Shown one piece after another: positions 1 through 64,000 of a DNA stretch of 64,000 nt. Below the pieces are notes generated by a model that saw only the letters and a program-made list of their open reading frames with translations, did not search any database and was not told the DNA's origin. The translations under genes were made by a program, and so were the position numbers. This DNA comes from Ferrimicrobium sp. (GTDB taxonomy: Bacteria; Actinomycetota; Acidimicrobiia; Acidimicrobiales; Acidimicrobiaceae): contig NZ_DAHVNP010000014.1 of NCBI RefSeq assembly GCF_027319265.1, positions 1 through 64,000 of the forward strand, given 5' to 3'. How positions within the stretch are numbered: position 1 is the stretch's first letter; the number at the start of each line of letters is the position of its first letter.

Positions 1-74
1 CCCTAGGTCTCAGTATCAGTGTGTGCGCGGTTAAAAAAATAAATCAATGAGGGCGAGAAGGCAGAGATGTTGGA

Positions 75-506
75 ATGGCTACCTACGATGAAACGGTGCA
101 AGACAAGACAACCCAAGAGGTGACGGTCCCACCCAAGGCAACAAGACGGGTACTCTCCCCGAGCTACAAGGCGAGGATCTTAAAAGAGTACGATGCTTGC
201 CCTCAGGGAGGAAAGGGTGAGCTCTTACGACGAGAGGGACTCTTCTCGTCCCAGATCACCGAATGGCGTCGGGTGATTGACCAACAGAGTGCAGAGGCGC
301 TCTCGCGCAAACGCGGACCAAAGGCTAATCCTCTCCGAGCCCGGGTCAGAGAACTCGAACACGAGAATGAGAGACTTCGCTCTGAGCTGGAAAAGTCTCG
401 AAGGGTCATTGAAGTCCAGGGAAAACTCTCGGCGCTGCTAGAAGAGCTCTCGCTAGGGAGCGCCGAGGATCAAAGAGAGCAAACGCAGCCATTGTCGAGG
501 GGGTAG
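75..506 (+). CDS. IS3-like transposase OrfA
   Basis: A 143-residue protein. Residues about 25-75 form a helix-turn-helix region containing [14 protein letters not shown] and a [12 protein letters not shown] recognition-helix-like stretch. Residues about 88-125 are a charged, leucine-containing coiled coil ([20 protein letters not shown]), the oligomerisation zipper of IS3 OrfA proteins. In the family this protein binds the terminal inverted repeats and also supplies the N-terminal part of the OrfAB fusion transposase. The stop at 504-506 lies inside the open OrfB frame. No canonical A6G or X-XXY-YYZ slippery heptamer is obvious in the overlap, so frameshifting is inferred from the family only. 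Confidence 0.75.
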
Positions 507-1495
507 GAGAACTGACCGAGATCATCGGTCTTGTCGCTGCCTGTCGGTGTCTTGGGATCGCCCGCTCAAGCTATTACTACCTGGTCGATCCCCCGGTCAG
601 GGAACCAAAGCCGAAGAGGCCCAGTCCCAGAAGGTTGAGTGATGCCGAGCGAGAACACATTCTCGAGGTCTGTCACTCGGAGCGCTTCTGTGACGTATCG
701 GTCAGAGAGATCTATGCCACGCTCCTTGATGAGGGGATCTATCTGGCCTCAGTACCCACGATCTATCGGATCTTGGCAGAGGCTGGTGAAACACGAGAGA
801 GGAGACGCCAGGCAACTCATCCCGCCAGGGTCAAGCCTGAACTCTTAGCCACGGGACCAGGGCAGGTGTGGTCGTGGGACATTTCTAAGCTCAAAGGTCC
901 CACCAAGGGGAACTACTACCAGCTCTATGTGATCTTAGACATCTACTCGAGATCGATCGTTGGCTGGAGGATAGAGGATCACGAGAGTAGCGATCTAGCC
1001 AAAGAGCTCATGGGTGAGGCAATTGCAAGAGAGGGAGTCGATCCCAACCAGTTGACGATCCATGCTGATAATGGAGCCTCTATGGCCTCTCATAGCGTCG
1101 CTGAGTTCCTCGCCAACCTTGGGGTACAAAAGAGCCACTCTCGTCCCCATACGTCAAATGATAACCCCTTCTCCGAAGCCCAGTTCAAGACGCTCAAGTA
1201 CCGAGGAGACTTCCCGGAACGCTTTGGCAGCCTCGAGGAGGCGAGGAGCTTCTTTGAACGCTTCTTCACCTGGTACCAGTACGAACACCATCACGCAGGC
1301 CTTGGGCTCATGACGCCCGCTGATGTCCATGAGGGCTACGCCGAGGTAATCACCGAACGAAGAGCCGAGGTGCTACGTGACGCCTATGAAACCCACCCCG
1401 AGCGCTTTGTGAGAAAGATTCCAACCCCACCCACCCTCAATACCGAGGTCTGGATCAACCGACCAACTGAAGAGGAGATGAAAGAGGGTCCTTAG
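482..1495 (+). CDS. IS3-like transposase OrfB (rve/DDE integrase core)
   Basis: The frame is open from upstream of 482 to the stop at 1495. The first ordinary start codon (TTG at 635) would remove a needed helix-turn-helix ([16 protein letters not shown], about 533-580), so translation probably enters by a -1 shift from OrfA. The coordinate 482 is therefore only a conservative left edge. Catalytic residues are visible: Asp codon 878-880 (WSWDISK), Asp codon 1067-1069 (HADNG) and Glu codon 1175-1177 (FSEAQFK). The last two have the 35-residue spacing of the DD35E triad. The C-terminal part carries the usual F[10 protein letters not shown] tail. The protein cuts and joins the element's ends. 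No frameshift or premature stop was seen. Confidence 0.75.
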
Positions 1496-2123
1496 ACGGC
1501 CGGAAGTTAGCGTTTTGGATATTAAACTGATGAATACCTCGTACATTTTTTGTAGAGACTTTCCGAGCGCGTAGCCCCAAACCCTGTGTGTGCGCAGTCG
1601 GTAGAGGTCACAAAACGTTGACCAGGTATCCCTGTGAAATATGCCAACCCCTGCGAGGGTGGAAGATTGACTGGTTGAAATGCATATCTGATGAGCCGAG
1701 AATTGCCTCCTTGCGATTGAATTGTGCGCACCCAGAAGATGAGGTTCTACTCCTCTTGAGAGGTTGTAGGCTCAGTTGAGATAACCATCAAACCTGTTTG
1801 CGAGACGTTGTATATCATCTCTGGTCTGACCAATGACAACAAGTAGTTTGTCGTTGTCGCGACGTAGTTCAGATCATCTGAGAACTCGTCCTTATTTCAA
1901 TTTCTTCTGCTGAGAGCACCGAAGGACACCTCTGTTATGACCGCGCATCCTCTGTGTCGTCGGTGTGCAACTACACGACATACGGCCGAGGAGATCGAGC
2001 CGGTTGCTCTCCTTGGTTGTTGTCCAGTGTCTGCTCACATTTATGTCGAGCTAGGGCTCCTCTGTTATGGTTCAACCAAGGTACGACCCATGCGCGCGTC
2101 GAACCATCCATCAAGAGAATCTC
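1496..2123. other. Gene-free stretch downstream of the insertion sequence
   Basis: No convincing gene is seen on either strand. Short frames here are arginine- and cysteine-rich with no family resemblance. It holds a 13-bp palindrome, TCAGATCATCTGA (1869-1881), and two copies of CCTCTGTTATG (near 1929 and 2055). The base composition is less G-rich than neighbouring genes. It may be decayed sequence at the insertion-sequence junction. Confidence 0.5.
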
Positions 2124-2660
2124 CTATCTCCGCCTTCCAGACACAACGACTGAGCCCATAACTGAGAGACAACTAATCTCAACAGTAGCCGATGAACCCT
2201 GTGTACGAGCATGCTTGCTCGTATGTTTTCTGCCAAATATAGCGACTCCATCAAGCCGAGCACGTTGCTCCGGACCGAGTAGGATGCTTGTCGACCCAAA
2301 AAGCGAGACAGCAATAATTCGCCGTCTAGCTAATTGAGGTAGTACAGTTAGATCAACCTTTGATCTGCCGAAACAAGAGATCACAATTGTCCTGGCATAC
2401 ACGGGTACAATAGACTGGTGACCAAAGAGCGAAAGTGCGAGCTTGGTGCCAACTGCGCTTGATCCGTTTTCGAGATTAGTTGGTAAGTCTTTGAGGACTG
2501 ACGTCAATTCACCTATCGTCCTTGCGGCAAATACGGCATCCAAGCGATCAGAGCACTCGTTATGGTCCAAGCGTCCAGCCGATAACGCTTCCCTGAGTTG
2601 ACACGCCACTTCGTCGCGGTCCCGATCCGAACAACGTTGCTCAATTTCGTCTGACATCAT
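2124..2660 (-). CDS. DUF1707 / LiaF-like cell-wall stress domain protein
   Basis: A 178-residue protein. The N-terminal 60 residues match the DUF1707 (SHOCT-like) pattern: SDRDRDEVACQLREALSAGRL, then DRLDAVFAARTIGELTSVLKDLP. This actinobacterial module usually sits at the front of small membrane or regulatory proteins. The C-terminal half (about 80-178) contains repeated short beta-rich stretches (ALSLFGHQSIV, VISCFGRSKVDL, AVSLFGSTSILLGP, GVAIFGRK), which resemble the LiaF/DUF2154 'cell wall-active antibiotics response' fold. No transmembrane segment is visible, so it is predicted to be cytoplasmic. The start was set at the ATG at 2660, preceded by AGGA; an earlier ATG at 2705 lacks a ribosome site. 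Its role is unknown; a link to envelope stress is inference. Confidence 0.7.
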   Translation of the reverse strand: MMSDEIEQRCSDRDRDEVACQLREALSAGRLDHNECSDRLDAVFAARTIGELTSVLKDLPTNLENGSSAVGTKLALSLFGHQSIVPVYARTIVISCFGRSKVDLTVLPQLARRRIIAVSLFGSTSILLGPEQRARLDGVAIFGRKHTSKHARTQGSSATVEISCLSVMGSVVVSGRRR

Positions 2661-2762
2661 TACCGATCCTAGGCGACCAGGGCATTCGATCCCCACCAAA
2701 TGCACCAGGTGGGTTAATTATCAGCTACCAAACTATCCGAATGCATCCTGACACGACGGATG

Positions 2763-3530
2763 CTAGTGATCGAATGCTCCATGACGCCCCTTACCGGCCC
2801 TGAAGTGTCTCGCCCCCTCCTGACCATCAGCCGCAAGGGAGACTCGACCATGGTGATACTCGTTACGCAATGCCTCTTCGAATGCGATCTCGAGACCTTC
2901 ATAGGTTGATGCCCGATCATTGACGAGACAGACCTGCGGGAATCTTGCGATTTCCTGTGCTAAGGCGATAGCCATGGCACGTCCTTGTCCAGTGGGAACT
3001 ACCCGACTGACGAGCCCCATCGCGAGCGCCTCCTCAGCACCGACTCCCCGACCGGTGAGGATCAGATCCAGAGCTCTACCAAGGCCAACGATACGAGGTA
3101 GTCTCACCGTACCCCCATCGACCAACGGCACGCCAAAACGCCGACAGAAGACTCCGGCGATCGCATCCGCCTCCATCACCCGCAAATCACACCAGAGCGC
3201 CAGTTCGAGACCACCGGCAACGGCGTAACCGTCGATGACAGCGACCGTCGGCTTGTGCATCTGCATACGGGTCGGACCGAGCGGGCCATGGCCATCCTCT
3301 TGGAGTCGATTAGTGGAACCCTCTGCAAGTGCCACAAGGTCTGCTCCGGAACAGAAGGTTCCCCCCGCTCCGGCAAGCACCGCAACGTGAGCATCACGAT
3401 CACCATCGAAGGCAGTGAATGCCTCCTGTAGGCGTTCCGCCGTCGCATAGTCGATCGCGTTCCTCCGTTCAGGTCGATTGATGGTTATGATCCGGACAGA
3501 CCCATCATTCTCCACCTCTACCGATGCCAT
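2763..3530 (-). CDS. Enoyl-CoA hydratase/isomerase (crotonase) family protein
   Basis: A 255-residue crotonase-fold protein. It has the family signatures RPERRNAID near the start, the CoA/oxyanion segment GTFCSGADL (about 60) and GYAVAGGLELALWCDL (about 100). The Glu in GGLELA corresponds to catalytic Glu144 of rat enoyl-CoA hydratase. The second catalytic Glu (Glu164 of the rat enzyme) is not present: about 20 residues later the sequence reads FCRRFGVPLVDGG. The enzyme may therefore act as an isomerase or on another acyl-CoA rather than as a classical hydratase. The ATG at 3530 is chosen because AGGAGGG precedes it at good spacing. It is transcribed divergently from the MutS-like gene pair. 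Confidence 0.8.
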   Translation of the reverse strand: MASVEVENDGSVRIITINRPERRNAIDYATAERLQEAFTAFDGDRDAHVAVLAGAGGTFCSGADLVALAEGSTNRLQEDGHGPLGPTRMQMHKPTVAVIDGYAVAGGLELALWCDLRVMEADAIAGVFCRRFGVPLVDGGTVRLPRIVGLGRALDLILTGRGVGAEEALAMGLVSRVVPTGQGRAMAIALAQEIARFPQVCLVNDRASTYEGLEIAFEEALRNEYHHGRVSLAADGQEGARHFRAGKGRHGAFDH

Positions 3531-3741
3531 CAGCACCACCCTCCTGACCGACTTTTGGCCCTCAACAATCCTCTACCAAGTTATCGCGATTCGCCGCCCT
3601 AAGCACGCCACAGTGGTCCGTTACCCTCCTTCGCCAACGCTCGGCCGCCAACCCATTAGGATTGCCATCGGTGATGGAGTTCGCCGATGGTCTCCGACTG
3701 ATGACTCCTGTGACAGCGACATAGAACGAAAGGAGTGTCTC

Positions 3742-5358
3742 TTGTCAAAGGTGTATCTGCGAGAAATGATCCGACGTGACCCCGGCACCAGCTGGGTGAC
3801 GAGTCAGTTGGTCAGCCATCAATTAGCAGAGTCTGATGCTATCAAAGCTCCGGAGAGTCTGGTGAACCCCACGGCTGAAATCGGTCGCGCCATTGACGAT
3901 TTTGTCCTGACCGACCTCGCACTCGACCGCCTCTTCGCAGCCATCGACAAGGGGCTCGAACCCTTTGATCTCCTCCCTTACTTCACCACATTGCCTCAGA
4001 ACCTTACTACTATTCGCTATCGTCAAGACGTTGCCAGCGATCTCCTCGTTGCCGATAATCGGTTACCGATCCTCGCCTTCTGCGAGTGTCTCGAGCGCGT
4101 CGAGTTGCAGCTAGAAGCGGCGGAGCGAGCCCGCCAACCCAGCGGAAGAGACCGATGGTTGCTCGACGCTGTCTTGACCTACACACGGGGTATCGAATCA
4201 GTTATTGCTCACCTAGGCGCTACATCCTGGAGGTCAGCAGGGCTAAAGGGACTCCAAGATGCGCTGTTGATACTGAGCCAAACGAATGACTTTCTGCAAC
4301 TCTCTCGGGACGCTGAATCGGTGGCATCCGAGCTCGAGAGTATTAGCTATCAACTCCTCCTCGAAGACAATGCGATCACCGTTGAGCGTAGCGAAGGTGG
4401 GGCACGGACGGACGGCTATCGCGATCATCTTCTGCGTCTTTTCGCTCGGTTTGGCGACAGCAATGCACAGGGCATGACCACCTCAGCTACTCGTCGTTCA
4501 ACTACGCACGTCGATGATCGCATTCTGGTCATCCTTGGACGGATCTTCCCAGATCAGTTCGCCCACCTCAGTACCTTTGCCAATGCCCACCAAACCTTTC
4601 TGCCGACTTGGGTTGCATCAATAGAGCGTGAACTGGTCTTCTATCTCGCTTGGATCGAAGAGATCCTTGCTTTTGAGGGTGCCGGCTTGCCTTGGGTTGT
4701 GCCAAAGCTGAATCGTGGAATTGGCCAAGAGCACGCTGAACAGATCTACGATCTTGCACTCGCGCATGATCTACTCCGGAACCACACGGTGCCAGTCACT
4801 AATCAGTGGCATCTCGATAACGACGAGTTGATCACGGTCATCACGGGACCCAACAATGGGGGCAAGACAACCTACACGCGCTCTATCGGCCAACTCTACC
4901 TCGTCACTGCGTTAGGACTGCCTGTTGGAGCCTCGGTTGCCCAGCTCACTCCACCGCCGAGTGTTGCTACCATCTTCTCGGAACAGGAAGTCGCAGATCG
5001 GATGACCGGGCGACTCGAGGAGGAGATCATCAACCTGCAGCACTTTCTTCGTGATGCGGCAGCACAAGCACTGCTCCTTGCCAACGAAGTCTTTAGCTCC
5101 ACCAGTGTTGACGACGCAGTCATCCTCGGTCGCTTGCTCATCGAACGTTGTCAACAAAAACAGGTTCGCTGTATCATCGTGACCTTTGTTGAAGCGCTTG
5201 CCGCACAGGCGCCGGGTGTCGTATCACTGGTGGCGCTCAGCGACGAAGCGACGCTTGAACGGAGCTTCCGACTCGAGCGTCGGCCCCCACAAGGACGGGC
5301 ACTCGCCCTTGAACTCGCTGCTCAATATGGATTAATCACTGGTGTCCCGAATGATTGA
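3742..5358 (+). CDS. MutS-family ATPase (domain V only), first of a tandem pair
   Basis: A 538-residue protein. It starts at a TTG with AAAGGAG at 3729-3735; the open frame runs further upstream but over the divergent crotonase. Residues about 100-350 are helical and resemble the MutS lever/clamp region. The C-terminal third is the MutS ABC ATPase, with Walker A GPNNGGKTTYTRS (about 368-380). The Walker B region ALLLANEVFSSTSVDDA (about 440-455) has Asn where MutS has Asp. There is no N-terminal mismatch-recognition domain and no GxFxE motif. It overlaps the next gene, which encodes a second ATPase of the same type, by eight bases. A heteromeric complex of the two is a reasonable inference. 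Function is unknown, and no mutL lies nearby. Confidence 0.75.
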   Translation: MSKVYLREMIRRDPGTSWVTSQLVSHQLAESDAIKAPESLVNPTAEIGRAIDDFVLTDLALDRLFAAIDKGLEPFDLLPYFTTLPQNLTTIRYRQDVASDLLVADNRLPILAFCECLERVELQLEAAERARQPSGRDRWLLDAVLTYTRGIESVIAHLGATSWRSAGLKGLQDALLILSQTNDFLQLSRDAESVASELESISYQLLLEDNAITVERSEGGARTDGYRDHLLRLFARFGDSNAQGMTTSATRRSTTHVDDRILVILGRIFPDQFAHLSTFANAHQTFLPTWVASIERELVFYLAWIEEILAFEGAGLPWVVPKLNRGIGQEHAEQIYDLALAHDLLRNHTVPVTNQWHLDNDELITVITGPNNGGKTTYTRSIGQLYLVTALGLPVGASVAQLTPPPSVATIFSEQEVADRMTGRLEEEIINLQHFLRDAAAQALLLANEVFSSTSVDDAVILGRLLIERCQQKQVRCIIVTFVEALAAQAPGVVSLVALSDEATLERSFRLERRPPQGRALALELAAQYGLITGVPND

Positions 5359-6826
5359 ACTACATCTGCTTTGGCCACCGGGGACGACGGAACCTTCGGT
5401 ACCGTTCACCGACGATCGGACCCTCGAAGACCTGGGATTCCCAATGATCATCGACGCCATGGCCGCGGGTGATGCCGATATCGCCAGAGTTGCGAAGGCG
5501 GTTTTCGTCCACGCGACAACGGATACATCAATCATTCGATGGCGCCAAGAGCTCATCACCGATGCGATCGCCCACCCACAGTTGGTCCGCGATCTCGCCC
5601 GGATCGCACAGCACGGCGCCCAGATGGAACGGCGCACCGCCTATGCAACACGGCCCCAAACCCCGATCTCGCAGCTTCTTCGTTCCCGCGAGATCCTGGC
5701 ACTCCTCCTCGCGGACTTGAGGTCTCTCGCACAACGGATAGAAGAACCAGACGGTGACGTCGCATCACACGGATTACAACTTCTGTTCACAACCATTGGC
5801 GACAACTTTGACAGCGCCTACCTAAACTCGCTCGAAACCGAGCTCGAACGGCTTAGATTTGAGCACGGTTTGGTGACACGTGCTGGACTAGGTCCTGGCA
5901 ACCTAACGAGCCCTGACCTCATCATCGAGGCTCCCTTCGAAGGTCGCGGATGGAGAGATCGCTTGGCACTCTCCCTTACATCCAAGCATCGCATCGAGAT
6001 CGCCCCACGTGATCAAGCCGGGAGCGAGACCCTCCGAGAGCTCCGCAACCTTGCCCTCGGTCAGATCGGTGTGGCGTTAGCGCATGGACTCGATACGATC
6101 GTCAGATTCTTCGTGGCGCTTCGCGACGACCTTGCGTGGCTTGTTGGCAGCCTGAACTTGCGTGACCACCTCAGCACGATAGGCGTACCGATCTGCTTCC
6201 CTGAGCCAACAGACCAACCGTGGCAGCTCAGCTTCTGTGAACTCATCGAACCCACCCTCGCTTTGCGCTCGGGACAACGCCCAACGCCGAATGACTTTCT
6301 TGATGAGATCGCTGAACCAATCGTGATCAGCGGAGCTAACTCAGGTGGTAAGACCACCTGGCTGCAGGGAACCGCTATCGCCATCGTCATGATGCAAGCC
6401 GGTAGTTTTGTCACCGCCGAGCAGTTTCGTGCAAGCATGCGCAGCGGTCTTCGCACCTTCTTCCCCGAAGATGAGGATCGCGAACTACGACAGGGACGGC
6501 TCCAGAGCGAGTTGGCCCGCCTTGCGGCTACCATCGCAAGCCTCTCGGCCGGCGGGCTCCTCCTCATGAACGAACCACTGGCCTCGACGAATGAAATGGA
6601 GGCATCAGCCATTGTCACCACCGTCGTCGCCGAACTCACGACTCGCGGCATCACCACCATTGTGGTCACTCATTACCCCAGCGTGGCACGTGAACTCGGT
6701 GCTTACGGGATAAGCCTCCGGCCAGAAGTGATCGATAACGGGGTGCGGACCCATCGCATCCAGGCATCACCAGCGCCGAAAAACTCCTCGGCGATGGACA
6801 TCTACCGACAACTCGGTGGTTGGTGA
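5351..6826 (+). CDS. MutS-family ATPase (domain V only), second of a tandem pair
   Basis: A 491-residue paralogue of the upstream gene. The ATG at 5351 overlaps its stop, giving translational coupling; an alternative GTG lies at 5342. A long helical N-terminal region (about 60-310) precedes the MutS ATPase domain, with Walker A SGANSGGKTTWLQG (about 326-338). The Walker B region LLLMNEPLASTNEMEAS (about 400-415) again has Asn replacing the usual Asp, with Glu kept. A GITTIVVTHYPSVAREL stretch follows, matching the 'TH' sensor/signature end of MutS ATPases. The mismatch-binding domain is absent. The two genes look like an obligate two-gene unit. A role in nucleic-acid handling is inferred from the family only. 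Confidence 0.75.
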   Translation: MIELHLLWPPGTTEPSVPFTDDRTLEDLGFPMIIDAMAAGDADIARVAKAVFVHATTDTSIIRWRQELITDAIAHPQLVRDLARIAQHGAQMERRTAYATRPQTPISQLLRSREILALLLADLRSLAQRIEEPDGDVASHGLQLLFTTIGDNFDSAYLNSLETELERLRFEHGLVTRAGLGPGNLTSPDLIIEAPFEGRGWRDRLALSLTSKHRIEIAPRDQAGSETLRELRNLALGQIGVALAHGLDTIVRFFVALRDDLAWLVGSLNLRDHLSTIGVPICFPEPTDQPWQLSFCELIEPTLALRSGQRPTPNDFLDEIAEPIVISGANSGGKTTWLQGTAIAIVMMQAGSFVTAEQFRASMRSGLRTFFPEDEDRELRQGRLQSELARLAATIASLSAGGLLLMNEPLASTNEMEASAIVTTVVAELTTRGITTIVVTHYPSVARELGAYGISLRPEVIDNGVRTHRIQASPAPKNSSAMDIYRQLGGW

Positions 6827-6871
6827 GGAGCGAAAGCCGTGGAAGAGGCGAGCCCAACTAAGCGCGATGGA

Positions 6872-8107
6872 CTAGGCGAGATGGCTTCGTTCTACCACCT
6901 CTTGGAGTTCCGACCTGACCTTTGGATGGGCGACCTGGCCGGCGATCGCCATGGCTTGAGCCCGGGAAGAGCGACCGAACAACATCGCCCTGCCCTGCTC
7001 CGAGATGATCGCCGAATGCTGGAAGGAGGTCACGGGCCCTTCGAGCCGCTCAAGCACAGTCGAACCTTGACTTTTCTCATGCCAAGAAGGAAGGGCGATG
7101 ATCGAATGGCCATCGACGGCATGGAGTGCTCCGACGGTGAAATCGGCCTGTCCACCGATGCCAGAGTAGAACCGCCCATTAATAAAGTTGGCATTGGCCT
7201 GGGCGAAGAGATCGACCTGAAACGCTGAGTTGATCGCAGTCATACGGGGCTGTTGGGCGATGATTGACGGATCATTGACGATCTCTGTGCGCACGAGTCG
7301 AAGACGCGGATTCGTATCACACCAGCCATAGAGTTCCCTCGATCCAAAGAGAAAGGAGGCCACCAGCGGATGCTCAGCATCGAGCGCACCGACGCGCTCC
7401 AGATTAAGCACACCATCGCTGATCATCTCTGACCAGATCCGCAATCCATGGGCGCTCGTCAGCTGGGCAGCAACGGCGTTAGGAATCGCACCAATCCCCA
7501 GTTGTAGTGTCGAGCCGTCCTCGATGAGCTCGGTCACGAACGAGGCGATCGTGGTCTCGGTCATGGAGTCACGGGGTAGGTCCTCCGGGCTCGTCAACGC
7601 CTGGTCACCGAAGAAGGCAAAATCGATGAGATCGACCGACAATTCACTATCGCCATAGGTGTAGGGCATCGTCTCGTTGATCTGGGCCACCACCAGGCCA
7701 CCATTTCTACGAGTCTGTTCGATCGCCGCGGGCAAGATGTTCACCTCTGTCCCAAGTGAGACATGATCACCGCGCTGCCTCGAGACGTGAATGAGCGTCA
7801 CCTCCGGCCTCATGAACGAACCCAGGAGTCGCGGAACCAACGACAGGCGCATAGGAAGATATTCGAGCCGCAAGCCAGCGTCACGGATAGCTGGCCCAAG
7901 AAAGGGGCTCTCGTAGGTCACGCCAGGCCGGTCGGGAATGCTTCCCTGTGGGTTCAAGATAAATAAGCGATACTGGGGCACCGCCTGATCAAAGGCCTCC
8001 AATAGCTGCTGTGGTGTGGCGAAGTTGCCGCTTGCCACCACACGAGGGACACGGTTCGTCAACTGAGCAAAATGCTCTTGCAACGTTGCAAGTGCGACGA
8101 TCTTCAC
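6872..8107 (-). CDS. Acetyl-CoA hydrolase/transferase family (CoA-transferase)
   Basis: A 411-residue protein of the acetyl-CoA hydrolase / 4-hydroxybutyrate CoA-transferase family, which moves CoA between short acyl-CoAs and carboxylates through a glutamyl-CoA intermediate. The catalytic Glu is in IWSEMISDGVLNLE (about residue 226). QLGIGAIPNAV and the C-terminal GQADFTVGALHAVDG segments are typical CoA-binding loops. It starts at a GTG at 8107 with GAGGAGG seven bases upstream. It is convergent with the MutS-like pair and separate from the following lactonase-like gene. Substrate specificity cannot be read from the sequence; acetate or butyrate activation is plausible. Confidence 0.8.
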   Translation of the reverse strand: MKIVALATLQEHFAQLTNRVPRVVASGNFATPQQLLEAFDQAVPQYRLFILNPQGSIPDRPGVTYESPFLGPAIRDAGLRLEYLPMRLSLVPRLLGSFMRPEVTLIHVSRQRGDHVSLGTEVNILPAAIEQTRRNGGLVVAQINETMPYTYGDSELSVDLIDFAFFGDQALTSPEDLPRDSMTETTIASFVTELIEDGSTLQLGIGAIPNAVAAQLTSAHGLRIWSEMISDGVLNLERVGALDAEHPLVASFLFGSRELYGWCDTNPRLRLVRTEIVNDPSIIAQQPRMTAINSAFQVDLFAQANANFINGRFYSGIGGQADFTVGALHAVDGHSIIALPSWHEKSQGSTVLERLEGPVTSFQHSAIISEQGRAMLFGRSSRAQAMAIAGQVAHPKVRSELQEVVERSHLA

Positions 8108-8306
8108 ACTAAGGCCTCCTCATCTTCAGCGATTCATGATGCCTCCTTGGCACTCATGACCCATCTCTACGCAACCCAAAGTACCAGCTTCGATAAGCCA
8201 CCTGGTTGATGGTCCGGCAACCACTCCTATCGACCCTCAAGCGAAAACGCGAGCCCTCTCCTCAGCCTACGTACCCACGGAGCGAACGACGGCTATAGTA
8301 AGGCCA

Positions 8307-9011
8307 ATGAAGGGACCACTCCATCAAAGTGACATCCACCGGCTTGACATGGGTTATGTGGTGCGACCAGGAAGTGAGACAGCAAACGGAGCGCCCAGGG
8401 TCGAGCCAGTCTTTGCCTATCTCCTCTGCCACCCCGACATCACGATGCTCTTTGACACGGGGATCGGTGCCGTCGATCCTGAGACCGAGGCACACTATCG
8501 ACCACGTCGCATCTCCCTAGAGTCAGCACTCCACGGCGTCGGCTGCACGCTCGCTGACATCGATATCATCGCGAACAGCCACCTCCACTTCGATCACTGC
8601 GGTGCAAACCCACTCTTTGGACAACGTCGCGTGTGGGTGCAAGCGAGTGAACTCCAATGCGCACGCGGACCGGACTACACGATGGAGGCACTCATTGACT
8701 TCCCCGGTGTGTGCTACGAGGTGATCGATGGTAGGGCTGAGATCGCGACGGGTCTCACCCTCGTTCCGACGCCTGGACACAGTGTTGGTCACCAGTCGCT
8801 CGTGGCTGAATGCGAAGATGGAACGTTGCTCATCGCTGGTCAAGCTACAGACTTTGCGTCGGAGTTTACGAGTGCTCATCTCGCTCAACAGGCCTTACAC
8901 CATGAAGGTGAAGAAGTTGCACCGATACCACCTTGGATGGCACTCGTCGAGGGTTTCGATCCACGGAGAGCCGTCTTTGCCCATGATATGGCTATCTGGG
9001 AGTCAGACTAA
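8307..9011 (+). CDS. MBL-fold metallo-hydrolase, N-acyl-homoserine-lactonase-like
   Basis: A 234-residue metallo-beta-lactamase-fold hydrolase. The full zinc motif is present (NSHLHFDHCG, about 90-99), followed by TPGHSVGHQSL (about 152) and a C-terminal FAHD. The layout, with an N-terminal DMGYVV and a YLLCHPDITMLFDTGIG strand, is that of AttM/AiiB-type lactonases. These open the ring of acyl-homoserine lactones and related lactones. The AIA-type Tyr/Asp residues further on were not checked in detail. It is a single gene in its own transcription unit between two minus-strand genes. A physiological lactone substrate, possibly from the neighbouring aromatic pathway, is not evident. Confidence 0.75.
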   Translation: MKGPLHQSDIHRLDMGYVVRPGSETANGAPRVEPVFAYLLCHPDITMLFDTGIGAVDPETEAHYRPRRISLESALHGVGCTLADIDIIANSHLHFDHCGANPLFGQRRVWVQASELQCARGPDYTMEALIDFPGVCYEVIDGRAEIATGLTLVPTPGHSVGHQSLVAECEDGTLLIAGQATDFASEFTSAHLAQQALHHEGEEVAPIPPWMALVEGFDPRRAVFAHDMAIWESD

Positions 9012-9070
9012 CACCCCGAGACGCCACCACTCCACCGCCAAACCAGCGTGAAGTTCCACCAGTGAGGAGA

Positions 9071-10675
9071 TCACTGCCCTATCTTGCCAAGGGATCGCTC
9101 AAGCGCCAGAGGAACCTGATCGGCCTTCTCGACCATGGCGGCGATATGTCCATCTGGGCGAATCACGATATGCACCGGCTTTTCGCCAAGATCCAGCGCG
9201 CGCCGAAGGGTACGGCTTGGATCGATAGCACTGAGATCGGCAACGGCGATCGGCACCTCCTTGGGGATCTTCACCTCGCTTAGATCCTCACTGAGGACGG
9301 TGAAGCCATGGTGGACCAGTTGACGTAAGCGCTGGTGTGGCTCCCCACGATGGGATGATCCAAAGGGAACCTGAATTTCTTGATCGGGAAGTACGGTACC
9401 CGGAACTGGATCGACCGGCAATCCCCGCTGGGGACGACCACGAAACTGACGATCTGGCGATGGCGTCGTCAACGGCGAATCCACATACCAGAAGGGTTCA
9501 TAGAGCCGACCCGAATCGACGTTGGCGATCGCATCAGCCGCCCCTGCGGCTGCAGCTTGGAGCAGATGCACCCTTCGCTGTCGATCCGCATCGGTCTGGG
9601 GAACCAGAAATCGCATCGTCGCTGATGTCACCTCCAGGTTCTCCAGAGCGGCCGCGCGGCGTTCAAGCTCGTAGGAGTCGAGCAGCCGCCGATCAGCGAA
9701 CCCACGCACTACCATCGCAAGCTTCCATGCAAGATTCTCAACATCGTGAACTCCGCTGTTGAGGCCTCGAGCCCCAAAAGGAGCAAAGACATGCGCAAAA
9801 TCTCCCGCCAAAAAGACAGAACCAACACGGAACCGCGAGGCTACCCGACCTTGAAAGCGATAGACCGATCTCCACGCCAACTGGTATGGCTGTTGGCCAA
9901 CGATCTCGTGGATACGGGCATCGAGTCCACCTGAAGCCTCCTCCTGGCATAGATCAAAATCCTCGGGGACCTGCCAGTCGATACGCCATATACTGTCGGG
10001 TTGTTCATGAATCAGAACCTGACGGCCCCGGTTCCAGTCTGGATCAAAGTGAAACCGACGCTCACCTCGCTGGTCAGCTAGGTCAGCCTTGATGTCACAG
10101 ATCAAGAAAAGATCGTCAAAGGAGTGGCCTGGAAAATCGACTCCGAGTTGCTCGCGTAGATGCTCGGAGTGGAGCCCGCAACAGGCAATAGCGAATCGAC
10201 TCTTGATGAGCTGAGTTCCTTGCTCGGTGGCAACCTCCATCACCACACCGTGATCGTCGCTAGTGATCTTTTGAACGGTGGCGCCGCCCTCTATCTCAAT
10301 CAATGGATGTACCTCGATAAGGCCGAGGAGCACCTCTTCGACTTCGGCCTGCGAGACATTGACGAAAGGAGGAAGAAGCGAGGAGCCACGATCCTTGAGT
10401 TCAACGGCAAAAATCTCTTTACCCTGGTAGTACGTGCGACTAGTCGACCAGGTAATGCCACGACGCGCCAAGACCCCAGCCCCGATCGCATCCCAGGTGT
10501 CGAGCACTTCACGCTGCTGGCAAATAGCACGAGACCCCACGCGATTCCGCTGTGGTTGTGCCTCGAGGATCTTGACCCGTAATCCCCACTGTGCACACAG
10601 CAGGGCTGCAGTCTGCCCCACCGGGCCTCCCCCGATGACGACGATATCAGGGGTCAGCTCTGTAGTTGGTCCCAT
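9071..10675 (-). CDS. FAD-dependent aromatic hydroxylase (MhpA/phenol-hydroxylase type)
   Basis: A 534-residue class A flavin monooxygenase. It has an N-terminal Rossmann motif VVIGGGPVGQTAALLCAQWG (about 12-31), a central ICDIKADL segment and the second FAD motif FLAGDFAHVFAPFGARGLNSG (about 285-305), as in 3-(3-hydroxyphenyl)propionate and related hydroxylases. The C-terminal thioredoxin-like part follows. It overlaps the upstream MBL gene by 22 bases and lies next to hmgA, so it probably produces homogentisate or another ring-cleavage substrate, for example from 3-hydroxyphenylacetate. That assignment is inference from context. Expected cofactors are FAD and NAD(P)H; location is the cytoplasm. 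Confidence 0.75.
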   Translation of the reverse strand: MGPTTELTPDIVVIGGGPVGQTAALLCAQWGLRVKILEAQPQRNRVGSRAICQQREVLDTWDAIGAGVLARRGITWSTSRTYYQGKEIFAVELKDRGSSLLPPFVNVSQAEVEEVLLGLIEVHPLIEIEGGATVQKITSDDHGVVMEVATEQGTQLIKSRFAIACCGLHSEHLREQLGVDFPGHSFDDLFLICDIKADLADQRGERRFHFDPDWNRGRQVLIHEQPDSIWRIDWQVPEDFDLCQEEASGGLDARIHEIVGQQPYQLAWRSVYRFQGRVASRFRVGSVFLAGDFAHVFAPFGARGLNSGVHDVENLAWKLAMVVRGFADRRLLDSYELERRAAALENLEVTSATMRFLVPQTDADRQRRVHLLQAAAAGAADAIANVDSGRLYEPFWYVDSPLTTPSPDRQFRGRPQRGLPVDPVPGTVLPDQEIQVPFGSSHRGEPHQRLRQLVHHGFTVLSEDLSEVKIPKEVPIAVADLSAIDPSRTLRRALDLGEKPVHIVIRPDGHIAAMVEKADQVPLALERSLGKIGQ

Positions 10676-11616
10676 ACCTCACGATCCCTTATCGCCGTCC
10701 AGATCACCGGGTGCTCAACCCCTCGCAACTCGTCAAAGACACGGGCCACATCAAAGGGTATCGTGTGTTCAAAGATCGGCCATTGCCCATAGACGGGGTT
10801 GAGTGCTTGGTAACACGCCTCGAAGGCCTCCTTCAGACTCCCCCCACGGTCAACCACTTGCTTTGTCTGACTCAGCAGCGTCACCAGGAACATCCGCGAT
10901 TGCTCGATGGCGGCTTGAACCTCAGCTTGACCGTGAACGACCTTACCCCTGCCACCGACCAGGTGCTCTGCGCCAAGGGCAGCGACATTGTCAAGTGTGG
11001 TACTTGCCCACTCCTGGTGATAGGCATCGCCGGTATAGAGCGCGGCCTCTGCCTCCACCAGATCCCCAGCGAAGAGTGTCTTGCTCTCTGGATGCCAGAC
11101 GACGATGTCGCCGCGCGTGTGTCCCCGTCCAAGGTAGAACAGCTCGATGTGCCCATAACGTGGGCCAAGCTCAATCGTTAAACGATCCGCAAAGGTCATC
11201 GTCGGGTGGGTGAGACTCGGAATAGAGTCCGGTTCTTCAAAAAGGCGCGGCATCCTTGCGAACTCGCTCTCCCAATCCCGGCGTCCACGCTCCGCAATGA
11301 GCTCGGCCGTATTCTGGTGAGCGACGATGGCGGTTGCCGCAAAGGCGGAAGCCCCAAGGACGCGCACCGCATGATAGTGCGATAGCACCAAATACCGCAC
11401 AGGTTTGGTCGTCACCTCGCGCAGTCGCTCGAGCCAGCGGCGGGCTGCAACTGGCGTCGCGCGCGCCTCAATGCAGACGAGGAAATCCTCACCCTCGATA
11501 GCTCCAACGTTGGGGTCCCCTTGCGCACTCATTGCAAAGACCCCGGGAACGATCGTCTCAAATCTCTCCTGTTTCGGACTGAGATCCGCTGACGATGCAA
11601 ATGGTTTACTGGTCAT
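10654..11616 (-). CDS. MBL-fold protein with a degenerate zinc motif, homogentisate cluster
   Basis: A 320-residue metallo-beta-lactamase-fold protein. The usual HxHxDH motif reads SHYHAVRVLGAS, so the Asp-His half is replaced by Val-Arg. Downstream ligands GRGHTRGD and LFAGDLVEAEAA are kept. Such a protein may bind a single metal or have lost hydrolase activity. The start is the ATG at 11616, which has AGAGGTGA upstream; an ATG 15 bases earlier has none. The gene comes first in a two-gene unit with the flavin hydroxylase, downstream of hmgA on the same strand. It may be a pathway hydrolase or accessory factor. The function is not recognised. Confidence 0.65.
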   Translation of the reverse strand: MTSKPFASSADLSPKQERFETIVPGVFAMSAQGDPNVGAIEGEDFLVCIEARATPVAARRWLERLREVTTKPVRYLVLSHYHAVRVLGASAFAATAIVAHQNTAELIAERGRRDWESEFARMPRLFEEPDSIPSLTHPTMTFADRLTIELGPRYGHIELFYLGRGHTRGDIVVWHPESKTLFAGDLVEAEAALYTGDAYHQEWASTTLDNVAALGAEHLVGGRGKVVHGQAEVQAAIEQSRMFLVTLLSQTKQVVDRGGSLKEAFEACYQALNPVYGQWPIFEHTIPFDVARVFDELRGVEHPVIWTAIRDREVWDQLQS

Positions 11617-11736
11617 CTCATCACCTCTCATTATTCACAACTATCTTGACCCGCACTCGACATGCTCTTCTCTCGGCCGACGCCGACACCGACAGTGACG
11701 TCATCGACGACGGCGGCATCCAAGGCCGCCCACCCT

Positions 11737-12933
11737 CTAGGTATCCGGGGATGCCAACTCGGTCGCTCCGTGTCGCTTCGACCATGACCAGGGGTAGTTC
11801 GGGTCTTCAATCGCTGCGCTCGCTAGTCCGAGTTCGAGGGGAGCAAAAGTGTCGACCATGACCGCCCACTCCTTCGTTCCCGGCTTCCCAAGCGCCGCCT
11901 CGACCGATCCAGGTTGGGGTCCGTGGATGAATCCGGCCGGATGCAAGGAGATCGAACCGGCCTCAATGCCCGACCCTTTGCGTGACATAAAATCTCCATC
12001 AACATAGAAGAGCACCTCGTCGCTGTCGACATTGGCGTGGTTGTAGGGCACGGGGATACTCTCTGGATCGAAATCAAAAGGACGTGGGGCAAAGCTGCAG
12101 ATGACAAAGCCTGGGCCTTCGAAGGTCTGATGCACGGGTGGTGGCGCGTGGAAACGCTTCACGATCGGCTCGAAGTCCTCCATGTTAAAGACAAAGGGAT
12201 AGAGACAACCGTCCCAACCGATGACATCGAAGGGGTGGTGCGCATAGACGTAACGGGTGAGGGCGGCTCGGGTTTTTACCAACACCTCCACATCGTCGCC
12301 ATCGACAAGACAGAGTTCACTCGGTGTCCGAAGGTCGCGCTCCGAGAAGGGTGCAGACTCGAGCAGTTGTCCTCGTTTGGAGAGGTAGCGACTTGGAAAC
12401 TCGATGTGGCCGCTCGCCTCAATCACCAGCAGCTCCATGCAACGATCACCCTCGGGAACCACGCGATAGGTGCACGACGCCGGGATCACAACATAATCGC
12501 GTTCTCGTACCTCGAGACGTCCAAAAACCGTCTCCACATGCCCCCGTCCGGCCTGCACAAAGAGGCACTCGTCTCCCATCGCGTTGCGATACAACGGCGT
12601 TGGCTGCTCTACGATGCCATAGGAGAGTCGAACATCACGGTTGCCCAAGAGAAGATGGCGTCCAAGCGGAGCGGGTGGTGGTTGGCTCCCCAACTTGGGG
12701 GTCAGGTAGTGCCGAGGGAGCAGAGGAGTATTGGGGAAGAGTTCCTCCTCATCAGTCATGAGCGCCTCTGCATCGACGATCGCGGTCGGCATCCCTACGT
12801 GATAGAGCAGCGCCGACTCCGCAGCAAAACCCTCATTCCCCATCAGCTCTTCGGCGACCAGCGCACCATCCGCTCCTCGAAGCACTTGGTGGCGTTTGCG
12901 TGGGGTCTCGCCCATGCGTTGGTAAAACGGCAT
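11737..12933 (-). CDS. hmgA: Homogentisate 1,2-dioxygenase
   Basis: A 398-residue ring-cleaving iron dioxygenase that converts homogentisate to maleylacetoacetate. The cupin iron-binding region is visible: His299 in PYNHANVD, Asp305/Glu306 in SDEVLFYVDG and His337 in HPAGFIHGPQPG. The tail has AVMVDTFAPLELG. It is shorter than the 430-450-residue animal and proteobacterial enzymes, as is usual for actinobacterial forms. AGGGGAGGTAGAGG precedes the ATG. It is divergent from fumarylacetoacetase with a 96-base shared promoter region, and upstream of the MBL protein and flavin hydroxylase on its own strand. No 4-hydroxyphenylpyruvate dioxygenase is present in the window. Confidence 0.9.
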   Translation of the reverse strand: MPFYQRMGETPRKRHQVLRGADGALVAEELMGNEGFAAESALLYHVGMPTAIVDAEALMTDEEELFPNTPLLPRHYLTPKLGSQPPPAPLGRHLLLGNRDVRLSYGIVEQPTPLYRNAMGDECLFVQAGRGHVETVFGRLEVRERDYVVIPASCTYRVVPEGDRCMELLVIEASGHIEFPSRYLSKRGQLLESAPFSERDLRTPSELCLVDGDDVEVLVKTRAALTRYVYAHHPFDVIGWDGCLYPFVFNMEDFEPIVKRFHAPPPVHQTFEGPGFVICSFAPRPFDFDPESIPVPYNHANVDSDEVLFYVDGDFMSRKGSGIEAGSISLHPAGFIHGPQPGSVEAALGKPGTKEWAVMVDTFAPLELGLASAAIEDPNYPWSWSKRHGATELASPDT

Positions 12934-13029
12934 CCTCTACCTCCCCTCGACAACTCCCTATCGTAGTCTTCTCCTCCGCTCCTTCTCAACTTCGACGCCG
13001 GCCACTGTCCTGGCTAGGATAGGTTCCCT
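12934..13029. promoter_or_regulatory. Divergent hmgA/fahA intergenic promoter region
   Basis: The 96 bases between the two divergent starts must hold both promoters. No clear -35/-10 pair or inverted repeat stands out, so only its position supports the call. Co-regulation of the two tyrosine/phenylacetate-catabolism genes is the likely reason for the arrangement. Confidence 0.4.
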
Positions 13030-14232
13030 ATGGCCTACGACCTTGACCTTGATCCAATGAATGGTTTTGGAATCGATCACCTACCGCTCGGAATCGCGCT
13101 GGGTGCCAAACCCAATGAGGGTCACGTGGTCACCCGAATCGACAACCACGCCCTCGATCTCGCTCAACTCGCCGATGACGGGTTCGACCTTGGGCTCGAA
13201 CCCCATGTGCTCCACGATCAACACCTCAATGCCCTCTTGGGCCTAGGGCACGAGACGATGGCTATGCTTCGAGAACGGGTTGCAGACCTGCTCACCGGAG
13301 ATCCAAGCGATCGTCGCATGGTCGCTGCTCTGCAACCTGTTGCTGGGGTGCAACTTGGCCTCCCGATCGCCATCACCAACTACGTCGATTTTTATTCATC
13401 TCTCCACCATGCGACCAACCTTGGTCGTCTCTTTCGGCCTAATGGCGATCCACTCACACCAAACTGGCGCCATCTGCCGATTGGCTACCACGGCCGTAGT
13501 TCCACCGTCGTTGTCAGTGGCACACCACTGTGCCGCCCCCAGGGTCTGCGACTCATCGACGGGGAGCCAGTCTTTGGCCCCTCCACCCGGCTCGACATCG
13601 AGGCCGAAGTAGGTTTTGTCATCGGAAGAGCTTCACGGCTTGGCACGAGCATCACCACCTCCGAGTTTTTTGACTACGTCGCTGGCGTTGTGTTGGTCAA
13701 CGACTGGAGTGCGCGTGACATCCAGAGCTTCGAGTCTGTCCCACTCGGCCCCTTTCTCGGCAAGTCCTTCCTCACCAGCATCAGTGCGTGGGTCACACCA
13801 CTCGAGGCACTGGCACAGGCACGCACCACGCCGACCGCACAGGATCCGACCCCCGCACCCTATCTCATCGATAACGACCCATGGAATCTTGCTCTCGATC
13901 TTGCGATCGAACTCAACGGGTCAGTCCTTTCTCGCCCACCATTCGCCAGCACCTACTGGACACCGGGTCAACAACTCGCCCACCAAACCGTCAACGGGGC
14001 CGATGTGCGCGTTGGCGACCTATTTGCCTCGGGCACCGTCTCCGGTCCAGCTCGCGATCAGTTCGGCTCCCTGATCGAACTCACCGACGGCGGCACGAGG
14101 CCACTCACCCTCAGCGACGGAACCAACCGTAGCTTCCTCGAGGATGGGGACACGGTCGTTATCCGAGCGAGTGCACCTTCTCCGAACGGCGGTCGCCTCC
14201 AGTTGGGAGAGGTGAGTGGAACGGTCCGGTGA
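13030..14232 (+). CDS. fahA: Fumarylacetoacetase
   Basis: A 400-residue enzyme that hydrolyses fumarylacetoacetate to fumarate and acetoacetate, the last step of homogentisate breakdown. It has the long N-terminal SH3-like domain followed by the FAH catalytic fold. Recognisable parts are YVDFYSSLHHATNLG (metal Asp and catalytic His, about 118-132), GYHGRSSTVVVSG, DIEAEVGFVIG (metal Glu pair) and LVNDWSARDIQSFE (metal Asp). It is paired divergently with hmgA. A maleylacetoacetate isomerase is not seen here, so isomerisation must rely on a gene elsewhere or on a glutathione-independent route. It is distinct from the shorter FAH-family protein at 48.5 kb. Confidence 0.92.
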   Translation: MAYDLDLDPMNGFGIDHLPLGIALGAKPNEGHVVTRIDNHALDLAQLADDGFDLGLEPHVLHDQHLNALLGLGHETMAMLRERVADLLTGDPSDRRMVAALQPVAGVQLGLPIAITNYVDFYSSLHHATNLGRLFRPNGDPLTPNWRHLPIGYHGRSSTVVVSGTPLCRPQGLRLIDGEPVFGPSTRLDIEAEVGFVIGRASRLGTSITTSEFFDYVAGVVLVNDWSARDIQSFESVPLGPFLGKSFLTSISAWVTPLEALAQARTTPTAQDPTPAPYLIDNDPWNLALDLAIELNGSVLSRPPFASTYWTPGQQLAHQTVNGADVRVGDLFASGTVSGPARDQFGSLIELTDGGTRPLTLSDGTNRSFLEDGDTVVIRASAPSPNGGRLQLGEVSGTVR

Positions 14233-14320
14233 ACGACGGGCCCCTTCGTCGTCGCATCGATGGGATGAATCAATAGCCAACAGAACCTAGGCGCGTGCAT
14301 CGGACCTAGGCTGTGGAGCT

Positions 14321-14842
14321 ATGGAACGAAGCTCACGCCTCTTAGTCAACACTGGAGAGGGCAAAGGCAAGTCATCGGCCGCCTTCGGAGTCATGAGCCG
14401 GGGCTGGGCCCGGGGCTGGAACGTCGTTGTCATCCAGTTTGTGAAGGGCGGCAAGTGGAAGACTGGAGAGCGCAAGCTCGCCGATCAACTAGGAATCGAG
14501 TTTCATACCCTCGGCGACGGCTTCACCTGGGAGTCCGATGATTTAGTCACTACTGCCGAGCTTGGCAAGCAAGCATGGCAACTCGCCAAAACCAAGATCG
14601 ACGCGAACGCCTATGACCTGATTATTCTCGATGAACTCACCTACGCCATCACCTATGGATGGATCGAGGAGGCTCCCGTGCTGGAGACCCTGCAGAACCG
14701 GCCAGCTCGCACCAACATCGTCATCACCGGTCGTGGGGCAACGGAGGGTTTGATCGCCGTCGCCGACACGGTCACCGAGATGCGCAAGATCAAGCACGCC
14801 TATGATCAGGGGATCAAGGCCAAGAAGGGGATCGAGTACTGA
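14321..14842 (+). CDS. cobO: Cob(I)yrinic acid a,c-diamide adenosyltransferase
   Basis: A 173-residue CobA/CobO-type corrinoid adenosyltransferase that attaches the 5'-deoxyadenosyl ligand to cob(I)alamin precursors using ATP. The P-loop NTGEGKGKSSAAFG (about 9-22) and the WEDDLV-like region DLIILDELTYAITYGWI (about 103-120) are diagnostic. It opens a nine-gene cobalamin cluster. The leader of about 90 bases after fahA is too short for a full cobalamin riboswitch and shows no B12 box. Its stop overlaps the proposed CTG start of cbiA. Confidence 0.9.
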   Translation: MERSSRLLVNTGEGKGKSSAAFGVMSRGWARGWNVVVIQFVKGGKWKTGERKLADQLGIEFHTLGDGFTWESDDLVTTAELGKQAWQLAKTKIDANAYDLIILDELTYAITYGWIEEAPVLETLQNRPARTNIVITGRGATEGLIAVADTVTEMRKIKHAYDQGIKAKKGIEY

Positions 14843-16269
14843 GCACCCGTGGGATCATCATCGCTGGTACCGCCTCCGGAGTCGGCAAGACCTCGATCAC
14901 GCTTGGCCTCCTCGCTGCCCTGGGTGAACGGACGCGTGTCGGTGCCGCCAAGGTTGGTCCCGACTATATCGATCCTCATCTCCACGCGTTGGCGATCGCG
15001 CGCCCAAGTTATAACCTCGATCCCGTGCTCACCGGAGCAGCTGGGGTCAAGGCGAGTCTCGCAAGAGCCGCGCGCAACATGGACCTCGTGCTCGTCGAAG
15101 GGGTTATGGGGCTCTTCGATGGGACCGACCTCCCCACGCAACACCAGGCTTCCAAGCCCTCACCGCTTGGCTCTACTGCTCAAGTCGCCAAGCAGACCGC
15201 TCTGCCAGTCTTACTGATCATCGATTGTGCGCATCTTTCACAATCCGTCGCAGCTATCGCTCATGGCTATCGCTCATTCGATCCCGATGTCCGCATCGCT
15301 GGCGTCATCCTTAACCACACCAAGAGCGCCACGCACGAGGCGTTTGTCCGCGAGGCCTTGGCTCTTCGGGGTATCGAAGTACTGGGCGTCATCCCCCATG
15401 GCGGCCTTCCTGAACGACGCGCTCGCCATCTCGGACTGCTGACTGCCGAAGAAGCACCCGAGAGCACACGCGGATGGATCGACGCTCTTGGTGAGGCGGT
15501 CAAAGGCTTTCTCAACCTCGAACGGATCGTTCACCTCGCGGCACCGATCATCCCTAGCCCAGCCTCCAGTCCTTGCAGCAACCTCTTCCCAGGGCAGGAT
15601 TCGTCGCTGCCACGCCCCGTCATCGCCTACTCGGAGGGTCCAGCCGCCAGTTTTATCTATCCAGAGAATCTCGAACGCCTTCGAGAGGCTGGAGCCGACA
15701 TCGTCGGTTTTGACCCACGCTTTGCGTCGATTCCCGAGGAAGCGGGACTTATCTGGCTACACGGTGGGTACCCCGAGAACTACCGAGAAGAGCTCGCCGC
15801 CAACGAACCGTTCTTGGGTGCCCTACGCCAAGCAGCAGCCACACATCGACCACTCATCGCCGAGTGCGGCGGACACCTCGTGCTCGGGACTCGGCTCGAA
15901 GACAGCAAAATGGCGGGAATCCTTCCCTTTGCCTCAACCATCTCCTCCCATCTGACCCTGGGTTATCGACTGGTGCGCGCCCGTGCGTCCGACGCATTTC
16001 TCATCGCCAACGGCGATGAACTCCCGGCCCATGAGTTTCACTACGCTACCTCAACGCCGGAAGGCACGGGGTTGACGCTTACCACTGCACGCGGGCAGTG
16101 GCAAGCTGGCTACCTGCGCTCGGCATTGCTCTCAAGCTACCTCCACTGGCATCTCGGTGCCAACGAGGGGCTTGCCGCTCGACTCGTTGCCGTTGCGGCA
16201 CGGCACCAACGCCAATCGCGTGACCATCGCTCTCATCGATGGGTCGACCCTACGAGTAGGATGAGATAA
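14839..16269 (+). CDS. cbiA: Cobyrinate a,c-diamide synthase (CTG start proposed)
   Basis: A 476-residue glutamine-dependent amidotransferase that amidates the a and c side chains of cobyrinate. The N-terminal P-loop GTASGVGKTSITLG must lie inside the protein. No ATG, GTG or TTG exists in frame between the upstream stop (14803) and this motif, which leaves CTG at 14839, with AAGGGG at 14825-14830, as the likely start. The C-terminal class I-like amidotransferase domain carries WLHGGYPENY, the Cys in AECGGHLVLG and HEFHY. It overlaps cobO by four bases and cbiF by one base. The family and reaction are well supported; only the start is unusual. Confidence 0.85.
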   Translation: MSTRGIIIAGTASGVGKTSITLGLLAALGERTRVGAAKVGPDYIDPHLHALAIARPSYNLDPVLTGAAGVKASLARAARNMDLVLVEGVMGLFDGTDLPTQHQASKPSPLGSTAQVAKQTALPVLLIIDCAHLSQSVAAIAHGYRSFDPDVRIAGVILNHTKSATHEAFVREALALRGIEVLGVIPHGGLPERRARHLGLLTAEEAPESTRGWIDALGEAVKGFLNLERIVHLAAPIIPSPASSPCSNLFPGQDSSLPRPVIAYSEGPAASFIYPENLERLREAGADIVGFDPRFASIPEEAGLIWLHGGYPENYREELAANEPFLGALRQAAATHRPLIAECGGHLVLGTRLEDSKMAGILPFASTISSHLTLGYRLVRARASDAFLIANGDELPAHEFHYATSTPEGTGLTLTTARGQWQAGYLRSALLSSYLHWHLGANEGLAARLVAVAARHQRQSRDHRSHRWVDPTSRMR

Positions 16270-17090
16270 TGGAGTTCATAAGCTTTGTTGGGGCGGGTCC
16301 AGGCGCGCCGGATCTCATTACGCTTCGCGGTCAAGCGCGGCTGCGCGAGGCAGACATCATCATCTGGGCTTCGTCGCTGATTCCAGAAGAGATGTTAGCC
16401 TGGGCCAGTAGCGAGGCAATCTGTATGGACTCGGCAGAGATGACCCTTGAGGACGTGCTGCTCGTCTTCGAGCAGCACCCAGATGCACGTATCGTGCGTC
16501 TTCATTCGGGTGATCCATCCATCTACGGCGCCATCCAGGAACAGATCAGCTGGTGTGAACACCATGAGCGACCCTTCGAGATCGTTCCCGGTGTCACCTC
16601 GATCTCGGCAGCAGCAGCAGCGGTCGGCCGAGAACTAACGATCCCTGAGGTTTCTCAATCCGTCGTGACGACACGGGTCGCTAGACGCACGTCGGCGTCC
16701 ATGCCAGCGAGCGAATCACTCGCTGGCTATGCACAGCTCGGTGGGACGATCGCTGTGCTACTCTCCGGAGCCCACCCAGAGCGCGTCGCCGAAGAGCTTC
16801 TCGCCGAAGGGTCGAAGTTCAGTGCCGCTACCCCCGTTGCGGTCATCGTCCGAGCGACTTGGCCCGACGAACAGGTTGCGATGACCACCATCGGTGATCT
16901 CGTCACGACAGTCACCGAATTGGGGGCCAAGAGGACGCTCCTTCTGCTCGTAGGCGATGTCCTCACCACCACCAACATTCGTCGATCGCACCTCTATTCT
17001 CCTGCCTTCTCCCACCGTTTCCGGTCGCGATCGAACCCAGGGACCACCGCTGGGCGAGCAAAGCGACGAGCCAATCGGTCGGTGCGCTGA
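16269..17090 (+). CDS. cbiF: (Cobalt-)precorrin-4 C11-methyltransferase
   Basis: A 273-residue SAM-dependent tetrapyrrole methylase (CbiF/CobM). It has the N-terminal VGAGPGAPDLITLRG SAM-site motif, RLHSGDPSIYGA (about 77-88), the EIVPGVTSISAAAAAVGREL loop and a C-terminal strand TLLLLVGD. The reaction adds the C11 methyl group. The ATG at 16269 overlaps the TAA of cbiA (TAATG). The last 30 residues are an arginine-rich extension that may be an artefact of the open frame rather than folded protein. It lies directly before cbiD. Confidence 0.9.
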   Translation: MEFISFVGAGPGAPDLITLRGQARLREADIIIWASSLIPEEMLAWASSEAICMDSAEMTLEDVLLVFEQHPDARIVRLHSGDPSIYGAIQEQISWCEHHERPFEIVPGVTSISAAAAAVGRELTIPEVSQSVVTTRVARRTSASMPASESLAGYAQLGGTIAVLLSGAHPERVAEELLAEGSKFSAATPVAVIVRATWPDEQVAMTTIGDLVTTVTELGAKRTLLLLVGDVLTTTNIRRSHLYSPAFSHRFRSRSNPGTTAGRAKRRANRSVR

Positions 17091-17091
17091 C

Positions 17092-18150
17092 TTGACCGAA
17101 CGACTGCGTTCGGGCTTCACGACGGGGTCCTGTGCTGCGGCGGCAGCGAAGGCGGCGACGGTTGGTGCGCTCACGGGTCATGTACCCACTTCCGTAGAGA
17201 TTCGTCTGCCCAAGGGCCAACTTGTCACCTTTGACGTCGAAGTCGATGAAGCTGGCAGGGCGGTGGTGATCAAAGATGCGGGGGACGACCCGGACTGCAC
17301 AAACGGTGCCCACATCACCGCTTCCGTGCGACTGATCGACGGGGATGAGGTCCTCATCCAGGGTGGGTCAGGAGTCGGTACCGTCACCAAAGACGGACTC
17401 GGTCTTCCTGTCGGCGGCCCAGCGATCAACCCCGTTCCACGTCGCATGATCACCGAAGCGGTTCGCTCGGTTACCGAGCATGGCATCGAGGTCACCATCT
17501 CAGTACCCGGCGGCCAAGAGATGGCACTGGCCACCACCAACGATCGCCTTGGTATTCTCGGTGGGATCTCGATCCTCGGCACAACGGGCATCGTCAAACC
17601 CTTCTCGACCGCCGCCTATCGCGCCAGCATCGTCCAACAGATCGACGTGGCGGCAGCGAATGGACAATCACACATCGTGCTCGTCACCGGTTCCCGAACG
17701 GAGAGTGCAGCGGGCAGAATCTTCCCTCAACTCGACCCCGTCGCCATCGTCGAAGTGGGTGACTACACCGGCGTCGCCATCAAGCGAGCAGCCTCCCATC
17801 AGCCTGAGCGCATCACCTGGGTAGGTATGGCTGGCAAGGTCGCCAAACTTGCTCAGGGTCTACTCATGACCCATTTTCATCGCGCAAACGTCGATACCAA
17901 GTTGCTCGAAACAGTTGCCCGGGATGCCGGAGCCAGCGAAACGCTGATCGCTGCCGCGACGGCGACCGCTACCGCTCGGCACTTCTACGAGTGCTGCCAA
18001 CGTGAGGGGGACCTGCGACCCCTCATTGCCTTGACAGAGTTGGCGGCAGCGACCTGTTTCGAGGCGGCAGGTAGCCGCATCCCGATCGAGGTGCTGATGG
18101 TGGACTTTGACTCCCTGGAGGTCGTCGCCGCTCATAGACTGGCACCGTGA
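17092..18150 (+). CDS. cbiD: Cobalt-precorrin-5B C1-methyltransferase
   Basis: A CbiD-family enzyme of 352 residues from the chosen TTG at 17092, just after the cbiF stop; the frame continues upstream over cbiF. Hallmarks are RSGFTTGSCAAAAAKAA at the N-terminus, KDAGDDPDCTNGA, and the glycine-rich segment at about 85-110 (GGSGVGTVTKDG and GLPVGGPAINPVPRRM). CbiD methylates C1 in the cobalt-early pathway and is absent from the aerobic (CobF) pathway, so it is the main evidence for the anaerobic-type route here. The next gene starts at the GTGA overlap. Confidence 0.9.
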   Translation: MTERLRSGFTTGSCAAAAAKAATVGALTGHVPTSVEIRLPKGQLVTFDVEVDEAGRAVVIKDAGDDPDCTNGAHITASVRLIDGDEVLIQGGSGVGTVTKDGLGLPVGGPAINPVPRRMITEAVRSVTEHGIEVTISVPGGQEMALATTNDRLGILGGISILGTTGIVKPFSTAAYRASIVQQIDVAAANGQSHIVLVTGSRTESAAGRIFPQLDPVAIVEVGDYTGVAIKRAASHQPERITWVGMAGKVAKLAQGLLMTHFHRANVDTKLLETVARDAGASETLIAAATATATARHFYECCQREGDLRPLIALTELAAATCFEAAGSRIPIEVLMVDFDSLEVVAAHRLAP

Positions 18151-19349
18151 TCACTCTCATCGGCTGGTTGGGAAACCGCATCGATTCGCTCTCGGGCGAC
18201 CAGCTCCGTGCTCTCCAGGCGTCGCGCACGATCTTCGCTCGGTCCGAACTCCACGAGCCGCTCCAAACCCTCTGCCCATCGTCGACGATCGTGGACTTTA
18301 CATCCCCGCTGAGCACCACGATTCGCGCCATCGCTGCACACGCCGATGCGTGTACCGTCATCGCCAGTGGCGACCCCAACTTCTTTGGCCTCACAAAGAC
18401 GCTCCGACGAGCTTTACCGGAGCATCCACTCCGCGTCCTTCCAGGGCCCAGTGCAGTGGCGACTCTCGCTGCTCGACTTGGACGCCCTTGGGACGATCTC
18501 AGTGTTGTTTCTCTCGTCGGCAGAGACCACCACGAAGCCCTGCAACGAGCAGGAATTCTCCTAGCAAGCCGACCAAACGCAGCAATCGCGCTTCTCATCC
18601 CACCCAACACGTTCCTTGACCCGCTCATCGAACGGCTCAGCGACCACCCAGCGACCGTGTCGATCACCATCGCCACTGACCTTGCGTCCGATGACGAGAC
18701 GATCACCAAACTGACACCGGCTGAGGCCCTGCACTGGCGTTCGGGTTCACCAGCGGTCGCCTTCATCGAGATCGGCGAACCCACGATGGAGATGCTCATC
18801 GACTACACAACGGGTGAGGCGAGCATTTTTCGTGAGGATCAGCTCGCAACCGATGGCACGAACTTCACCAAACTTGAGGTTCGTCTCGCCGCTATCGCCC
18901 GCCTGGACCCAGACCGGCTACCGATCAGAGCACACGTCATCGAGGTCGGTGCCGGCAGCGGCACCTTGGGGTTGACGCTGTTGCGGCTGCGCCCTGACAT
19001 CGAACTCACCCAGCTCGAGCCCAAACATGACCGTGCCGTCATGGCAAGAGCCAATGCGAAGACACTAGGCTATCGGACCACAGTGTCTGAGCAGCCAGTG
19101 GAGACGATCTCGAAGAACTTTGACGCCGCAATTGTCGGTGGGGGTGGCCTTGACGCCTTGCGACATGCGCTTGGTCTCCTCGGACCCGCGGCACCAGTGG
19201 TCGCAACCTTTGCCGACCTTCATCGCGCTGGATCCGCCGAACGCCTGCTCGGCAACGTGTCGCTGATCCAGGTGGCTCACGGCAAAACCCTAGGTCCAGA
19301 TGGCACTCGGTTGGTACCCCAGACTCCGATCTACCTCGCATGGCGATAA
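18147..19349 (+). CDS. cbiET: Cobalt-precorrin-6B/7 C5,15-methyltransferase, CbiE-CbiT fusion
   Basis: A 400-residue fusion. Residues 1-200 are a tetrapyrrole methylase (CbiE, C5 methylation) with SGDPNFFGL and VLPGPSAVATLAARLG. Residues about 230-400 are a class I methyltransferase (CbiT, C15 methylation and decarboxylation) with motif I VIEVGAGSGTLGLTL (about 262-276) and the acidic loop QLEPKHDR. The same fusion is known as CobL. The GTG start overlaps the cbiD stop by four bases (GTGA), and its own end overlaps the next gene, indicating one translated operon. Confidence 0.9.
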   Translation: MITLIGWLGNRIDSLSGDQLRALQASRTIFARSELHEPLQTLCPSSTIVDFTSPLSTTIRAIAAHADACTVIASGDPNFFGLTKTLRRALPEHPLRVLPGPSAVATLAARLGRPWDDLSVVSLVGRDHHEALQRAGILLASRPNAAIALLIPPNTFLDPLIERLSDHPATVSITIATDLASDDETITKLTPAEALHWRSGSPAVAFIEIGEPTMEMLIDYTTGEASIFREDQLATDGTNFTKLEVRLAAIARLDPDRLPIRAHVIEVGAGSGTLGLTLLRLRPDIELTQLEPKHDRAVMARANAKTLGYRTTVSEQPVETISKNFDAAIVGGGGLDALRHALGLLGPAAPVVATFADLHRAGSAERLLGNVSLIQVAHGKTLGPDGTRLVPQTPIYLAWR

Positions 19350-21043
19350 TGGCTCTCTCCAGACGCACCGAGGGCATCGTCGTAGCGTTAGGCCTCCCTC
19401 CAACCGGACTCGCTGACAAGCTTGGATTTCGTCAACACGGCTTCGCGAGCTTCGCAGACCTCACCGAGGCCTTACGCGATCATAACCAAGTCGTTGTCGT
19501 CGCCGCCTACCCCATCGTTGTGCGCGCTCTCGCAACGACGCTCTCCTCAAAGGACACTGATCCGGCCGTCGTCGCCATCGACGAGGGGATGCGTTTTGCA
19601 ACCGTTCTCGCGGGAGCTCATCACGGCGGCGAACAACTGGCGCGCCTAGTCGCCCATCATCTCGGGGCAACGGCAGTCATTACCACTGCATCCTCGATCT
19701 ACGATACGGTCGCGCTTGATCAGACACCCCGGGTGCACTTCGGTCACGTACCAGCCGGACTACAGGCGAGGATCAACCATGGCGATGGCCTTGTACTCGT
19801 GAACCCAACCGATTTGTTCCTGCCCGATGCCATTTTGGCACTCGCTCATGAAGGCAACAATCCATTGAAGGTCGTCATCAGCGACCGAATGAGGGACGAG
19901 AGTCTCGGTGATCTTCGAGCTACCGCGCCGACCCTCACCGTGGGCGTGGGATGTTCCAGTGATGCGACCGTGACCGAGATCGACGAACTCATCGAGACAA
20001 CGCTCCAGAACGCTGGCCTTGACCCTTATGCCATCGATCGCGTGGCGACCATCGATCGACGACTAAACCACCCTGCGCTCCTCGGGCTCCATCGGGAGCT
20101 CATCGGTTTCTCGGCAGATCAACTCGATGCGGTCGAAACAGTGCATCCCTCATCTGTCGTCTACAAATCTGTCGGAACCCACTCGGTGGCCGAAGCAGCA
20201 GCGCTGCTCGCTAGCGGCGATGGTGCCTCCCTTGTGGTCGAGAAGGTCAGGGCCGACCGAGTCACGGTCGCCGTTGCACGCCGACAAAGGCTACGCGGAT
20301 CACTCTCGGTTGTTGGACTTGGACCAGGATCCTTGGACCTGCTCACACCACGTGCCCTAGGCGCGCTCCGGTCTGCCCAGTTCCTCGTGGGTTTTAGCCG
20401 CTATCTTGAGCTGATCGAGCCCATCGTCGAGCGCGCACAGGTAGTCCGACCCTACCCGATCGGCCAGGAGATCGAGCGCGTCGGGGAAGCGATCGCCCTC
20501 GCGTCGCGCGGGAATCATGTTGCCCTCGTCACCTCCGGCGACCCGGCTGTCTACGCCATGGCACAACTCGTCATCGAACGTCTCGCCGAGGACCTGACTC
20601 TGCACATCATCCCAGGCGTCACGGCCGCCTACGCCGCCTCATCAAAGGCCGGTGCGATCGTTGGACACGACCACGCGATGATCTCACTCTCCGACCTTCT
20701 GACCCCATGGAGTGCCATCGAGGCCCGTGTCGAGGCAGCTGCCAAGGCTGACTTCGTCATTGCGTTCTATAATCCACGGTCCAAGCAGCGCACATGGCAG
20801 CTTGAGAAGGCATTGTCGATTATCGCCCAATACCGCCAGCAGAGCACGCCGGTGCTCGTGGCCACCCGCGTTGAACGTTCAGGCGCGACCCTCACGGTCA
20901 CCAGCCTCGCTGAGATCGACCTTGAGACGATTGACATGGAGACGATCGTCATCATCGGCGCCACCACTACCGCCACCAACCATGGTTACCTCTATACCCC
21001 GCGTGGCTATCAGCCCACACCTGGCCACCAAGGTGCTCCATGA
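19340..21043 (+). CDS. cbiGH: CbiG-CbiH(CobJ) fusion: cobalt-precorrin-5A hydrolase / precorrin-3B C17-methyltransferase
   Basis: A 567-residue fusion. The N-terminal about 315 residues are CbiG (ring-contraction lactone opening, loss of acetaldehyde), with DPAVVAIDEGMRFATVLAGAHHGGEQLA and a C-terminal VGCSSDATVTEI-type segment. From about residue 318, CbiH/CobJ begins with LSVVGLGPGSLDLLTPRA. It continues with LVTSGDPAVYAMAQ, HIIPGVTAAYAASSKAGA and FVIAFYNPRSKQRTWQ, all CobJ hallmarks. The fusion joins two consecutive ring-contraction steps. ATG at 19340 overlaps the cbiET end; ATG at 19349 is an alternative. Confidence 0.9.
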   Translation: MAIMALSRRTEGIVVALGLPPTGLADKLGFRQHGFASFADLTEALRDHNQVVVVAAYPIVVRALATTLSSKDTDPAVVAIDEGMRFATVLAGAHHGGEQLARLVAHHLGATAVITTASSIYDTVALDQTPRVHFGHVPAGLQARINHGDGLVLVNPTDLFLPDAILALAHEGNNPLKVVISDRMRDESLGDLRATAPTLTVGVGCSSDATVTEIDELIETTLQNAGLDPYAIDRVATIDRRLNHPALLGLHRELIGFSADQLDAVETVHPSSVVYKSVGTHSVAEAAALLASGDGASLVVEKVRADRVTVAVARRQRLRGSLSVVGLGPGSLDLLTPRALGALRSAQFLVGFSRYLELIEPIVERAQVVRPYPIGQEIERVGEAIALASRGNHVALVTSGDPAVYAMAQLVIERLAEDLTLHIIPGVTAAYAASSKAGAIVGHDHAMISLSDLLTPWSAIEARVEAAAKADFVIAFYNPRSKQRTWQLEKALSIIAQYRQQSTPVLVATRVERSGATLTVTSLAEIDLETIDMETIVIIGATTTATNHGYLYTPRGYQPTPGHQGAP

Positions 21044-21243
21044 TTACGATTACCGACGCCTGCACCGGCTGCGGTGCCTGTATCGTCACCTGCCCAACGC
21101 ACGCGCTCAAACCGCACCCAAGACACCCACGTTGGTCTGCCCTACGATGTGAAGCGCACCGCGAGTGTGTAGAGATCTGCCCGGTCGGAGCCATCGATTG
21201 GCGCATTCACCTCGACACCGAGTCAGAGGCTGGCATTCGATGA
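21040..21243 (+). CDS. Small ferredoxin with an altered second cluster motif
   Basis: A 67-residue protein with two ferredoxin-type motifs. The first is a normal [4Fe-4S] motif: Cys8, Cys11, Cys14, Cys18-Pro. In the second the order is Cys37-x2-His40-x2-Cys43-x3-Cys47-Pro, so His takes the place of one ligand Cys. In actinobacterial P450 ferredoxins, C-x2-H patterns hold [3Fe-4S] clusters, so a 4Fe plus 3Fe protein is a reasonable inference. It overlaps both neighbours (ATGA with cbiGH; its stop overlaps cbiC). It may donate electrons to a corrinoid reduction step, such as cobalt reduction before adenosylation or a CbiJ-like reductase. Confidence 0.75.
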   Translation: MITITDACTGCGACIVTCPTHALKPHPRHPRWSALRCEAHRECVEICPVGAIDWRIHLDTESEAGIR

Positions 21244-21839
21244 CCGTCTCGAGTATCGAACTGGAGAGCTTCGCTAGGATTCAACGTGAAGTCGACTTTT
21301 CCCATCTCAGTCGCCAAGGTGCTGAGATCGCTGCCCGTATCATTCATGCGACCGGCGATACCGAGATCATCCACGAACTCGTTATCAACGATGAGGCGAT
21401 CGAGCGAGCGATCTGGGGGCTCAACCACCACGTCCCAATCGTGGTCGACGTCGCCATGTTAGCGGCTGGGGTTGCTAAGCTCAACCCCTCGATCGCGATC
21501 CAAGCTGCTCAACAACTGAGGAGCACCAATGAGACTCGATCGCACAGCGGGATGGCGGCACTCTTGGCTACGATGACCGAACAGATGCCGATCGTCGCTG
21601 TTGGCTCCGCTCCCACGGCGTTGAGAGCGGTCCTCGAACACGCCAGCGAGACCGTGCCACTCGTCGTCGTCGGCATGCCGGTCGGATTCGTCGATGCCGT
21701 GGAATCAAAGCAGGATCTCATCCGCTCCGGGATCACCCACCTCACCAATACCTCGCGCCGTGGAGGGTCGCCGATGGCAGCTGCAACCCTTAATGCACTG
21801 GCCCTACTATCGCAAGGAGAGTACCGACTTGACCACTAG
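21240..21839 (+). CDS. cbiC: Cobalt-precorrin-8 methylmutase
   Basis: A 199-residue CbiC/CobH enzyme that moves the methyl group from C11 to C12, giving cobyrinate. The catalytic His lies in ARIIHATGD (about 34-42). VVVGMPVGFVDAVESKQDL (about 140-158) and the TNTSRRGGSPMAAATLNAL end are characteristic. The start is ATG at 21240 overlapping the ferredoxin stop (ATGA). The reading frame extends upstream but over the ferredoxin. The 3' end overlaps the TTG start of cbiX. Confidence 0.9.
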   Translation: MTVSSIELESFARIQREVDFSHLSRQGAEIAARIIHATGDTEIIHELVINDEAIERAIWGLNHHVPIVVDVAMLAAGVAKLNPSIAIQAAQQLRSTNETRSHSGMAALLATMTEQMPIVAVGSAPTALRAVLEHASETVPLVVVGMPVGFVDAVESKQDLIRSGITHLTNTSRRGGSPMAAATLNALALLSQGEYRLDH

Positions 21840-22632
21840 AGGACTGATGCTGATGGGACATGGCACCAAATCAGCGAAGGGGCAAGCACAGTTCCACGAA
21901 CTTGTCGCGCTGGCTGCGCAGCGCTTTGACGGGCCGGTGACCGGGGGATTCATCGAGCTCGCCCAGCCCACGATGTTCGAAGCCGTCGACGAGATCGCCG
22001 CTAAGGGGATCGATGAGCTCATCATCGCACCCGTTGTGCTCCTGCCAGCGGGGCACTTAAAAGACGATGCCGCCGAACTCACCCACTACGCCCGCCGCCA
22101 GTGGCCCCAACTCAGTGTCCACTTGGCCTCAGATCTTGGCACAACAGCCGAGCTGATCATCCGTCTCAATCAATGTATCGATGGGGTTGATGAGGCTGCA
22201 GAGGCCATTCTTGTCGTTGGGCGTGGCGCTAGCGACCCCAGCGCCAACGCCGAACTCCACGCCATCACTCGACTCTTGAGCGAGAGCCGAGGATACCCAA
22301 CGACACACACCGCCTTTGTCTCTTTGGCTCCGCCTGATGTCACCACAGGACTCGAGACCTTGGCCCGACTCGGCGCCCAGTCCGTCGTCGTTGCGCCCTA
22401 TTTTCTTTTTCATGGCGTTCTCCTGGACCGCATCGCGAGCCAGGCGCTGGCCTGGGCAACGGCCCACCACAAGACGGTTGCCATCAGCGAAGAACTTGGT
22501 CCCCATCCGCTCGTCATCGATGCGCTCTGGCTACGCGTCCAAGAGGCGATCGGAGGAGATGTTCGCACCAACTGTGATACCTGTCTCTATCGATCACCGT
22601 TCTCCATCAAGAGCGCAACAGCGCTACCCTAG
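21829..22632 (+). CDS. cbiX: Sirohydrochlorin cobaltochelatase, CbiX long type
   Basis: A 267-residue two-domain CbiX that inserts Co2+ into sirohydrochlorin. The N-terminal half has MLMGHGTKSAKGQ (metal-binding His) and LLPAGHLKDDAAEL (second His). The C-terminal half repeats the fold with LVVGRGASDPSANAE and VVAPYFLFHGVLLDRI. The C-terminus carries TNCDTCLYR, a C-x2-C motif matching the [4Fe-4S] MxCxxC motif described for long CbiX proteins. TTG at 21829 is chosen because AAGGAGA (21814-21820) lies eight bases upstream. This is the last gene of the cobalamin operon. Confidence 0.88.
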   Translation: MTTRGLMLMGHGTKSAKGQAQFHELVALAAQRFDGPVTGGFIELAQPTMFEAVDEIAAKGIDELIIAPVVLLPAGHLKDDAAELTHYARRQWPQLSVHLASDLGTTAELIIRLNQCIDGVDEAAEAILVVGRGASDPSANAELHAITRLLSESRGYPTTHTAFVSLAPPDVTTGLETLARLGAQSVVVAPYFLFHGVLLDRIASQALAWATAHHKTVAISEELGPHPLVIDALWLRVQEAIGGDVRTNCDTCLYRSPFSIKSATALP

Positions 22633-22800
22633 GCACGGAGAACTCGCAACATTGGGCATGACGACCAACCAATGTTCCGCCGCGTGTGGACCCCAACGGG
22701 AAGCGTCACTTCGCCACCCTACGATAGTCCACAAGGGCGGTAGGCAACGAGAGACATTCGTCCCGTCGTAGAAGTCACCGCCCGCCAAGAAAGGAACACG

Positions 22801-23634
22801 GTGCAATTCGGAATCTTTCTACCACCATTCCACGAGTTTGCCGACCCTCGCGTGGTCGTCGAGCTGGCTACCAGCGCAGAGCGAGCTGGTTGGGATGGTA
22901 TCTTCCTCTGGGATCACATGCTCAGCGAACCAGGCTTTAGGGTAGCGGACGCATGGATCACGATGGCAGCGATCGCCAGCGCAACGGAACGGCTGCGCAT
23001 GGGAGCCATGGTCACACCATTGGCACGCCGACGGCCATGGGTGCTTGCTCGTCAGATAGCAACACTCGACCACCTTTCATCAGGTCGACTCATTGTCGGC
23101 GTAGGGCTCGGGGATGATGGGTGGCACGAGTTCAGCGCATTTGGGGAGCGCATCGATCCGCGCGGGCGTGCGAACCAGCTCGACGAAGCACTGGAACTCC
23201 TCGGGCTCTTCGCCTCCGGAGAACCGGTGGACTTTGTTGGAGACGAGTATCAGGTGCACTCACCTCCTTTTTTGCCACGCCCACTCCAGCGCCCGGTTCC
23301 CATCTGGGTCGCGGGTCGCTGGCCGAATCAACCTCCGCTGCTGAGAGCGAAACGGTACCAAGGCTTCTTCCCAATCTTTGCCGGGCCAGAACCTCCAACC
23401 ATCCCCGCCCAGAGCGATCTCGACGCCATCACTCGCCAACTTCCTCAAACGGGTACGGGGTATGATCTTGTCATCCGCTATGCGATGTCCCTCGCCGCTG
23501 ATCCCGTCCACGACGCGACACTCCTCGCTCAGGTCGGAGTGACCTGGATCCTCGAGAGCTTCGGTGCCTTCGGCCCTGAGCCCGAGATTATTCGAGAGGT
23601 CGTCGCCGCTGGCCCTGCTGGCAAGAGGGTTTAG
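22801..23634 (+). CDS. LLM-class flavin/F420-dependent oxidoreductase
   Basis: A 277-residue luciferase-like (TIM-barrel) oxidoreductase. The N-terminus FGIFLPPFHEFADPRVVVEL, GWDGIFLWDHML, GAMVTPLARRRPWVLARQIATLDHLSSGR and the signature VGVGLGDDGWHEFSAFGE place it in the F420/FMN LLM class common in actinobacteria. It starts at GTG 22801 with AAGGAA upstream. It stands alone between the cobalamin operon and a minus-strand amidohydrolase. The substrate is unknown, and whether it uses F420 or FMN cannot be decided from the sequence. Confidence 0.8.
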   Translation: MQFGIFLPPFHEFADPRVVVELATSAERAGWDGIFLWDHMLSEPGFRVADAWITMAAIASATERLRMGAMVTPLARRRPWVLARQIATLDHLSSGRLIVGVGLGDDGWHEFSAFGERIDPRGRANQLDEALELLGLFASGEPVDFVGDEYQVHSPPFLPRPLQRPVPIWVAGRWPNQPPLLRAKRYQGFFPIFAGPEPPTIPAQSDLDAITRQLPQTGTGYDLVIRYAMSLAADPVHDATLLAQVGVTWILESFGAFGPEPEIIREVVAAGPAGKRV

Positions 23635-23858
23635 CAACCTACTACGATACGTCCTTATCAGAGTTCGGCCGTCATCGGCTCCGGATTGTCGATGGCTCAT
23701 CCGGCGCCATCACCCCGGTAGCAACGCTCAGTCGGAGTGGCGTCACGGCTCTCCTCCGATGAGCGAACCGGCCCCGATCGAGTGCATTGGAGAATCCTTG
23801 CAACAAGCGCGATCCATGACCAAACGAAGCGAACCAGAGACCTTGACGAGATCAATGC

Positions 23859-23890
23859 AGCTATTGCTCTCGGCAGCTATTGCTCTCGGC
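23859..23890. repeat. Perfect 16-bp tandem duplication
   Basis: AGCTATTGCTCTCGGC occurs twice in direct contact (23859-23874 and 23875-23890) just beyond the 3' end of the amidohydrolase gene. It looks like a recent slippage or duplication and lies outside coding sequence. Confidence 0.85.
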
Positions 23891-23892
23891 GG

Positions 23893-23928
23893 CTGTTGGC
23901 GCTCACCTCACTCGGCGAGCGCCAACAG
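23893..23928 (-). terminator. Hairpin at the amidohydrolase stop codon
   Basis: A perfect 12-bp inverted repeat (CTGTTGGCGCTC at 23893-23904, GAGCGCCAACAG at 23917-23928) has a 12-base loop that contains the stop codon of the minus-strand amidohydrolase. No U-rich tract follows, so it is at best a Rho-assisted terminator or an mRNA 3'-end stabiliser. Confidence 0.4.
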
Positions 23929-25095
23929 TGCGTGCAGTGCCACTCCTCGATGGAGAGCAGCCTCGTCCACGAGCATCCTGTTCGAGTGGTTCGGTGCGGG
24001 CTGTACGCTTCCGGGGGGAGCAACACCAAGGAAGATCATCGCTCCTGGCGAGACTTGCAGAAGGTAAGAGAAGTCCTCGGCCCCCATCACCGGGGCCTCC
24101 ATCGCAAGGACATCCGAAGTTCCCACCAACGATCGCGCGAGCCCAAGAGCACGCTCTGCCCCGGCGACGTCGTTGATGGTCACCGGGTAGCTCTCCATCG
24201 GGAAGCTAACCGTGACGTCAACCCCATGGGCATCTGCGATCCCGTGGGCTACTCGGGCCACCAGAGCTTCGACCACACGACGTGTCTCCTCCGAGAGTGT
24301 CCGAAAGGTGCCCCGAATGGTTGCCAACTCTGGGATAATATTGAAGGTGGTCCCCGCATCGATCTGCCCAACCGTCAACACAGCTGGATCAAAAACGTTG
24401 ACCCGCCTCGTGAGCGCCACCTGGAGTGCCACAACCAGCTCGGCAGCGACCGGTATCGGATCGAGCGCCTCGTGGGGAGCAGAGGCATGTCCCCCTCGGC
24501 CAGTGATCGTGATGAGGAATTCATCGGCAGAGGCCATCATCGGCCCGCCCCGGGTAGCGATGAGCCCACTCGGAAGGTTCGTGATCACGTGTTGGGCATA
24601 GCTTCGATCGGGAGCAGGATCAACCAGTCCCTCCTCGATCATCCGCCGCGCACCCCCAGCACCCTCCTCTCCAGGTTGAAAAGCCAAGATGACAGAACCA
24701 TGTAATGTGTCGCGATGATCCATTAACAGCTGCGCCGCGCCAAGGAGCATCGCCACATGCGCATCATGACCACAGGCATGCATCAACCCTGGGATCGTCG
24801 AGGCAAAAGGAAGGCCAGTCTCCTCAACGAGAGCCAGTGCATCCATATCCGCCCTCAAAAGGGTAGTAGGACCCTCCAGCGCACCATCGATGCGCCCCAC
24901 CACGGAAGAGATGGTTCTGCCCGGGGTAGCCGAAATCCCCATTCCCGCTAGCTCGTTGAGGATGAGCGACTGTGTGATCGGAAGATCGAGTCCAAGTTCG
25001 GGATGTGCGTGGATCGTGCGACGTACCTCGATGACCTTGGGATCCATCGCCTTCGCCTCCGCCAAGAGTCCCTTTACATCAATTGTTGTCGCCAT
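23908..25095 (-). CDS. M20-family amidohydrolase (hippurate hydrolase / aminoacylase type)
   Basis: A 395-residue metallopeptidase-like amidohydrolase. Metal-site motifs are visible: HAHPELGLD, HACGHDAHVAM (about 100-110), FQPGEEGAGGARRMIEEG (about 132-149), GRGGHASAPHEALDP and the C-terminal GAEDFSYLLQ. The family cleaves N-acyl amino acids such as hippurate (N-benzoylglycine). That would feed benzoate to the box pathway at 37-44 kb, but the link is inference. ATG at 25095 is chosen because AAAGGGG precedes it; a GTG/ATG frame extends to 25158 without one. The stop lies in a strong hairpin. Confidence 0.85.
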   Translation of the reverse strand: MATTIDVKGLLAEAKAMDPKVIEVRRTIHAHPELGLDLPITQSLILNELAGMGISATPGRTISSVVGRIDGALEGPTTLLRADMDALALVEETGLPFASTIPGLMHACGHDAHVAMLLGAAQLLMDHRDTLHGSVILAFQPGEEGAGGARRMIEEGLVDPAPDRSYAQHVITNLPSGLIATRGGPMMASADEFLITITGRGGHASAPHEALDPIPVAAELVVALQVALTRRVNVFDPAVLTVGQIDAGTTFNIIPELATIRGTFRTLSEETRRVVEALVARVAHGIADAHGVDVTVSFPMESYPVTINDVAGAERALGLARSLVGTSDVLAMEAPVMGAEDFSYLLQVSPGAMIFLGVAPPGSVQPAPNHSNRMLVDEAALHRGVALHALLALAE

Positions 25096-25216
25096 CTGTT
25101 CCGCCCCTTTCAACCACGCCTGCGCCCAGCCTACCGACTGCCGTCGACCGAGAATCAACCCCTGAACAAATAGCCCGCAAAACTACCTGAGGCATCCTGT
25201 GAGACGTGCTACTATC

Positions 25217-25234
25217 TATCGTGTATCGACGATA
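25217..25234. promoter_or_regulatory. Imperfect palindrome, candidate operator of the flavoprotein-arsR unit
   Basis: TATCGTGTATCGACGATA has 6-bp inverted arms (TATCGT / ACGATA). It lies about 70 bases before the flavoprotein start. Fourteen of 18 positions match, in inverted orientation, the site at 28551-28568 between the ArsB-like and DHA2 transporter genes. The ArsR protein encoded between them is the obvious candidate binder (inference). Confidence 0.4.
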
Positions 25235-25305
25235 ACCGTTCTGCTCCTCACCAGACTCGCGAGGTAGCGCCACGAACATCTATGTGAGAGTCGGAGGAGG
25301 AAGTG

Positions 25306-26709
25306 ATGCGACTCGTGATCGTTGGAGGTAGTGACGCTGGCATCGCTGCGGCGCTACGTGCCCGTGAGTTAGAGCCGAGCTGCAAGGTGACGGTAGTGCT
25401 CGACGATGCGTACCCGAACTTCTCCGTCTGCGGCATCCCGTATTATCTATCGGGCGAGGTGCAGGACTGGTCAAACCTCGCTCATCGTTCCTACCGTGAA
25501 CTCCTGGATCAAGGGATCGACTTACGAACCGACACCCACGCTCTCGAGATTAATCCTGCCCAACACGAACTGCACTGTCGACTGCAGGATGGACGTTTGG
25601 TAGCACTCAACTGGGATCGCTTGATCATCGCCACCGGTGCACAGGCGATCAAGCCACCGATCGAGGGACTGGTCGAAGCACTTGAGGGAGAACGTGTCTT
25701 CCTCGTTCACACGATGACCGATGCCCGAGCGATCATGGAGGTTCTCGACAAAGGTCAGGTGCGTCGAGCGCTGGTCATCGGTGCCGGGTACATCGGCCTT
25801 GAATTAGCCGAGGCACTCACCACTCGTGGCATCACGGTCAATCAATATGAGGCCAAAGATCATGTACTGCCCGCCGTGAGCCCGGATCTTGCTCGTCAGC
25901 TTGAGATGGTGCTGACCAGCCACGGCGTCCGACTCGCGACCAACACGGTAGTGACCGCCATCACGGCGGATCAGGATCACGTCACACTGTGGACCTCGTC
26001 TCCATCATCAGGTGCCGCTCAGGTGCGTGGCGACATCGCAATCGTCGTAGCGGGGGTGCGACCAGCCGTTGCACTCGCACGCACGGCTGGAGCCAAAATC
26101 GGTCCTGGTGGTGCCGTTTGGGTCAACCGACGCATGGAGACCGGTATCGACGACGTCTACGCTGCTGGCGATTGCGTGATCACCCACCATCAGTTGCTCG
26201 GTGAAGCCTACCTTCCACTTGGAACCACCGCCCACAAACAAGGTAGGGTCGCAGGTGCGGCCGCAATAGGGCACGAAGCTGAGGAGTTTCAAGGGGTAGT
26301 CGGGACCCAAGTCGTGAAGGTCTTCGACCAGGTGATCGCTCGGACCGGCCTGACCGACGACGAGGCGGTTAGCGCTGGCTTCACTCCCCTGTCCATCACG
26401 ACACAAACAGATGACCATAAGCGCTACTACCCCGGTGCTGAGACACTCACGATCCGTTTGAGTGCCGACACCTCCACCCACCGTCTCCTCGGAGTCGCCA
26501 TGCTCGGCCCAATCTCTTCCGGTGCCCACAAACGCATCGACACTGCAGCCGTCGTGCTCGCCCAATCAGCACGCGTTGAAGACCTCATGCATCTCGATCT
26601 CGCCTACACACCACCGCTTGGCACGCCATGGGATGCCCTCCAAGTCACCGCCGCTCAGTGGCTACAAAAGGCAGCAACAGGGAGCAGCTACGGTGGCGAA
26701 GATGGTTGA
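25306..26709 (+). CDS. FAD-dependent pyridine nucleotide-disulfide oxidoreductase (CoA-disulfide reductase / NADH oxidase type)
   Basis: A 467-residue flavoprotein. It has FAD motif IVGGSDAGIAAALRARE at the N-terminus, the single redox Cys42 in NFSVCGIPYYLSG as in CoA-disulfide reductases and H2O-forming NADH oxidases, and the NAD(P)H motif VIGAGYIGLELAEAL (about 160). It ends with a second FAD motif DVYAAGDC and the C-terminal dimer domain. GGAGGAGG precedes GTG 25303 and ATG 25306. The stop overlaps an ArsR-type regulator gene, so the two are cotranscribed. A role in thiol or disulfide reduction under oxidative or metalloid stress is likely; the substrate is not fixed by sequence. Confidence 0.8.
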   Translation: MRLVIVGGSDAGIAAALRARELEPSCKVTVVLDDAYPNFSVCGIPYYLSGEVQDWSNLAHRSYRELLDQGIDLRTDTHALEINPAQHELHCRLQDGRLVALNWDRLIIATGAQAIKPPIEGLVEALEGERVFLVHTMTDARAIMEVLDKGQVRRALVIGAGYIGLELAEALTTRGITVNQYEAKDHVLPAVSPDLARQLEMVLTSHGVRLATNTVVTAITADQDHVTLWTSSPSSGAAQVRGDIAIVVAGVRPAVALARTAGAKIGPGGAVWVNRRMETGIDDVYAAGDCVITHHQLLGEAYLPLGTTAHKQGRVAGAAAIGHEAEEFQGVVGTQVVKVFDQVIARTGLTDDEAVSAGFTPLSITTQTDDHKRYYPGAETLTIRLSADTSTHRLLGVAMLGPISSGAHKRIDTAAVVLAQSARVEDLMHLDLAYTPPLGTPWDALQVTAAQWLQKAATGSSYGGEDG

Positions 26710-27082
26710 ACTAGAATCAGCGACTATGTACCCAGCAAACTCAACCGAGACCTCCCCCACCACCAACGGCGTTGCGTGCGCCATCCCCGAACCAGCGATG
26801 GATGAGGTCGACCCACTCGACGACGGTGAGCTGGCACACATCACCAAAGCCCTGGGGAATCCAACCAGAATTAGAATCTTTCGTCTCCTGACGGAACGCC
26901 AGACCTGTGTGACCGGAGAACTCGTCGCTGAGCTACCCCTCGCGCAGTCAACCATCTCTGAACACCTGCGCATCCTGCGTGAGGCCAACCTTATCCAAGG
27001 AGAGATTGAGGGGCCAAGAACCTCGTACTGTATTAATCAGCGAGTCCTCACAGCGTTTAAGCGCGCCATTCAGACGCTCTAG
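26702..27082 (+). CDS. ArsR-family transcriptional regulator
   Basis: A 126-residue winged helix-turn-helix protein. The core is ELAHITKALGNPTRIRIFRLLTE, LPLAQSTISEHLRILREANLI (recognition helix, about 80-100) and a beta-wing EGPRTSYCIN. The ArsR alpha-3 metal site CVCDL is represented by TCVTGEL with one Cys only, so sensing may use other residues or a redox change. ATG at 26702 overlaps the flavoprotein stop by eight bases; GTG at 26693 is an alternative. It is convergent with an ArsB-like transporter six bases away. It probably controls both, and perhaps the DHA2 transporter. Confidence 0.8.
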   Translation: MVELESATMYPANSTETSPTTNGVACAIPEPAMDEVDPLDDGELAHITKALGNPTRIRIFRLLTERQTCVTGELVAELPLAQSTISEHLRILREANLIQGEIEGPRTSYCINQRVLTAFKRAIQTL

Positions 27083-27088
27083 CCGCCC

Positions 27089-28402
27089 TCAATGCAACAG
27101 TGTCACCCAGCCAGCCAAAGCGATCAAGGTGATCGCGAGGACTGGCGCAGCAAGTATGATTCCTTGACGGAAATACTGTCCCCACGTAATCTTGATACCT
27201 TTGGTGTCGAGCACATGAAGCCAAAGCAGTGTCGCCAGCGAGCCGATGGGGGTGAATTTAGGTCCAATATCAGCCCCAACGACGAGTGCATAGACGGCAA
27301 TATTGTGCGAGATGCCAGCCAAGTGGGCGCCTTTGATACTCAATGCCCCGATCAGTGTCGTCGGCATGTTGTTCATGATGGCCGAGAGGATGCCAGAGCC
27401 AAACCCGCCAACCAGCGCCGTCGCCAGTACGCCATGATGGCTCGCGTCGGCCAGTCCATGCGACAAGTACACGGTGAGGCCCGCATTAAAGAGACCATAC
27501 ACCACCAGGTACATGCCCACCGAAAACACGACGATCCTCCACGGTGCTTCGCGAAGGACCATTCGGCTCGACAGTGCACTTGATCGGCTTGCCGCCAGCA
27601 AGAAGATGAGTGCAGCAACAGAGGCTGGCACCGACACTGGAAAGTGAAACGGCTCGGAGAGTAGGTAGCCCGCCAACAGCGCAACGAGCACCACCCAACC
27701 CAGTCGAAACAACTGGATATCGCGAAGAGCTGATTTTGGAGTCTCTAGTGACGTTGGATCGTAGCTACGTGGAAGCGATCGACGATAATAGATGAGTAGT
27801 ACACCCAGACTCGCCAAAAATGAGACGACATCAATCGGTGCCATTCTCGACGCGTAGGTGAGAAAGCCGATGTGAAAAATATTCGCAGTGACGATGTTGA
27901 CAAGGTTCGATACCACCAGAGGAAGACTGGTGGTATCCGCGATAAAGCCCGCCGCCATCACGAAGGGGAGTGCCCGACGGCGATCGAAACCAAGGACACG
28001 AGTCTGCTGATAGACGATCGGGGTAAGGATGAGCGCCGCTCCATCGTTGGCAAAGACAGAGGCAACAATAGCGCCAAGAATCAGCAAGTAGACAAAAGCT
28101 CGGAGAGCGCTGCCTCGCGCAAAACCGAGCACGTGGAGGGCAGCCCACTCAAAAAACCCAATACGGTCGAGGATCAGCGAGATGATAATCACCGCCACAA
28201 AAGTGATCGTGGCGTTCCAGACGATCCCCCAGACCGTCACCACATTGGCGAGCTGATCAACCCCAATAGCGAGCGCAACGATGGCACCGCCGAGTGCTGA
28301 GACCCCGATCGATAGTCCACGCGGCTGCCAAATGACCAGCACCAGGGTCACGAGAAAGAGGAGGACGGCTAACAACGTCAAAATCTCGCCGTGCAACGTC
28401 AC
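27089..28402 (-). CDS. ArsB-like membrane carrier (arsenite/anion transporter family)
   Basis: A 437-residue polytopic membrane protein with about 11-12 hydrophobic segments, in the ArsB / SLC13-like ion transporter superfamily. Signature parts are VASVFANDGAALILTPIVY (about 115-133), PFVMAAGFIADTTSLPLVVSNLVNI in two stretches, and GILSAIMNNMPTTLIGAL with GADIGPKFTPIGSLATLLW near the end. ArsB exports arsenite, alone or with ArsA. The neighbouring ArsR supports a metalloid role; no arsC or arsA is present. GTG at 28402 has GGAGG seven bases upstream and is preferred over GTG 28408. Confidence 0.8.
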   Translation of the reverse strand: MTLHGEILTLLAVLLFLVTLVLVIWQPRGLSIGVSALGGAIVALAIGVDQLANVVTVWGIVWNATITFVAVIIISLILDRIGFFEWAALHVLGFARGSALRAFVYLLILGAIVASVFANDGAALILTPIVYQQTRVLGFDRRRALPFVMAAGFIADTTSLPLVVSNLVNIVTANIFHIGFLTYASRMAPIDVVSFLASLGVLLIYYRRSLPRSYDPTSLETPKSALRDIQLFRLGWVVLVALLAGYLLSEPFHFPVSVPASVAALIFLLAASRSSALSSRMVLREAPWRIVVFSVGMYLVVYGLFNAGLTVYLSHGLADASHHGVLATALVGGFGSGILSAIMNNMPTTLIGALSIKGAHLAGISHNIAVYALVVGADIGPKFTPIGSLATLLWLHVLDTKGIKITWGQYFRQGIILAAPVLAITLIALAGWVTLLH

Positions 28403-28737
28403 CAACACACCTCCTCGCCTCCCTCAACGCCCATCGACCTTACCCGGGGTCCCAACCCCTGACGATCCCGGCACACTCCACTACTCGGTGATCACCAGCC
28501 AACGATAGCGTCGATGCGCTAGGCGATCTCAACCCTGCCCTATAATCGTTCTTCGACGATATACGATACTAGTAGTAATGGAGTTGCCGTAGCGCGGTCG
28601 GTTCCTCCGGACACGACCCTCCCCACATGGCGGTGGAGCCGGAATATTTGTTAATGATTGTAAACTATTTCGCGGAATAAAGCTCACTCCTCCCTGTTGT
28701 TTGAAGGAGTTCCATCTACCATCTGAAAAGGGGTACC
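28403..28737. promoter_or_regulatory. Divergent intergenic region of ArsB-like and DHA2 transporter genes
   Basis: This 335-base region has no gene. It holds a TATAAT hexamer (28541-28546), the candidate operator at 28551-28568, an AT-rich block at about 28643-28680, and a 6-bp inverted repeat ACTCCT/AGGAGT (28686-28691, 28705-28710). That repeat could fold in the DHA2 leader. Confidence 0.5.
28551..28568. promoter_or_regulatory. Second copy of the candidate operator
   Basis: CTTCGACGATATACGATA matches the reverse complement of the site at 25217-25234 at 14 of 18 positions. It directly follows the TATAAT hexamer, about 150 bases from the ArsB-like start and 170 from the DHA2 transporter start. 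Such a placement suits repression of one or both promoters. Confidence 0.4.
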
Positions 28738-30198
28738 ATGTCACGTCGGAGCACCAACCTTGCCATCGCGGTGGTCGCGGGCGCTCAGTTGATGATCACA
28801 CTCGATCTTACGATCGTCAACGTCGCGCTTCCCTCAATCCACACTGCACTGCATTTTTCACCCTCATCACTGGCCTGGGTCGTCAACGCTTACACCCTGG
28901 TCTTTGGTGGGCTCCTCCTCCTTGGAGGTCGTTCGGGTGACATCTTTGGCCGCCGCAAGATGTTTACGATTGGAACGCTACTCTTCGCTGGTGCATCCCT
29001 TTTTGGAGGACTCGCCACGACCTCGAGTTGGCTGCTGACCGGCCGTGCGCTCCAGGGAATCGGAGCCGCAATCGCCTCACCCACCGCCCTAGCCCTGATA
29101 TCGACAAACTTCGTTGAGCCTAAGGAGCGAGGACGTGCATTCGCGATCTATTCAGCCGTCTCCGTAGCAGGTGTCGCACTTGGTCTGTTGCTCGGTGGAG
29201 TGCTCACCCAATACGTCTCATGGAGATGGGTATTCTTTGTCAACACCCCCATCGCCATCCTGCTCGCTTTTGCCGCCCCTCGTGTGCTCCAAGAGAGCAC
29301 GAAGGTGCGAACGCGCATCGATGTTGGGGGCGCGATCATCGGTACCGCGGGGCTTGCCAGTCTGGTCTATGGCATTATCAACGCATCCTCACACACCTGG
29401 ACAACCGCTTCGACCCTGGTACCTGGGCTCGTCGGTATCGCGTTGCTGGTGATCTTTGTCCTCTTCGAGCTCCGTGTCACCGCGCCGATCATCAACTTCG
29501 CCATCCTGAAGAGTCGCGATCGTGCCGGCGCCATCGGCATGATCCTCTTTGTGATGGCCGGCATGTACAGCATCTTTTTCTTCTTGACCCAGTACATGCA
29601 GGAGGTAATGGGGTATTCACCGACGAAGACCGGCCTAGCCTTTCTTCCGATGACCCTTGGCATCGTGTTCTTTGCCCAAGTAGCCGCTCGATCGCTCCAC
29701 CGTGTCGGTCCCAAGGTGTTCATGATGCTTGGTGGTCTCGCTATCACGATTGCGATGTTTCTCCTCTCGTTCATCGGACCGCACAGTAGCTACCTCCAGA
29801 TCTTGCTACCCCTCTTGATTATGTCAGCTGGCTCGGGCCTCTCCTTCGTCTCGATCTTTCCCACCGCGACCCATGGTGTCAATCCGAACGAGGCTGGCAT
29901 GGCATCAGCACTTGTGAACGTTGGTCAGCAGGTCGGTGGCACCATCGGACTCGCCGTGCTGGTCACCATCGCCGTCTCGGCTGCCAGACGCCGCGCAAGT
30001 TCTCTCCACAGCGCCATCATCCACCATCAAATCAGCCCAGCTGTGGTGGGGTTGATCGCCGAGACGCACGGCTGGGCGATGAGTTTTCGTCTCGCCTCCG
30101 TCTTTGGGTTCGTCGCCTTCTTGATCGCGACGACTGTCGTAACTCGCTTTAAAAATCCGGCTGATGAGGCGACAGGTGGAGAGGCGTTAATCCTTTAA
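28738..30198 (+). CDS. DHA2-family MFS drug transporter (EmrB/QacA type)
   Basis: A 486-residue membrane protein with about 14 hydrophobic segments. The DHA2 signatures are LDLTIVNVALPSIHTAL (TM1 motif D1), GGRSGDIFGRRKMF (motif A, about 62-75), LLTGRALQGIGAAIASPTALAL (motif B) and GVALGLLLGGVLTQYVSWRWVFFVNTPIA in motif C. The family exports drugs and hydrophobic compounds using the proton gradient. AAAAGGGG lies five bases before the ATG. No accessory membrane-fusion gene is adjacent. It is divergent from the ArsB-like gene. Confidence 0.88.
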   Translation: MSRRSTNLAIAVVAGAQLMITLDLTIVNVALPSIHTALHFSPSSLAWVVNAYTLVFGGLLLLGGRSGDIFGRRKMFTIGTLLFAGASLFGGLATTSSWLLTGRALQGIGAAIASPTALALISTNFVEPKERGRAFAIYSAVSVAGVALGLLLGGVLTQYVSWRWVFFVNTPIAILLAFAAPRVLQESTKVRTRIDVGGAIIGTAGLASLVYGIINASSHTWTTASTLVPGLVGIALLVIFVLFELRVTAPIINFAILKSRDRAGAIGMILFVMAGMYSIFFFLTQYMQEVMGYSPTKTGLAFLPMTLGIVFFAQVAARSLHRVGPKVFMMLGGLAITIAMFLLSFIGPHSSYLQILLPLLIMSAGSGLSFVSIFPTATHGVNPNEAGMASALVNVGQQVGGTIGLAVLVTIAVSAARRRASSLHSAIIHHQISPAVVGLIAETHGWAMSFRLASVFGFVAFLIATTVVTRFKNPADEATGGEALIL

Positions 30199-30628
30199 AA
30201 CGGTCACGAAAATCGGAGCGATGGATCTTTTCTCGCATGGCCCTCGAGCGATCGCGGGCCGGTGGAGTGCGTTCGTTCGGTAATCATCGATTCGGTAAGG
30301 AATCACCGGGCTTCTGCCGGAGTGTATTACTGCGCAGCACGTCGAGCGGGCACACCCATGCAATCAGTAGGTGTTCAATCGATATGCCGCTCAAGCGATC
30401 CGTGGATACGCTGGCGCATCCGAGAAGCGGGCATTTAGGAGGACGAGCATGCGCCATCATCGTGCCCCTGCCTCGATATCGGGCTTGGATCGGCGCTCGT
30501 GCTGCTGTTGCACCAGGAACGGTTGTACTGGTCTACGACAATCTCCTACAACGACTGTGCGACTCCATTCACGACGGCTGGCGCGTGGTAGTAGCCGGGA
30601 AGTCGGTCGGGACGGCTACAGTCATGGC
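30199..30628. other. Region before the Dabb gene, possible small coupled reading frame
   Basis: No recognised gene. One frame ends at TGA 30630-30632, overlapping the next start as ATGA. It contains a plausible hydrophobic stretch (ARAAVAPGTVVLVYDNLLQ) but no convincing start. In another frame an ATG at 30449 with AGGAGG would extend the Dabb protein by 60 residues rich in Arg and Cys, which looks unlikely. Confidence 0.35.
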
Positions 30629-30913
30629 ATGATCCGCAATGTCGTCATGATGAAGATGAAACCCGGCTACGACACCTCTCTGCTCGACACTCTTGTCGCA
30701 CGCTTGTATACGTTGAACTGCCCCGGCACGCTCTCCTACACCGCCGCTCTCGATGCCGGTCTACGACCCGGCAACTGGACGCTGGCGGTCGTGGCCGATT
30801 TTATCGATGTTGACAGCTATCGAGGCTACGACGAAGATCCCAAGCACAATCAGATCCGTGCGGAATTAGCACCGATGATTGACGAGGTTGCCCGCGTGCA
30901 GTTCGTGTTATGA
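30629..30913 (+). CDS. Dabb (stress-responsive alpha/beta-barrel) domain protein
   Basis: A 94-residue protein matching the ferredoxin-like Dabb fold. It starts MIRNVVMMKMKPGYD, then has a TLNCPGTLSYTAALDAGLRPGNWTLAVVADF centre and the terminal VDSYRGYDEDPKHNQIRAELAPMIDEV. It lacks the N-terminal His often seen in Dabb enzymes. Members are small dimeric enzymes or stress proteins of mostly unknown function, some acting in polyketide or cannabinoid ring closure. The start ATG overlaps an upstream stop (ATGA). It precedes the acyl-CoA ligase by 83 bases. Confidence 0.75.
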   Translation: MIRNVVMMKMKPGYDTSLLDTLVARLYTLNCPGTLSYTAALDAGLRPGNWTLAVVADFIDVDSYRGYDEDPKHNQIRAELAPMIDEVARVQFVL

Positions 30914-30996
30914 CGCGGATCTGGCCACACCGACATTTTCTAGGACCAAGAATTTGCTAGAGTAGTCACAACACGAACAGACGAGGGGGAACCGCC

Positions 30997-32595
30997 ATGA
31001 TGGATGTTGATCTGAACAGTTGGATGCTTTTTCGTAACGCTGAACAGTCCTACCAAGATGTCCAGATCGTCACCCAACGGGATCAGCAATCCCAGCATCG
31101 CTACACCTACGCGGACTTCACCCATCGTGTTCGTCAGCTGATCACGGCGCTCGATAGCCTTGCGCTCTCCGAGCACGCGCGCGTCGCTACCATGGCCTGG
31201 AATAGCTTCGAACATCTCGAATGCTACTTCGCCATCCCCTGTTCAGGTCGCGTCCTTCACACCGTGAATGCGCGACTGAGTTTCGAAGATCTCGTCTTCA
31301 TTCTCAACGATGCCGATGATGAGGCCCTCATCGTCCCAGCTGACCTCGCAGAGACCGCCGAGCGACTCAGGGTGCGCTGCCCTGGACTTCGCCACATCGT
31401 CGTCTTTGGCGACGATACCAGCGCCATCCCCTCGTCCATGCTCTCCTATGAAGCGCTCCTCAGTGACGCCACCCCCTTTCTAGGCGAACGGAGTATCCCA
31501 GAGACTGCGCCACTTGGGATCTGTTACACCTCGGGGACCACCGGTCGCCCCAAGGGAGTACTCGCCACCCACCGTTCCACCTATCTGCACACACTGACCG
31601 TCTGCTCGGGCAACGGACCGGGCCTTGCGACGAGTGAATGTGTGCTGCCGATTGTGCCGATGTTTCACGTCTATGCCTGGGGACTCCCATTTGGGGCGGT
31701 CGCTGCTGGGTCGAAGATCGTCTTTCCAACTCCCTCATTTGACCCGAAGATGGTCATCAGGCTCATCAACGAGGAGGAGGTCACCAAGGCAGCAGGCGTG
31801 CCGACCATCTGGATTGCCGTACTCGATGAGTTGCATCGAAGTTCCGAGAGGCTTGACGGGTTGAAGGAACTGCTCTGTGGCGGTTCTCAGCCGCCGTATG
31901 CCATGATCAAGTCCTACCTCGAGGAGTACGATGTGCGACTACTCCAGGCGTGGGGCATGACGGAGACCTCACCGATTGCAACGACGACTCGGCTACCACA
32001 CGCCTTGCTCCACGCACCCATCGAAACCCAGGTTGACTATGTCGCCAAAGCGGGCGTGCCGGTGACCGGCATAGCAACCACACTGCTCGGAGATGACCAC
32101 CAACCGGTGCCACACGATGGCAAGAGCATGGGAGATATCTACGTTCGTGGACCGTGGGTACTGGACTCCTACATGGGTGGACATGGTGCTGAATCCTTCG
32201 AAGTCGAAGGTTGGTTCCGCACTGGGGATGTCGGAGTTCTCCACCCGTCCGGCGTCATCGAGCTGGTCGATCGCACGAAGGATCTCATCAAATCCGGTGG
32301 AGAGTGGATATCCTCGGTGGCGCTGGAGGGAGCGTTGATGGGACACCCCAAGATCCTCGAGGCAGCCGTTATCGCTGTCCCCGATGCAAAGTGGCAAGAA
32401 CGGCCCCTTGCGACGGTGGTGCCAAAACCACACGAAACGATCACGCTCGAGGAGATCCAGACGTACTTACTCGGCCTTGGATTCCCGAAGTGGCAGCTGC
32501 CCGATCGCATTGAGATCATCGAAGAAGTCCCCCGAACCTCCGTAGGTAAGTTTGACAAGAAAGTACTCCGGGCGCGCTTTGGCCAAGCAACCTAA
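30997..32595 (+). CDS. Medium/long-chain fatty acid-CoA ligase (AMP-binding)
   Basis: A 532-residue ANL-superfamily adenylate-forming enzyme. It has the P-loop-like A3 motif CYTSGTTGRPKGV (about 170-182), the LQAWGMTETSP motif (A5), YVRGPWVLDSYMG, GWFRTGDVGVLHPSG (A7) and the C-terminal lysine motif VPRTSVGKFDKKVLR (A10). The overall pattern resembles AlkK-type medium-chain fatty acid ligases. It activates a fatty or aromatic acid as acyl-AMP and then acyl-CoA in the cytoplasm. AGGGGG precedes the start. A thioesterase gene follows after 39 bases, an apparent two-enzyme acyl-CoA/acyl-ACP unit. Confidence 0.85.
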   Translation: MMDVDLNSWMLFRNAEQSYQDVQIVTQRDQQSQHRYTYADFTHRVRQLITALDSLALSEHARVATMAWNSFEHLECYFAIPCSGRVLHTVNARLSFEDLVFILNDADDEALIVPADLAETAERLRVRCPGLRHIVVFGDDTSAIPSSMLSYEALLSDATPFLGERSIPETAPLGICYTSGTTGRPKGVLATHRSTYLHTLTVCSGNGPGLATSECVLPIVPMFHVYAWGLPFGAVAAGSKIVFPTPSFDPKMVIRLINEEEVTKAAGVPTIWIAVLDELHRSSERLDGLKELLCGGSQPPYAMIKSYLEEYDVRLLQAWGMTETSPIATTTRLPHALLHAPIETQVDYVAKAGVPVTGIATTLLGDDHQPVPHDGKSMGDIYVRGPWVLDSYMGGHGAESFEVEGWFRTGDVGVLHPSGVIELVDRTKDLIKSGGEWISSVALEGALMGHPKILEAAVIAVPDAKWQERPLATVVPKPHETITLEEIQTYLLGLGFPKWQLPDRIEIIEEVPRTSVGKFDKKVLRARFGQAT

Positions 32596-32634
32596 TCGTA
32601 CACAGCGGTTTCAGGCGATTGCCTTCACATTAGG

Positions 32635-33420
32635 GTGAAGGGAGTGGACTTCATTCCAGAACCTCAACAAGGTCGCGTCTTTGTCAACGAGCACTGCAAC
32701 CTGCTGTCGGACTGCGACCCAACGGGTCGTCTCCGCCTTGATGGCATCGCTCGCATTCTCCATGACGTCGCCACGCTGGACAATGAGGGTTCACCGGTAC
32801 CAGACAAGGGCCTCTGGATCCTGCGCAACCTATCCGTTGAACTCCGCGTCTGGCCCGGCTATCTAGACTCGATCGTCTCGCGCACCTGGTGCTCAGGGAT
32901 TGGACGAGCATGGGCCGAGCGCCGCACTGACCTCTATCGCCATGATCAGCTCGTCGCACAGGCCAAAGCGCTCTGGGTCAATGTAGCACCTGATACCGGC
33001 TTTCCCCGATCACTTCCCGAAGGTTTTTTATCCGTCTTCGGTCCCTCGGCAATGGGAAGGACCATCAAACCGCGTTTTATGCTCTCCCTTCCCGAGGACG
33101 AACCTGCCAGCACCGGCAGTATCCCTCTCCGTTATAGCGATCTCGATATCGTCGGTCATGTGAACAATGCCGTCCATCTTGCACTCGCTGAGGAGTTGCT
33201 CGCACCCTCGCAACGAGGAGCAGACTCTCAGCTCAACCAGTATCATTCTTTCACCATCGAGTTTCATCATGGCCTCGAACTCCCTGAGCCCGCCAATTGG
33301 AGTCTGTGGACCAGTGGCGGATCCATGACTCTCCGCCTCGCACAGAGCGAAGGTGTCGCCTCTGTCGTCGAGTTACAACGGGAAGAGGCTTCGATCACCG
33401 AACAACGGATCGGATCGTGA
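32635..33420 (+). CDS. Acyl-ACP thioesterase family protein
   Basis: A 261-residue double-hotdog protein of the FatA/bacterial acyl-ACP thioesterase family. Its first hotdog has GRLRLDGIARILHDVATLD (central helix) and its second has LRYSDLDIVGHVNNAVHLALAEELL, where Asp, His and Asn mark the catalytic region. It would release fatty acids from ACP, or act on an acyl-CoA. It starts at GTG 32635; GTG 32644 is possible. The preceding CoA ligase could reactivate the released acid. Its stop overlaps the next gene (TGATG). Confidence 0.8.
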   Translation: MKGVDFIPEPQQGRVFVNEHCNLLSDCDPTGRLRLDGIARILHDVATLDNEGSPVPDKGLWILRNLSVELRVWPGYLDSIVSRTWCSGIGRAWAERRTDLYRHDQLVAQAKALWVNVAPDTGFPRSLPEGFLSVFGPSAMGRTIKPRFMLSLPEDEPASTGSIPLRYSDLDIVGHVNNAVHLALAEELLAPSQRGADSQLNQYHSFTIEFHHGLELPEPANWSLWTSGGSMTLRLAQSEGVASVVELQREEASITEQRIGS

Positions 33421-33818
33421 TGGAGCAAACCGGCCGATCTTCCCCACAACGTTCTCTTCATGGCGGACAGTACATCCTGTTCGACCTCATCGCGGTGGTG
33501 GTCTTCGTGGCAATCGGGCGAGACGTTCACGGGCACGCCGATGATCTTGCCGGTCTCATCAAAACATCATGGCCATTCGCCGCTGGTGTCGTGGTCGGTT
33601 GGCTCGGAACTCGTCAGTGGCAAAACCCGTTGACCCGAACAGCGATACTCGTGTGGTTGGCTACGGTTGCGGTCGGCATGGTCCTGCGGGTCATCACGGG
33701 CCAGGGGATCGCCGTTCCCTTCGTCTTTGTCTCTCTGGGCTTCTTTGCACTCACTGAACTCGGTTGGCGAATCATTGCAAGAGTCGGCCTCAGCTGGCGA
33801 GATCGGGCGCCCCGCTGA
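33420..33818 (+). CDS. DUF3054 integral membrane protein
   Basis: A 132-residue protein with four hydrophobic helices (about 20-35, 50-65, 74-90 and 98-115) and the DUF3054 pattern FDLIAVVVFVAIGRDVH followed by WPFAAGVVVGWLGTR. The family is common in actinobacteria and has no known function. The ATG overlaps the thioesterase stop, so the gene is translationally coupled to it. Confidence 0.75.
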   Translation: MEQTGRSSPQRSLHGGQYILFDLIAVVVFVAIGRDVHGHADDLAGLIKTSWPFAAGVVVGWLGTRQWQNPLTRTAILVWLATVAVGMVLRVITGQGIAVPFVFVSLGFFALTELGWRIIARVGLSWRDRAPR

Positions 33819-33911
33819 CTGAGGGTCCTCCTTGTCACTGCCGCAACTCGTAACGATGCCCATGGCTAGCATGAGGGTTGAAGGCAAACCCATCGACAAC
33901 GGAGGAAAGCG

Positions 33912-34295
33912 ATGCAATCACTCTCAGTAGAGACCACCAAAAGCCTACCAGAAGCCGAAGCGATGATCCGGACCGAGCTCGGTGCCGTCGGCTTTGGCAT
34001 TCTCAGCGAGATCGACCTTGGCGCTACCCTGGCGTCGAAACTGAGTCGCTCAGTCGGCAACCTCAAGATCCTCGGTGCCTGCAATCCGCAGTTCGCTTAC
34101 GATGCCTTGCTAGCCGACCGGTCCGTCGCACTCCTGCTCCCGTGTAATGTCGTCCTCGATGCCACGCCTGCAGGCACGCGCATCAGTGTCCCAGCCCCCG
34201 CGGAGCTTCTACCTGACCGCCCAGAGATCACCGAACCGGTCACCAAATTGTTATATGCAGCACTGGAAGCTATTGGCAAGGTTAACCTCGGATGA
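33912..34295 (+). CDS. DUF302 domain protein
   Basis: A 127-residue protein with the DUF302 fold. A leading SVETTKSLPEAEAMIRTELGAVGFGILSEIDLGATLASKL is followed by ILGACNPQFAYDALLADRSVALLLPCNVVLDAT. Members are small soluble proteins with a ferredoxin-like dimer fold and no assigned reaction; the conserved C-N-P and L-L-P-C-N segments are present. It has a strong ribosome site (GGAGGAAA) and appears to be a single-gene unit. Confidence 0.8.
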   Translation: MQSLSVETTKSLPEAEAMIRTELGAVGFGILSEIDLGATLASKLSRSVGNLKILGACNPQFAYDALLADRSVALLLPCNVVLDATPAGTRISVPAPAELLPDRPEITEPVTKLLYAALEAIGKVNLG

Positions 34296-34748
34296 GTACG
34301 CCCGCTTGCGTGTGTGATTGCCCAACCAGAAGCTGGTCCTGCGTGCTCTGGTCCAGTCCCACAACCCGGAAGAGCCCGTCCAACCATCAACCGTTCCATG
34401 GAACGTACACAAGAGACCTCACGTAGGTTTGCAGTTCAACGGACCCACACCGCATGGTCTAGGTTGTGGAGAGCTCACAACGGCAGTTGCCTCCAGGTGC
34501 AACGTCTGTTGACCTGAAAAGACGTTGTTGATCCCACCTGCTCACGGTTTGCGTAGCGACCTCGAGGGTTGTAACGGTCTCGCTGATGATAGACATTCTC
34601 ACCCATCATAGGTAGATCACCTCACATGCATCGAATGCACCGCCAGTTGGATCGACCTCCACAGGAGCGAGGGATATTGGAAGGCGCATAAGATGCCCTC
34701 CGATGTCGCATCTGGGCCGCCGGCCAAGGTCGATACAGTTCTACCCAG
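34296..34748. other. Gene-free stretch before tRNA-Arg
   Basis: No gene recognised. Two short overlapping frames at about 34314-34517 resemble nothing known. A perfect 12-bp palindrome, GTTCCATGGAAC, lies at 34393-34404. GGGCC-GCC-GGCC near 34707-34720 could form a weak hairpin downstream of the tRNA on the minus strand. Confidence 0.4.
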
Positions 34749-34821
34749 CGCCCCCGGTAGGACTCGAACCTACGACCGACTGCTTAGAAGGCAGCTGCTC
34801 TATCCGCTGAGCTACAGGGGC
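34749..34821 (-). tRNA. tRNA-Arg (anticodon TCT)
   Basis: Reading the minus strand from 34821, the gene folds as a cloverleaf. The acceptor stem GCCCCTG pairs with CGGGGGC, there is a D-arm GCTCAGCGGATAGAGC, and the anticodon stem GCTGC/GCAGT has loop CTTCTAA. The T-arm is GTAGG-TTCGAGT-CCTAC. The anticodon TCT reads AGA. No CCA is encoded after the discriminator G. A tRNA is a common integration site, but no integrase or duplicated 3' end was found nearby. Confidence 0.92.
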
Positions 34822-34952
34822 ACTCAGTAAAGTGTAAAGCCGCCGACGCGATCAGCGGCAATCGAGCGCCACTCCATCAACTAGAGTGAAGGGAGTATTC
34901 CTCCGCACTCATCCACAGTCTTTTACTAACGCGGAGGTAGAGGGAAGCGCAC

Positions 34953-36203
34953 ATGCAACAACGGTCGCGGCTTCGATCGTTTCCCCACAGTGTCTTTGGA
35001 CTCTATACCGTGGCGGGATTCTATCGCGGTGCCCAAAACATGGCACTCACGACCCTCGCGCTGATCATCAAAGAGGATCTTGGCTATGGAGCAGGAACCA
35101 TCGGCGTGATCTCAGCGCTCTCCGGTATCGTCCTTGTGCTCGTCACCCTCATGATCAGTGCACGCCTCAAGCCAGCGCAACTCGAACGCGCGGTATCAAT
35201 CTCGCTGGTTACACTCGTTCTCGGCTTAGTCATCATCGGCGTGAGTCACTCTATCTACCTCACGGCATTCGCATCCATACTCCTCGGCATCGGCGGAGGC
35301 CTAGGAATGCCGGGGCTTGCCGGCTCAGTGCAGCTTGCCGCGGGCGAAACCTCCTCAAATCCTCAACGAATCCTCGCGATCTACACGCTAGTCTTGAGCA
35401 TCTCACTCGCGATTGGACCGCTTCTCGAGGCTGGCCTCCTCGATGCTACCCATCAAGATGTTCGTTGGCCGTTCTTAGCCTTTGCCATACTTCCACTCCT
35501 TGCCCTCGGCATTATGCTGTCGCGACATCGAGAAGCAATCGCTGCCGCTGCTCGCGCGAGTGCTGCGGGAGGGCCGTCCATCACACCTGTCGCCGATACG
35601 AAGCGAGTACGACTGCTCCAGACTCCGGAGGTCGTCAAAGCCCTTCTCGCACAACTCATGTACGCCGTGCCCTTTGCAGCCCTCACCGTCTTTGGCGCCG
35701 AGGTTGCCCGCGTGACCGATCAGGCCACTGCGGCCCAAGCCCAGCTCGCCTTTACCGTCTTCTTTATCTTCTCGCTCGGCTCCCGTGGACTTGTCGCTTG
35801 GCGATCCCCTATCTACCACAAGGGATTGGCCTATACGGCATCGGGGATCATGACCATTACCGGTCTTACCTTTATCGTTGCCGGCCACTCATTCACCCTC
35901 TTTCTGGTAGGAATGATCATCCTCGGCATCCCGCATGGTTTGATTTTCCCCCTCGCACTTTCTGCGCTGGCGAGTTCTCTACCACCAGATCAGCTACCCC
36001 GTGCAAACTCGTTGTTGATGGGTTCCTCCAACTTCGTTGGTATCATCGCACCACTCATCCTTGGCGTCATCGCCGCCGCTACCACCTATCGATTCATGAT
36101 GGGCACAGTGCTCGCCCCGGTGATCCTGCTCTTCGCCGTCTTTGTCGGCGTCGTCGGCATCATGCGTCTCCGCCACAGCCCCGTCGCCAGATCGACGCCA
36201 TAG
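34953..36203 (+). CDS. MFS transporter
   Basis: A 416-residue membrane protein with about 12 hydrophobic segments and an MFS layout. The N-terminal half has FYRGAQNMALTTLALIIKEDLGYGAGTIGVISALSG and GIGGGLGMPGLAGSV. A cytoplasmic loop follows at about 195-220, then the C-terminal six-helix half with LGIPHGLIFPLALSALASSLPPDQLPRANSL. The substrate is unknown. GGAGG precedes the ATG. It lies upstream of boxR on the same strand, so transport of an aromatic acid such as benzoate is possible but unproven. Confidence 0.8.
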   Translation: MQQRSRLRSFPHSVFGLYTVAGFYRGAQNMALTTLALIIKEDLGYGAGTIGVISALSGIVLVLVTLMISARLKPAQLERAVSISLVTLVLGLVIIGVSHSIYLTAFASILLGIGGGLGMPGLAGSVQLAAGETSSNPQRILAIYTLVLSISLAIGPLLEAGLLDATHQDVRWPFLAFAILPLLALGIMLSRHREAIAAAARASAAGGPSITPVADTKRVRLLQTPEVVKALLAQLMYAVPFAALTVFGAEVARVTDQATAAQAQLAFTVFFIFSLGSRGLVAWRSPIYHKGLAYTASGIMTITGLTFIVAGHSFTLFLVGMIILGIPHGLIFPLALSALASSLPPDQLPRANSLLMGSSNFVGIIAPLILGVIAAATTYRFMMGTVLAPVILLFAVFVGVVGIMRLRHSPVARSTP

Positions 36204-36390
36204 GGCTCCAACGTTGCAACCACCGCTCACACCGCCTGACGTCCTTCGCCAATCCATCCAAGGCAACCGAACTCACGCATGCTGACTAACATCTTCCGTC
36301 AACCTGCAGCCAAAGCCGCTAAAGTAGACGCGTGCACCAGTTTGTCCCCTTGCGCATCGTGACACACCTAAGCGGTCGTTGGTGACGTAG

Positions 36391-37266
36391 GTGGACCTTT
36401 CCCATCCCCAAGGCTCTGAGTACGAACGGATCGTTGCCCAGCTGGCTCACACGCTGCGCCAGGAGCGCAGCCTGCGAGGGCTCTCTCGGTCCGATCTCGC
36501 ACGCCGAGCCCAGCTCTCGGAACGCTATCTGGCCCAGGTCGAGACTGGTCGTGCAAACCCGTCACTGACGGTGCTTACCCGACTGGCCCAAGCCCTCGAC
36601 CTGGGCCTCATCGAGTTGATCGATGTCGCCGCACTCGCCACACCAACCCAGGCGGAATCGCTTATCGAACAACTCAAACGACGGGTCGTTTCCGAGCGAC
36701 ACGGGATCGCTCTGATCGGGTTGCGCGGAGCGGGGAAGACAACTCTCGGTCACTTACTAGCCGCCCAACTCGGCTGGCCTTTCTATCGCCTAACGGAGCT
36801 GATCACCGAACGAACCCAGATGCCCCTCGATGAGCTCTTCTCTCTCGGGGGTGATGCCGCTTTTCGCAGACTTGAACTCGAGACCCTGCAACAACTCGTC
36901 GAGGATGGCGAGAGTCAAATCATCATAGAGATTGGTGGCGGACTGGTCACGAATCAACCGGCCTACCAGCTACTTCGTCGTCATTGGACCACCGTTTGGC
37001 TCTCGACAACGCCAGAGGAACACATGCAACGAGTCATTGCCCAGGGCGACCTACGGCCGATGCACGGCTCCGATCGAGCCATGGAAGAGCTCAGGACTAT
37101 TCTGTACGAACGAACCCCTTTCTATCAAGCAGCCGAGCTCCATCTATCCACTTCGCATCGGAGTGTCGAAACCTCCCTCACGGAACTCGAAGGGCTCATT
37201 GCGAAGTATCTCGGCGTTGGCGACCGCGCCAAAGAAGACAAATCCCCGCATGGGGGAGATGGCTAG
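36391..37266 (+). CDS. boxR: BoxR/BzdR-type benzoyl-CoA-responsive regulator
   Basis: A 291-residue fusion. Residues about 12-70 are a Cro/XRE helix-turn-helix (LRQERSLRGLSRSDLARRAQ, LSERYLAQVETGRANPS). Residues about 105-275 are a shikimate-kinase-like domain with Walker A GLRGAGKTTLGHLLA and IIEIGGGLVTN. This architecture is specific to the BzdR/BoxR family, in which the kinase-like domain binds benzoyl-CoA and relieves repression of benzoate genes. The start is GTG 36391 with a weak ribosome site. Single TGCA tetramers occur upstream at 36305-36308 and 36333-36336. Position directly before the benzoate operon supports the assignment. Confidence 0.88.
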   Translation: MDLSHPQGSEYERIVAQLAHTLRQERSLRGLSRSDLARRAQLSERYLAQVETGRANPSLTVLTRLAQALDLGLIELIDVAALATPTQAESLIEQLKRRVVSERHGIALIGLRGAGKTTLGHLLAAQLGWPFYRLTELITERTQMPLDELFSLGGDAAFRRLELETLQQLVEDGESQIIIEIGGGLVTNQPAYQLLRRHWTTVWLSTTPEEHMQRVIAQGDLRPMHGSDRAMEELRTILYERTPFYQAAELHLSTSHRSVETSLTELEGLIAKYLGVGDRAKEDKSPHGGDG

Positions 37267-37351
37267 CCATCCCGCAGCAGTCGCCAATGCGACCTGCGCG
37301 ATCGATGGGTGGCCGCGCGGTCATTGGCCGCACATCATTGACCACACGTTA

Positions 37352-37379
37352 TTGACCACACAGCCGAAGGCTGCATAAT
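37352..37379 (+). promoter_or_regulatory. Candidate sigma-70 type promoter of the benzoate operon
   Basis: TTGACC (37352-37357), a 16-base spacer and CATAAT (37374-37379) form a reasonable -35/-10 pair before the benzoate-CoA ligase gene. The -35 lies in the second of two direct ATTGACCACAC repeats (37337-37347, 37351-37361; 14-base period). The -10 is inside the first TGCA-N6-TGCA site. Confidence 0.45.
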
Positions 37380-37385
37380 AATGCA
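37372..37385. promoter_or_regulatory. BoxR operator-like site 1 (TGCA-N6-TGCA)
   Basis: TGCATAATAATGCA overlaps the candidate -10 element. TGCA half-sites are the recognised elements of BzdR/BoxR-type regulators. It shares 11 of 14 positions with site 2 (37415-37428) and 11 of 14 with the boxC-upstream site. Repression by blocking RNA polymerase is the expected mode. Confidence 0.55.
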
Positions 37386-37414
37386 TGATCCTGTGGGACT
37401 CTCCCCGCGTGTTT

Positions 37415-37428
37415 TGCAGTATAGTGCA
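37415..37428. promoter_or_regulatory. BoxR operator-like site 2 (TGCA-N6-TGCA)
   Basis: TGCAGTATAGTGCA (within TTGCA...TGCAA, 37414-37429) lies 43 bases, about four helical turns, downstream of site 1 and in the leader of the benzoate-CoA ligase gene. The spacing puts both sites on the same DNA face. Confidence 0.55.
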
Positions 37429-37523
37429 AGTGTGCCGATGCGCCTAAAAAGGTGCCTGTGTGGCATGCCGACCGAGAACGAGTCATCGACGACCGGTGCG
37501 GGCGTGCCCATGAAGGGGGAGTG

Positions 37524-39104
37524 ATGATGCAGGTCCAACAACAAGAGACGATGGCGATCGAAGAGTGGCTAGCCAACCTGCCAAAGAGCTACAACATTGC
37601 AGAGAGTCTGCTCACGACCGCTCGATCACAACCGCTTGGTCGCACAGCGGTCACGGATGCGGACGGTACCTACTCCTATCGAGAGGTTGAAGACCTCGTG
37701 CTCCGTTCTGCCACCGCATTGATGGAGCTCGGCCTTGAGCCTGAGGATCGACTTCTTTTAGTCATCGGCGATACCATTCTCTTCCCTGCTCTCTTCCTCG
37801 GGGCCATCCGAGCTGGCATCGTTCCCATCCCTCTCAACCCGCTCCTGGCCGAAGAGGACTTTCGCTACATCATCGAAGACTCTAGAGTCAAAGCCATCGT
37901 CACCCACGCCCAAGGTGTGGAAAAGATCGAACGGGCGGCGGCTGGGTGTCGACGCGTCAAGTGGATCGAGCGTGACAACGGACTGCGCGGACCGGGGATC
38001 GGAGCCCGCATCCTAGCGGCTTCGCCGTATCAGCAACCTATCGCCACCGTCGCCGACGAGGTCGCCTTCTGGCTGTACTCATCAGGATCGACTGGACGCC
38101 CAAAAGGGGTTCGGCATCTCCACCGCAATGTGGCCGTCACCATCAACTGTTTCGCCCAGCAAGTACTCGGCCTGACCCCTACCGACACGGTCTTCTCTGC
38201 GGCCAAGCTCTTTTTTGCCTATGGCCTTGGCAACGGACTGACCTTTCCCTTCGGCGTTGGAGCAAGCGTCGCCTACCTCAACGAACGGCCAACCCCGGAC
38301 TCCGTGATCGATCTCCTGCAGGCGAGCCACGCGTCGGTCTTCTGCGGCGTGCCGACACTCTTTGCCTCCTTACTCGCAAGCCCTCGCGCACGAGAACTTG
38401 CCGATGTTGGGCTTCGGATCTGCACCTCAGCTGGTGAAGCGTTACCTCCCGAGATCGGGCGCCGCTTCGAAGAACTCACCGGTGCGGCTATTATCGACGG
38501 TCTCGGGTCGACCGAGATGCTCCATATCTTTCTGGCCAACCGTCCCGGCAGTATCCGTTATGGTTCCAGCGGCGTTCCTGTTCCCGGGTATGACGCTCGC
38601 CTCATCGACGACGAAGGGCTAGAGATCGCCACCTCAGGGACGATCGGCGAGCTGGTGGTGCGGGGTTACTCCGCCGCTGATGGCTACTGGAATCAGCGTG
38701 ACAAGTCTCTCGCCACCTTCCGAGGGCATTGGACCCATACCGGCGACAAGTACCTCCGCGATGACGATGGTTACTATTACTATGCTGGTCGATCCGATGA
38801 CATGATGAAGGTCAGTGGCAACTGGGTCTCGCCCTTTGAGGTTGAGTCAGCATTGATCGCCCATCCAAGCGTTCTTGAGGCCGCTGTTGTCCCTTGGAGA
38901 GATGTCGATGATCTGATCAAACCGAAGGCCTACGTCGTTGTCCGTTCGGATGCCGAGCCAACGGATACGCTCGTCTCCGACCTCCAAGGCTTTGTCAAGC
39001 AGCAACTCGCCCCGTGGAAGTACCCTCGATGGATCGAATTCGTGGAAGAACTCCCCAAAACTGCTACCGGTAAGATCCAACGGTTCAAACTCCGCGAGTC
39101 ATGA
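37524..39104 (+). CDS. Benzoate-CoA ligase
   Basis: A 526-residue adenylate-forming ligase of the benzoate-CoA ligase (BadA/BclA) family, which makes benzoyl-CoA from benzoate, ATP and CoA. The A3 motif reads YSSGSTGRPKGV as in the aryl-CoA ligases. AKLFFAYGLGNGLTFPFGVG is the benzoate-family aryl-binding segment. GLGSTEMLHIFLANRPG is the A5 region, and ELPKTATGKIQRFKLR carries the C-terminal catalytic Lys. ATG 37524 or 37527 follows AAGGGGGA (37513-37520). It is the first gene of the box operon, behind two BoxR-like sites. Its stop overlaps the alpha/beta-hydrolase start. Confidence 0.9.
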   Translation: MMQVQQQETMAIEEWLANLPKSYNIAESLLTTARSQPLGRTAVTDADGTYSYREVEDLVLRSATALMELGLEPEDRLLLVIGDTILFPALFLGAIRAGIVPIPLNPLLAEEDFRYIIEDSRVKAIVTHAQGVEKIERAAAGCRRVKWIERDNGLRGPGIGARILAASPYQQPIATVADEVAFWLYSSGSTGRPKGVRHLHRNVAVTINCFAQQVLGLTPTDTVFSAAKLFFAYGLGNGLTFPFGVGASVAYLNERPTPDSVIDLLQASHASVFCGVPTLFASLLASPRARELADVGLRICTSAGEALPPEIGRRFEELTGAAIIDGLGSTEMLHIFLANRPGSIRYGSSGVPVPGYDARLIDDEGLEIATSGTIGELVVRGYSAADGYWNQRDKSLATFRGHWTHTGDKYLRDDDGYYYYAGRSDDMMKVSGNWVSPFEVESALIAHPSVLEAAVVPWRDVDDLIKPKAYVVVRSDAEPTDTLVSDLQGFVKQQLAPWKYPRWIEFVEELPKTATGKIQRFKLRES

Positions 39105-39919
39105 GGACGACGTCAACGATCCAGCATCTAGCCAGCACCCTTGAGGTGGCACACTGGTCACCCAGCCTCGAGTCCCGTGATGGTCCAACTATCTTCCTGC
39201 TTCACGAGGGTCTCGGGTGTGTGGAGATGTGGAAGGACTTCCCCCAGCGACTGGCAGACCGACTTCGGCTGCCCGTCATCGCCTACTCCAGGGCGGGTTA
39301 CGGGGGTTCGAGCACCATCGATCTCCCTCGATCGCTTGACTATATGCAACGCGAGGCGGATGACGTGCTACCCGATCTCCTCCAAGCGCTCTGTGACGGG
39401 CCAAGGGTACTCCTCGGGCACTCCGATGGTGCATCGATCGCCTTGGCCTATGCGGGTGCCCACCACGATCCGCTACTCACCAGTGTTGTCGCGATCGCAC
39501 CACATGTGGTGGTTGAAGCGATCGCCACCGCAGCGATCCAGGGGGCGAAGGAGCAGTTTACTGCCGGTACCCTTGCCTCAAAGCTTGCACGGTATCATCG
39601 CGCAAATCTCACGAGTGCCTTCTGGGGTTGGAACGACGCTTGGCTGGACCCGGACTTTCGTACCTTTTCGATCCTTGATCGACTGGACACCATCGCGGTG
39701 CCCGTTCTCGCCCTGCAGGGAACCGAGGACGAATATGGGACGAGCATGCAACTGGAACTCATCGCGTCAAGCGTCGCCGAGACGACCCTCATCCTCATCC
39801 AAGAGGCCAAACACTCCCCTCATCTCACCCACACCGACCGGGTCTTGGATGCAATCGAACGCTTCCTCGACCAACGGGGCATCCTCGTCCCCAAGGTCAC
39901 CGGGTCGCCACCACGATAA
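39101..39919 (+). CDS. Alpha/beta-hydrolase of the benzoate cluster
   Basis: A 272-residue alpha/beta-hydrolase fold protein. Visible elements are the HEGLGCVEMWKDFP oxyanion loop, nucleophile Ser in LLGHSDGASIAL (about 107-118), acid in LQGTEDEYG (about 206) and catalytic His in EAKHSPHLTH (about 232). Similar hydrolases sit in box and bzd clusters of other bacteria and may act on a ring-cleavage lactone or a CoA ester; the exact reaction is not established. The ATG at 39101 overlaps the ligase stop (ATGA). Confidence 0.75.
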   Translation: MRTTSTIQHLASTLEVAHWSPSLESRDGPTIFLLHEGLGCVEMWKDFPQRLADRLRLPVIAYSRAGYGGSSTIDLPRSLDYMQREADDVLPDLLQALCDGPRVLLGHSDGASIALAYAGAHHDPLLTSVVAIAPHVVVEAIATAAIQGAKEQFTAGTLASKLARYHRANLTSAFWGWNDAWLDPDFRTFSILDRLDTIAVPVLALQGTEDEYGTSMQLELIASSVAETTLILIQEAKHSPHLTHTDRVLDAIERFLDQRGILVPKVTGSPPR

Positions 39920-39933
39920 TGCATTATATTGCC
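39916..39933. promoter_or_regulatory. BoxR operator-like site upstream of boxC
   Basis: ATAATGCATTAT (39916-39927) is a perfect palindrome centred on TGCA. With the next bases it forms TGCA-N6-TGCC (39920-39933), matching site 1 at 11 of 14 positions. TTGCCG (39929-39934), 16 bases, then TATAAC (39951-39956) could be a promoter for boxC. The site would cover its -35. Confidence 0.45.
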
Positions 39934-39979
39934 GTCTTTCTAGTTGGAAATATAACTATACTGCATCATAGGAGGAACG

Positions 39980-41587
39980 ATGATTGACCTACGCACGAAC
40001 CCTGATCGTTATCACCACTGGACACTCAAACTCGGCGACCAGAGCGCAGAGCTCATCCTTGATGTCGATGAGCACAAGACGATCGGCACCGGCTACCAGC
40101 TGAAAATGAACTCGTACGATTTGGGAGTTGATATCGAGCTCGCCGACGCCCTGGAGCGACTGCGGCTCACCTACCCCCAGATCACCACGGTGCTGGTCCG
40201 CTCAGGGAAGGACCGCGTCTTCTGTGCAGGAGCCAACATCGGCATGTTGGCTGGGGCTACCCATCAGCACAAAGTCAACTTCTGTAAGTTCACCAACGAA
40301 ACGCGGCTTTTTATGGAAGGGGCTCCTGCGCACTTCATCGCAGTAGTCGAAGGCACCGCAGCTGGAGGTGGCTATGAACTGGCACTGAGCTGTGACACGA
40401 TCGTACTCGTCGATGACGGATCGGCGTCTGTCTCACTCCCAGAGGTTGCGCTGCTCGCAGTGCTTCCCGGGACGGGAGGGTTGACGCGGTTGACTGACAA
40501 ACGCAATCTACGTCGTGATCGGGCCGATTACTTCTGCACCCTTGAAGAGGGTATCAGTGGCCAACGAGCTCTCGATTGGCAGCTGGTCGACCATTTGGTG
40601 CCCCGTTCGGGCCTCGATCGACTCCTCGACAAACTTGTGACCTCCCACGAACGTATCGACCCACCACCTGGACCCGGCATCGCTTTAAACGACATCGATC
40701 GCGAGCTCACCGACGATACAATCAGGTATCGTCACCTCCAAGCTGACATCGACCGGAACAACGGCGTCGTGACTATCGAGATCCTCGGCCCAACGGAGCT
40801 TCCGGCCTCCTCCGCCGAGCTCCTCGGCCAAGGCGATGCCTCATGGTTGATCGCAGCGGCACGAGAGCTCAACGACCTACTCTGCCACTTACGCTTCAAC
40901 GAGGCAACAGTTGGAACACTGCTCATCAAGAGCCACGGAGATCTCGCTCTCGCCCAGCGCTACTCCGAGCTCCTTCTGCAGTGGCGCGGCGAGTGGATCG
41001 TCGACGAGGGTCTCGCCCTCTGGCAGCGGACCCTTGCTCGCCTCGACCTGACCTCTCGATCCATCATGTCTTCGATTGACGATGCCAGCTGCTTTGCGGG
41101 ACCCTTGGCGGAACTCATCTTTGCTTCAGATCGCTCGTACTTCCTCGATAATGGGGAGCCCGGACTCGTTCTGAATCGCCTCAACTTCGAGGCCTTCCCA
41201 ATGATGAATGGACTTTCACGACTCGCTACCCGCTTCTGGGGTCACCCGGAACAACTTGGCGCGCTGGAGTCACTCATCAACCAACCGCTCGATGCCATCG
41301 CCGCTCAAGACAAGGGTCTGGTCACCTTCACACCAGATACATACGATTGGGAGGATGAGCTACGCCTCGCCCTTGACGGGCGCAACGCCTTCTCACCGGA
41401 TGCGCTCACTGCCATGGAGGCGAACCTGCGTTTTGCCGGCCCGGAAAGCATGGCGACCAAAATCTTCGGACGTCTCAGCGCATGGCAAAACTGGGTCTTC
41501 AATCGTCCGAATGCCGTTGGCCCTGAAGGAGCGCTGCAACGGTATGGGACCGGGCTCACCACTAACTTCCAACGAGAAAGGATCTAA
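39980..41587 (+). CDS. boxC: 2,3-Epoxybenzoyl-CoA dihydrolase
   Basis: A 535-residue BoxC, a large crotonase-related enzyme that opens the epoxide ring of 2,3-epoxybenzoyl-CoA to 3,4-dehydroadipyl-CoA semialdehyde and formate. Family features are YQLKMNSYDLGVDIELADALERLR, VLVRSGKDRVFCAGANIGML, the crotonase Glu-containing GTAAGGGYELALSCD and LPEVALLAVLPGTGGLTRLTDKR. The C-terminal half has YFLDNGEPGLVLNRLNFEAFPMMNGLSRL. The size fits the family (about 550). A strong AGGAGG precedes ATG 39980. It has its own candidate promoter and operator. Confidence 0.92.
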   Translation: MIDLRTNPDRYHHWTLKLGDQSAELILDVDEHKTIGTGYQLKMNSYDLGVDIELADALERLRLTYPQITTVLVRSGKDRVFCAGANIGMLAGATHQHKVNFCKFTNETRLFMEGAPAHFIAVVEGTAAGGGYELALSCDTIVLVDDGSASVSLPEVALLAVLPGTGGLTRLTDKRNLRRDRADYFCTLEEGISGQRALDWQLVDHLVPRSGLDRLLDKLVTSHERIDPPPGPGIALNDIDRELTDDTIRYRHLQADIDRNNGVVTIEILGPTELPASSAELLGQGDASWLIAAARELNDLLCHLRFNEATVGTLLIKSHGDLALAQRYSELLLQWRGEWIVDEGLALWQRTLARLDLTSRSIMSSIDDASCFAGPLAELIFASDRSYFLDNGEPGLVLNRLNFEAFPMMNGLSRLATRFWGHPEQLGALESLINQPLDAIAAQDKGLVTFTPDTYDWEDELRLALDGRNAFSPDALTAMEANLRFAGPESMATKIFGRLSAWQNWVFNRPNAVGPEGALQRYGTGLTTNFQRERI

Positions 41588-41589
41588 CC

Positions 41590-43029
41590 ATGGAACTCAT
41601 CGACTACGACTCACAAATCCCCAACAACGTCGCGCTGGCAAGCGACGAGCGTCTCAAGCGAGCCCTCGAACAGTGGCACCCTGGCTACCTGAACTGGTGG
41701 AACCAGATGGGACCTAGCGGATTCGCAGAATCAGAGGTATACCTGCGCACCGCTACCGGGGTCGACCCGAAAGGTTGGGCACAGTTCCATTACGTCAAGA
41801 TGCCAGAGTATCGCTGGGGCATCTTCTTGGCCCCTGGTGATCCCGATCGGAGAATCGGCTTCGGCGAACATATCGGCGAGCCGGTGTGGCAGGAGGTTCC
41901 TGGCGAGTATCGAGCCATGCTGCGTCGCCTCCTCGTGGTGCAGGGCGACACTGAACCCGCCAGCGTCGAGCAACAACGTCACCTGGGAGCCACTGCACCC
42001 TCCCTCTACGATCTCCGCAATCTCTTCCAGGTCAACGTCGAGGAGGGTCGCCATCTCTGGGCAATGGTCTACCTGCTTCAGCGGTATTTTGGCCGCGACG
42101 GTAGGGAGGAGGCTGAGGCATTGCTGCATCGTCGCTCGGGAGACGAGGACCGTCCACGAATGCTCGGAGCCTTCAATGAGGATACCCCCGATTGGCTCTC
42201 CTTCTTCATGTTCACCTTCTTCACTGACCGGGACGGCAAGTATCAACTCGAGGCTCTTGCCCAATCAGGCTTCGATCCCCTGGCACGAACCACTCGCTTC
42301 ATGTTGACCGAAGAGGCTCATCACATGTTCGTCGGGGAGAGTGGCATCGGCCGCGTGATCGATGCAACCCTGACAACCATGAAGGCCGCGGGTATCGAAG
42401 ACCCCTACGATGTCGACCGAATCCGCACCCTTGGCGTCATCGACCTGCCGACCCTGCAACGCTATCTCAACTTTCACTTCTCGGTGAGCCTCGATCTCTT
42501 TGGTGCAGAAGGCTCCTCAAATGCAGCAAATGCCTTTGCCTCAGGACTGAAGGGCCGATTCAATGAGCATAAGATCACCGATGACCACCAGCTCGTCAGC
42601 GCGACCTATCCGGTACTACGACTCCAAGGTGGGGCGATCATTGCCCGCGACGAACCAGCGCTGACCGTCTTGAATGCACGCCTACGCGATGATTACGCCA
42701 ACGACTGCGCCAACGGTGTCAAGCGTTGGAACAAGGCCATTGAGAAGTCAGGCATCCAATTTCAACTCACCCTACCCCATCTCGGATTTCATCGCCGTGT
42801 CGGAGAGTTTCAGTCCCAACCGATCGATCCGGCGGGCAACGTGGTAACGGACCATACCTTCGAGCAGGTGACCCTGTCACACCTGCCAAACGCCACCGAT
42901 CGCGCCTTTATCAACTCCTTGATGCAGCCCGTCTATGAGCCAGGCAACTATGCGCGTTGGATCGCTCCACCAAAGGTTGCCATCGACAACAAGCCGGGGG
43001 ATTTCGAGTTCGTCCGCCTCCACGCATGA
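41590..43029 (+). CDS. boxB: Benzoyl-CoA 2,3-epoxidase, oxygenase subunit
   Basis: A 479-residue class I di-iron epoxidase subunit. The iron-ligand helices appear as FQVNVEEGRHLWAMVYLLQRYFG (about 146-168) and FMLTEEAHHMFVGESGIGRV (about 237-256), each an E-x-x-H type pair, consistent with BoxB. It introduces one oxygen atom into the aromatic ring of benzoyl-CoA using electrons from BoxA. It follows boxC by two bases and overlaps boxA at ATGA, so boxCBA is one transcript. Length matches the family. Confidence 0.93.
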   Translation: MELIDYDSQIPNNVALASDERLKRALEQWHPGYLNWWNQMGPSGFAESEVYLRTATGVDPKGWAQFHYVKMPEYRWGIFLAPGDPDRRIGFGEHIGEPVWQEVPGEYRAMLRRLLVVQGDTEPASVEQQRHLGATAPSLYDLRNLFQVNVEEGRHLWAMVYLLQRYFGRDGREEAEALLHRRSGDEDRPRMLGAFNEDTPDWLSFFMFTFFTDRDGKYQLEALAQSGFDPLARTTRFMLTEEAHHMFVGESGIGRVIDATLTTMKAAGIEDPYDVDRIRTLGVIDLPTLQRYLNFHFSVSLDLFGAEGSSNAANAFASGLKGRFNEHKITDDHQLVSATYPVLRLQGGAIIARDEPALTVLNARLRDDYANDCANGVKRWNKAIEKSGIQFQLTLPHLGFHRRVGEFQSQPIDPAGNVVTDHTFEQVTLSHLPNATDRAFINSLMQPVYEPGNYARWIAPPKVAIDNKPGDFEFVRLHA

Positions 43030-44213
43030 TTACCTCCACGAGCTTGCTTAGACAACATCTGATCGACCCAGAGGTCTGCATACGCTGCAACACCTGCGAG
43101 GAGACCTGTCCGATCGGCGCCATCACCCACAACGATGACAACTACGTCGTCGACCCAGCGATCTGTGCCTCCTGCGGAGATTGTCTTGGTCCCTGCCCGA
43201 CCGGAGCTATCGACTCGTGGCGGATCGTGACGACGCCGCATTCGATCGATGATCAGCTCGGCTGGGAGCTCTTGCCCGAGGACACTGGCGAGATCTTCGA
43301 GTCAGCCCCAGCAGGTGACGATGAGGCCCGAGCACTTCTGGAGGTTGCCCACCAAGGAGCACCGAGGGCGGTCGCCCCAAAGAGCGCCACTGTACCTCGT
43401 CTCAACATCGCCACTCGACACTCCCCCATCACCGCCACCGTCATGGGCAACTACCGGATCACTGACGCACAGAGCGAGTCTGACGTCCACCATCTCGTTC
43501 TCGACCTTGGCGGCCACGCCTTCCCGATTCTTGAAGGCCAGAGTGTAGGTGTTCTGCCCCCTTCGAGTCCCGACATGATGCGACCGGTACTCCGGCTCTA
43601 CTCGGTCTCGTCACCTCGTGATGGTGAACGACCGGGCCACAACAATCTTGCACTCACCGTCAAGCGAGTGATGAACAATGGAAAGGGTCAGCCTGGACTC
43701 GCCTCGAACTATCTGTGCGATCTTGTCAAAGGCGATCAAGTAGCCCTCGTTGGCCCCTTTGGCGACACCTTCCTCATGCCAACCGATCCAGCGAGCAACC
43801 TCATCATGATCTGTACCGGCACCGGTTCTGCTCCCTTTCGTGCGATGACCGAGTTTCACCGTCGCCACCTCCCCTCTGGGCCAGGCAAACTGCTGCTGTT
43901 TTTCGGAGCTCGCACGCGGTCGGAACTTCCTTATTTTGGTCCACTGATGAAGCTCGATCGTACGCTGATTGACATCGAGCTCTGTCTCTCAAGAGAAGAC
44001 GAACTGCCAGCTCGACATGTCCAGGATGGTCTGCGTGAACGAATCATGGACGTTGTCGATCTCCTTGGACACGATGCTACCCATCTCTACCTGTGTGGAG
44101 TCAAGGGGATGGAGGAATCGGTCCGGAGTGTCCTGACCGAGTCGATCCCAGATTGGGCAGCAAGGGAGGTGCAGCTCCTCCAGGAGGGCCGTCTCCATAT
44201 TGAAACCTACTGA
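43026..44213 (+). CDS. boxA: Benzoyl-CoA 2,3-epoxidase, reductase subunit
   Basis: A 395-residue iron-sulfur flavoprotein. Residues 18-28 (Cys18, 21, 24, 28) and 47-57 (Cys47, 50, 53, 57) are two regular [4Fe-4S] ferredoxin motifs. The rest is a ferredoxin-NADP reductase module with RPVLRLYSVSSPRDGE (FAD) and MICTGTGSAPFRAMTEF (NADPH). It passes electrons from NADPH to BoxB. The ATG at 43026 overlaps the boxB stop; the longer upstream frame is over boxB. It ends the cluster. No boxD aldehyde dehydrogenase follows. Confidence 0.93.
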   Translation: MITSTSLLRQHLIDPEVCIRCNTCEETCPIGAITHNDDNYVVDPAICASCGDCLGPCPTGAIDSWRIVTTPHSIDDQLGWELLPEDTGEIFESAPAGDDEARALLEVAHQGAPRAVAPKSATVPRLNIATRHSPITATVMGNYRITDAQSESDVHHLVLDLGGHAFPILEGQSVGVLPPSSPDMMRPVLRLYSVSSPRDGERPGHNNLALTVKRVMNNGKGQPGLASNYLCDLVKGDQVALVGPFGDTFLMPTDPASNLIMICTGTGSAPFRAMTEFHRRHLPSGPGKLLLFFGARTRSELPYFGPLMKLDRTLIDIELCLSREDELPARHVQDGLRERIMDVVDLLGHDATHLYLCGVKGMEESVRSVLTESIPDWAAREVQLLQEGRLHIETY

Positions 44214-44278
44214 CCACTGGGACAGCACCCGAGCACCTACCGCCTGCCCAGGATGACTAGCTCGGCTCGCGCGTCAAC

Positions 44279-45622
44279 TCAATGAATCAGTAGTTCAGCC
44301 ACTCGGTAGGCGAGATCTAAGGACTGTCGTGCATTGAGACGAGGATCACAGATCGTATCGTAGGCACGTGAGAGTTCCTCCTCAAGGACCCCTTCGCCTC
44401 CGCCGAGACACTCGGTGACGTCTTGACCGGTAAGTTCGACATGGATGCCTCCTGGCCAGGTGCCGAGCCGCCGGTGCACCTCAAAGAAGCCCGAAATTTC
44501 GTCCATGATATCTTCAAAGTCGCGGGTCTTATACCCCGCTTCTGAGACGAAGGTGTTGCCGTGCATGGGATCACAAAGCCAGACGACTGGGTGCCCCGCC
44601 GTCTGGACCGCCGTCACCAGCTCACCAAGTTTTGCACGCACCACATCGTGTCCCATGCGGGCCACCAAGACCAGACGACCCGGTTCTCGATCCGGGTCAA
44701 GCTCTCTACAGATCGTGAGTAGATCGTCGACCTCCATGCTCGGTCCTACTTTGACGCCGATGGGATTCGCAATCCCGCTCACGAAGCGGATATGCGCCCC
44801 TTTCGGATCACGAGTTCGATCACCTATCCACACTTGATGAGCCGACAGATCATAGTAGCGATGCGAGGCAGGATCACGACGCGTGAGGGCAGCCTCGTAG
44901 CCGAGCAGCAAGGCCTCATGGGAGGTCCAGAGTGTGACCTGATGGAGGACTTCTTCCTGGGAGAGATCGATCCCGCAGGCTCCCATGAAGTTCAGCGCTC
45001 GCTCGATCTCTGCTGCAATGGTCTCATACCGCTCACCCTCAGGCGAGGCGGCAACGAAGTCTTGGTTCCAGCTATGTGCACGCGAGAGGTCAGAAAACCC
45101 CCCTTCGGTCAGTGCGCGCACCGTCGCAACGGTAGCACGTGAGTAGTCATAGGCCGTCAACATTCGTTGAGGATCGGGACGACGCGCCGCTACGGTCGGA
45201 TCGTCGCTGTGGACAATATGGCCTCGAAAAACTGGAATCTCAACCCCCTGGTGGAGTTCTGTCGCAGCGGATCGTGGCTTGGCGTACTGGCCGGCGATAC
45301 GACCGATCTTCACGACCGAGACCCCCGAAGAGTACGTGAGGACGACTGCCATCTGTAAAATGACTCGTAGCTTGGCACGAATGGCGGCGGCCGAATGTTC
45401 ATGGAACGACTCAGCGCAGTCCCCTGCTTGCAGCACAAAGGCACGACCCGCCGCAGCACGTGCAAGTCCACGCTTGAGTGCATCGACCTCCCGGGGATAG
45501 ACCAATGGCGCGCGCAGGCCAAGCTCCCGACGTACCGCCTCAAGCTCGTCCGCACTATGCCATTCCGGCTGCTGCGCGATCTGGTAGTTCTGCCAATCCC
45601 ACGGATCCCACGCCAGCTCCAT
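44279..45622 (-). CDS. aroG: 3-Deoxy-7-phosphoheptulonate (DAHP) synthase, class II
   Basis: A 447-residue class II (plant/actinobacterial) DAHP synthase that condenses phosphoenolpyruvate and erythrose 4-phosphate at the head of the shikimate pathway. Signatures are the metal Cys in FVLQAGDCAESFHEH (about 62-76), KIGRIAGQYAKPRS (about 103-116), SGIANPIGVKVGPSM and WLCDPMHGNT. Metal-ligand His and Glu follow in GGIHVELTGQDVTECLGG. A strong GGAGGAGG precedes the ATG. It is convergent with boxA and divergent from nadD. Its closeness to boxR, whose effector domain derives from shikimate kinase, is probably coincidental. Confidence 0.92.
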   Translation of the reverse strand: MELAWDPWDWQNYQIAQQPEWHSADELEAVRRELGLRAPLVYPREVDALKRGLARAAAGRAFVLQAGDCAESFHEHSAAAIRAKLRVILQMAVVLTYSSGVSVVKIGRIAGQYAKPRSAATELHQGVEIPVFRGHIVHSDDPTVAARRPDPQRMLTAYDYSRATVATVRALTEGGFSDLSRAHSWNQDFVAASPEGERYETIAAEIERALNFMGACGIDLSQEEVLHQVTLWTSHEALLLGYEAALTRRDPASHRYYDLSAHQVWIGDRTRDPKGAHIRFVSGIANPIGVKVGPSMEVDDLLTICRELDPDREPGRLVLVARMGHDVVRAKLGELVTAVQTAGHPVVWLCDPMHGNTFVSEAGYKTRDFEDIMDEISGFFEVHRRLGTWPGGIHVELTGQDVTECLGGGEGVLEEELSRAYDTICDPRLNARQSLDLAYRVAELLIH

Positions 45623-45739
45623 GTCTACCTCCTCCAGCTAGTCTACGTGACAAGAACCCCACCAGCGGTTCGTTCCGGGTACCCTGACCCCAGTAAGATT
45701 GCTTAGCAACGCAGCCGCGTAGCAGAGGAGTGGACCACT

Positions 45740-45793
45740 ATGCACCGAGACCAGGCCGCTCAGCGCCCTCTAAGGCACCGCCAATGCGGCTAG
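45740..45793 (+). CDS. Possible 17-codon leader peptide overlapping nadD
   Basis: ATG at 45740 follows GAGGAG with good spacing and opens a 17-codon frame (MHRDQAAQRPLRHRQCG) whose TAG at 45791-45793 lies just inside nadD. The nadD ATG (45784) is only seven bases before that stop. The best ribosome site in the region belongs to this frame, so it may couple or control nadD translation. It may also be chance. Confidence 0.3.
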   Translation: MHRDQAAQRPLRHRQCG

Positions 45794-46404
45794 GTGTCTT
45801 CGGAGGGACTTTTGACCCTATTCACATTGGCCACCTTGTGGCTGCCCAAAATGCCATGCACGCCGCACATCTCGACCGCGTCCTCTTCATCGTCGCCAAC
45901 CAACCGTGGCAAAAGGAAGGCACCCGGGAGGTAACCGATGCCCAGCTACGCCACTTGGTGGTCACCCAGGTTCTCGCCCCCATCCCAGGACTCGAGCCGA
46001 GCGACATCGAGATCCGTCGAGGAGGCCTATCATACTCGATCGATACCCTGATAGAACTTCACGACGCACAACCAGCTGACGAGCTCTTTCTCGTCGTCGG
46101 CGCTGACGCAGCGTCGCAAATGCCAACGTGGGAACGGGCCGAGGAGCTCTCAAAGCTGGCTCGGCTCGTCATCGTCAATCGTTATGGTTACCCCACCATC
46201 AGCCACATCCTGGACTTTGACGAACCAATACTCGCAGAGATGCCATGGCTCGACATCTCCTCTACCGATCTTCGGGAGAGAGTGCGCGATCGTCGTCCCC
46301 TGCAATTCCTCTTGCCGGCGACCGCCATCGACGCCATAGAACTCTATGCGCTCTATCGCGAACAACCCGCTGGAGGTGCGAGCACCGGTGAGGACCACGG
46401 TTGA
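45784..46404 (+). CDS. nadD: Nicotinate-nucleotide adenylyltransferase
   Basis: A 206-residue nucleotidyltransferase that adenylates nicotinate mononucleotide in NAD synthesis. The N-terminal GVFGGTFDPIHIGHL holds the (H/T)xGH site. LSYSIDTLIEL, VVGADAASQMPTWERAEEL and the C-terminal DISSTDLRERVRD (SSTxxR) complete the pattern. ATG 45784 is chosen because the fold begins at once; a GTG at 45730 would add an unconserved 18-residue leader and has its ribosome site too close. In most actinobacteria nadD follows proA and precedes rsfS. Here the pair is separated from proA and points the other way. Confidence 0.9.
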   Translation: MRLGVFGGTFDPIHIGHLVAAQNAMHAAHLDRVLFIVANQPWQKEGTREVTDAQLRHLVVTQVLAPIPGLEPSDIEIRRGGLSYSIDTLIELHDAQPADELFLVVGADAASQMPTWERAEELSKLARLVIVNRYGYPTISHILDFDEPILAEMPWLDISSTDLRERVRDRRPLQFLLPATAIDAIELYALYREQPAGGASTGEDHG

Positions 46405-46502
46405 CCTACCGGGTCGTCGGCTCGTCTGGACTAAAATAGCAGAGGCCTGGGATCGAACGCACGATCGGGACAGAGATGTCCTTGCAGATTGGAATACTAC
46501 GC

Positions 46503-46865
46503 ATGGCTGCACGCACCAACGAATCAAGTGATCGTTATGAGACGATAGAGACCTGCAACAGCTTGTGGGTCTTTGAGGCGCAGGAGAAGAGGTTCTTACG
46601 TCTACCGAGAAGTCATCCCCTTCCAAGCTCCTATTCGCTCCTGCCCGAGTCAGCTTGGGAGCACTATGAGTCCTTCACGCTGGACCCAGTCTCTGGAGAG
46701 TTCATCGTCCGTCTCACCGCCGATGGCTCCCGCGTGCTTCGGTCGCAACGCCATCGACAGCCATGTCCGATCTGTTCAGCCGAGGCCGACCTCACGATGA
46801 CTCGCGAAATCAGCACCATTGAGCTATCGCTCCTTGACGGTACGCCCTTGCAGCCCGGCACGTGA
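46503..46865 (+). CDS. Hypothetical protein between nadD and rsfS
   Basis: A 120-residue protein not assigned to a family. Visible parts are ETCNSLWVFEAQEKRFLRLPRS, PESAWEHYESFTLDPVSGEFIVRL and one CPIC motif (HRQPCPICSAEA, about 82-93) that could form half of a zinc site with the earlier Cys. Position between nadD and rsfS suggests cotranscription with them. An ATG at 46476 is an alternative start. No transmembrane segment or signal peptide is present. Confidence 0.6.
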   Translation: MAARTNESSDRYETIETCNSLWVFEAQEKRFLRLPRSHPLPSSYSLLPESAWEHYESFTLDPVSGEFIVRLTADGSRVLRSQRHRQPCPICSAEADLTMTREISTIELSLLDGTPLQPGT

Positions 46866-46923
46866 CAGACAACCCGCCCTCCTTACCGAAGGGTCCACTG
46901 TCGGCGGCTACACTGGAAGCATC

Positions 46924-47376
46924 GTGAAACATAACCTACGACCAGGGCAAAAGTTGGGTATTGAGATCTATCCCGGCCCCACTCCACACACTGAAAACAG
47001 GCGCGTCGATGTCGATCCACGTGAGTTAGCCCTGTTTCTCGCTGCCGTCGCTATGGAAAAATCGGCCAGCGATGTGTTGGCGATCGACATCGGAGAGGTG
47101 TCAACCTTTGCGAGCTACTTTTTGATCCTGACGGGTTCCAACACGCGACTCCTGCACTCGTTAGTCGATGAACTCCGCGACCGCGCCAGGGACGAATATG
47201 GTCTTCATGTTCGTGTCGAGGGTGAAAGAGGCGAGGAGTGGGTGCTGCTCGACTTTGGATCGCTCATCGTGCATTGTTTCTCTACCGAAGCGCGCGAGTT
47301 CTACCAGCTCGAACGGCTTTGGTCCGATGCTACCCGTATCGAGCTACCGACACCCTCGAACGCACAACCTCGCTGA
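46924..47376 (+). CDS. rsfS: Ribosomal silencing factor RsfS
   Basis: A 150-residue protein. The RsfS/DUF143 core (about 25-130) reads ALFLAAVAMEKSASDVLAIDIGE, FASYFLILTGSNTRLLHSLVDELRD, and GERGEEWVLLDFGSLIVHCFSTEAREFYQLERLW. RsfS binds L14 of the large ribosomal subunit and blocks subunit joining in starvation. GTG at 46924 is chosen with TGGAAG upstream; the frame runs open further upstream into the previous gene's 3' end. It is linked to nadD, as in most bacteria. Confidence 0.88.
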   Translation: MKHNLRPGQKLGIEIYPGPTPHTENRRVDVDPRELALFLAAVAMEKSASDVLAIDIGEVSTFASYFLILTGSNTRLLHSLVDELRDRARDEYGLHVRVEGERGEEWVLLDFGSLIVHCFSTEAREFYQLERLWSDATRIELPTPSNAQPR

Positions 47377-47751
47377 ACAGGAGTTCCACGAAGCTGGGTA
47401 CAAGCTCAGCAAGCTCCCATCACGGTCTGTGCCTCTCAACGTGGAGGGTGAGCGCAATCAACGATCCCCATCGCCAAGCACCGACCCCATGGGGGTTGAT
47501 GAACCCTACCCTTGTAGGAAAAGTGCAAGTTGTCAATCGCCGCCAGCCTAACCGTGAACCGATGAAGGCTCACAGATGGCGTGGACCGCGCGAGGCCATC
47601 GCGTCATTGGGGAGTTCGCCCATTCGGTACGATAGCCGCACCGATGTTATCAACAATGGGCCCGCCGACAATGGCATTGTGGGTCCTGTTTGGCACGCGA
47701 TCCACTCCACCGACAGCGAGGCTCTCGGCGACGACGAGCCCAGATCGGCCA
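47377..47751. other. Gene-free stretch between rsfS and the UPF0149 gene
   Basis: Neither strand shows a believable gene; the longest frames are shadows with no family features. The two flanking genes converge here, so termination signals are expected. No strong hairpin with a T tract was seen. Confidence 0.45.
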
Positions 47752-48366
47752 TCACTCTGGTATCGACGGCTCCGCAGCTGATTGTGCAGGAGCATCAACT
47801 CCATCGCGCTCAGCTAGGTAGCGGAAGAGACCGACTACCGATGGTTGAATAGAATCGATCAGCTCCTCGGCGAAGCCATCCTGATTCTCCTCAAGCGCCT
47901 CGAGCCCCTCCTCGGTCCCGAACACTACAAACGGTAACATTAGGTTTACCGCCTCATCATCCTCGGCTAACGTGGAGAACGCCTCTGGAAAGAGATCGGT
48001 CGCCAGCAGGAAGCCTGCGCACCACTCCACCGGCGAGATCTCCTCAAGCTCCTCGTCCCCGTCTACCTCCACGATAGAATCGAAGATGGGAAGGAACTCT
48101 TCCGGGCGCGTACGAATCACCTCGCGCACAACCTGGGCGTGGCGGGTCATGAAATCGATCACGGTGGGATCGATCACCTCACCCTCACGCACGACGCCTA
48201 GGGCCAACTCGACCCACTCATCCTGTTCAACACCGACTGGAGCCACGGCCAGACCGGCGACAAAGCCGTCAAAGGCAGTCAGCGTCAAACGCTCGGGTGG
48301 CGCCTCAGGATCATCGAGAAACTCAGCCAGAGCATCTAGCTCGTCTTCGCTCAATTGGTCAGTCAT
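47752..48366 (-). CDS. UPF0149 (YecA/YgfB) family protein
   Basis: A 204-residue acidic protein of the UPF0149 family. It begins LSEDELDALAEFLDDP, has the hallmark LTAFDGFVAGLAVAPV (about 28-43) and continues with SPVEWCAGFLLATDLF (about 110-125) and LMLPFVVFGTEEGLEAL. It lacks the C-terminal SEC-C zinc tail of YecA. The family's function is uncertain. The ATG follows GGGAG. It is divergent from the FAH-family gene. Confidence 0.8.
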   Translation of the reverse strand: MTDQLSEDELDALAEFLDDPEAPPERLTLTAFDGFVAGLAVAPVGVEQDEWVELALGVVREGEVIDPTVIDFMTRHAQVVREVIRTRPEEFLPIFDSIVEVDGDEELEEISPVEWCAGFLLATDLFPEAFSTLAEDDEAVNLMLPFVVFGTEEGLEALEENQDGFAEELIDSIQPSVVGLFRYLAERDGVDAPAQSAAEPSIPE

Positions 48367-48539
48367 CGGCTGCTCCCGTCATCCGCTCGATCATGCAATC
48401 CGCTATCACGCTAGTCGACCCGTCGGCACTGGCCACCGGGCCAAGCTAGCCGAAATCCAATTGTTCACTCACGCGCTCGACAGATAGACTGGCGCCAAGG
48501 CAGCGCGACCTCGGTCGCCTTTCATTCAAGGGAGTTACC

Positions 48540-49385
48540 ATGCGCTTTGCAACGATCGAATTTCAGGGCCACCCTCGGGCGGCCATCGACTTTGGAAGCC
48601 ACTACCGAGTGACTCCGTTTCACGACCTTGCAGAGGCTCTACGGGCCCTTGGCGGTGATGTCAGCGCGTTGGCCGACGTGACCGAGTTCGAAACCGTCGA
48701 TGTCGCAGAGGCCGTCATCCGGGCCACGGTGATGACCCCGAGCAAGATTATCTGCCTTGGTCTGAACTTCACTGATCATGTTGCCGAGATGCTCCATGAT
48801 CGCCCAGCGTTTCCAACACTCTTTGCCAAATACCCACTGACACTCACCGACCCCTACGCCCCAATTGTCAAGCCAGTGATCTCTGATGCAATGGACTGGG
48901 AGGTCGAGATCGGCGTGGTGATCGGCAAGCCGGCACGCTTTGTCACCCAGGAACGAGCCCTCGATCACGTCGCTGGATACACCGTCGTCAATGACGTCTC
49001 CTTCCGTGACTTTCAAAATCGAACCAGCCAGTTCTTACAGGGGAAGATCTTCGAACGCACCACCCCAGTCGGACCCTGGTTGGTGACCCGTGACGAGGTC
49101 GACGACGCGAACGACCTCGCGATGACCCTGACAGTGGACGGTGAGGTGATGCAAAATGGTCGGAGCTCACAGATGATCTTTGGGGTAGCCGAAACAATCG
49201 CCTACCTCTCGCAAATACTCACGCTTGAGCCAGGTGACCTCGTGAGTATGGGCACGCCATCAGGTGTAGGCGCCGGGCGTAACCCTCAGCGTTTTCTTGA
49301 ACCAGGAGAGACGATGGAATCGACCATCGAAGGCATCGGTGTTCTTGCGAACCGGATCGTCGCCCCTGACTCCTCGACCAGTTGA
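48540..49385 (+). CDS. Fumarylacetoacetate hydrolase (FAH)-family protein
   Basis: A 281-residue single-domain FAH-family enzyme. Residues about 73-275 are the catalytic fold: KIICLGLNFTDHVAEM, metal ligands in DAMDWEVEIGVVIGK (Glu pair, about 120-132) and VVNDVSFRDFQNR (Asp, about 151). GDLVSMGTPSGVGAGRNPQRFLEPGE closes the fold. Members hydrolyse or decarboxylate 2-oxo acids from aromatic meta-cleavage or act as acylpyruvases or oxaloacetate decarboxylases; the substrate here is unknown. Its 3' end overlaps the opposite-strand small gene by about 100 bases. Confidence 0.85.
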   Translation: MRFATIEFQGHPRAAIDFGSHYRVTPFHDLAEALRALGGDVSALADVTEFETVDVAEAVIRATVMTPSKIICLGLNFTDHVAEMLHDRPAFPTLFAKYPLTLTDPYAPIVKPVISDAMDWEVEIGVVIGKPARFVTQERALDHVAGYTVVNDVSFRDFQNRTSQFLQGKIFERTTPVGPWLVTRDEVDDANDLAMTLTVDGEVMQNGRSSQMIFGVAETIAYLSQILTLEPGDLVSMGTPSGVGAGRNPQRFLEPGETMESTIEGIGVLANRIVAPDSSTS

Positions 49386-49576
49386 CAGTCGAGGATGCGA
49401 TCGAGCCCGAGGACGACATCGGTCTCCTCGCCATCGACCTCGGTCAACCACATCGTCGGGTGAAGACCTCCGGAGACGCTCAGCAGTCGTCCCATAAGCT
49501 GTTGCTCTCCTACCATATGTACCTCCATGCGTCGATCTAGAAAACGACGCACACTCTGTGGCTGCAACGGTTCCAT
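49286..49576 (-). CDS. Small Sm-like-fold candidate protein
   Basis: A 96-residue protein with a very good ribosome site (GGGAGGTGG before ATG 49576). The sequence SVRRFLDRRMEVHMVGEQQLMGRLLSV, then MWLTEVDGEETDVVLGLDRILDC, reads like the five-strand Sm/LSm pattern (helix, then beta-rich segment with a G-R-L turn). This is only a resemblance. The gene lies antisense over the last 100 bases of the FAH-family gene, so its C-terminal 30 residues share DNA with that gene. It is otherwise unrecognised. Confidence 0.5.
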   Translation of the reverse strand: MEPLQPQSVRRFLDRRMEVHMVGEQQLMGRLLSVSGGLHPTMWLTEVDGEETDVVLGLDRILDCQLVEESGATIRFARTPMPSMVDSIVSPGSRKR

Positions 49577-49747
49577 AACCACCTCCCTGCTGGTCTCTCG
49601 GCAGTTCGGCGTCGCTCTTGAGCGCAACCTCGTGTTGGCAATATTTTTTATTGAACATTTGTTGGATGTATTCTCTTAATAGTTGGACACCGTCTGACGA
49701 TAGAGGGTAACATAACTACCGTCGATTCACCGTTGCCTGGGGGTATC

Positions 49748-51364
49748 ATGTTCAGACACAGCCGTGGTGCGATTCTACGTTCGTTGGCTATCAGCCTTGC
49801 GCTCGTCCTCGCCGTCCTCGTCGTCCCAGCCAAGCCGGCGGCGACATCGACCACTCCACTCCCGGCCTCACACCTCGCCAGCGCGACTACCGCCAGCGCT
49901 GGGTACCTACTCGCCGGGGCTGATGGTTCGGTCTATGGCTTTGGTGCGCAGACCTACGGATCAACGTACACCGACGGACTCACTGGTCTGGGCGGCGCCC
50001 ACCCGCTCGCCGCACCGATCGTCGGTATGGCCGCGACACCAAATGGAGGCGGCTATTGGATGGTTGGCAAAGACGGTGGCGTCTTTAACTTCGGTGATGC
50101 AGCCAATTATGGGTCAACCTATACCTACGGGATCACGGGTCTCGGTGGTGCCCACCCGTTGAACGCTCCTATCGTCGGTATGGCCGCGACACCGAACGGT
50201 CAGGGCTACTGGATGGTGGCAGCCGATGGCGGGGTCTTTGACTTTGGCAATGCTGGCTTCTACGGGTCGACCTACTCTGATGGGATCACGGGGTTGAGTG
50301 GTGCCCACCCGTTGAATAAGCCGATTGTGGGCATGACGGTCGCTCCCGGAGGTGGCGGGTACTGGCTCGTCGCCGCCGACGGTGGCGTCTTTAACTTCGG
50401 CTCCGCCCCGTTCTTAAACTCCTTGGGCAGCCGACAGATACCAGCACCCATCGTGGCAATGGTCATGGTCCCTGAGGAGCATGGCTACGATGTGTCGAAC
50501 TACAACTGTCAAGACCTTCCAAACTCGCCGCAAGGGCTCATGTTTGTCGAGACCAATGGCTATCCTTTTAGCTTTGACTATACGCCACCCAACGGCGTCG
50601 GCTGTGGCACCGCAAGCAACGGGATCTCCCAAGGCTTGATGGCGGCATTGGAGATCGCAGGCAACGCCACCCAACCTTTTCTCTTTCTCGGTGACAGTCC
50701 AAATGCAAGCAACACGAACCCTGCGGTCACCGACCTCGTCCCCAGTGGATGTGTCAGTGTCCCGAGCGACATCGGTCTTGCCGCTACTGGCACCGCGCTG
50801 CCTGGTTGGAACACCGCCACCTGCCAATACGATGAACCAAACGCCAGCGGGGACTTCGCCACCGCACCGGTGACGACGTTGGGCTGCCAGCTCTACGTGG
50901 CCGCCGGCCACTCCTGTGACGCCCCAGGTCCTAACTTCAACTTCGGCTGGCAACAGGCGATCTTTGGCTACGACACCGCGACGGTCAACGCGAACGCCGC
51001 TGACCTTCCCAATATTGTTCACAACACCTGGTGGCTCGATACGGAAACCTCAGGAAGCTGGACCAGCAACCCTCACGCCAACTACGATGCGATTCTCGGC
51101 GCCATCGCAGCACTTGAGTCCCTCGGTGCAGCCAACGTCGGCGTCTATTCCACAAACTACCAGTGGTCACAGATCACCGAGGGCGGCATGCTTCCCTCTG
51201 GGACCTCGCTCTGGATTCCCGATCCCGGAGCCAGCCCCGCATCCGTCTGTCAAGGAGTGGCTGGATCGAGTTGGTCTGCTTTCGGAGGCGGCGTCATCCG
51301 CTACGTCCAGTACGGCACCACCAGCCAGTTTGGCAGCCCTATCGACGAGGACGCCAGCTGCTAG
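49748..51364 (+). CDS. Secreted repeat protein with a GH25/DUF1906-like C-terminal domain
   Basis: A 538-residue protein. Residues 1-33 are a signal peptide (Arg-containing start, then a LAISLALVLAVLVVPA core). Residues 52-245 are three full repeats of 50-51 residues and one partial repeat with the pattern GYWMVAADGGVFNFG. From about 246 a TIM-barrel-like domain begins with GYDVSNYNC and contains WWLDTETSGSW, then ALESLGAANVGVYSTNYQW, a GH25 muramidase / DUF1906-like order. Cys residues are frequent in this part, as expected outside the cell. ATG 49748 has GGGGG before it. It may bind or cut cell wall; activity is inference. It overlaps the vWA gene by four bases, tail to tail. Confidence 0.75.
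   Translation: MFRHSRGAILRSLAISLALVLAVLVVPAKPAATSTTPLPASHLASATTASAGYLLAGADGSVYGFGAQTYGSTYTDGLTGLGGAHPLAAPIVGMAATPNGGGYWMVGKDGGVFNFGDAANYGSTYTYGITGLGGAHPLNAPIVGMAATPNGQGYWMVAADGGVFDFGNAGFYGSTYSDGITGLSGAHPLNKPIVGMTVAPGGGGYWLVAADGGVFNFGSAPFLNSLGSRQIPAPIVAMVMVPEEHGYDVSNYNCQDLPNSPQGLMFVETNGYPFSFDYTPPNGVGCGTASNGISQGLMAALEIAGNATQPFLFLGDSPNASNTNPAVTDLVPSGCVSVPSDIGLAATGTALPGWNTATCQYDEPNASGDFATAPVTTLGCQLYVAAGHSCDAPGPNFNFGWQQAIFGYDTATVNANAADLPNIVHNTWWLDTETSGSWTSNPHANYDAILGAIAALESLGAANVGVYSTNYQWSQITEGGMLPSGTSLWIPDPGASPASVCQGVAGSSWSAFGGGVIRYVQYGTTSQFGSPIDEDASC
49901..50482 (+). repeat. In-frame direct repeats of the secreted protein
   Basis: Units run at 49901-50050, 50051-50203, 50204-50356 and (partial) 50357-50482. 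Each complete unit encodes GY[WL]xVxxDGxVxxFGxxxxYGST followed by TGLxGAHPLxxPIVGM. The high DNA identity between units suggests recent duplication or gene conversion. The repeat type is common in secreted proteins of Acidimicrobiia and resembles a beta-propeller-like blade. Confidence 0.85.
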
Positions 51365-52701
51365 AGGATCTGCTCGACGAAGTGCTCCAACTGGCGCAGC
51401 GTCCGACACTCGACCACAGCGTTGCACCAGGCGGAGTAGCTCGCCACCGTTGAGTCACCCGTATTCCAGTAGCCTTTTGGCTCCGGGTTGAGCCAGTATG
51501 TTGCTTTTGCCCGTTCAGCGAAGGCTCGGAAATGAAGTTCCTCCGGATCATGATAGTTTGAGCGTGCATCACCACAGATGATGAGGGTCGTCGAAGGCGA
51601 GATGGCTGCGTGGTAGCGTTCATCAAAGTGCCGAAACGTTGCCCCATAGTCTGAATGTCCAACTAAGCCGACGACCTTGGCCGACTGGGCAACGTTACGA
51701 AGCGCCACCTCAATATCGCCGCCTCTGCCGAGAAGCTCCGTGACCTCGTCGATCTCGTCGATGAAGGCAAAGCTGCGCAGACGCCGCAGCTCATGCGAGA
51801 GTGCGAACAGCAGTTGCATCGTGAACCGCGCAAAGGAGGCGACCGAGCCAGAGACATCAGCGAGCAGGACTACCTCTGGACGCATCGGCCGATCATCACG
51901 GGTCACTGGATCGAGTGGGACACCACCGGTCGACAGTGATCGCCGGATCGTCGCTCGGAAGTCGAGTCGGCCAGTGTTGTGGGCCCGATGTCGCCGCTCA
52001 AGTTTAGCGGTCAGTTTGACAGCCAGCGGAGTAACGATGCGTCGGAGCTCTCGAAGCTCCTCCCGTGAAGCGTGCATAATCTCGACGTCCTCCGGCAGAT
52101 GGAGGCCGAGCGTTCGCGCCACCTCAGTGGCACCACGTGCCTCGACCACGCGCGCCAACACCTCACGATCGATGGCAGACGTCAACGCCTTAAGCCGCTG
52201 TGCGACCTCAAAATCGGAGTCATCAAAGACCGATGCCGCATCCCCCTGTTGCTGGGTGGCGAGACCTGCCAAAAGCTCGAAACGCAGCCGGTCAATATCA
52301 AGACCCCTCGCAGTTCGATAGGCATAGTAGACACCCGAGACGGGGCGATCCGGGGAGACCCCGGCGAAGCGCTCCACTGCCCGACCGACTAGCTCGCCTA
52401 GCCGCTCATAGTCTTGGGCCAACAAGGCATCGCGAATAGCGTCGATCAGCTCCTCTTCATCCTCGCCGTCAGCCTCAGCGTGGGAGCCAGCAGAGAAAAA
52501 GACATCGAAGAGACGGTAGAAGATCGCCAAGGAGGACTGCTCCTTGACAAGAGTGGCAGCCAACGCCGCACGGAGTACCTCTCTGTCGAGCAAGTCAACT
52601 GCGACCAAGGCAGCCGCCGCGTCGATCACTGACGATGGTCCCAGACTGACCCCTGCCGCACGAAGGGCTTCAACAAACGCAAGAAGAGTGTTGAGTAACA
52701 C
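51361..52701 (-). CDS. vWA-domain protein (CoxE-like), partner of MoxR ATPase
   Basis: A 446-residue protein. The N-terminal half (about 1-250) is helical and acidic (GEDEEELIDAIRDALLAQ). The C-terminal half is a von Willebrand A domain with a MIDAS start EVVLLADVSGSVASFARF (DxSxS; about 275-292), then a later Thr and SAKVVGLVGHSDYG. Such CoxE-type proteins work with MoxR ATPases in metal-enzyme maturation. The start is GTG 52701, one base after the MoxR stop; the frame extends upstream over moxR. No CO dehydrogenase or similar target lies nearby. Confidence 0.82.
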   Translation of the reverse strand: MLLNTLLAFVEALRAAGVSLGPSSVIDAAAALVAVDLLDREVLRAALAATLVKEQSSLAIFYRLFDVFFSAGSHAEADGEDEEELIDAIRDALLAQDYERLGELVGRAVERFAGVSPDRPVSGVYYAYRTARGLDIDRLRFELLAGLATQQQGDAASVFDDSDFEVAQRLKALTSAIDREVLARVVEARGATEVARTLGLHLPEDVEIMHASREELRELRRIVTPLAVKLTAKLERRHRAHNTGRLDFRATIRRSLSTGGVPLDPVTRDDRPMRPEVVLLADVSGSVASFARFTMQLLFALSHELRRLRSFAFIDEIDEVTELLGRGGDIEVALRNVAQSAKVVGLVGHSDYGATFRHFDERYHAAISPSTTLIICGDARSNYHDPEELHFRAFAERAKATYWLNPEPKGYWNTGDSTVASYSAWCNAVVECRTLRQLEHFVEQIL

Positions 52702-52702
52702 G

Positions 52703-53554
52703 TCAGGAGGCTCGTGGCGACAGTTCCTTGAGTGCCCGCTCGATATCGGCACGATGCTTCAACAGAATGGGGAGAGTGGCGGTCAAGACATCGTCGTCAA
52801 GAGAATCCACCGAGAGCGCCATCAAGGATCGACCCCAATCGAGCGTCTCGGCGATCGATGGGCTCTTCTTAAGGTCCAATGACCTGAGGCGGGCCACGAT
52901 GGCCACCAGACGCTCCGCTAGCTCCTCCTCGATCTCAGGTATCGCGGTACGTACGATATCGAGCTCACGAGCTTGGCTTGGGTAATCGAGATAGAGATAG
53001 AGCGCCCGCCGCTTAAGTGCCTCGGAGAGCTCCCGCATGCCATTGGAGGTCAAGACAACGATCGGCTTTGACGTGGCGACCACTGTGCCAAGCTCCGGCA
53101 CGGTCACCTGAAACTCCGCGAGGACCTCAAGCAACAAGGCCTCCGTCTCGACTTCGAGGCGATCCACCTCATCGATCAGCAGAATCTTCTCCGCTTCGCC
53201 CCGTAGTGCCGCCAACAGAGGCCGCTCCAACAGGAACTCCTGTGAGAAGATCGATTGCACCTCTTGGTCAGCTCCTGCCTGTAGTGCGAGCAGCTGCTTG
53301 CGATAGTCCCATTCATAGAGCGCTCGAGATTCGTCGAGCCCTTCATAACACTGCAGGCGAATCAACTCGAGCGAAAACGCCCGTGACAGTGCCTTGGCGA
53401 GTTCAGTCTTGCCAGTGCCTGCCGGGCCCTCAACCAAAATAGGCTTCGCTAATTTGGTCGCAAGAAAGACGGTGGTGGCGATCTCGGTACTCGGCAAGTA
53501 ACCCACCTGAGCGAGTGCGTCCGAGACCTCCTTTTGACTCTGAAGGTACAACAC
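52703..53554 (-). CDS. MoxR-family AAA+ ATPase
   Basis: A 283-residue AAA+ ATPase. Walker A is in VEGPAGTGKTELAKAL (about 38-53) and Walker B in ILLIDEVDRLEVETEALLLEVL (about 103-124). KPIVVLTSNGMRELSEALKRR has the sensor 1 Asn and Arg finger, typical of MoxR. These ATPases act as chaperones with vWA partners. GTG 53554 or TTG 53551 follows GGAGGG. It lies ten bases after proA and one base before the vWA gene, probably all one transcript. Confidence 0.88.
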   Translation of the reverse strand: MLYLQSQKEVSDALAQVGYLPSTEIATTVFLATKLAKPILVEGPAGTGKTELAKALSRAFSLELIRLQCYEGLDESRALYEWDYRKQLLALQAGADQEVQSIFSQEFLLERPLLAALRGEAEKILLIDEVDRLEVETEALLLEVLAEFQVTVPELGTVVATSKPIVVLTSNGMRELSEALKRRALYLYLDYPSQARELDIVRTAIPEIEEELAERLVAIVARLRSLDLKKSPSIAETLDWGRSLMALSVDSLDDDVLTATLPILLKHRADIERALKELSPRAS

Positions 53555-53564
53555 CCCCTCCAGG

Positions 53565-54881
53565 TTAGTGACGAATCTGACCCTCTCCTTCGATGACGAT
53601 CTTTGTCGTCGTCAGCTGCGTGATACCCATCGGACCGCGTGCGTGAAGCTTCTGCGTACTGATGCCTATCTCGGCCCCCATGCCGAGCTGACCTCCATCG
53701 ACAAAGCGTGTTGAGGCGTTGACCAAGACGCTGGCGGCATCGACCTCACGCTCAAACCGTTGCGCATGGGCTAGGTCGGACGTGATGATCGCCTCAGAAT
53801 GACCTGAACTGTACTTGCGGATGTGGTCAATGGCCTCATCAAGGCTATCGACCACACGCACCGCCAAGATCAGATCTAAGAACTCGCGAGCGTAGTCGTC
53901 CTCGGTTGCCGCCACTGCACGGCGACACGCCCGGAGGGTACGCGCATCTCCACGTAACTCCACCGGCGCCAGAGCCGTGTCCAACAGACCGAGTAATGAC
54001 TCGGCCACGCTGGCATGGATCAGGAGCGTCTCCATCGCGTTGCAAACACCAGGGCGTTGCATCTTAGCGTTCTCGATGATGGTGACGGCCATCGCAAGAT
54101 CGGCACCCTCGTCCACGTAGACATGGCAATTACCATCGCCATCGATGATCGTGGGCACCGTAGCCTGAGCCCGTACGGTAGCGATCAGTTCTGGACCACC
54201 TCGTGGGATGAGCACATCCATCGCTGTGTCGAGTCGCATAAAAGCAACGGCACCTTCGCGACTCGTCTCAGCTGCTAACCCCACCAACTCTATCGGCAAA
54301 CCCACCTCGGCGAGTGCCCTCCTCACTGAAGCAACGATGGCTTGATTCGAGTGTCGAGCCTGCGACGAGCCTCGTAACAGAATGGCGTTCCCCGCATATA
54401 GTGCCAGCGCGCTCGCATCCGAGGTCACATTAGGGCGATTCTCATAGATCACACCCACGACTCCAAGAGGCACCCGGATCCTACGCACCCTGAGGCCATT
54501 AGCCAGGACCCACCCCTCGATTACCTCCCCCACCACGTCGCGTTGGCGGCTAATCGCCCGAACAGAGTCGACCATCGCTCCTACACGGGACTCATCGAGG
54601 GTGAGGCGATCACGTTGAGCGGCGGTCAAGTTATGGGCACTATCGAGATCGAGACGATTCGCCGTGAGGATCTTCGCGCGATCAGCCTCAAGCGCCCCTG
54701 CGATAGCCTCCAGCAACCGGACTCGAACTGCTCCCGCACTCGTGGCCAAAATCCGCTGGGCTACCCTCGCTGCTTCGGCCATCCTCGTGAGCCCATCACG
54801 ATCCGTAACGGCACCGTGATCGGCCTCGTGGGCGATTTTGTCTTGCGCGGGCTTGTCCTGGTTTGTCAGATCCTGTCTCAT
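53565..54881 (-). CDS. proA: Gamma-glutamyl phosphate reductase
   Basis: A 438-residue aldehyde-dehydrogenase-superfamily enzyme that reduces gamma-glutamyl phosphate to glutamate semialdehyde in proline synthesis. Conserved parts are RIRVPLGVVGVIYENRPNVTSDA, ILLRGSSQARHSN, VLIPRGGPELI, IDGDGNCHVYVDE and the catalytic Cys in MQRPGVCNAMETLLIH (about 289). The C-terminal segment is FVDGGQLGMGAEIGISTQKLHARGPMG. It follows proB by 70 bases. Unlike the usual order, nadD is not behind it; a MoxR/vWA pair is. Confidence 0.94.
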   Translation of the reverse strand: MRQDLTNQDKPAQDKIAHEADHGAVTDRDGLTRMAEAARVAQRILATSAGAVRVRLLEAIAGALEADRAKILTANRLDLDSAHNLTAAQRDRLTLDESRVGAMVDSVRAISRQRDVVGEVIEGWVLANGLRVRRIRVPLGVVGVIYENRPNVTSDASALALYAGNAILLRGSSQARHSNQAIVASVRRALAEVGLPIELVGLAAETSREGAVAFMRLDTAMDVLIPRGGPELIATVRAQATVPTIIDGDGNCHVYVDEGADLAMAVTIIENAKMQRPGVCNAMETLLIHASVAESLLGLLDTALAPVELRGDARTLRACRRAVAATEDDYAREFLDLILAVRVVDSLDEAIDHIRKYSSGHSEAIITSDLAHAQRFEREVDAASVLVNASTRFVDGGQLGMGAEIGISTQKLHARGPMGITQLTTTKIVIEGEGQIRH

Positions 54882-54951
54882 GGCACCTCATAGTGTGATA
54901 GAAGGGTGGCCTTCAATTCCCTCCCCAGCGTACACCGTCGGCATTACGATT

Positions 54952-56007
54952 TTAGACAAGAAGAGCGAGATCATCTCGATGGACCACGACCCCACGAGTA
55001 CCAAGAATGGCTGAGGCATCCAAGCGCGTAATCCCTCGAGCGAACACTCCACCCTCCGCCGTCTCGATCTCAACCGTCGCCCCCGCCATGAAACGACCGC
55101 GCACCTGACGGATCCCCACGGCCAACAACGAAGCTGAACTCGAACAGAGCGCCGCTTTCGCCCCCTCATCGACAACCAGTGAACCCTCTGGGTCGGTCGC
55201 GTACGCAATCCAGAGGCGTCGAGCAGGCTCACGTACTCCAAGGGAGGGGATCAAGGTCGATGGAGCGGGACGCCCCTGTACTGCGGCGACGATGACCCCT
55301 TCCGTCTGTGCCGACGCGATCAAACAATCCACTCCAGAGCGCGCCGCAATATTGGCGGCGGCCAACTTCGATGACATCCCACCGCTTCCGCGCCCAGAGA
55401 TCGAACCCTGCGCACGCACGGTATCGAAGGCATCAAGCTCGAGACGTTCAATCAGCTGTGCCCCACTCACCCGCCGAGGATCGGCGTCATAGACGCCTGG
55501 CAGGTCCGTCAGCAGAAGTAACAGATCAGCGTGGACTAGGTGGGAGACCAGTGCCGCCAGCCGATCATTGTCACCAAAGCGGATCTCCTCATTCGCAACG
55601 GCATCATTTTCGTTGATCACCGGCACGACGTGCATCCGCAGTAACTCCTCCAGCGTGGCCCTCGCGTGCAGATACTGACGGCGATCACCGAAATCCTGAG
55701 GTGCCAGCAACATCTGGCCGATCTCCATCCCGTAAGCTCGAAAGCGCTGCGCCAGTTGCGCGAGCAGCTCTACTTGCCCGACTGCACTGATCGCTTGCAA
55801 GACGGCCGCCTCCGCTGGCCGAGCGACACCCAATCGCCGTACACCGAGTGCAATCGCACCCGAGACCACCAGCACCACCTCGACGCCGCTCCGACGAACC
55901 TCGTCAATACCCTGCACTAACCCGGTGGCGACCTCGGTGCGGAACTCGCCTGCGTCCGTGGTCAACGAGGTCGTCCCAACCTTCACAACCAGACGAGCGA
56001 TCCCCAT
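54952..56007 (-). CDS. proB: Glutamate 5-kinase with PUA domain
   Basis: A 351-residue kinase that phosphorylates glutamate to start proline synthesis. The amino-acid-kinase fold is shown by VVKVGTTSLTTDAGEF, VVLVVSGAIALGVRRLG, VPVINENDAVANEEIRFGDND and the segment at about 202-225 (SISGRGSGGMSSKLAA ... GVDCLIAS). The C-terminal PUA domain begins near 265 (DEGAKAALCSSSASLLAVGIRQVRG). The ATG overlaps the obgE stop (TGATG), with GAGGAGGA upstream. Feedback inhibition by proline is usual for the family. Confidence 0.94.
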   Translation of the reverse strand: MGIARLVVKVGTTSLTTDAGEFRTEVATGLVQGIDEVRRSGVEVVLVVSGAIALGVRRLGVARPAEAAVLQAISAVGQVELLAQLAQRFRAYGMEIGQMLLAPQDFGDRRQYLHARATLEELLRMHVVPVINENDAVANEEIRFGDNDRLAALVSHLVHADLLLLLTDLPGVYDADPRRVSGAQLIERLELDAFDTVRAQGSISGRGSGGMSSKLAAANIAARSGVDCLIASAQTEGVIVAAVQGRPAPSTLIPSLGVREPARRLWIAYATDPEGSLVVDEGAKAALCSSSASLLAVGIRQVRGRFMAGATVEIETAEGGVFARGITRLDASAILGTRGVVVHRDDLALLV

Positions 56008-57287
56008 CAGTCCTCCTCGAAGGTGAACTCAAAACTCCCTATCTTCACAAGATCGCCTTCGCGGCAGCCGAGCCGTCGCAACATCCGGAACACTCCCATG
56101 CGTTCCAAGCGCGTATGAACGATCGCGAGTGCATCAGCCTGCCCGAGATCACTCAGACCAACCGCATGGAGCGCATCCCTGCCATCCACCATGAAGGCCG
56201 CATCTCCTGTACGCGTCACCCGTACCTCGAAGTTCGGCCGAGGCCGATAGACCATTCTCTCCACCGTCGCCGGTCCGCCAGCCTTCGCATCGGCCACCAC
56301 CTGGGCAAATCCATAGATCACACTCGCCATGCCACGTCGGTCCACATTGGAGACAACCCCAACCAACGGCATGGAGAATTGTTCAGCAACACGGCTCATC
56401 CGTCGTTGCGCCTCCTCCCCGTCGTCGACAAGATCGAGTCGCGTACCAACAAGCACGCGAGGCCGGTCGCCGAGGGATTCCTGATAGTTGGTGAGTTCAT
56501 GGAGCAACTGCGCAACGCACTCCTCCATTGCACGCTCATCCAAGTCAGCCGGAACCACAAGCGCCAGCGCCACCGCCCGCTCGACATGCCGCAAAAAGGC
56601 ATGCCCCAATCCGCGACCCTCGCTCGCTCCCTCGATCAAGCCTGGGATGTCAGCGACGATATACTCTGTTGCGTCAGCGGGACGTACGACACCGAGATTA
56701 GGGATGAGTGTGGTGAAGGCATAGTCGGCAATCTTGGGACGTGCGCGGGAGATGTTGGCAATCAGTGAGGACTTTCCGACATTTGGCTCCCCAATCAAGC
56801 AGACATCGGCCTTGAGTTTGAGCTCAAGATTAAACCAGAACTCCTCACCCACCTCACCCTGCTCAGCGAAGCCAGGAGCCCGCCGACGGTTGGAGAGGAA
56901 TCTAGCATTACCAGCTCCCCCTCGACCGCCACGGGCAATGACGAATGCTGCTCCAGCTTCGGCGAGGTCAGCGACGAGCGTACCATCGAAGTCGCGTACC
57001 ACAGTACCAAGCGGAACCCCAACCACCTGATCACGACCACCAGCACCATGCATCTTTTTTCCCTGGCCGTGAGCACCATCGCCCGCGCGACGAAAAGGCT
57101 GGTCGCGAAAGACAATCAACGAAGCGAGTTGAGGGTCCACCTTCAGGATTACATCGCCACCCTTCCCACCGTCTCCACCATCAGGCCCACCGCGATCCAC
57201 GTGCGCCTCGCGTCGGAATGAGACAGCGCCAGCTCCTCCGTTGCCCCCCTTGACATGGACTTGCGCAGCATCTACGAACTCCGCCAT
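56007..57287 (-). CDS. obgE: GTPase Obg (CgtA)
   Basis: A 426-residue Obg GTPase. The glycine-rich N-terminal fold (VHVKGGNGGAGAVSFRREAHVDRGGPDGGDG in pieces) occupies about 1-158. The G domain has G1 GEPNVGKSSLI (about 165), G3 DIPGLIEGASEG and G4 GTRLDL. The C-terminal OCT domain ends EFTFEED. Obg acts in large-subunit assembly and (p)ppGpp signalling. ATG at 57287 is chosen for AGGTGAGG; an upstream in-frame start adds twelve unconserved residues. A strong hairpin lies in its leader. Confidence 0.94.
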   Translation of the reverse strand: MAEFVDAAQVHVKGGNGGAGAVSFRREAHVDRGGPDGGDGGKGGDVILKVDPQLASLIVFRDQPFRRAGDGAHGQGKKMHGAGGRDQVVGVPLGTVVRDFDGTLVADLAEAGAAFVIARGGRGGAGNARFLSNRRRAPGFAEQGEVGEEFWFNLELKLKADVCLIGEPNVGKSSLIANISRARPKIADYAFTTLIPNLGVVRPADATEYIVADIPGLIEGASEGRGLGHAFLRHVERAVALALVVPADLDERAMEECVAQLLHELTNYQESLGDRPRVLVGTRLDLVDDGEEAQRRMSRVAEQFSMPLVGVVSNVDRRGMASVIYGFAQVVADAKAGGPATVERMVYRPRPNFEVRVTRTGDAAFMVDGRDALHAVGLSDLGQADALAIVHTRLERMGVFRMLRRLGCREGDLVKIGSFEFTFEED

Positions 57288-57308
57288 CCTCACCTCGCTT
57301 ATACCAAT

Positions 57309-57335
57309 GAAGGCGGGGCCCAAGACCCCGCCTTC
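57309..57335 (-). terminator. Strong hairpin between rpmA and obgE
   Basis: A perfect 10-bp G+C-rich stem (GAAGGCGGGG at 57309-57318, CCCCGCCTTC at 57326-57335) with a 7-base loop lies 22 bases before the obgE start. No clear U tract follows on the minus strand (CATTGGTA). It may act as a partial terminator or attenuator that lowers obgE relative to the ribosomal genes. Confidence 0.5.
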
Positions 57336-57481
57336 TAAAATTCACTCGCACCACCTGCCGACCTAACGTGAACCGCTCGGCCACACCCGACGGAGCTACC
57401 CTAACGTCGTATGGCTTGCAGTCGCGACAAGCACTGCGTTCGCACAACTACCGTCCCGCAGAGGACAGGATCGTGCAACGG

Positions 57482-57748
57482 CTAGTTGAGGGGATCCTCG
57501 ATCGGCACCACTGAGACGAACTTACGACCCCGATGCTGCCCATATACCACTTGACCAAACTCTTTGGCGAACAGGGTATCGTCGCTACCACGCCCTACAT
57601 GGTCACCTGGATAAAACTTCGTACCGCGTTGGCGAACAAGAATCGATCCTGCCTGCACCGTCTGACCACCGTAGACCTTTATCCCCAATCGTTGGGCATT
57701 AGAGTCACGGCCGTTCTTAGTGGAACCACCACCCTTAGTCTTTGACAT
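57482..57748 (-). CDS. rpmA: 50S ribosomal protein L27
   Basis: An 88-residue L27. The body [24 protein letters not shown] matches the family, continuing with [11 protein letters not shown] and [17 protein letters not shown]. The N-terminus is MSKTKGGG rather than the usual MAHKKGGG, close to the peptidyl transferase centre; this substitution is mild. GGAG lies before the ATG. It follows rplU by 140 bases. No ysxB-type protease gene is between them, as expected outside Firmicutes. Confidence 0.95.
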
Positions 57749-57888
57749 TATCTCCTCATTCTTTTTGTACTCACGCCTCTGTCACCCACATCAAAACCTT
57801 TACGGCCTGGCGACAGGACCTACTTTGGCGTCATGACCGCACGTCAGGGCGAACACTCCTCCGCAGTCGCTCAACTGAGCTCCGAGAG

Positions 57889-58200
57889 CTACCCGGCGAC
57901 GATCGAGGTAATTCGCACTCGAGTGTACTTCTGGCGGTGACCAAAGTGCTTACGCTCGTTCGCCTTGGACTTGTAACGGAAACCAATAACCTTGGTCCCC
58001 TTTACCTCCTCGACGACCTCGCCGACTACCGATACACCGGCAAGCTCATCGGCACGAGCGAGCACTCGCTCATCGTCGACAAACAGTACTGGGCGCAGAG
58101 ACACTTCGTCACCGGCAGGAACGTCAAGACGCTCCACCAGAACCGTCCGACCCTCAAAAACCTTGGCTTGCTTTGAGCCTACATCAACAACTGCATACAT
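57889..58200 (-). CDS. rplU: 50S ribosomal protein L21
   Basis: A 103-residue L21. It begins MYAVVDVGSKQAKV and has VLVERLDVPAGDEVSLRPVLFV and the C-terminal KSKANERKHFGHRQKYTRVRITSI, in which the basic KxxxxKxxGHRQ segment binds 23S rRNA. No ribosome site is obvious directly before the ATG. It lies 19 bases after the RNase E/G gene, so it is probably translated from the same message. Confidence 0.95.
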   Translation of the reverse strand: MYAVVDVGSKQAKVFEGRTVLVERLDVPAGDEVSLRPVLFVDDERVLARADELAGVSVVGEVVEEVKGTKVIGFRYKSKANERKHFGHRQKYTRVRITSIVAG

Positions 58201-58219
58201 ATCGGTACTAGTATACGTC

Positions 58220-59779
58220 CTACTGGGTGATCATCGGGTCGATGACATAGCCACTTCCGCCACAACTGGGGCAGACTTCTGACAGCGCCTCAACAAGTCC
58301 TTCCGCGATGCGGTGCCGGGTCATCTGCACGAGGCCCAGCTGCGACATCTCATACACATGGGTTTTGGTCTTATCGCGTGTCAGTGCGGCACGAAAAGCG
58401 CGCATGACATCCTCTCGGTTCTGGGCCTCGATCATATCGACGAAGTCGATAACGATGATACCCCCGATATCACGAAGCCTCAGTTGACGCGCAATCTCCT
58501 CCACCGCTTCGAGGTTGTTCTTATGGATCGTCTCCTCGAGCGAGACGGTACCAACGTTGCGAGAGGTGTTCACGTCGATCACCGTCAACGCCTCGGTTCG
58601 GTCGATCACAATCGACCCACCGGACGGGAGCCAGACCTTATGTTCAAGAACCTTCTGCAACTGCTCACGGACATGAAATTGATCAAAGATGGCCAACTTC
58701 TCTGTGGCAGGGTCGAAGTACTCCACCCGATCAGCCAACTCTGGAGAGATCGCCGCGACATATCCGGCAATCTCCTGGTAGAGGGCGAGGTCATCGATAG
58801 TGACCCCACGGAACTCCCGGTTGAACTCCTCCCGGATCACCCGTACTGCCGATGGTGGTTCACGGTAGAGGAGAGCGGGGGCATGTGCCGATTTAGTCAT
58901 CTCCTCGATCTTTCTCCACGACTCCATCAAGCTATCGACATCGCGCTTGAGCTCTTCCTTCGTGGATCCCTCAGCAGCGGTACGCAGAATGACCCCAAAA
59001 CCTTCAGGAGCAACATCATCGAGAATCCGTCGGAGACGACGACGCTCGTCATCAGGCAGCCGTTTCGAGATCCCAAAACTCCCACCGCCTGGCAGCAGAA
59101 CGGCGAACCGTCCGGGTAGCGAGACCTCCTGGGTCAGGCGCGCACCTTTCTGTGCAATCGGATTCTTGACAACCTGGCAGATCACTACCTGCTTTGGTCG
59201 CAGCAGTTGTTCGATCCGGACGTTACGATCGAATGATTCGAGGTCTTCGCGATCATAACGAACGTCACCACGATAGAGGACCGCATTCTTATTGGTACCG
59301 ATGTCAACAAAGGCAGCCTCCATGCCTGGAAGCACGTTCGCCACTCGCCCAAGATAGATATTCCCACTGATATTGGACTGCGAGTCGGAGGCCCGTGACA
59401 CAAAGTGTTGAATCAGCGTTCGACCCTCAAGGATGGCTACCTGAGTAACATCCCCAGCGACATGAACCACCATCTGGTACCGGCCGACGGGACGTCCATG
59501 GCGCTCACGCGGCGCCCGCTGGGCAAACCGGCGCTTGATCTTAGCTCCCGCATCAATCGTTTCCGCTACTTGACCTTGGATCTCCATCTCGACTGGCGCT
59601 TGCGCCTTTGTGGGCCGTCGCCTCGACTGGGTGCGACGCGGAGGGTTGGTCGCCGTCGTATCTCCCGGCTGGCGAGTTCGCGAACTCGAACGCCGACCTG
59701 TCGACCTTTGGCTCTGAGCTGGCTTACTTTCGCTCGCCACTCCATCGGTACCGGACCCTACCGGGTTCGTTTCTTCCAT
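58220..59779 (-). CDS. rne: Ribonuclease E/G family endoribonuclease
   Basis: A 519-residue Rne/Rng enzyme. Residues 1-75 are a basic low-complexity tail (RRSSSRTRQPG, TQSRRRPTKAQ). The S1 domain (about 130-190) contains IYLGRVANVLPGMEAAFVDIG. The catalytic region has KLAIFDQFHVREQL, IVIDRTEALTVIDVNTSRNVG and GGIIVIDFVDM, with Mg2+-binding Asp residues. CPSCGG near the end is the zinc-link type motif. It processes rRNA and decays mRNA. It is upstream of rplU, as in many actinobacteria; rng is an alternative name. Confidence 0.9.
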   Translation of the reverse strand: MEETNPVGSGTDGVASESKPAQSQRSTGRRSSSRTRQPGDTTATNPPRRTQSRRRPTKAQAPVEMEIQGQVAETIDAGAKIKRRFAQRAPRERHGRPVGRYQMVVHVAGDVTQVAILEGRTLIQHFVSRASDSQSNISGNIYLGRVANVLPGMEAAFVDIGTNKNAVLYRGDVRYDREDLESFDRNVRIEQLLRPKQVVICQVVKNPIAQKGARLTQEVSLPGRFAVLLPGGGSFGISKRLPDDERRRLRRILDDVAPEGFGVILRTAAEGSTKEELKRDVDSLMESWRKIEEMTKSAHAPALLYREPPSAVRVIREEFNREFRGVTIDDLALYQEIAGYVAAISPELADRVEYFDPATEKLAIFDQFHVREQLQKVLEHKVWLPSGGSIVIDRTEALTVIDVNTSRNVGTVSLEETIHKNNLEAVEEIARQLRLRDIGGIIVIDFVDMIEAQNREDVMRAFRAALTRDKTKTHVYEMSQLGLVQMTRHRIAEGLVEALSEVCPSCGGSGYVIDPMITQ

Positions 59780-60060
59780 TCAAAAACCTTTCAAAATCAC
59801 TCATGCGAGCACTGCGGCACCCATCAAACGTTGGACGATGCCGGGAGTAACAACGCCGCACGGTAACGCGCGCATGATTCAAAGCAGAATGAGCAATGCC
59901 CCTATCCCGGCGGCATGCAACTCCGTCGAGGAGTGATAATCGGTCTGTGACGATCAACTCAGTGGGCACATACTGCAACATCTCACTCGCTAGTGTAGTA
60001 GCCCACTCAGAGGCGTCGATCGAAAGCCGACACCCCAATCCAGGGCTGCTCCCCTTGCGG

Positions 60061-62133
60061 CTATCCGTTCTTCTTTTTGGGTGGCGTCGTCACCGTGCTG
60101 GAGGTACCCGTGCTCGTCGTTGTTCCTGTCTTGGAACCGCTCGTCGACTTGACCGTTGTTGCCTGGTGATGCGCGGGTGCATTCAATGCAACCGTAGAGC
60201 CAGCGGCGAGGTGCTTGAGGCCATAGGTCGGAGCCCCAACCGGATGATCCTTCAAGTACTGAAAGATCTGACGGACGACCGGCGCAGAGCCCGTGTCACC
60301 GAAGCCGCCCTCCTTGATTACGACGACAACCACATACTTTGGGTTGGGTTCGGGACCAAAGGCAACAAACCAGGCATTTGGAACCTCGCCATGGACCGAG
60401 GCGGTGCCAGTCTTGCCCGCCAAGGTATAACTGCTCTCTGGCCAACCAAGGAAGATACCATGAGCCGTTCCTAATGGGTTGGAGATAACCCCCTCGAAAC
60501 CAGCAAGGATGGCCGCACGAACCGACGGGCTCAAAGGAACGTGTGCCGCTACTTTGGGCGCAAATCGCTTGACAAGATTGCCGTTCCCGTTGACGATGCC
60601 TTCAGCGATCCTCGGCACGTACCGGGTCCCACCATTGGCAAAAGTCGCGTACGCGTTGGCCATCTGTAAAGGGGTGATCTCCGTCAAACCCTGGCCAAAG
60701 GACATCTCAAGTTGATCAGCAACATACCAGGTAGCATAGGGATACGCCTGAGGGTAGAGTTGGTGCAACTTCTTCCGGAGCGCCGGAGAGTCGACCATTC
60801 CAGCAGCCTCACCTGGCAATGCAACGCCCGTTGGCGATCCCCAGCCGTATTTGGCGGCCATGTGTTGGATAGGCGTGGCGCCGAACTTGGACTGTTCGGT
60901 ATAGAAACGATAGCCCAAAGTATAGAAGAAAACGTCATCGGAGGCACTGATCGCCGTGCTGATATCGATGGGGCCGAGGGTTTCACCACCCGAGTTGTGC
61001 AGGCTGCAGAACGAGCCAGTACAGTTCGGTATCACAAACCGACCTGTATCGTCGATAATGGTAGTGGGTGTCAGCAAACCATCTTGGAGCGCAGCCGAGG
61101 AGGTCGCCAGCTTAAAGGTTGAACCTGGGGTGTAGACACCCGAGATCGCCCGATTCAATAACGGATCACGTGAGCTCGGTGCCGTAAGCTTTGCGTAGTT
61201 GGCATAGGAGATCCCACCAACCCACTGGCTCGGTTGGTAGGTCGGATACGAGGCCATCGCAAGCACTGACCCATCGTTCACGTTCTCCACCACGGCAGCA
61301 CCGGTGACATCGTTGGAGTAGCGACCAAAATAACTGTTGTAGCTCCCCTGCAGTTGGTTGACCCGCTGCGCTAACAGCTTATCAACATATTGCTGCAATG
61401 GAAGAGAGATGGTTAACTGCAGATCTCCACCTGGCTTTGCACGAGTTCGTGACGCAACCCCTACCTCCTGACCATAGGAGTTGACGATGAGCTTCTCCTG
61501 GCCCGGGGTACCATGCAGGTACTGCTGATAACTCTCCTCCACACCGGCGAGCCCGATCTGGTCACCAGGTGCATAACCCTTCGATGCGAGCTTTGCCAGC
61601 TGCTGTGGACTGATCGCCCCAACGTAACCGAGCACATGCGCAGCTGTCGACCCATAGGGGTAGGTACGCTGGGTCTCGAAGTTGGTGGTCACCCCCGGAA
61701 ACTCGCTGCTGTGCTCGGCCACATAGAGTGCGGTGGCCTGTGAAATATTTGACCCAATCGGTGTCGGTACATAGGTCGAGTACTGCGAATTACGCAAGTC
61801 AGCCGCGACTTGGGTAACAGGGATCCCCAACAACTTCGCCACCCTGCCCTCCACCTTTGGGTGCAGCGATGCTTCGTATTGCGACAACCCAAGGACATCA
61901 ACCACGCGGTTGCCCGCCAACACGTTCTGTTCACGGGAGAGAATCAGGCCACGAGGCGCTGGAACCGCTACAGTCCGCGTCGAGTTCTGGGCGGCCGCCT
62001 GCTGAAATGAGGGTGCCTCGAGCACCTGTAGTGCATAGAGACGAGCGACCAGACCGCCAAGGAGTGCCAATCCTGTCAGCCCGAGCAGACGAGCCCGGAA
62101 ACTCAACGAAACTTTCTTTGATCCTTGGGGCAC
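60061..62133 (-). CDS. mrdA: Penicillin-binding protein 2 (elongasome transpeptidase)
   Basis: A 690-residue class B PBP. A membrane anchor (LLGLTGLALLGGLVARLYALQVL) is near the N-terminus, followed by the PBP dimerisation domain. The transpeptidase domain has the nucleophile Ser in TPGSTFKLATSS (about 338), an S-x-D/N element in SASDDVFF and KTG in LAGKTGTASVHG (about 571). A Thr/Ser-rich low-complexity tail ends PPKKKNG. It cross-links peptidoglycan in side-wall growth with MreBCD. The start is GTG 62133, with GGAGG five bases upstream, just after the mreD stop. Confidence 0.92.
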   Translation of the reverse strand: MPQGSKKVSLSFRARLLGLTGLALLGGLVARLYALQVLEAPSFQQAAAQNSTRTVAVPAPRGLILSREQNVLAGNRVVDVLGLSQYEASLHPKVEGRVAKLLGIPVTQVAADLRNSQYSTYVPTPIGSNISQATALYVAEHSSEFPGVTTNFETQRTYPYGSTAAHVLGYVGAISPQQLAKLASKGYAPGDQIGLAGVEESYQQYLHGTPGQEKLIVNSYGQEVGVASRTRAKPGGDLQLTISLPLQQYVDKLLAQRVNQLQGSYNSYFGRYSNDVTGAAVVENVNDGSVLAMASYPTYQPSQWVGGISYANYAKLTAPSSRDPLLNRAISGVYTPGSTFKLATSSAALQDGLLTPTTIIDDTGRFVIPNCTGSFCSLHNSGGETLGPIDISTAISASDDVFFYTLGYRFYTEQSKFGATPIQHMAAKYGWGSPTGVALPGEAAGMVDSPALRKKLHQLYPQAYPYATWYVADQLEMSFGQGLTEITPLQMANAYATFANGGTRYVPRIAEGIVNGNGNLVKRFAPKVAAHVPLSPSVRAAILAGFEGVISNPLGTAHGIFLGWPESSYTLAGKTGTASVHGEVPNAWFVAFGPEPNPKYVVVVVIKEGGFGDTGSAPVVRQIFQYLKDHPVGAPTYGLKHLAAGSTVALNAPAHHQATTVKSTSGSKTGTTTSTGTSSTVTTPPKKKNG

Positions 62134-62135
62134 GA

Positions 62136-62651
62136 TTACCTCCGTTCGAGCATCGGGGTTCGTTCCTGCGCTCCAAAGACCAACCGGCAAAGACCAAGCG
62201 CTACAACTGCGAGAACTAGATTGATGCCTCCGACGATGATCAACTCGTCGAGTGTTCTCGCCCGCAACGGATTACCAAGGCCAAGCAGGTAGAGGACTAG
62301 GGAACTCAACCCTTCCCCAACGACGCTAGTAGCCCCAACTATGAGAATTTTAAGAGCAAGGGGACTCCCGGAATCCAACCGTTCTATCTCACCAGCAAGA
62401 TATCCTACCACACAAAGTACGAGCGCTGAGATACCGAATGGAGTCGTGAGGAAGGAGTCGACCAACAGACCAGCGAAGAATCCGGTAAGCGCTCCGATCT
62501 CTCTGCCCCGGTACACCCCCACGGCAGCGACCATAAGCATCACAAAATCCGGGTGTACCCCTAAAATGGTGAAGCCACCCGCCCCTGAACGCTGTACCAC
62601 CACCGCCGTGAAGATCAACAGAGGCAACCCAAGCGCCCGTACCCACCTCAC
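62136..62651 (-). CDS. mreD: Rod shape-determining protein MreD
   Basis: A 171-residue membrane protein with about five hydrophobic helices (ALGLPLLIFTAVVVQ, FVMLMVAAVGVYRG, ALTGFFAGLLVDSFL, ALVLCVVGYLAGEI and the C-terminal GGINLVLAVVALGLC). GFFAGLLVDSFLTTPFGISAL is the family core. GTG 62651 overlaps the mreC stop (GTGA) with GGGAG upstream; a GTG at 62672 is possible but overlaps mreC more. It works with MreC and PBP2 in the membrane. Confidence 0.88.
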   Translation of the reverse strand: MRWVRALGLPLLIFTAVVVQRSGAGGFTILGVHPDFVMLMVAAVGVYRGREIGALTGFFAGLLVDSFLTTPFGISALVLCVVGYLAGEIERLDSGSPLALKILIVGATSVVGEGLSSLVLYLLGLGNPLRARTLDELIIVGGINLVLAVVALGLCRLVFGAQERTPMLERR

Positions 62652-63481
62652 GAGCCAGCTCCCGGGGTCCACTTCAACACCGCGACATACTGAAGAGTGG
62701 CATAGTCCACCAAAGGAACTGCACGGATACTCTCTTGAAGGTCACCCGAAGGATTCGAAACCTGGGTGACACGAACCGCCGGGATCCCTGGTGGGAACAA
62801 CTCGCCCTGCAGGCCGGAGGTCACCAACACCGCGCCACGCCGGATATGGGTGCCAGGCACCACCAAATTGATCGTCAACGGCTCTCCAGTGCCTTGACCA
62901 ACCGCGGCACCCACCTGGCCCGACTTAGGGATCCGGACGCCAACCGTTGAGGTTGGGTCCGTGACCATCAACACCGTCGCAGTTGAAGACGTCGTCTGCA
63001 CCACCCGTCCTGCCAGTCCAGCACCGCCCACCACTGGATTGCCCACCACGACACCATTCGCGCTGCCACGGTCAATCACAAAGGTGAGCTGTAGATTGCT
63101 AGGGGTCATCTGGATGACCTCCGCGGGAGTGGAGGCAAGGGTCGTAGCAAACGGTAATCTCGTCAGCCGACTCAACTGCGTCAACGCGTGCAACGCTCCA
63201 AGATCCTCAAAGTGCGAGCGTTCTATCACCCCAAGCTTCGACTTGAGTTGGGCAATCTCACGCTGGTCGGAAGGGTAGTTCGTTATTCCGTGGTAGGCGT
63301 TCGCTAGCGGCCGAAAGACGGTGTCGAGCGCCGACTTCGTCGGATTGACCACATCAGCGACCACAACCTTGAGTGATCCAAAATGCATACGGGAAGCGTT
63401 GAAGTTGATCGTGATGAGCGAGACCGATAGCAGAATCAGAACAGCAAGTGTTGCCCTAGGTCGCTCGAGTAGTCGTGACAA
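62648..63481 (-). CDS. mreC: Rod shape-determining protein MreC
   Basis: A 277-residue periplasmic-facing protein with one N-terminal membrane segment (TLAVLILLSVSLITINF, about 11-27) and a helical coiled-coil zone (about 65-95). The beta-rich MreC core includes QLTFVIDRGSANGVVVGNPVVGGAGLAGRV, then MVTDPTSTVGVRIPKSGQVGAAVGQGTGEP. It links MreB to the wall synthases. The start codon is TTG 63481, with only a weak ribosome site. It lies 13 bases after mreB. Confidence 0.9.
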   Translation of the reverse strand: MSRLLERPRATLAVLILLSVSLITINFNASRMHFGSLKVVVADVVNPTKSALDTVFRPLANAYHGITNYPSDQREIAQLKSKLGVIERSHFEDLGALHALTQLSRLTRLPFATTLASTPAEVIQMTPSNLQLTFVIDRGSANGVVVGNPVVGGAGLAGRVVQTTSSTATVLMVTDPTSTVGVRIPKSGQVGAAVGQGTGEPLTINLVVPGTHIRRGAVLVTSGLQGELFPPGIPAVRVTQVSNPSGDLQESIRAVPLVDYATLQYVAVLKWTPGAGS

Positions 63482-63494
63482 GTCGTTGGGGGAC

Positions 63495-64000
63495 CTAACG
63501 TGACGAGGTAATCAAGACCTGTTTGAGCGCCTCAAACTCCTCCAGGCACTGCCCCGACCCAAGAGCCACGCATTGGAGTGGATTTTTCGCCACGACGATG
63601 GGCATGCCCGTCTCCTCGTGGAGTCGTCGATCGAGTCCGGCCAATAACGCACCACCACCGGTTAGCACAATACCCTGATCCATGATATCAGCGGCTAATT
63701 CAGGAGGCGTATTGTCGAGCGTTACCTTCACGGCATCGACGATGGCGTTAATCGGCTCGGAGATGGCTGCGCGAATCTCCTCAGTCGTTACCGATATCGT
63801 CTTTGGCAAGCCCGTCACAAGATCCCGACCCTTGATTTCAGCGCGCAACTCCTCCTCAAGCGGGTAGGCCGAGGCGAGTGTCATCTTGATCGATTCAGAG
63901 GTCCGTTCACCAAGCGCGACCGAGTACTGCTTCTTGATGTAGGCAATAATCGCCTCATCCATCTCGTCGCCACCGACGCGAATAGAACGGGAGGTAACAA
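63495..64000 (-). CDS. mreB: Rod shape-determining protein MreB (C-terminal part, cut by the window end)
   Basis: The last 168 residues of MreB are in the window, entering at base 64000 with VTSRSIRVGGDEMDEAIIAYIKK, a well-known MreB segment. SVTTEEIRAAISEP and the nucleotide-site DQGIVLTGGGALLAGLDRRLHEETGMP follow. This is the actin-like filament protein that directs side-wall synthesis. The N-terminal half lies outside the window. The frame is intact to its stop at 63495. Confidence 0.93.
   Translation of the reverse strand, partial: VTSRSIRVGGDEMDEAIIAYIKKQYSVALGERTSESIKMTLASAYPLEEELRAEIKGRDLVTGLPKTISVTTEEIRAAISEPINAIVDAVKVTLDNTPPELAADIMDQGIVLTGGGALLAGLDRRLHEETGMPIVVAKNPLQCVALGSGQCLEEFEALKQVLITSSR

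Follow-up and report, generated by a model that had tools for sequence, protein, structure and literature searches.

Paired candidate BoxR operators at two predicted box-pathway promoters in a Ferrimicrobium genome

The box-pathway genes of Ferrimicrobium sp. appear to be transcribed from two promoters where likely BoxR sites occur in pairs, both members of a pair facing the same side of the helix, and we think it quite likely that BoxR represses both cooperatively and is relieved by an aromatic CoA thioester. The stretch analyzed (hereafter, the window; 64,000 nucleotides, contig NZ_DAHVNP010000014.1) belongs to a draft genome of 2.88 Mb, and the genomes with which it was compared are likewise drafts. 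The genome has three WhiB genes, a family that among 14 control genomes was matched in Corynebacterium glutamicum alone, as fits an actinobacterium. Its box genes run in the order boxR-bclA-alpha/beta hydrolase-boxC-boxB-boxA, all on the plus strand:

36391–37266, plus strand: boxR; clears the curated family model NCBIfam NF006015 (273.3 bits, cut-off 204), with Pfam SKI, HTH_3 and HTH_31
37524–39104 (start at 37524 or 37527), plus strand: bclA, benzoate-CoA ligase (TIGR02262, 663 bits)
39101–39919, plus strand: alpha/beta hydrolase (Pfam Abhydrolase)
39980–41587, plus strand: boxC (TIGR03222, 686.9 bits, under the curated cut-off of 712.3)
41590–43029, plus strand: boxB (TIGR03225, 852.7 bits)
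42957–44213, plus strand: boxA (TIGR03224, 513.6 bits)

The true start of boxA is probably later than that of its open frame at 42957. The hydrolase is the probable lactonase of the pathway, and box clusters are described as including a lactonase gene in passages of PMC6449761. Upstream of boxR lies an MFS transporter gene (34953–36203) that possibly serves benzoate; none of the eight best matches to the operator matrix (see below) in the window stands before it.

The elements on which the proposed control rests lie in the gaps before bclA and boxC:

37372–37385, plus strand: candidate BoxR operator site 1, TGCATAATAATGCA
37415–37428, plus strand: candidate BoxR operator site 2, TGCAGTATAGTGCA
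37429–37435, plus strand: AGTGTGC, conserved flank after site 2 (7/7 genomes, in G002 with a one-base insertion)
39920–39933, plus strand: candidate BoxR operator site 3, TGCATTATATTGCC, before boxC
39952–39965, plus strand: half-operator ATAACTATACTGCA over a -10-like TATACT (39957–39962)

A preliminary description of this DNA had placed two TGCA-N6-TGCA sites, 43 bases or about four helical turns apart, some 100 bases beyond the end of the regulator gene, and a third before boxC. These sites are present at the positions given above, site 1 begins about 105 bases beyond the end of boxR at 37266, and the 43-bp distance recurs in all seven genomes of the genus, including the one under study. 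When the seven were aligned on site 2, mean pairwise identity was 0.92 in site 1 and 0.90 in site 2 against 0.40 in the 29-bp spacer between them; it was 0.75 in the ten bases following site 2, 0.34 beyond these and 0.27 upstream of the pair. Site 2 agrees at 13/14 positions with the core of the palindrome ATGCACTATAGTGCAT, reported as the betaproteobacterial BoxR/BzdR motif (PMC6449761), and reads GGCA at one end in one of the seven genomes.

The half-operator before boxC was absent from the preliminary description. It lies 32 bp from site 3 in 6/6 genomes (the contig of the seventh ends short of it), and its AANTATACTGCA is found in all six with a mean pairwise identity of 0.95. Identity over this gap is 0.82 for site 3, 0.88 for the half-site ATAACTATACTGCA and 0.36 for the 18-bp spacer. 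The operator-matrix matches listed for the window do not include the half-site. Multiple sites at whole-turn spacing, as expected of operators of this type, are thus present before both genes (43 bp, 7/7; 32 bp to the half-site, 6/6).

The preliminary description had counted it against the operators if the motif were as frequent as chance across the genome. This is nearly so for bare TGCA-N6-TGCA, whereas the motif with an A/T core is specific, so it is the A/T core that makes the difference. The number of bare matches in the window, two, was reached by 25/100 shuffles; the whole genome has 29, compared with 20 for a reversed control, and the seven genus genomes together 221, compared with 141 (1.6-fold). 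With its A/T core the motif, TGCANNATANTGCM, has four strand-matches in the window, representing three sites, one of which matches on either strand, and none of 100 shuffles reached four; the expectation of 0.03 is partly circular, as the consensus was derived from those very sites. Exact TGCANTATANTGCA occurs six times in the seven genomes, always within the box locus, and allowing one mismatch yields 31 sites, 17 of them in the box locus, compared with four in total for the reversed control. TGCA-N6-TGCA with an A/T core, as expected of such operators, is present.

Of the 14 one-mismatch sites outside the box locus, 11 fall inside open frames of at least 100 amino acids, leaving three (L123, L125 and L130). 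At L123:2576–2589 (G000:C31), TGCACTATATTGGA stands ~70–80 bp before an E1-dehydrogenase gene. L123, L124 and L125 are one site in three close genomes whose surrounding DNA is 92% identical throughout, so its conservation proves nothing. TGCAATATTATGCA lies in a gap in a single genome (L130:2727–2740, G003:C10), ~60 bp ahead of an open frame of 126 aa that has no Pfam match. Upstream of boxR itself, the alignment of the seven genus genomes contains no TGCA-N6-TGCA, so we make no claim of autoregulation; a CTAA..GT..GTGCA-like stretch is shared there by five of the seven, as judged by eye.

Full-length BoxR was found in 7/7 genus genomes among 60 genomes compared (own included). The other six proteins are 69–93% identical to that of the window, and the remaining matches among the 60 cover only part of the protein, in most cases a single one of its two domains. 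In wider searches, in some of which at most 4–6 candidates per genome were scored, BoxB was found in at least 32/296 genomes of the class and at least 4/396 of the phylum (own genome included, draws overlapping), and BoxR in at least 3/395 of the class, all belonging to the genus, and at least 1/396 of the phylum, namely the genome itself. Among the 33 distinct box-bearing genomes besides the one studied, the congener G002 was alone in having a BoxR match, and none of the other 32 showed a full-length BoxR.

The 32 box loci of these BoxR-less genomes (513,433 bases) contain two TGCA-N6-TGCA, both without an A/T core and away from every box-gene start that could be located. Ten of the loci end early at contig ends, and a bclA-like ligase gene is seen in 20 while boxC is seen in all 32, so that some ligase promoters are out of view. 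With a matrix built solely from the genus's 20 sites, the median of their best scores was 5.15 and the highest 13.4, the latter far from box genes, compared with 20.4–22.7 for the three sites of the window. Weak matches (4.2–7.9) within ~150 bp before boxC in five of the 32 (L090, L092, L093, L096 and L105) speak against this pattern, although they may be chance matches in A/T-richer gaps.

The same matrix was carried over to loci outside the genus. In 5/5 outside loci having boxR together with box or ligase genes, from one Zoogloeaceae bacterium, three acidobacterial MAGs and Mycetohabitans rhizoxinica, its top match lies beside boxR; L035 was left out, only 25 residues being matched. Two very similar loci (L032 and L034) were counted once in a shuffle test, which leaves four independent loci, and among symmetric column shuffles of the matrix, one in 1000 reached 4/4, with intervals that were drawn after the matches were known. 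No matrix site was found beside a BoxR-like gene of Methylobacterium bullatum (L138), which has no box genes in the fetched stretch. The acidobacterial boxR-boxC gaps each hold a degenerate operator-like pair spaced by 40 bp (L032:6857–6910 and L034:6892–6945); in L033 the spacing of the operator-like pair is 33 bp.

These comparisons bear on whether the sites could be mere -10 elements, or the sites of another regulator, with TGCA ends that arose by chance. Across the genome, bare TGCA-N6-TGCA exceeds chance by little, and the cores resemble -10 hexamers, as such an origin would predict. It would leave unexplained that the TGCA ends are kept at the 43-bp spacing, that the 32 BoxR-less box loci are without a strong site and that the matrix transfers to other phyla having BoxR, and we judge it very improbable. 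Given the specificity of the A/T-cored motif, its conservation, its co-occurrence with BoxR and the transfer of the matrix, the sites are very probably BoxR operators, and the earlier suggestion of BoxR-type operators ahead of the benzoate-CoA ligase gene, with a spacing near four turns and a third site ahead of boxC, is backed by the comparison of sequences.

The promoter elements proposed earlier fared less well. They and further elements examined here involve:

37322–37363, plus strand: three 14-bp direct repeats, (C/T)ATTG(A/G)CC(A/G)CAC.., which include TTGACC
37440–37455, plus strand: leader hairpin of six pairs with a 4-base loop (97.5% of 40 cells paired)

A promoter scan returned TTGACC-16-CATAAT at 37352–37379, the sole promoter in the window. 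The preliminary description had set the -35 of a candidate promoter in one of two direct ATTGACCACAC repeats and its -10 across site 1. Repeats do exist, as three 14-bp units and not two; they occur in two close genomes only, so a -35 within them is not conserved. The closest relative (G004) has similar 15-bp repeats, while visual inspection showed none in the remaining five, and the units are perhaps a recent local duplication. TTGACC was consequently dropped as a -35, not being conserved. A -10-like hexamer does overlap site 1, as claimed, but the one kept in 7/7 genomes is [AG]ATAAT at 37377–37382 (hereafter, P1) and not CATAAT at 37374–37379.

Site 2 carries a -10-like hexamer of its own, TATAGT at 37420–37425 (hereafter, P2); TATnnT followed by AAGTGTGC is kept in 7/7 genomes, and TATACT of the half-site before boxC is in the same register as TATAGT of site 2. 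No -35 at a fixed place was found at the bclA or boxC promoter across the genus genomes. The best -35-like hexamers, compared with TTGACA over spacers of 15–20, stand at varying distances and match 28/42 letters for P1 and 22/42 for P2 (seven genomes), and 15/36 for the boxC promoter. The -10-like hexamers thus lie within the sites, a candidate overlap of operator and core promoter with no fixed -35. Our slight preference for the main promoter of bclA is P2, whose predicted start is near 37432, because the boxC half-site has TATACT in the same register and the flank of site 2 is conserved; AGTGTGC (37429–37435) is a possible transcript start region. Against P2, the -35-like hexamers of P1 are closer to TTGACA.

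Two tandem promoters could themselves account for the 43-bp spacing, in which case BoxR would bind each site independently and act by simple blocking, with neither looping nor cooperativity, and the fixed spacing might result from the layout of the promoters and not from a loop. Sites 1 and 2 each have a -10-like hexamer, the plus-strand ATAAT of site 1 is kept in 7/7 genomes though the operator palindrome would not require it, and P1 alone was found by the promoter scan of the window. Whole-turn spacing is, however, seen again before boxC (32 bp), and for BzdR both cooperative binding and wrapping of DNA are reported (PMC6678401). We regard independent binding as a real possibility that falls somewhat short of probable.

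Control could instead be exerted chiefly in the mRNA leader, through the hairpin at 37440–37455 or through a terminator-like stem (37392–37409, with a short T-rich tail) that the scan placed between sites 1 and 2. Pairing in the hairpin (97.5%, compared with a shuffle mean of 84.5%) and its covariation score were each reached by 0/500 shuffles, and sliding it by 1–3 columns lowered pairing to 27–68%. The count of pairs with two-sided changes (3/6) is unexceptional, being reached by 82/500 shuffles; an Rfam search of 37200–37600 found nothing up to E 5, the predicted fold of the leader is no more stable than those of shuffled sequences (z -0.61), the hairpin lacks a T-run behind it, and the stem at 37392–37409 sits in the non-conserved spacer (0.40). 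Leader-based control therefore seems hardly credible as the main mechanism. The hairpin, just past the presumed P2 start, may steady the mRNA end, and the stem could act on read-through from boxR or on P1 transcripts.

Under the preferred reading of cooperative repression at paired operators, sites 1 and 2 before bclA (43 bp, ~four turns) and site 3 and the half-site before boxC (32 bp, ~three turns) would each lie on one helix face, the downstream member of each pair covering a -10-like TATA(G/C)T in the same register. On the downstream member, a BoxR dimer would block RNA polymerase, and a second dimer on the upstream site would bend or wrap the DNA so that binding becomes cooperative. Without benzoate the box genes would be off. 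An aromatic CoA thioester formed by the ligase, most likely benzoyl-CoA, would bind to the shikimate-kinase-like domain and cause BoxR to release the DNA. The sites, their fixed spacing and their tie to BoxR come from the comparison of genomes; from these we infer binding and repression, use of the -10 hexamers, cooperativity or looping, and relief by benzoyl-CoA as the inducer.

The protein has an XRE helix-turn-helix at its N-terminus (Pfam HTH_3 and HTH_31) and a shikimate-kinase-like domain at its C-terminus (SKI, E 1.5e-33) in which the Walker A motif GLRGAGKTTLG is kept, and its gene adjoins the box genes. SERYLAQ(V/L)E, which we take as the recognition helix from its place in the domain, is shared with the proteins of L031–L033 and near-identical in those of L137 and L138. 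The linker between the domains is ~20 residues shorter in 7/7 genus BoxRs than in outside BoxR-type proteins (four in one alignment, five in another), so that the genus proteins lack the linker of about 40 residues reported for BzdR (residues 91–130; PMC3602430). Since that length is a described property and no stated rule of membership, we keep the protein among BoxR/BzdR as a short-linker form. In addition, all seven have RLT at the position of DSD in E. coli shikimate kinase I, both metal-site aspartates being replaced (by R and T), and five outside BoxR-type proteins read ELD or ELN there.

The short linker and lost aspartates mean that the inducer response of this BoxR may differ, as passages of PMC3602430 report that the BzdR linker (91–130) passes on the inducer signal and that a chimera without it was uninduced. 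BoxR might then bind the sites and answer to another effector, or couple it differently, through its short linker and changed kinase pocket; the ~20 missing residues and RLT in 7/7 genus BoxRs, where outside proteins have ELD/ELN, fit this. We consider it unlikely, because the controlled genes make and consume benzoyl-CoA, Walker A is kept, and a BzdR-shikimate kinase chimera reportedly kept its benzoyl-CoA response after losing one such aspartate (PMC3602430). Relief of this BoxR by benzoyl-CoA is likely, though it should not simply be carried over from BzdR. More speculatively, the genus may have taken up BoxR with its operator code and left the DNA side nearly unchanged while the linker was cut by about half and the metal-site aspartates were lost, so that inducer coupling takes another route than the BzdR linker mechanism, which the geometry of the paired DNA sites perhaps replaces; uptake is suggested by the distribution of BoxR, and the proposal as a whole is rather doubtful.

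Compared with published systems, as far as the cited passages describe them, the arrangement resembles BzdR and the PN promoter of Azoarcus sp. CIB in having TGCA-N6-TGCA (there OR2 and OR3; PMC6678401), an operator over the core promoter (here a candidate overlap), a further operator upstream and a regulator gene directly upstream of the operon. At PN, the core-promoter operator OR1 is reported to be enough for repression while two upstream operators are needed for release, and atomic force microscopy was consistent with DNA looping round four to five BzdR dimers (PMC6678401). PN differs in its three operator regions, a long OR1 with TGCA-N15-TGCA, an FNR/CRP-type activator site and its anaerobic genes, whereas here there are two sites per promoter, aerobic box genes and a short-linker regulator in a member of the Actinomycetota. 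The motif ATGCACTATAGTGCAT, multiple sites mainly 3–5 turns apart, and box and ligase genes as targets are shared with the betaproteobacterial BoxR regulon (PMC6449761). The betaproteobacterial clusters are divergent, while boxR-bclA-hydrolase-boxC-boxB-boxA here share one direction, and further sites precede boxC. In the Acidobacteria and Mycetohabitans clusters (L032–L034 and L137), as here, boxR adjoins boxC and boxB and related sites flank boxR, but these sites are mostly more degenerate (top scores 14.2–21.0, compared with 20.4–22.7 here) and the BoxR linker is longer.

The motif and its whole-turn spacing are already published for Betaproteobacteria, and the finding is that of a known system in another phylum. 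Among the matches listed in the open-licence literature there was no published account of BoxR operators outside Proteobacteria; one listed paper, on uncultured actinobacteria, names boxB (PMC12008989). Overall, the switch is for the most part ordinary and well conserved; what sets it apart is its shortened repressor. It would extend the betaproteobacterial repressor-operator code to Actinomycetota and, by the transferred matrix, to Acidobacteria, and it indicates that the operator code and whole-turn spacing outlast the surrounding DNA. The short-linker BoxR may serve as a natural test of how the linker relays the benzoyl-CoA signal.
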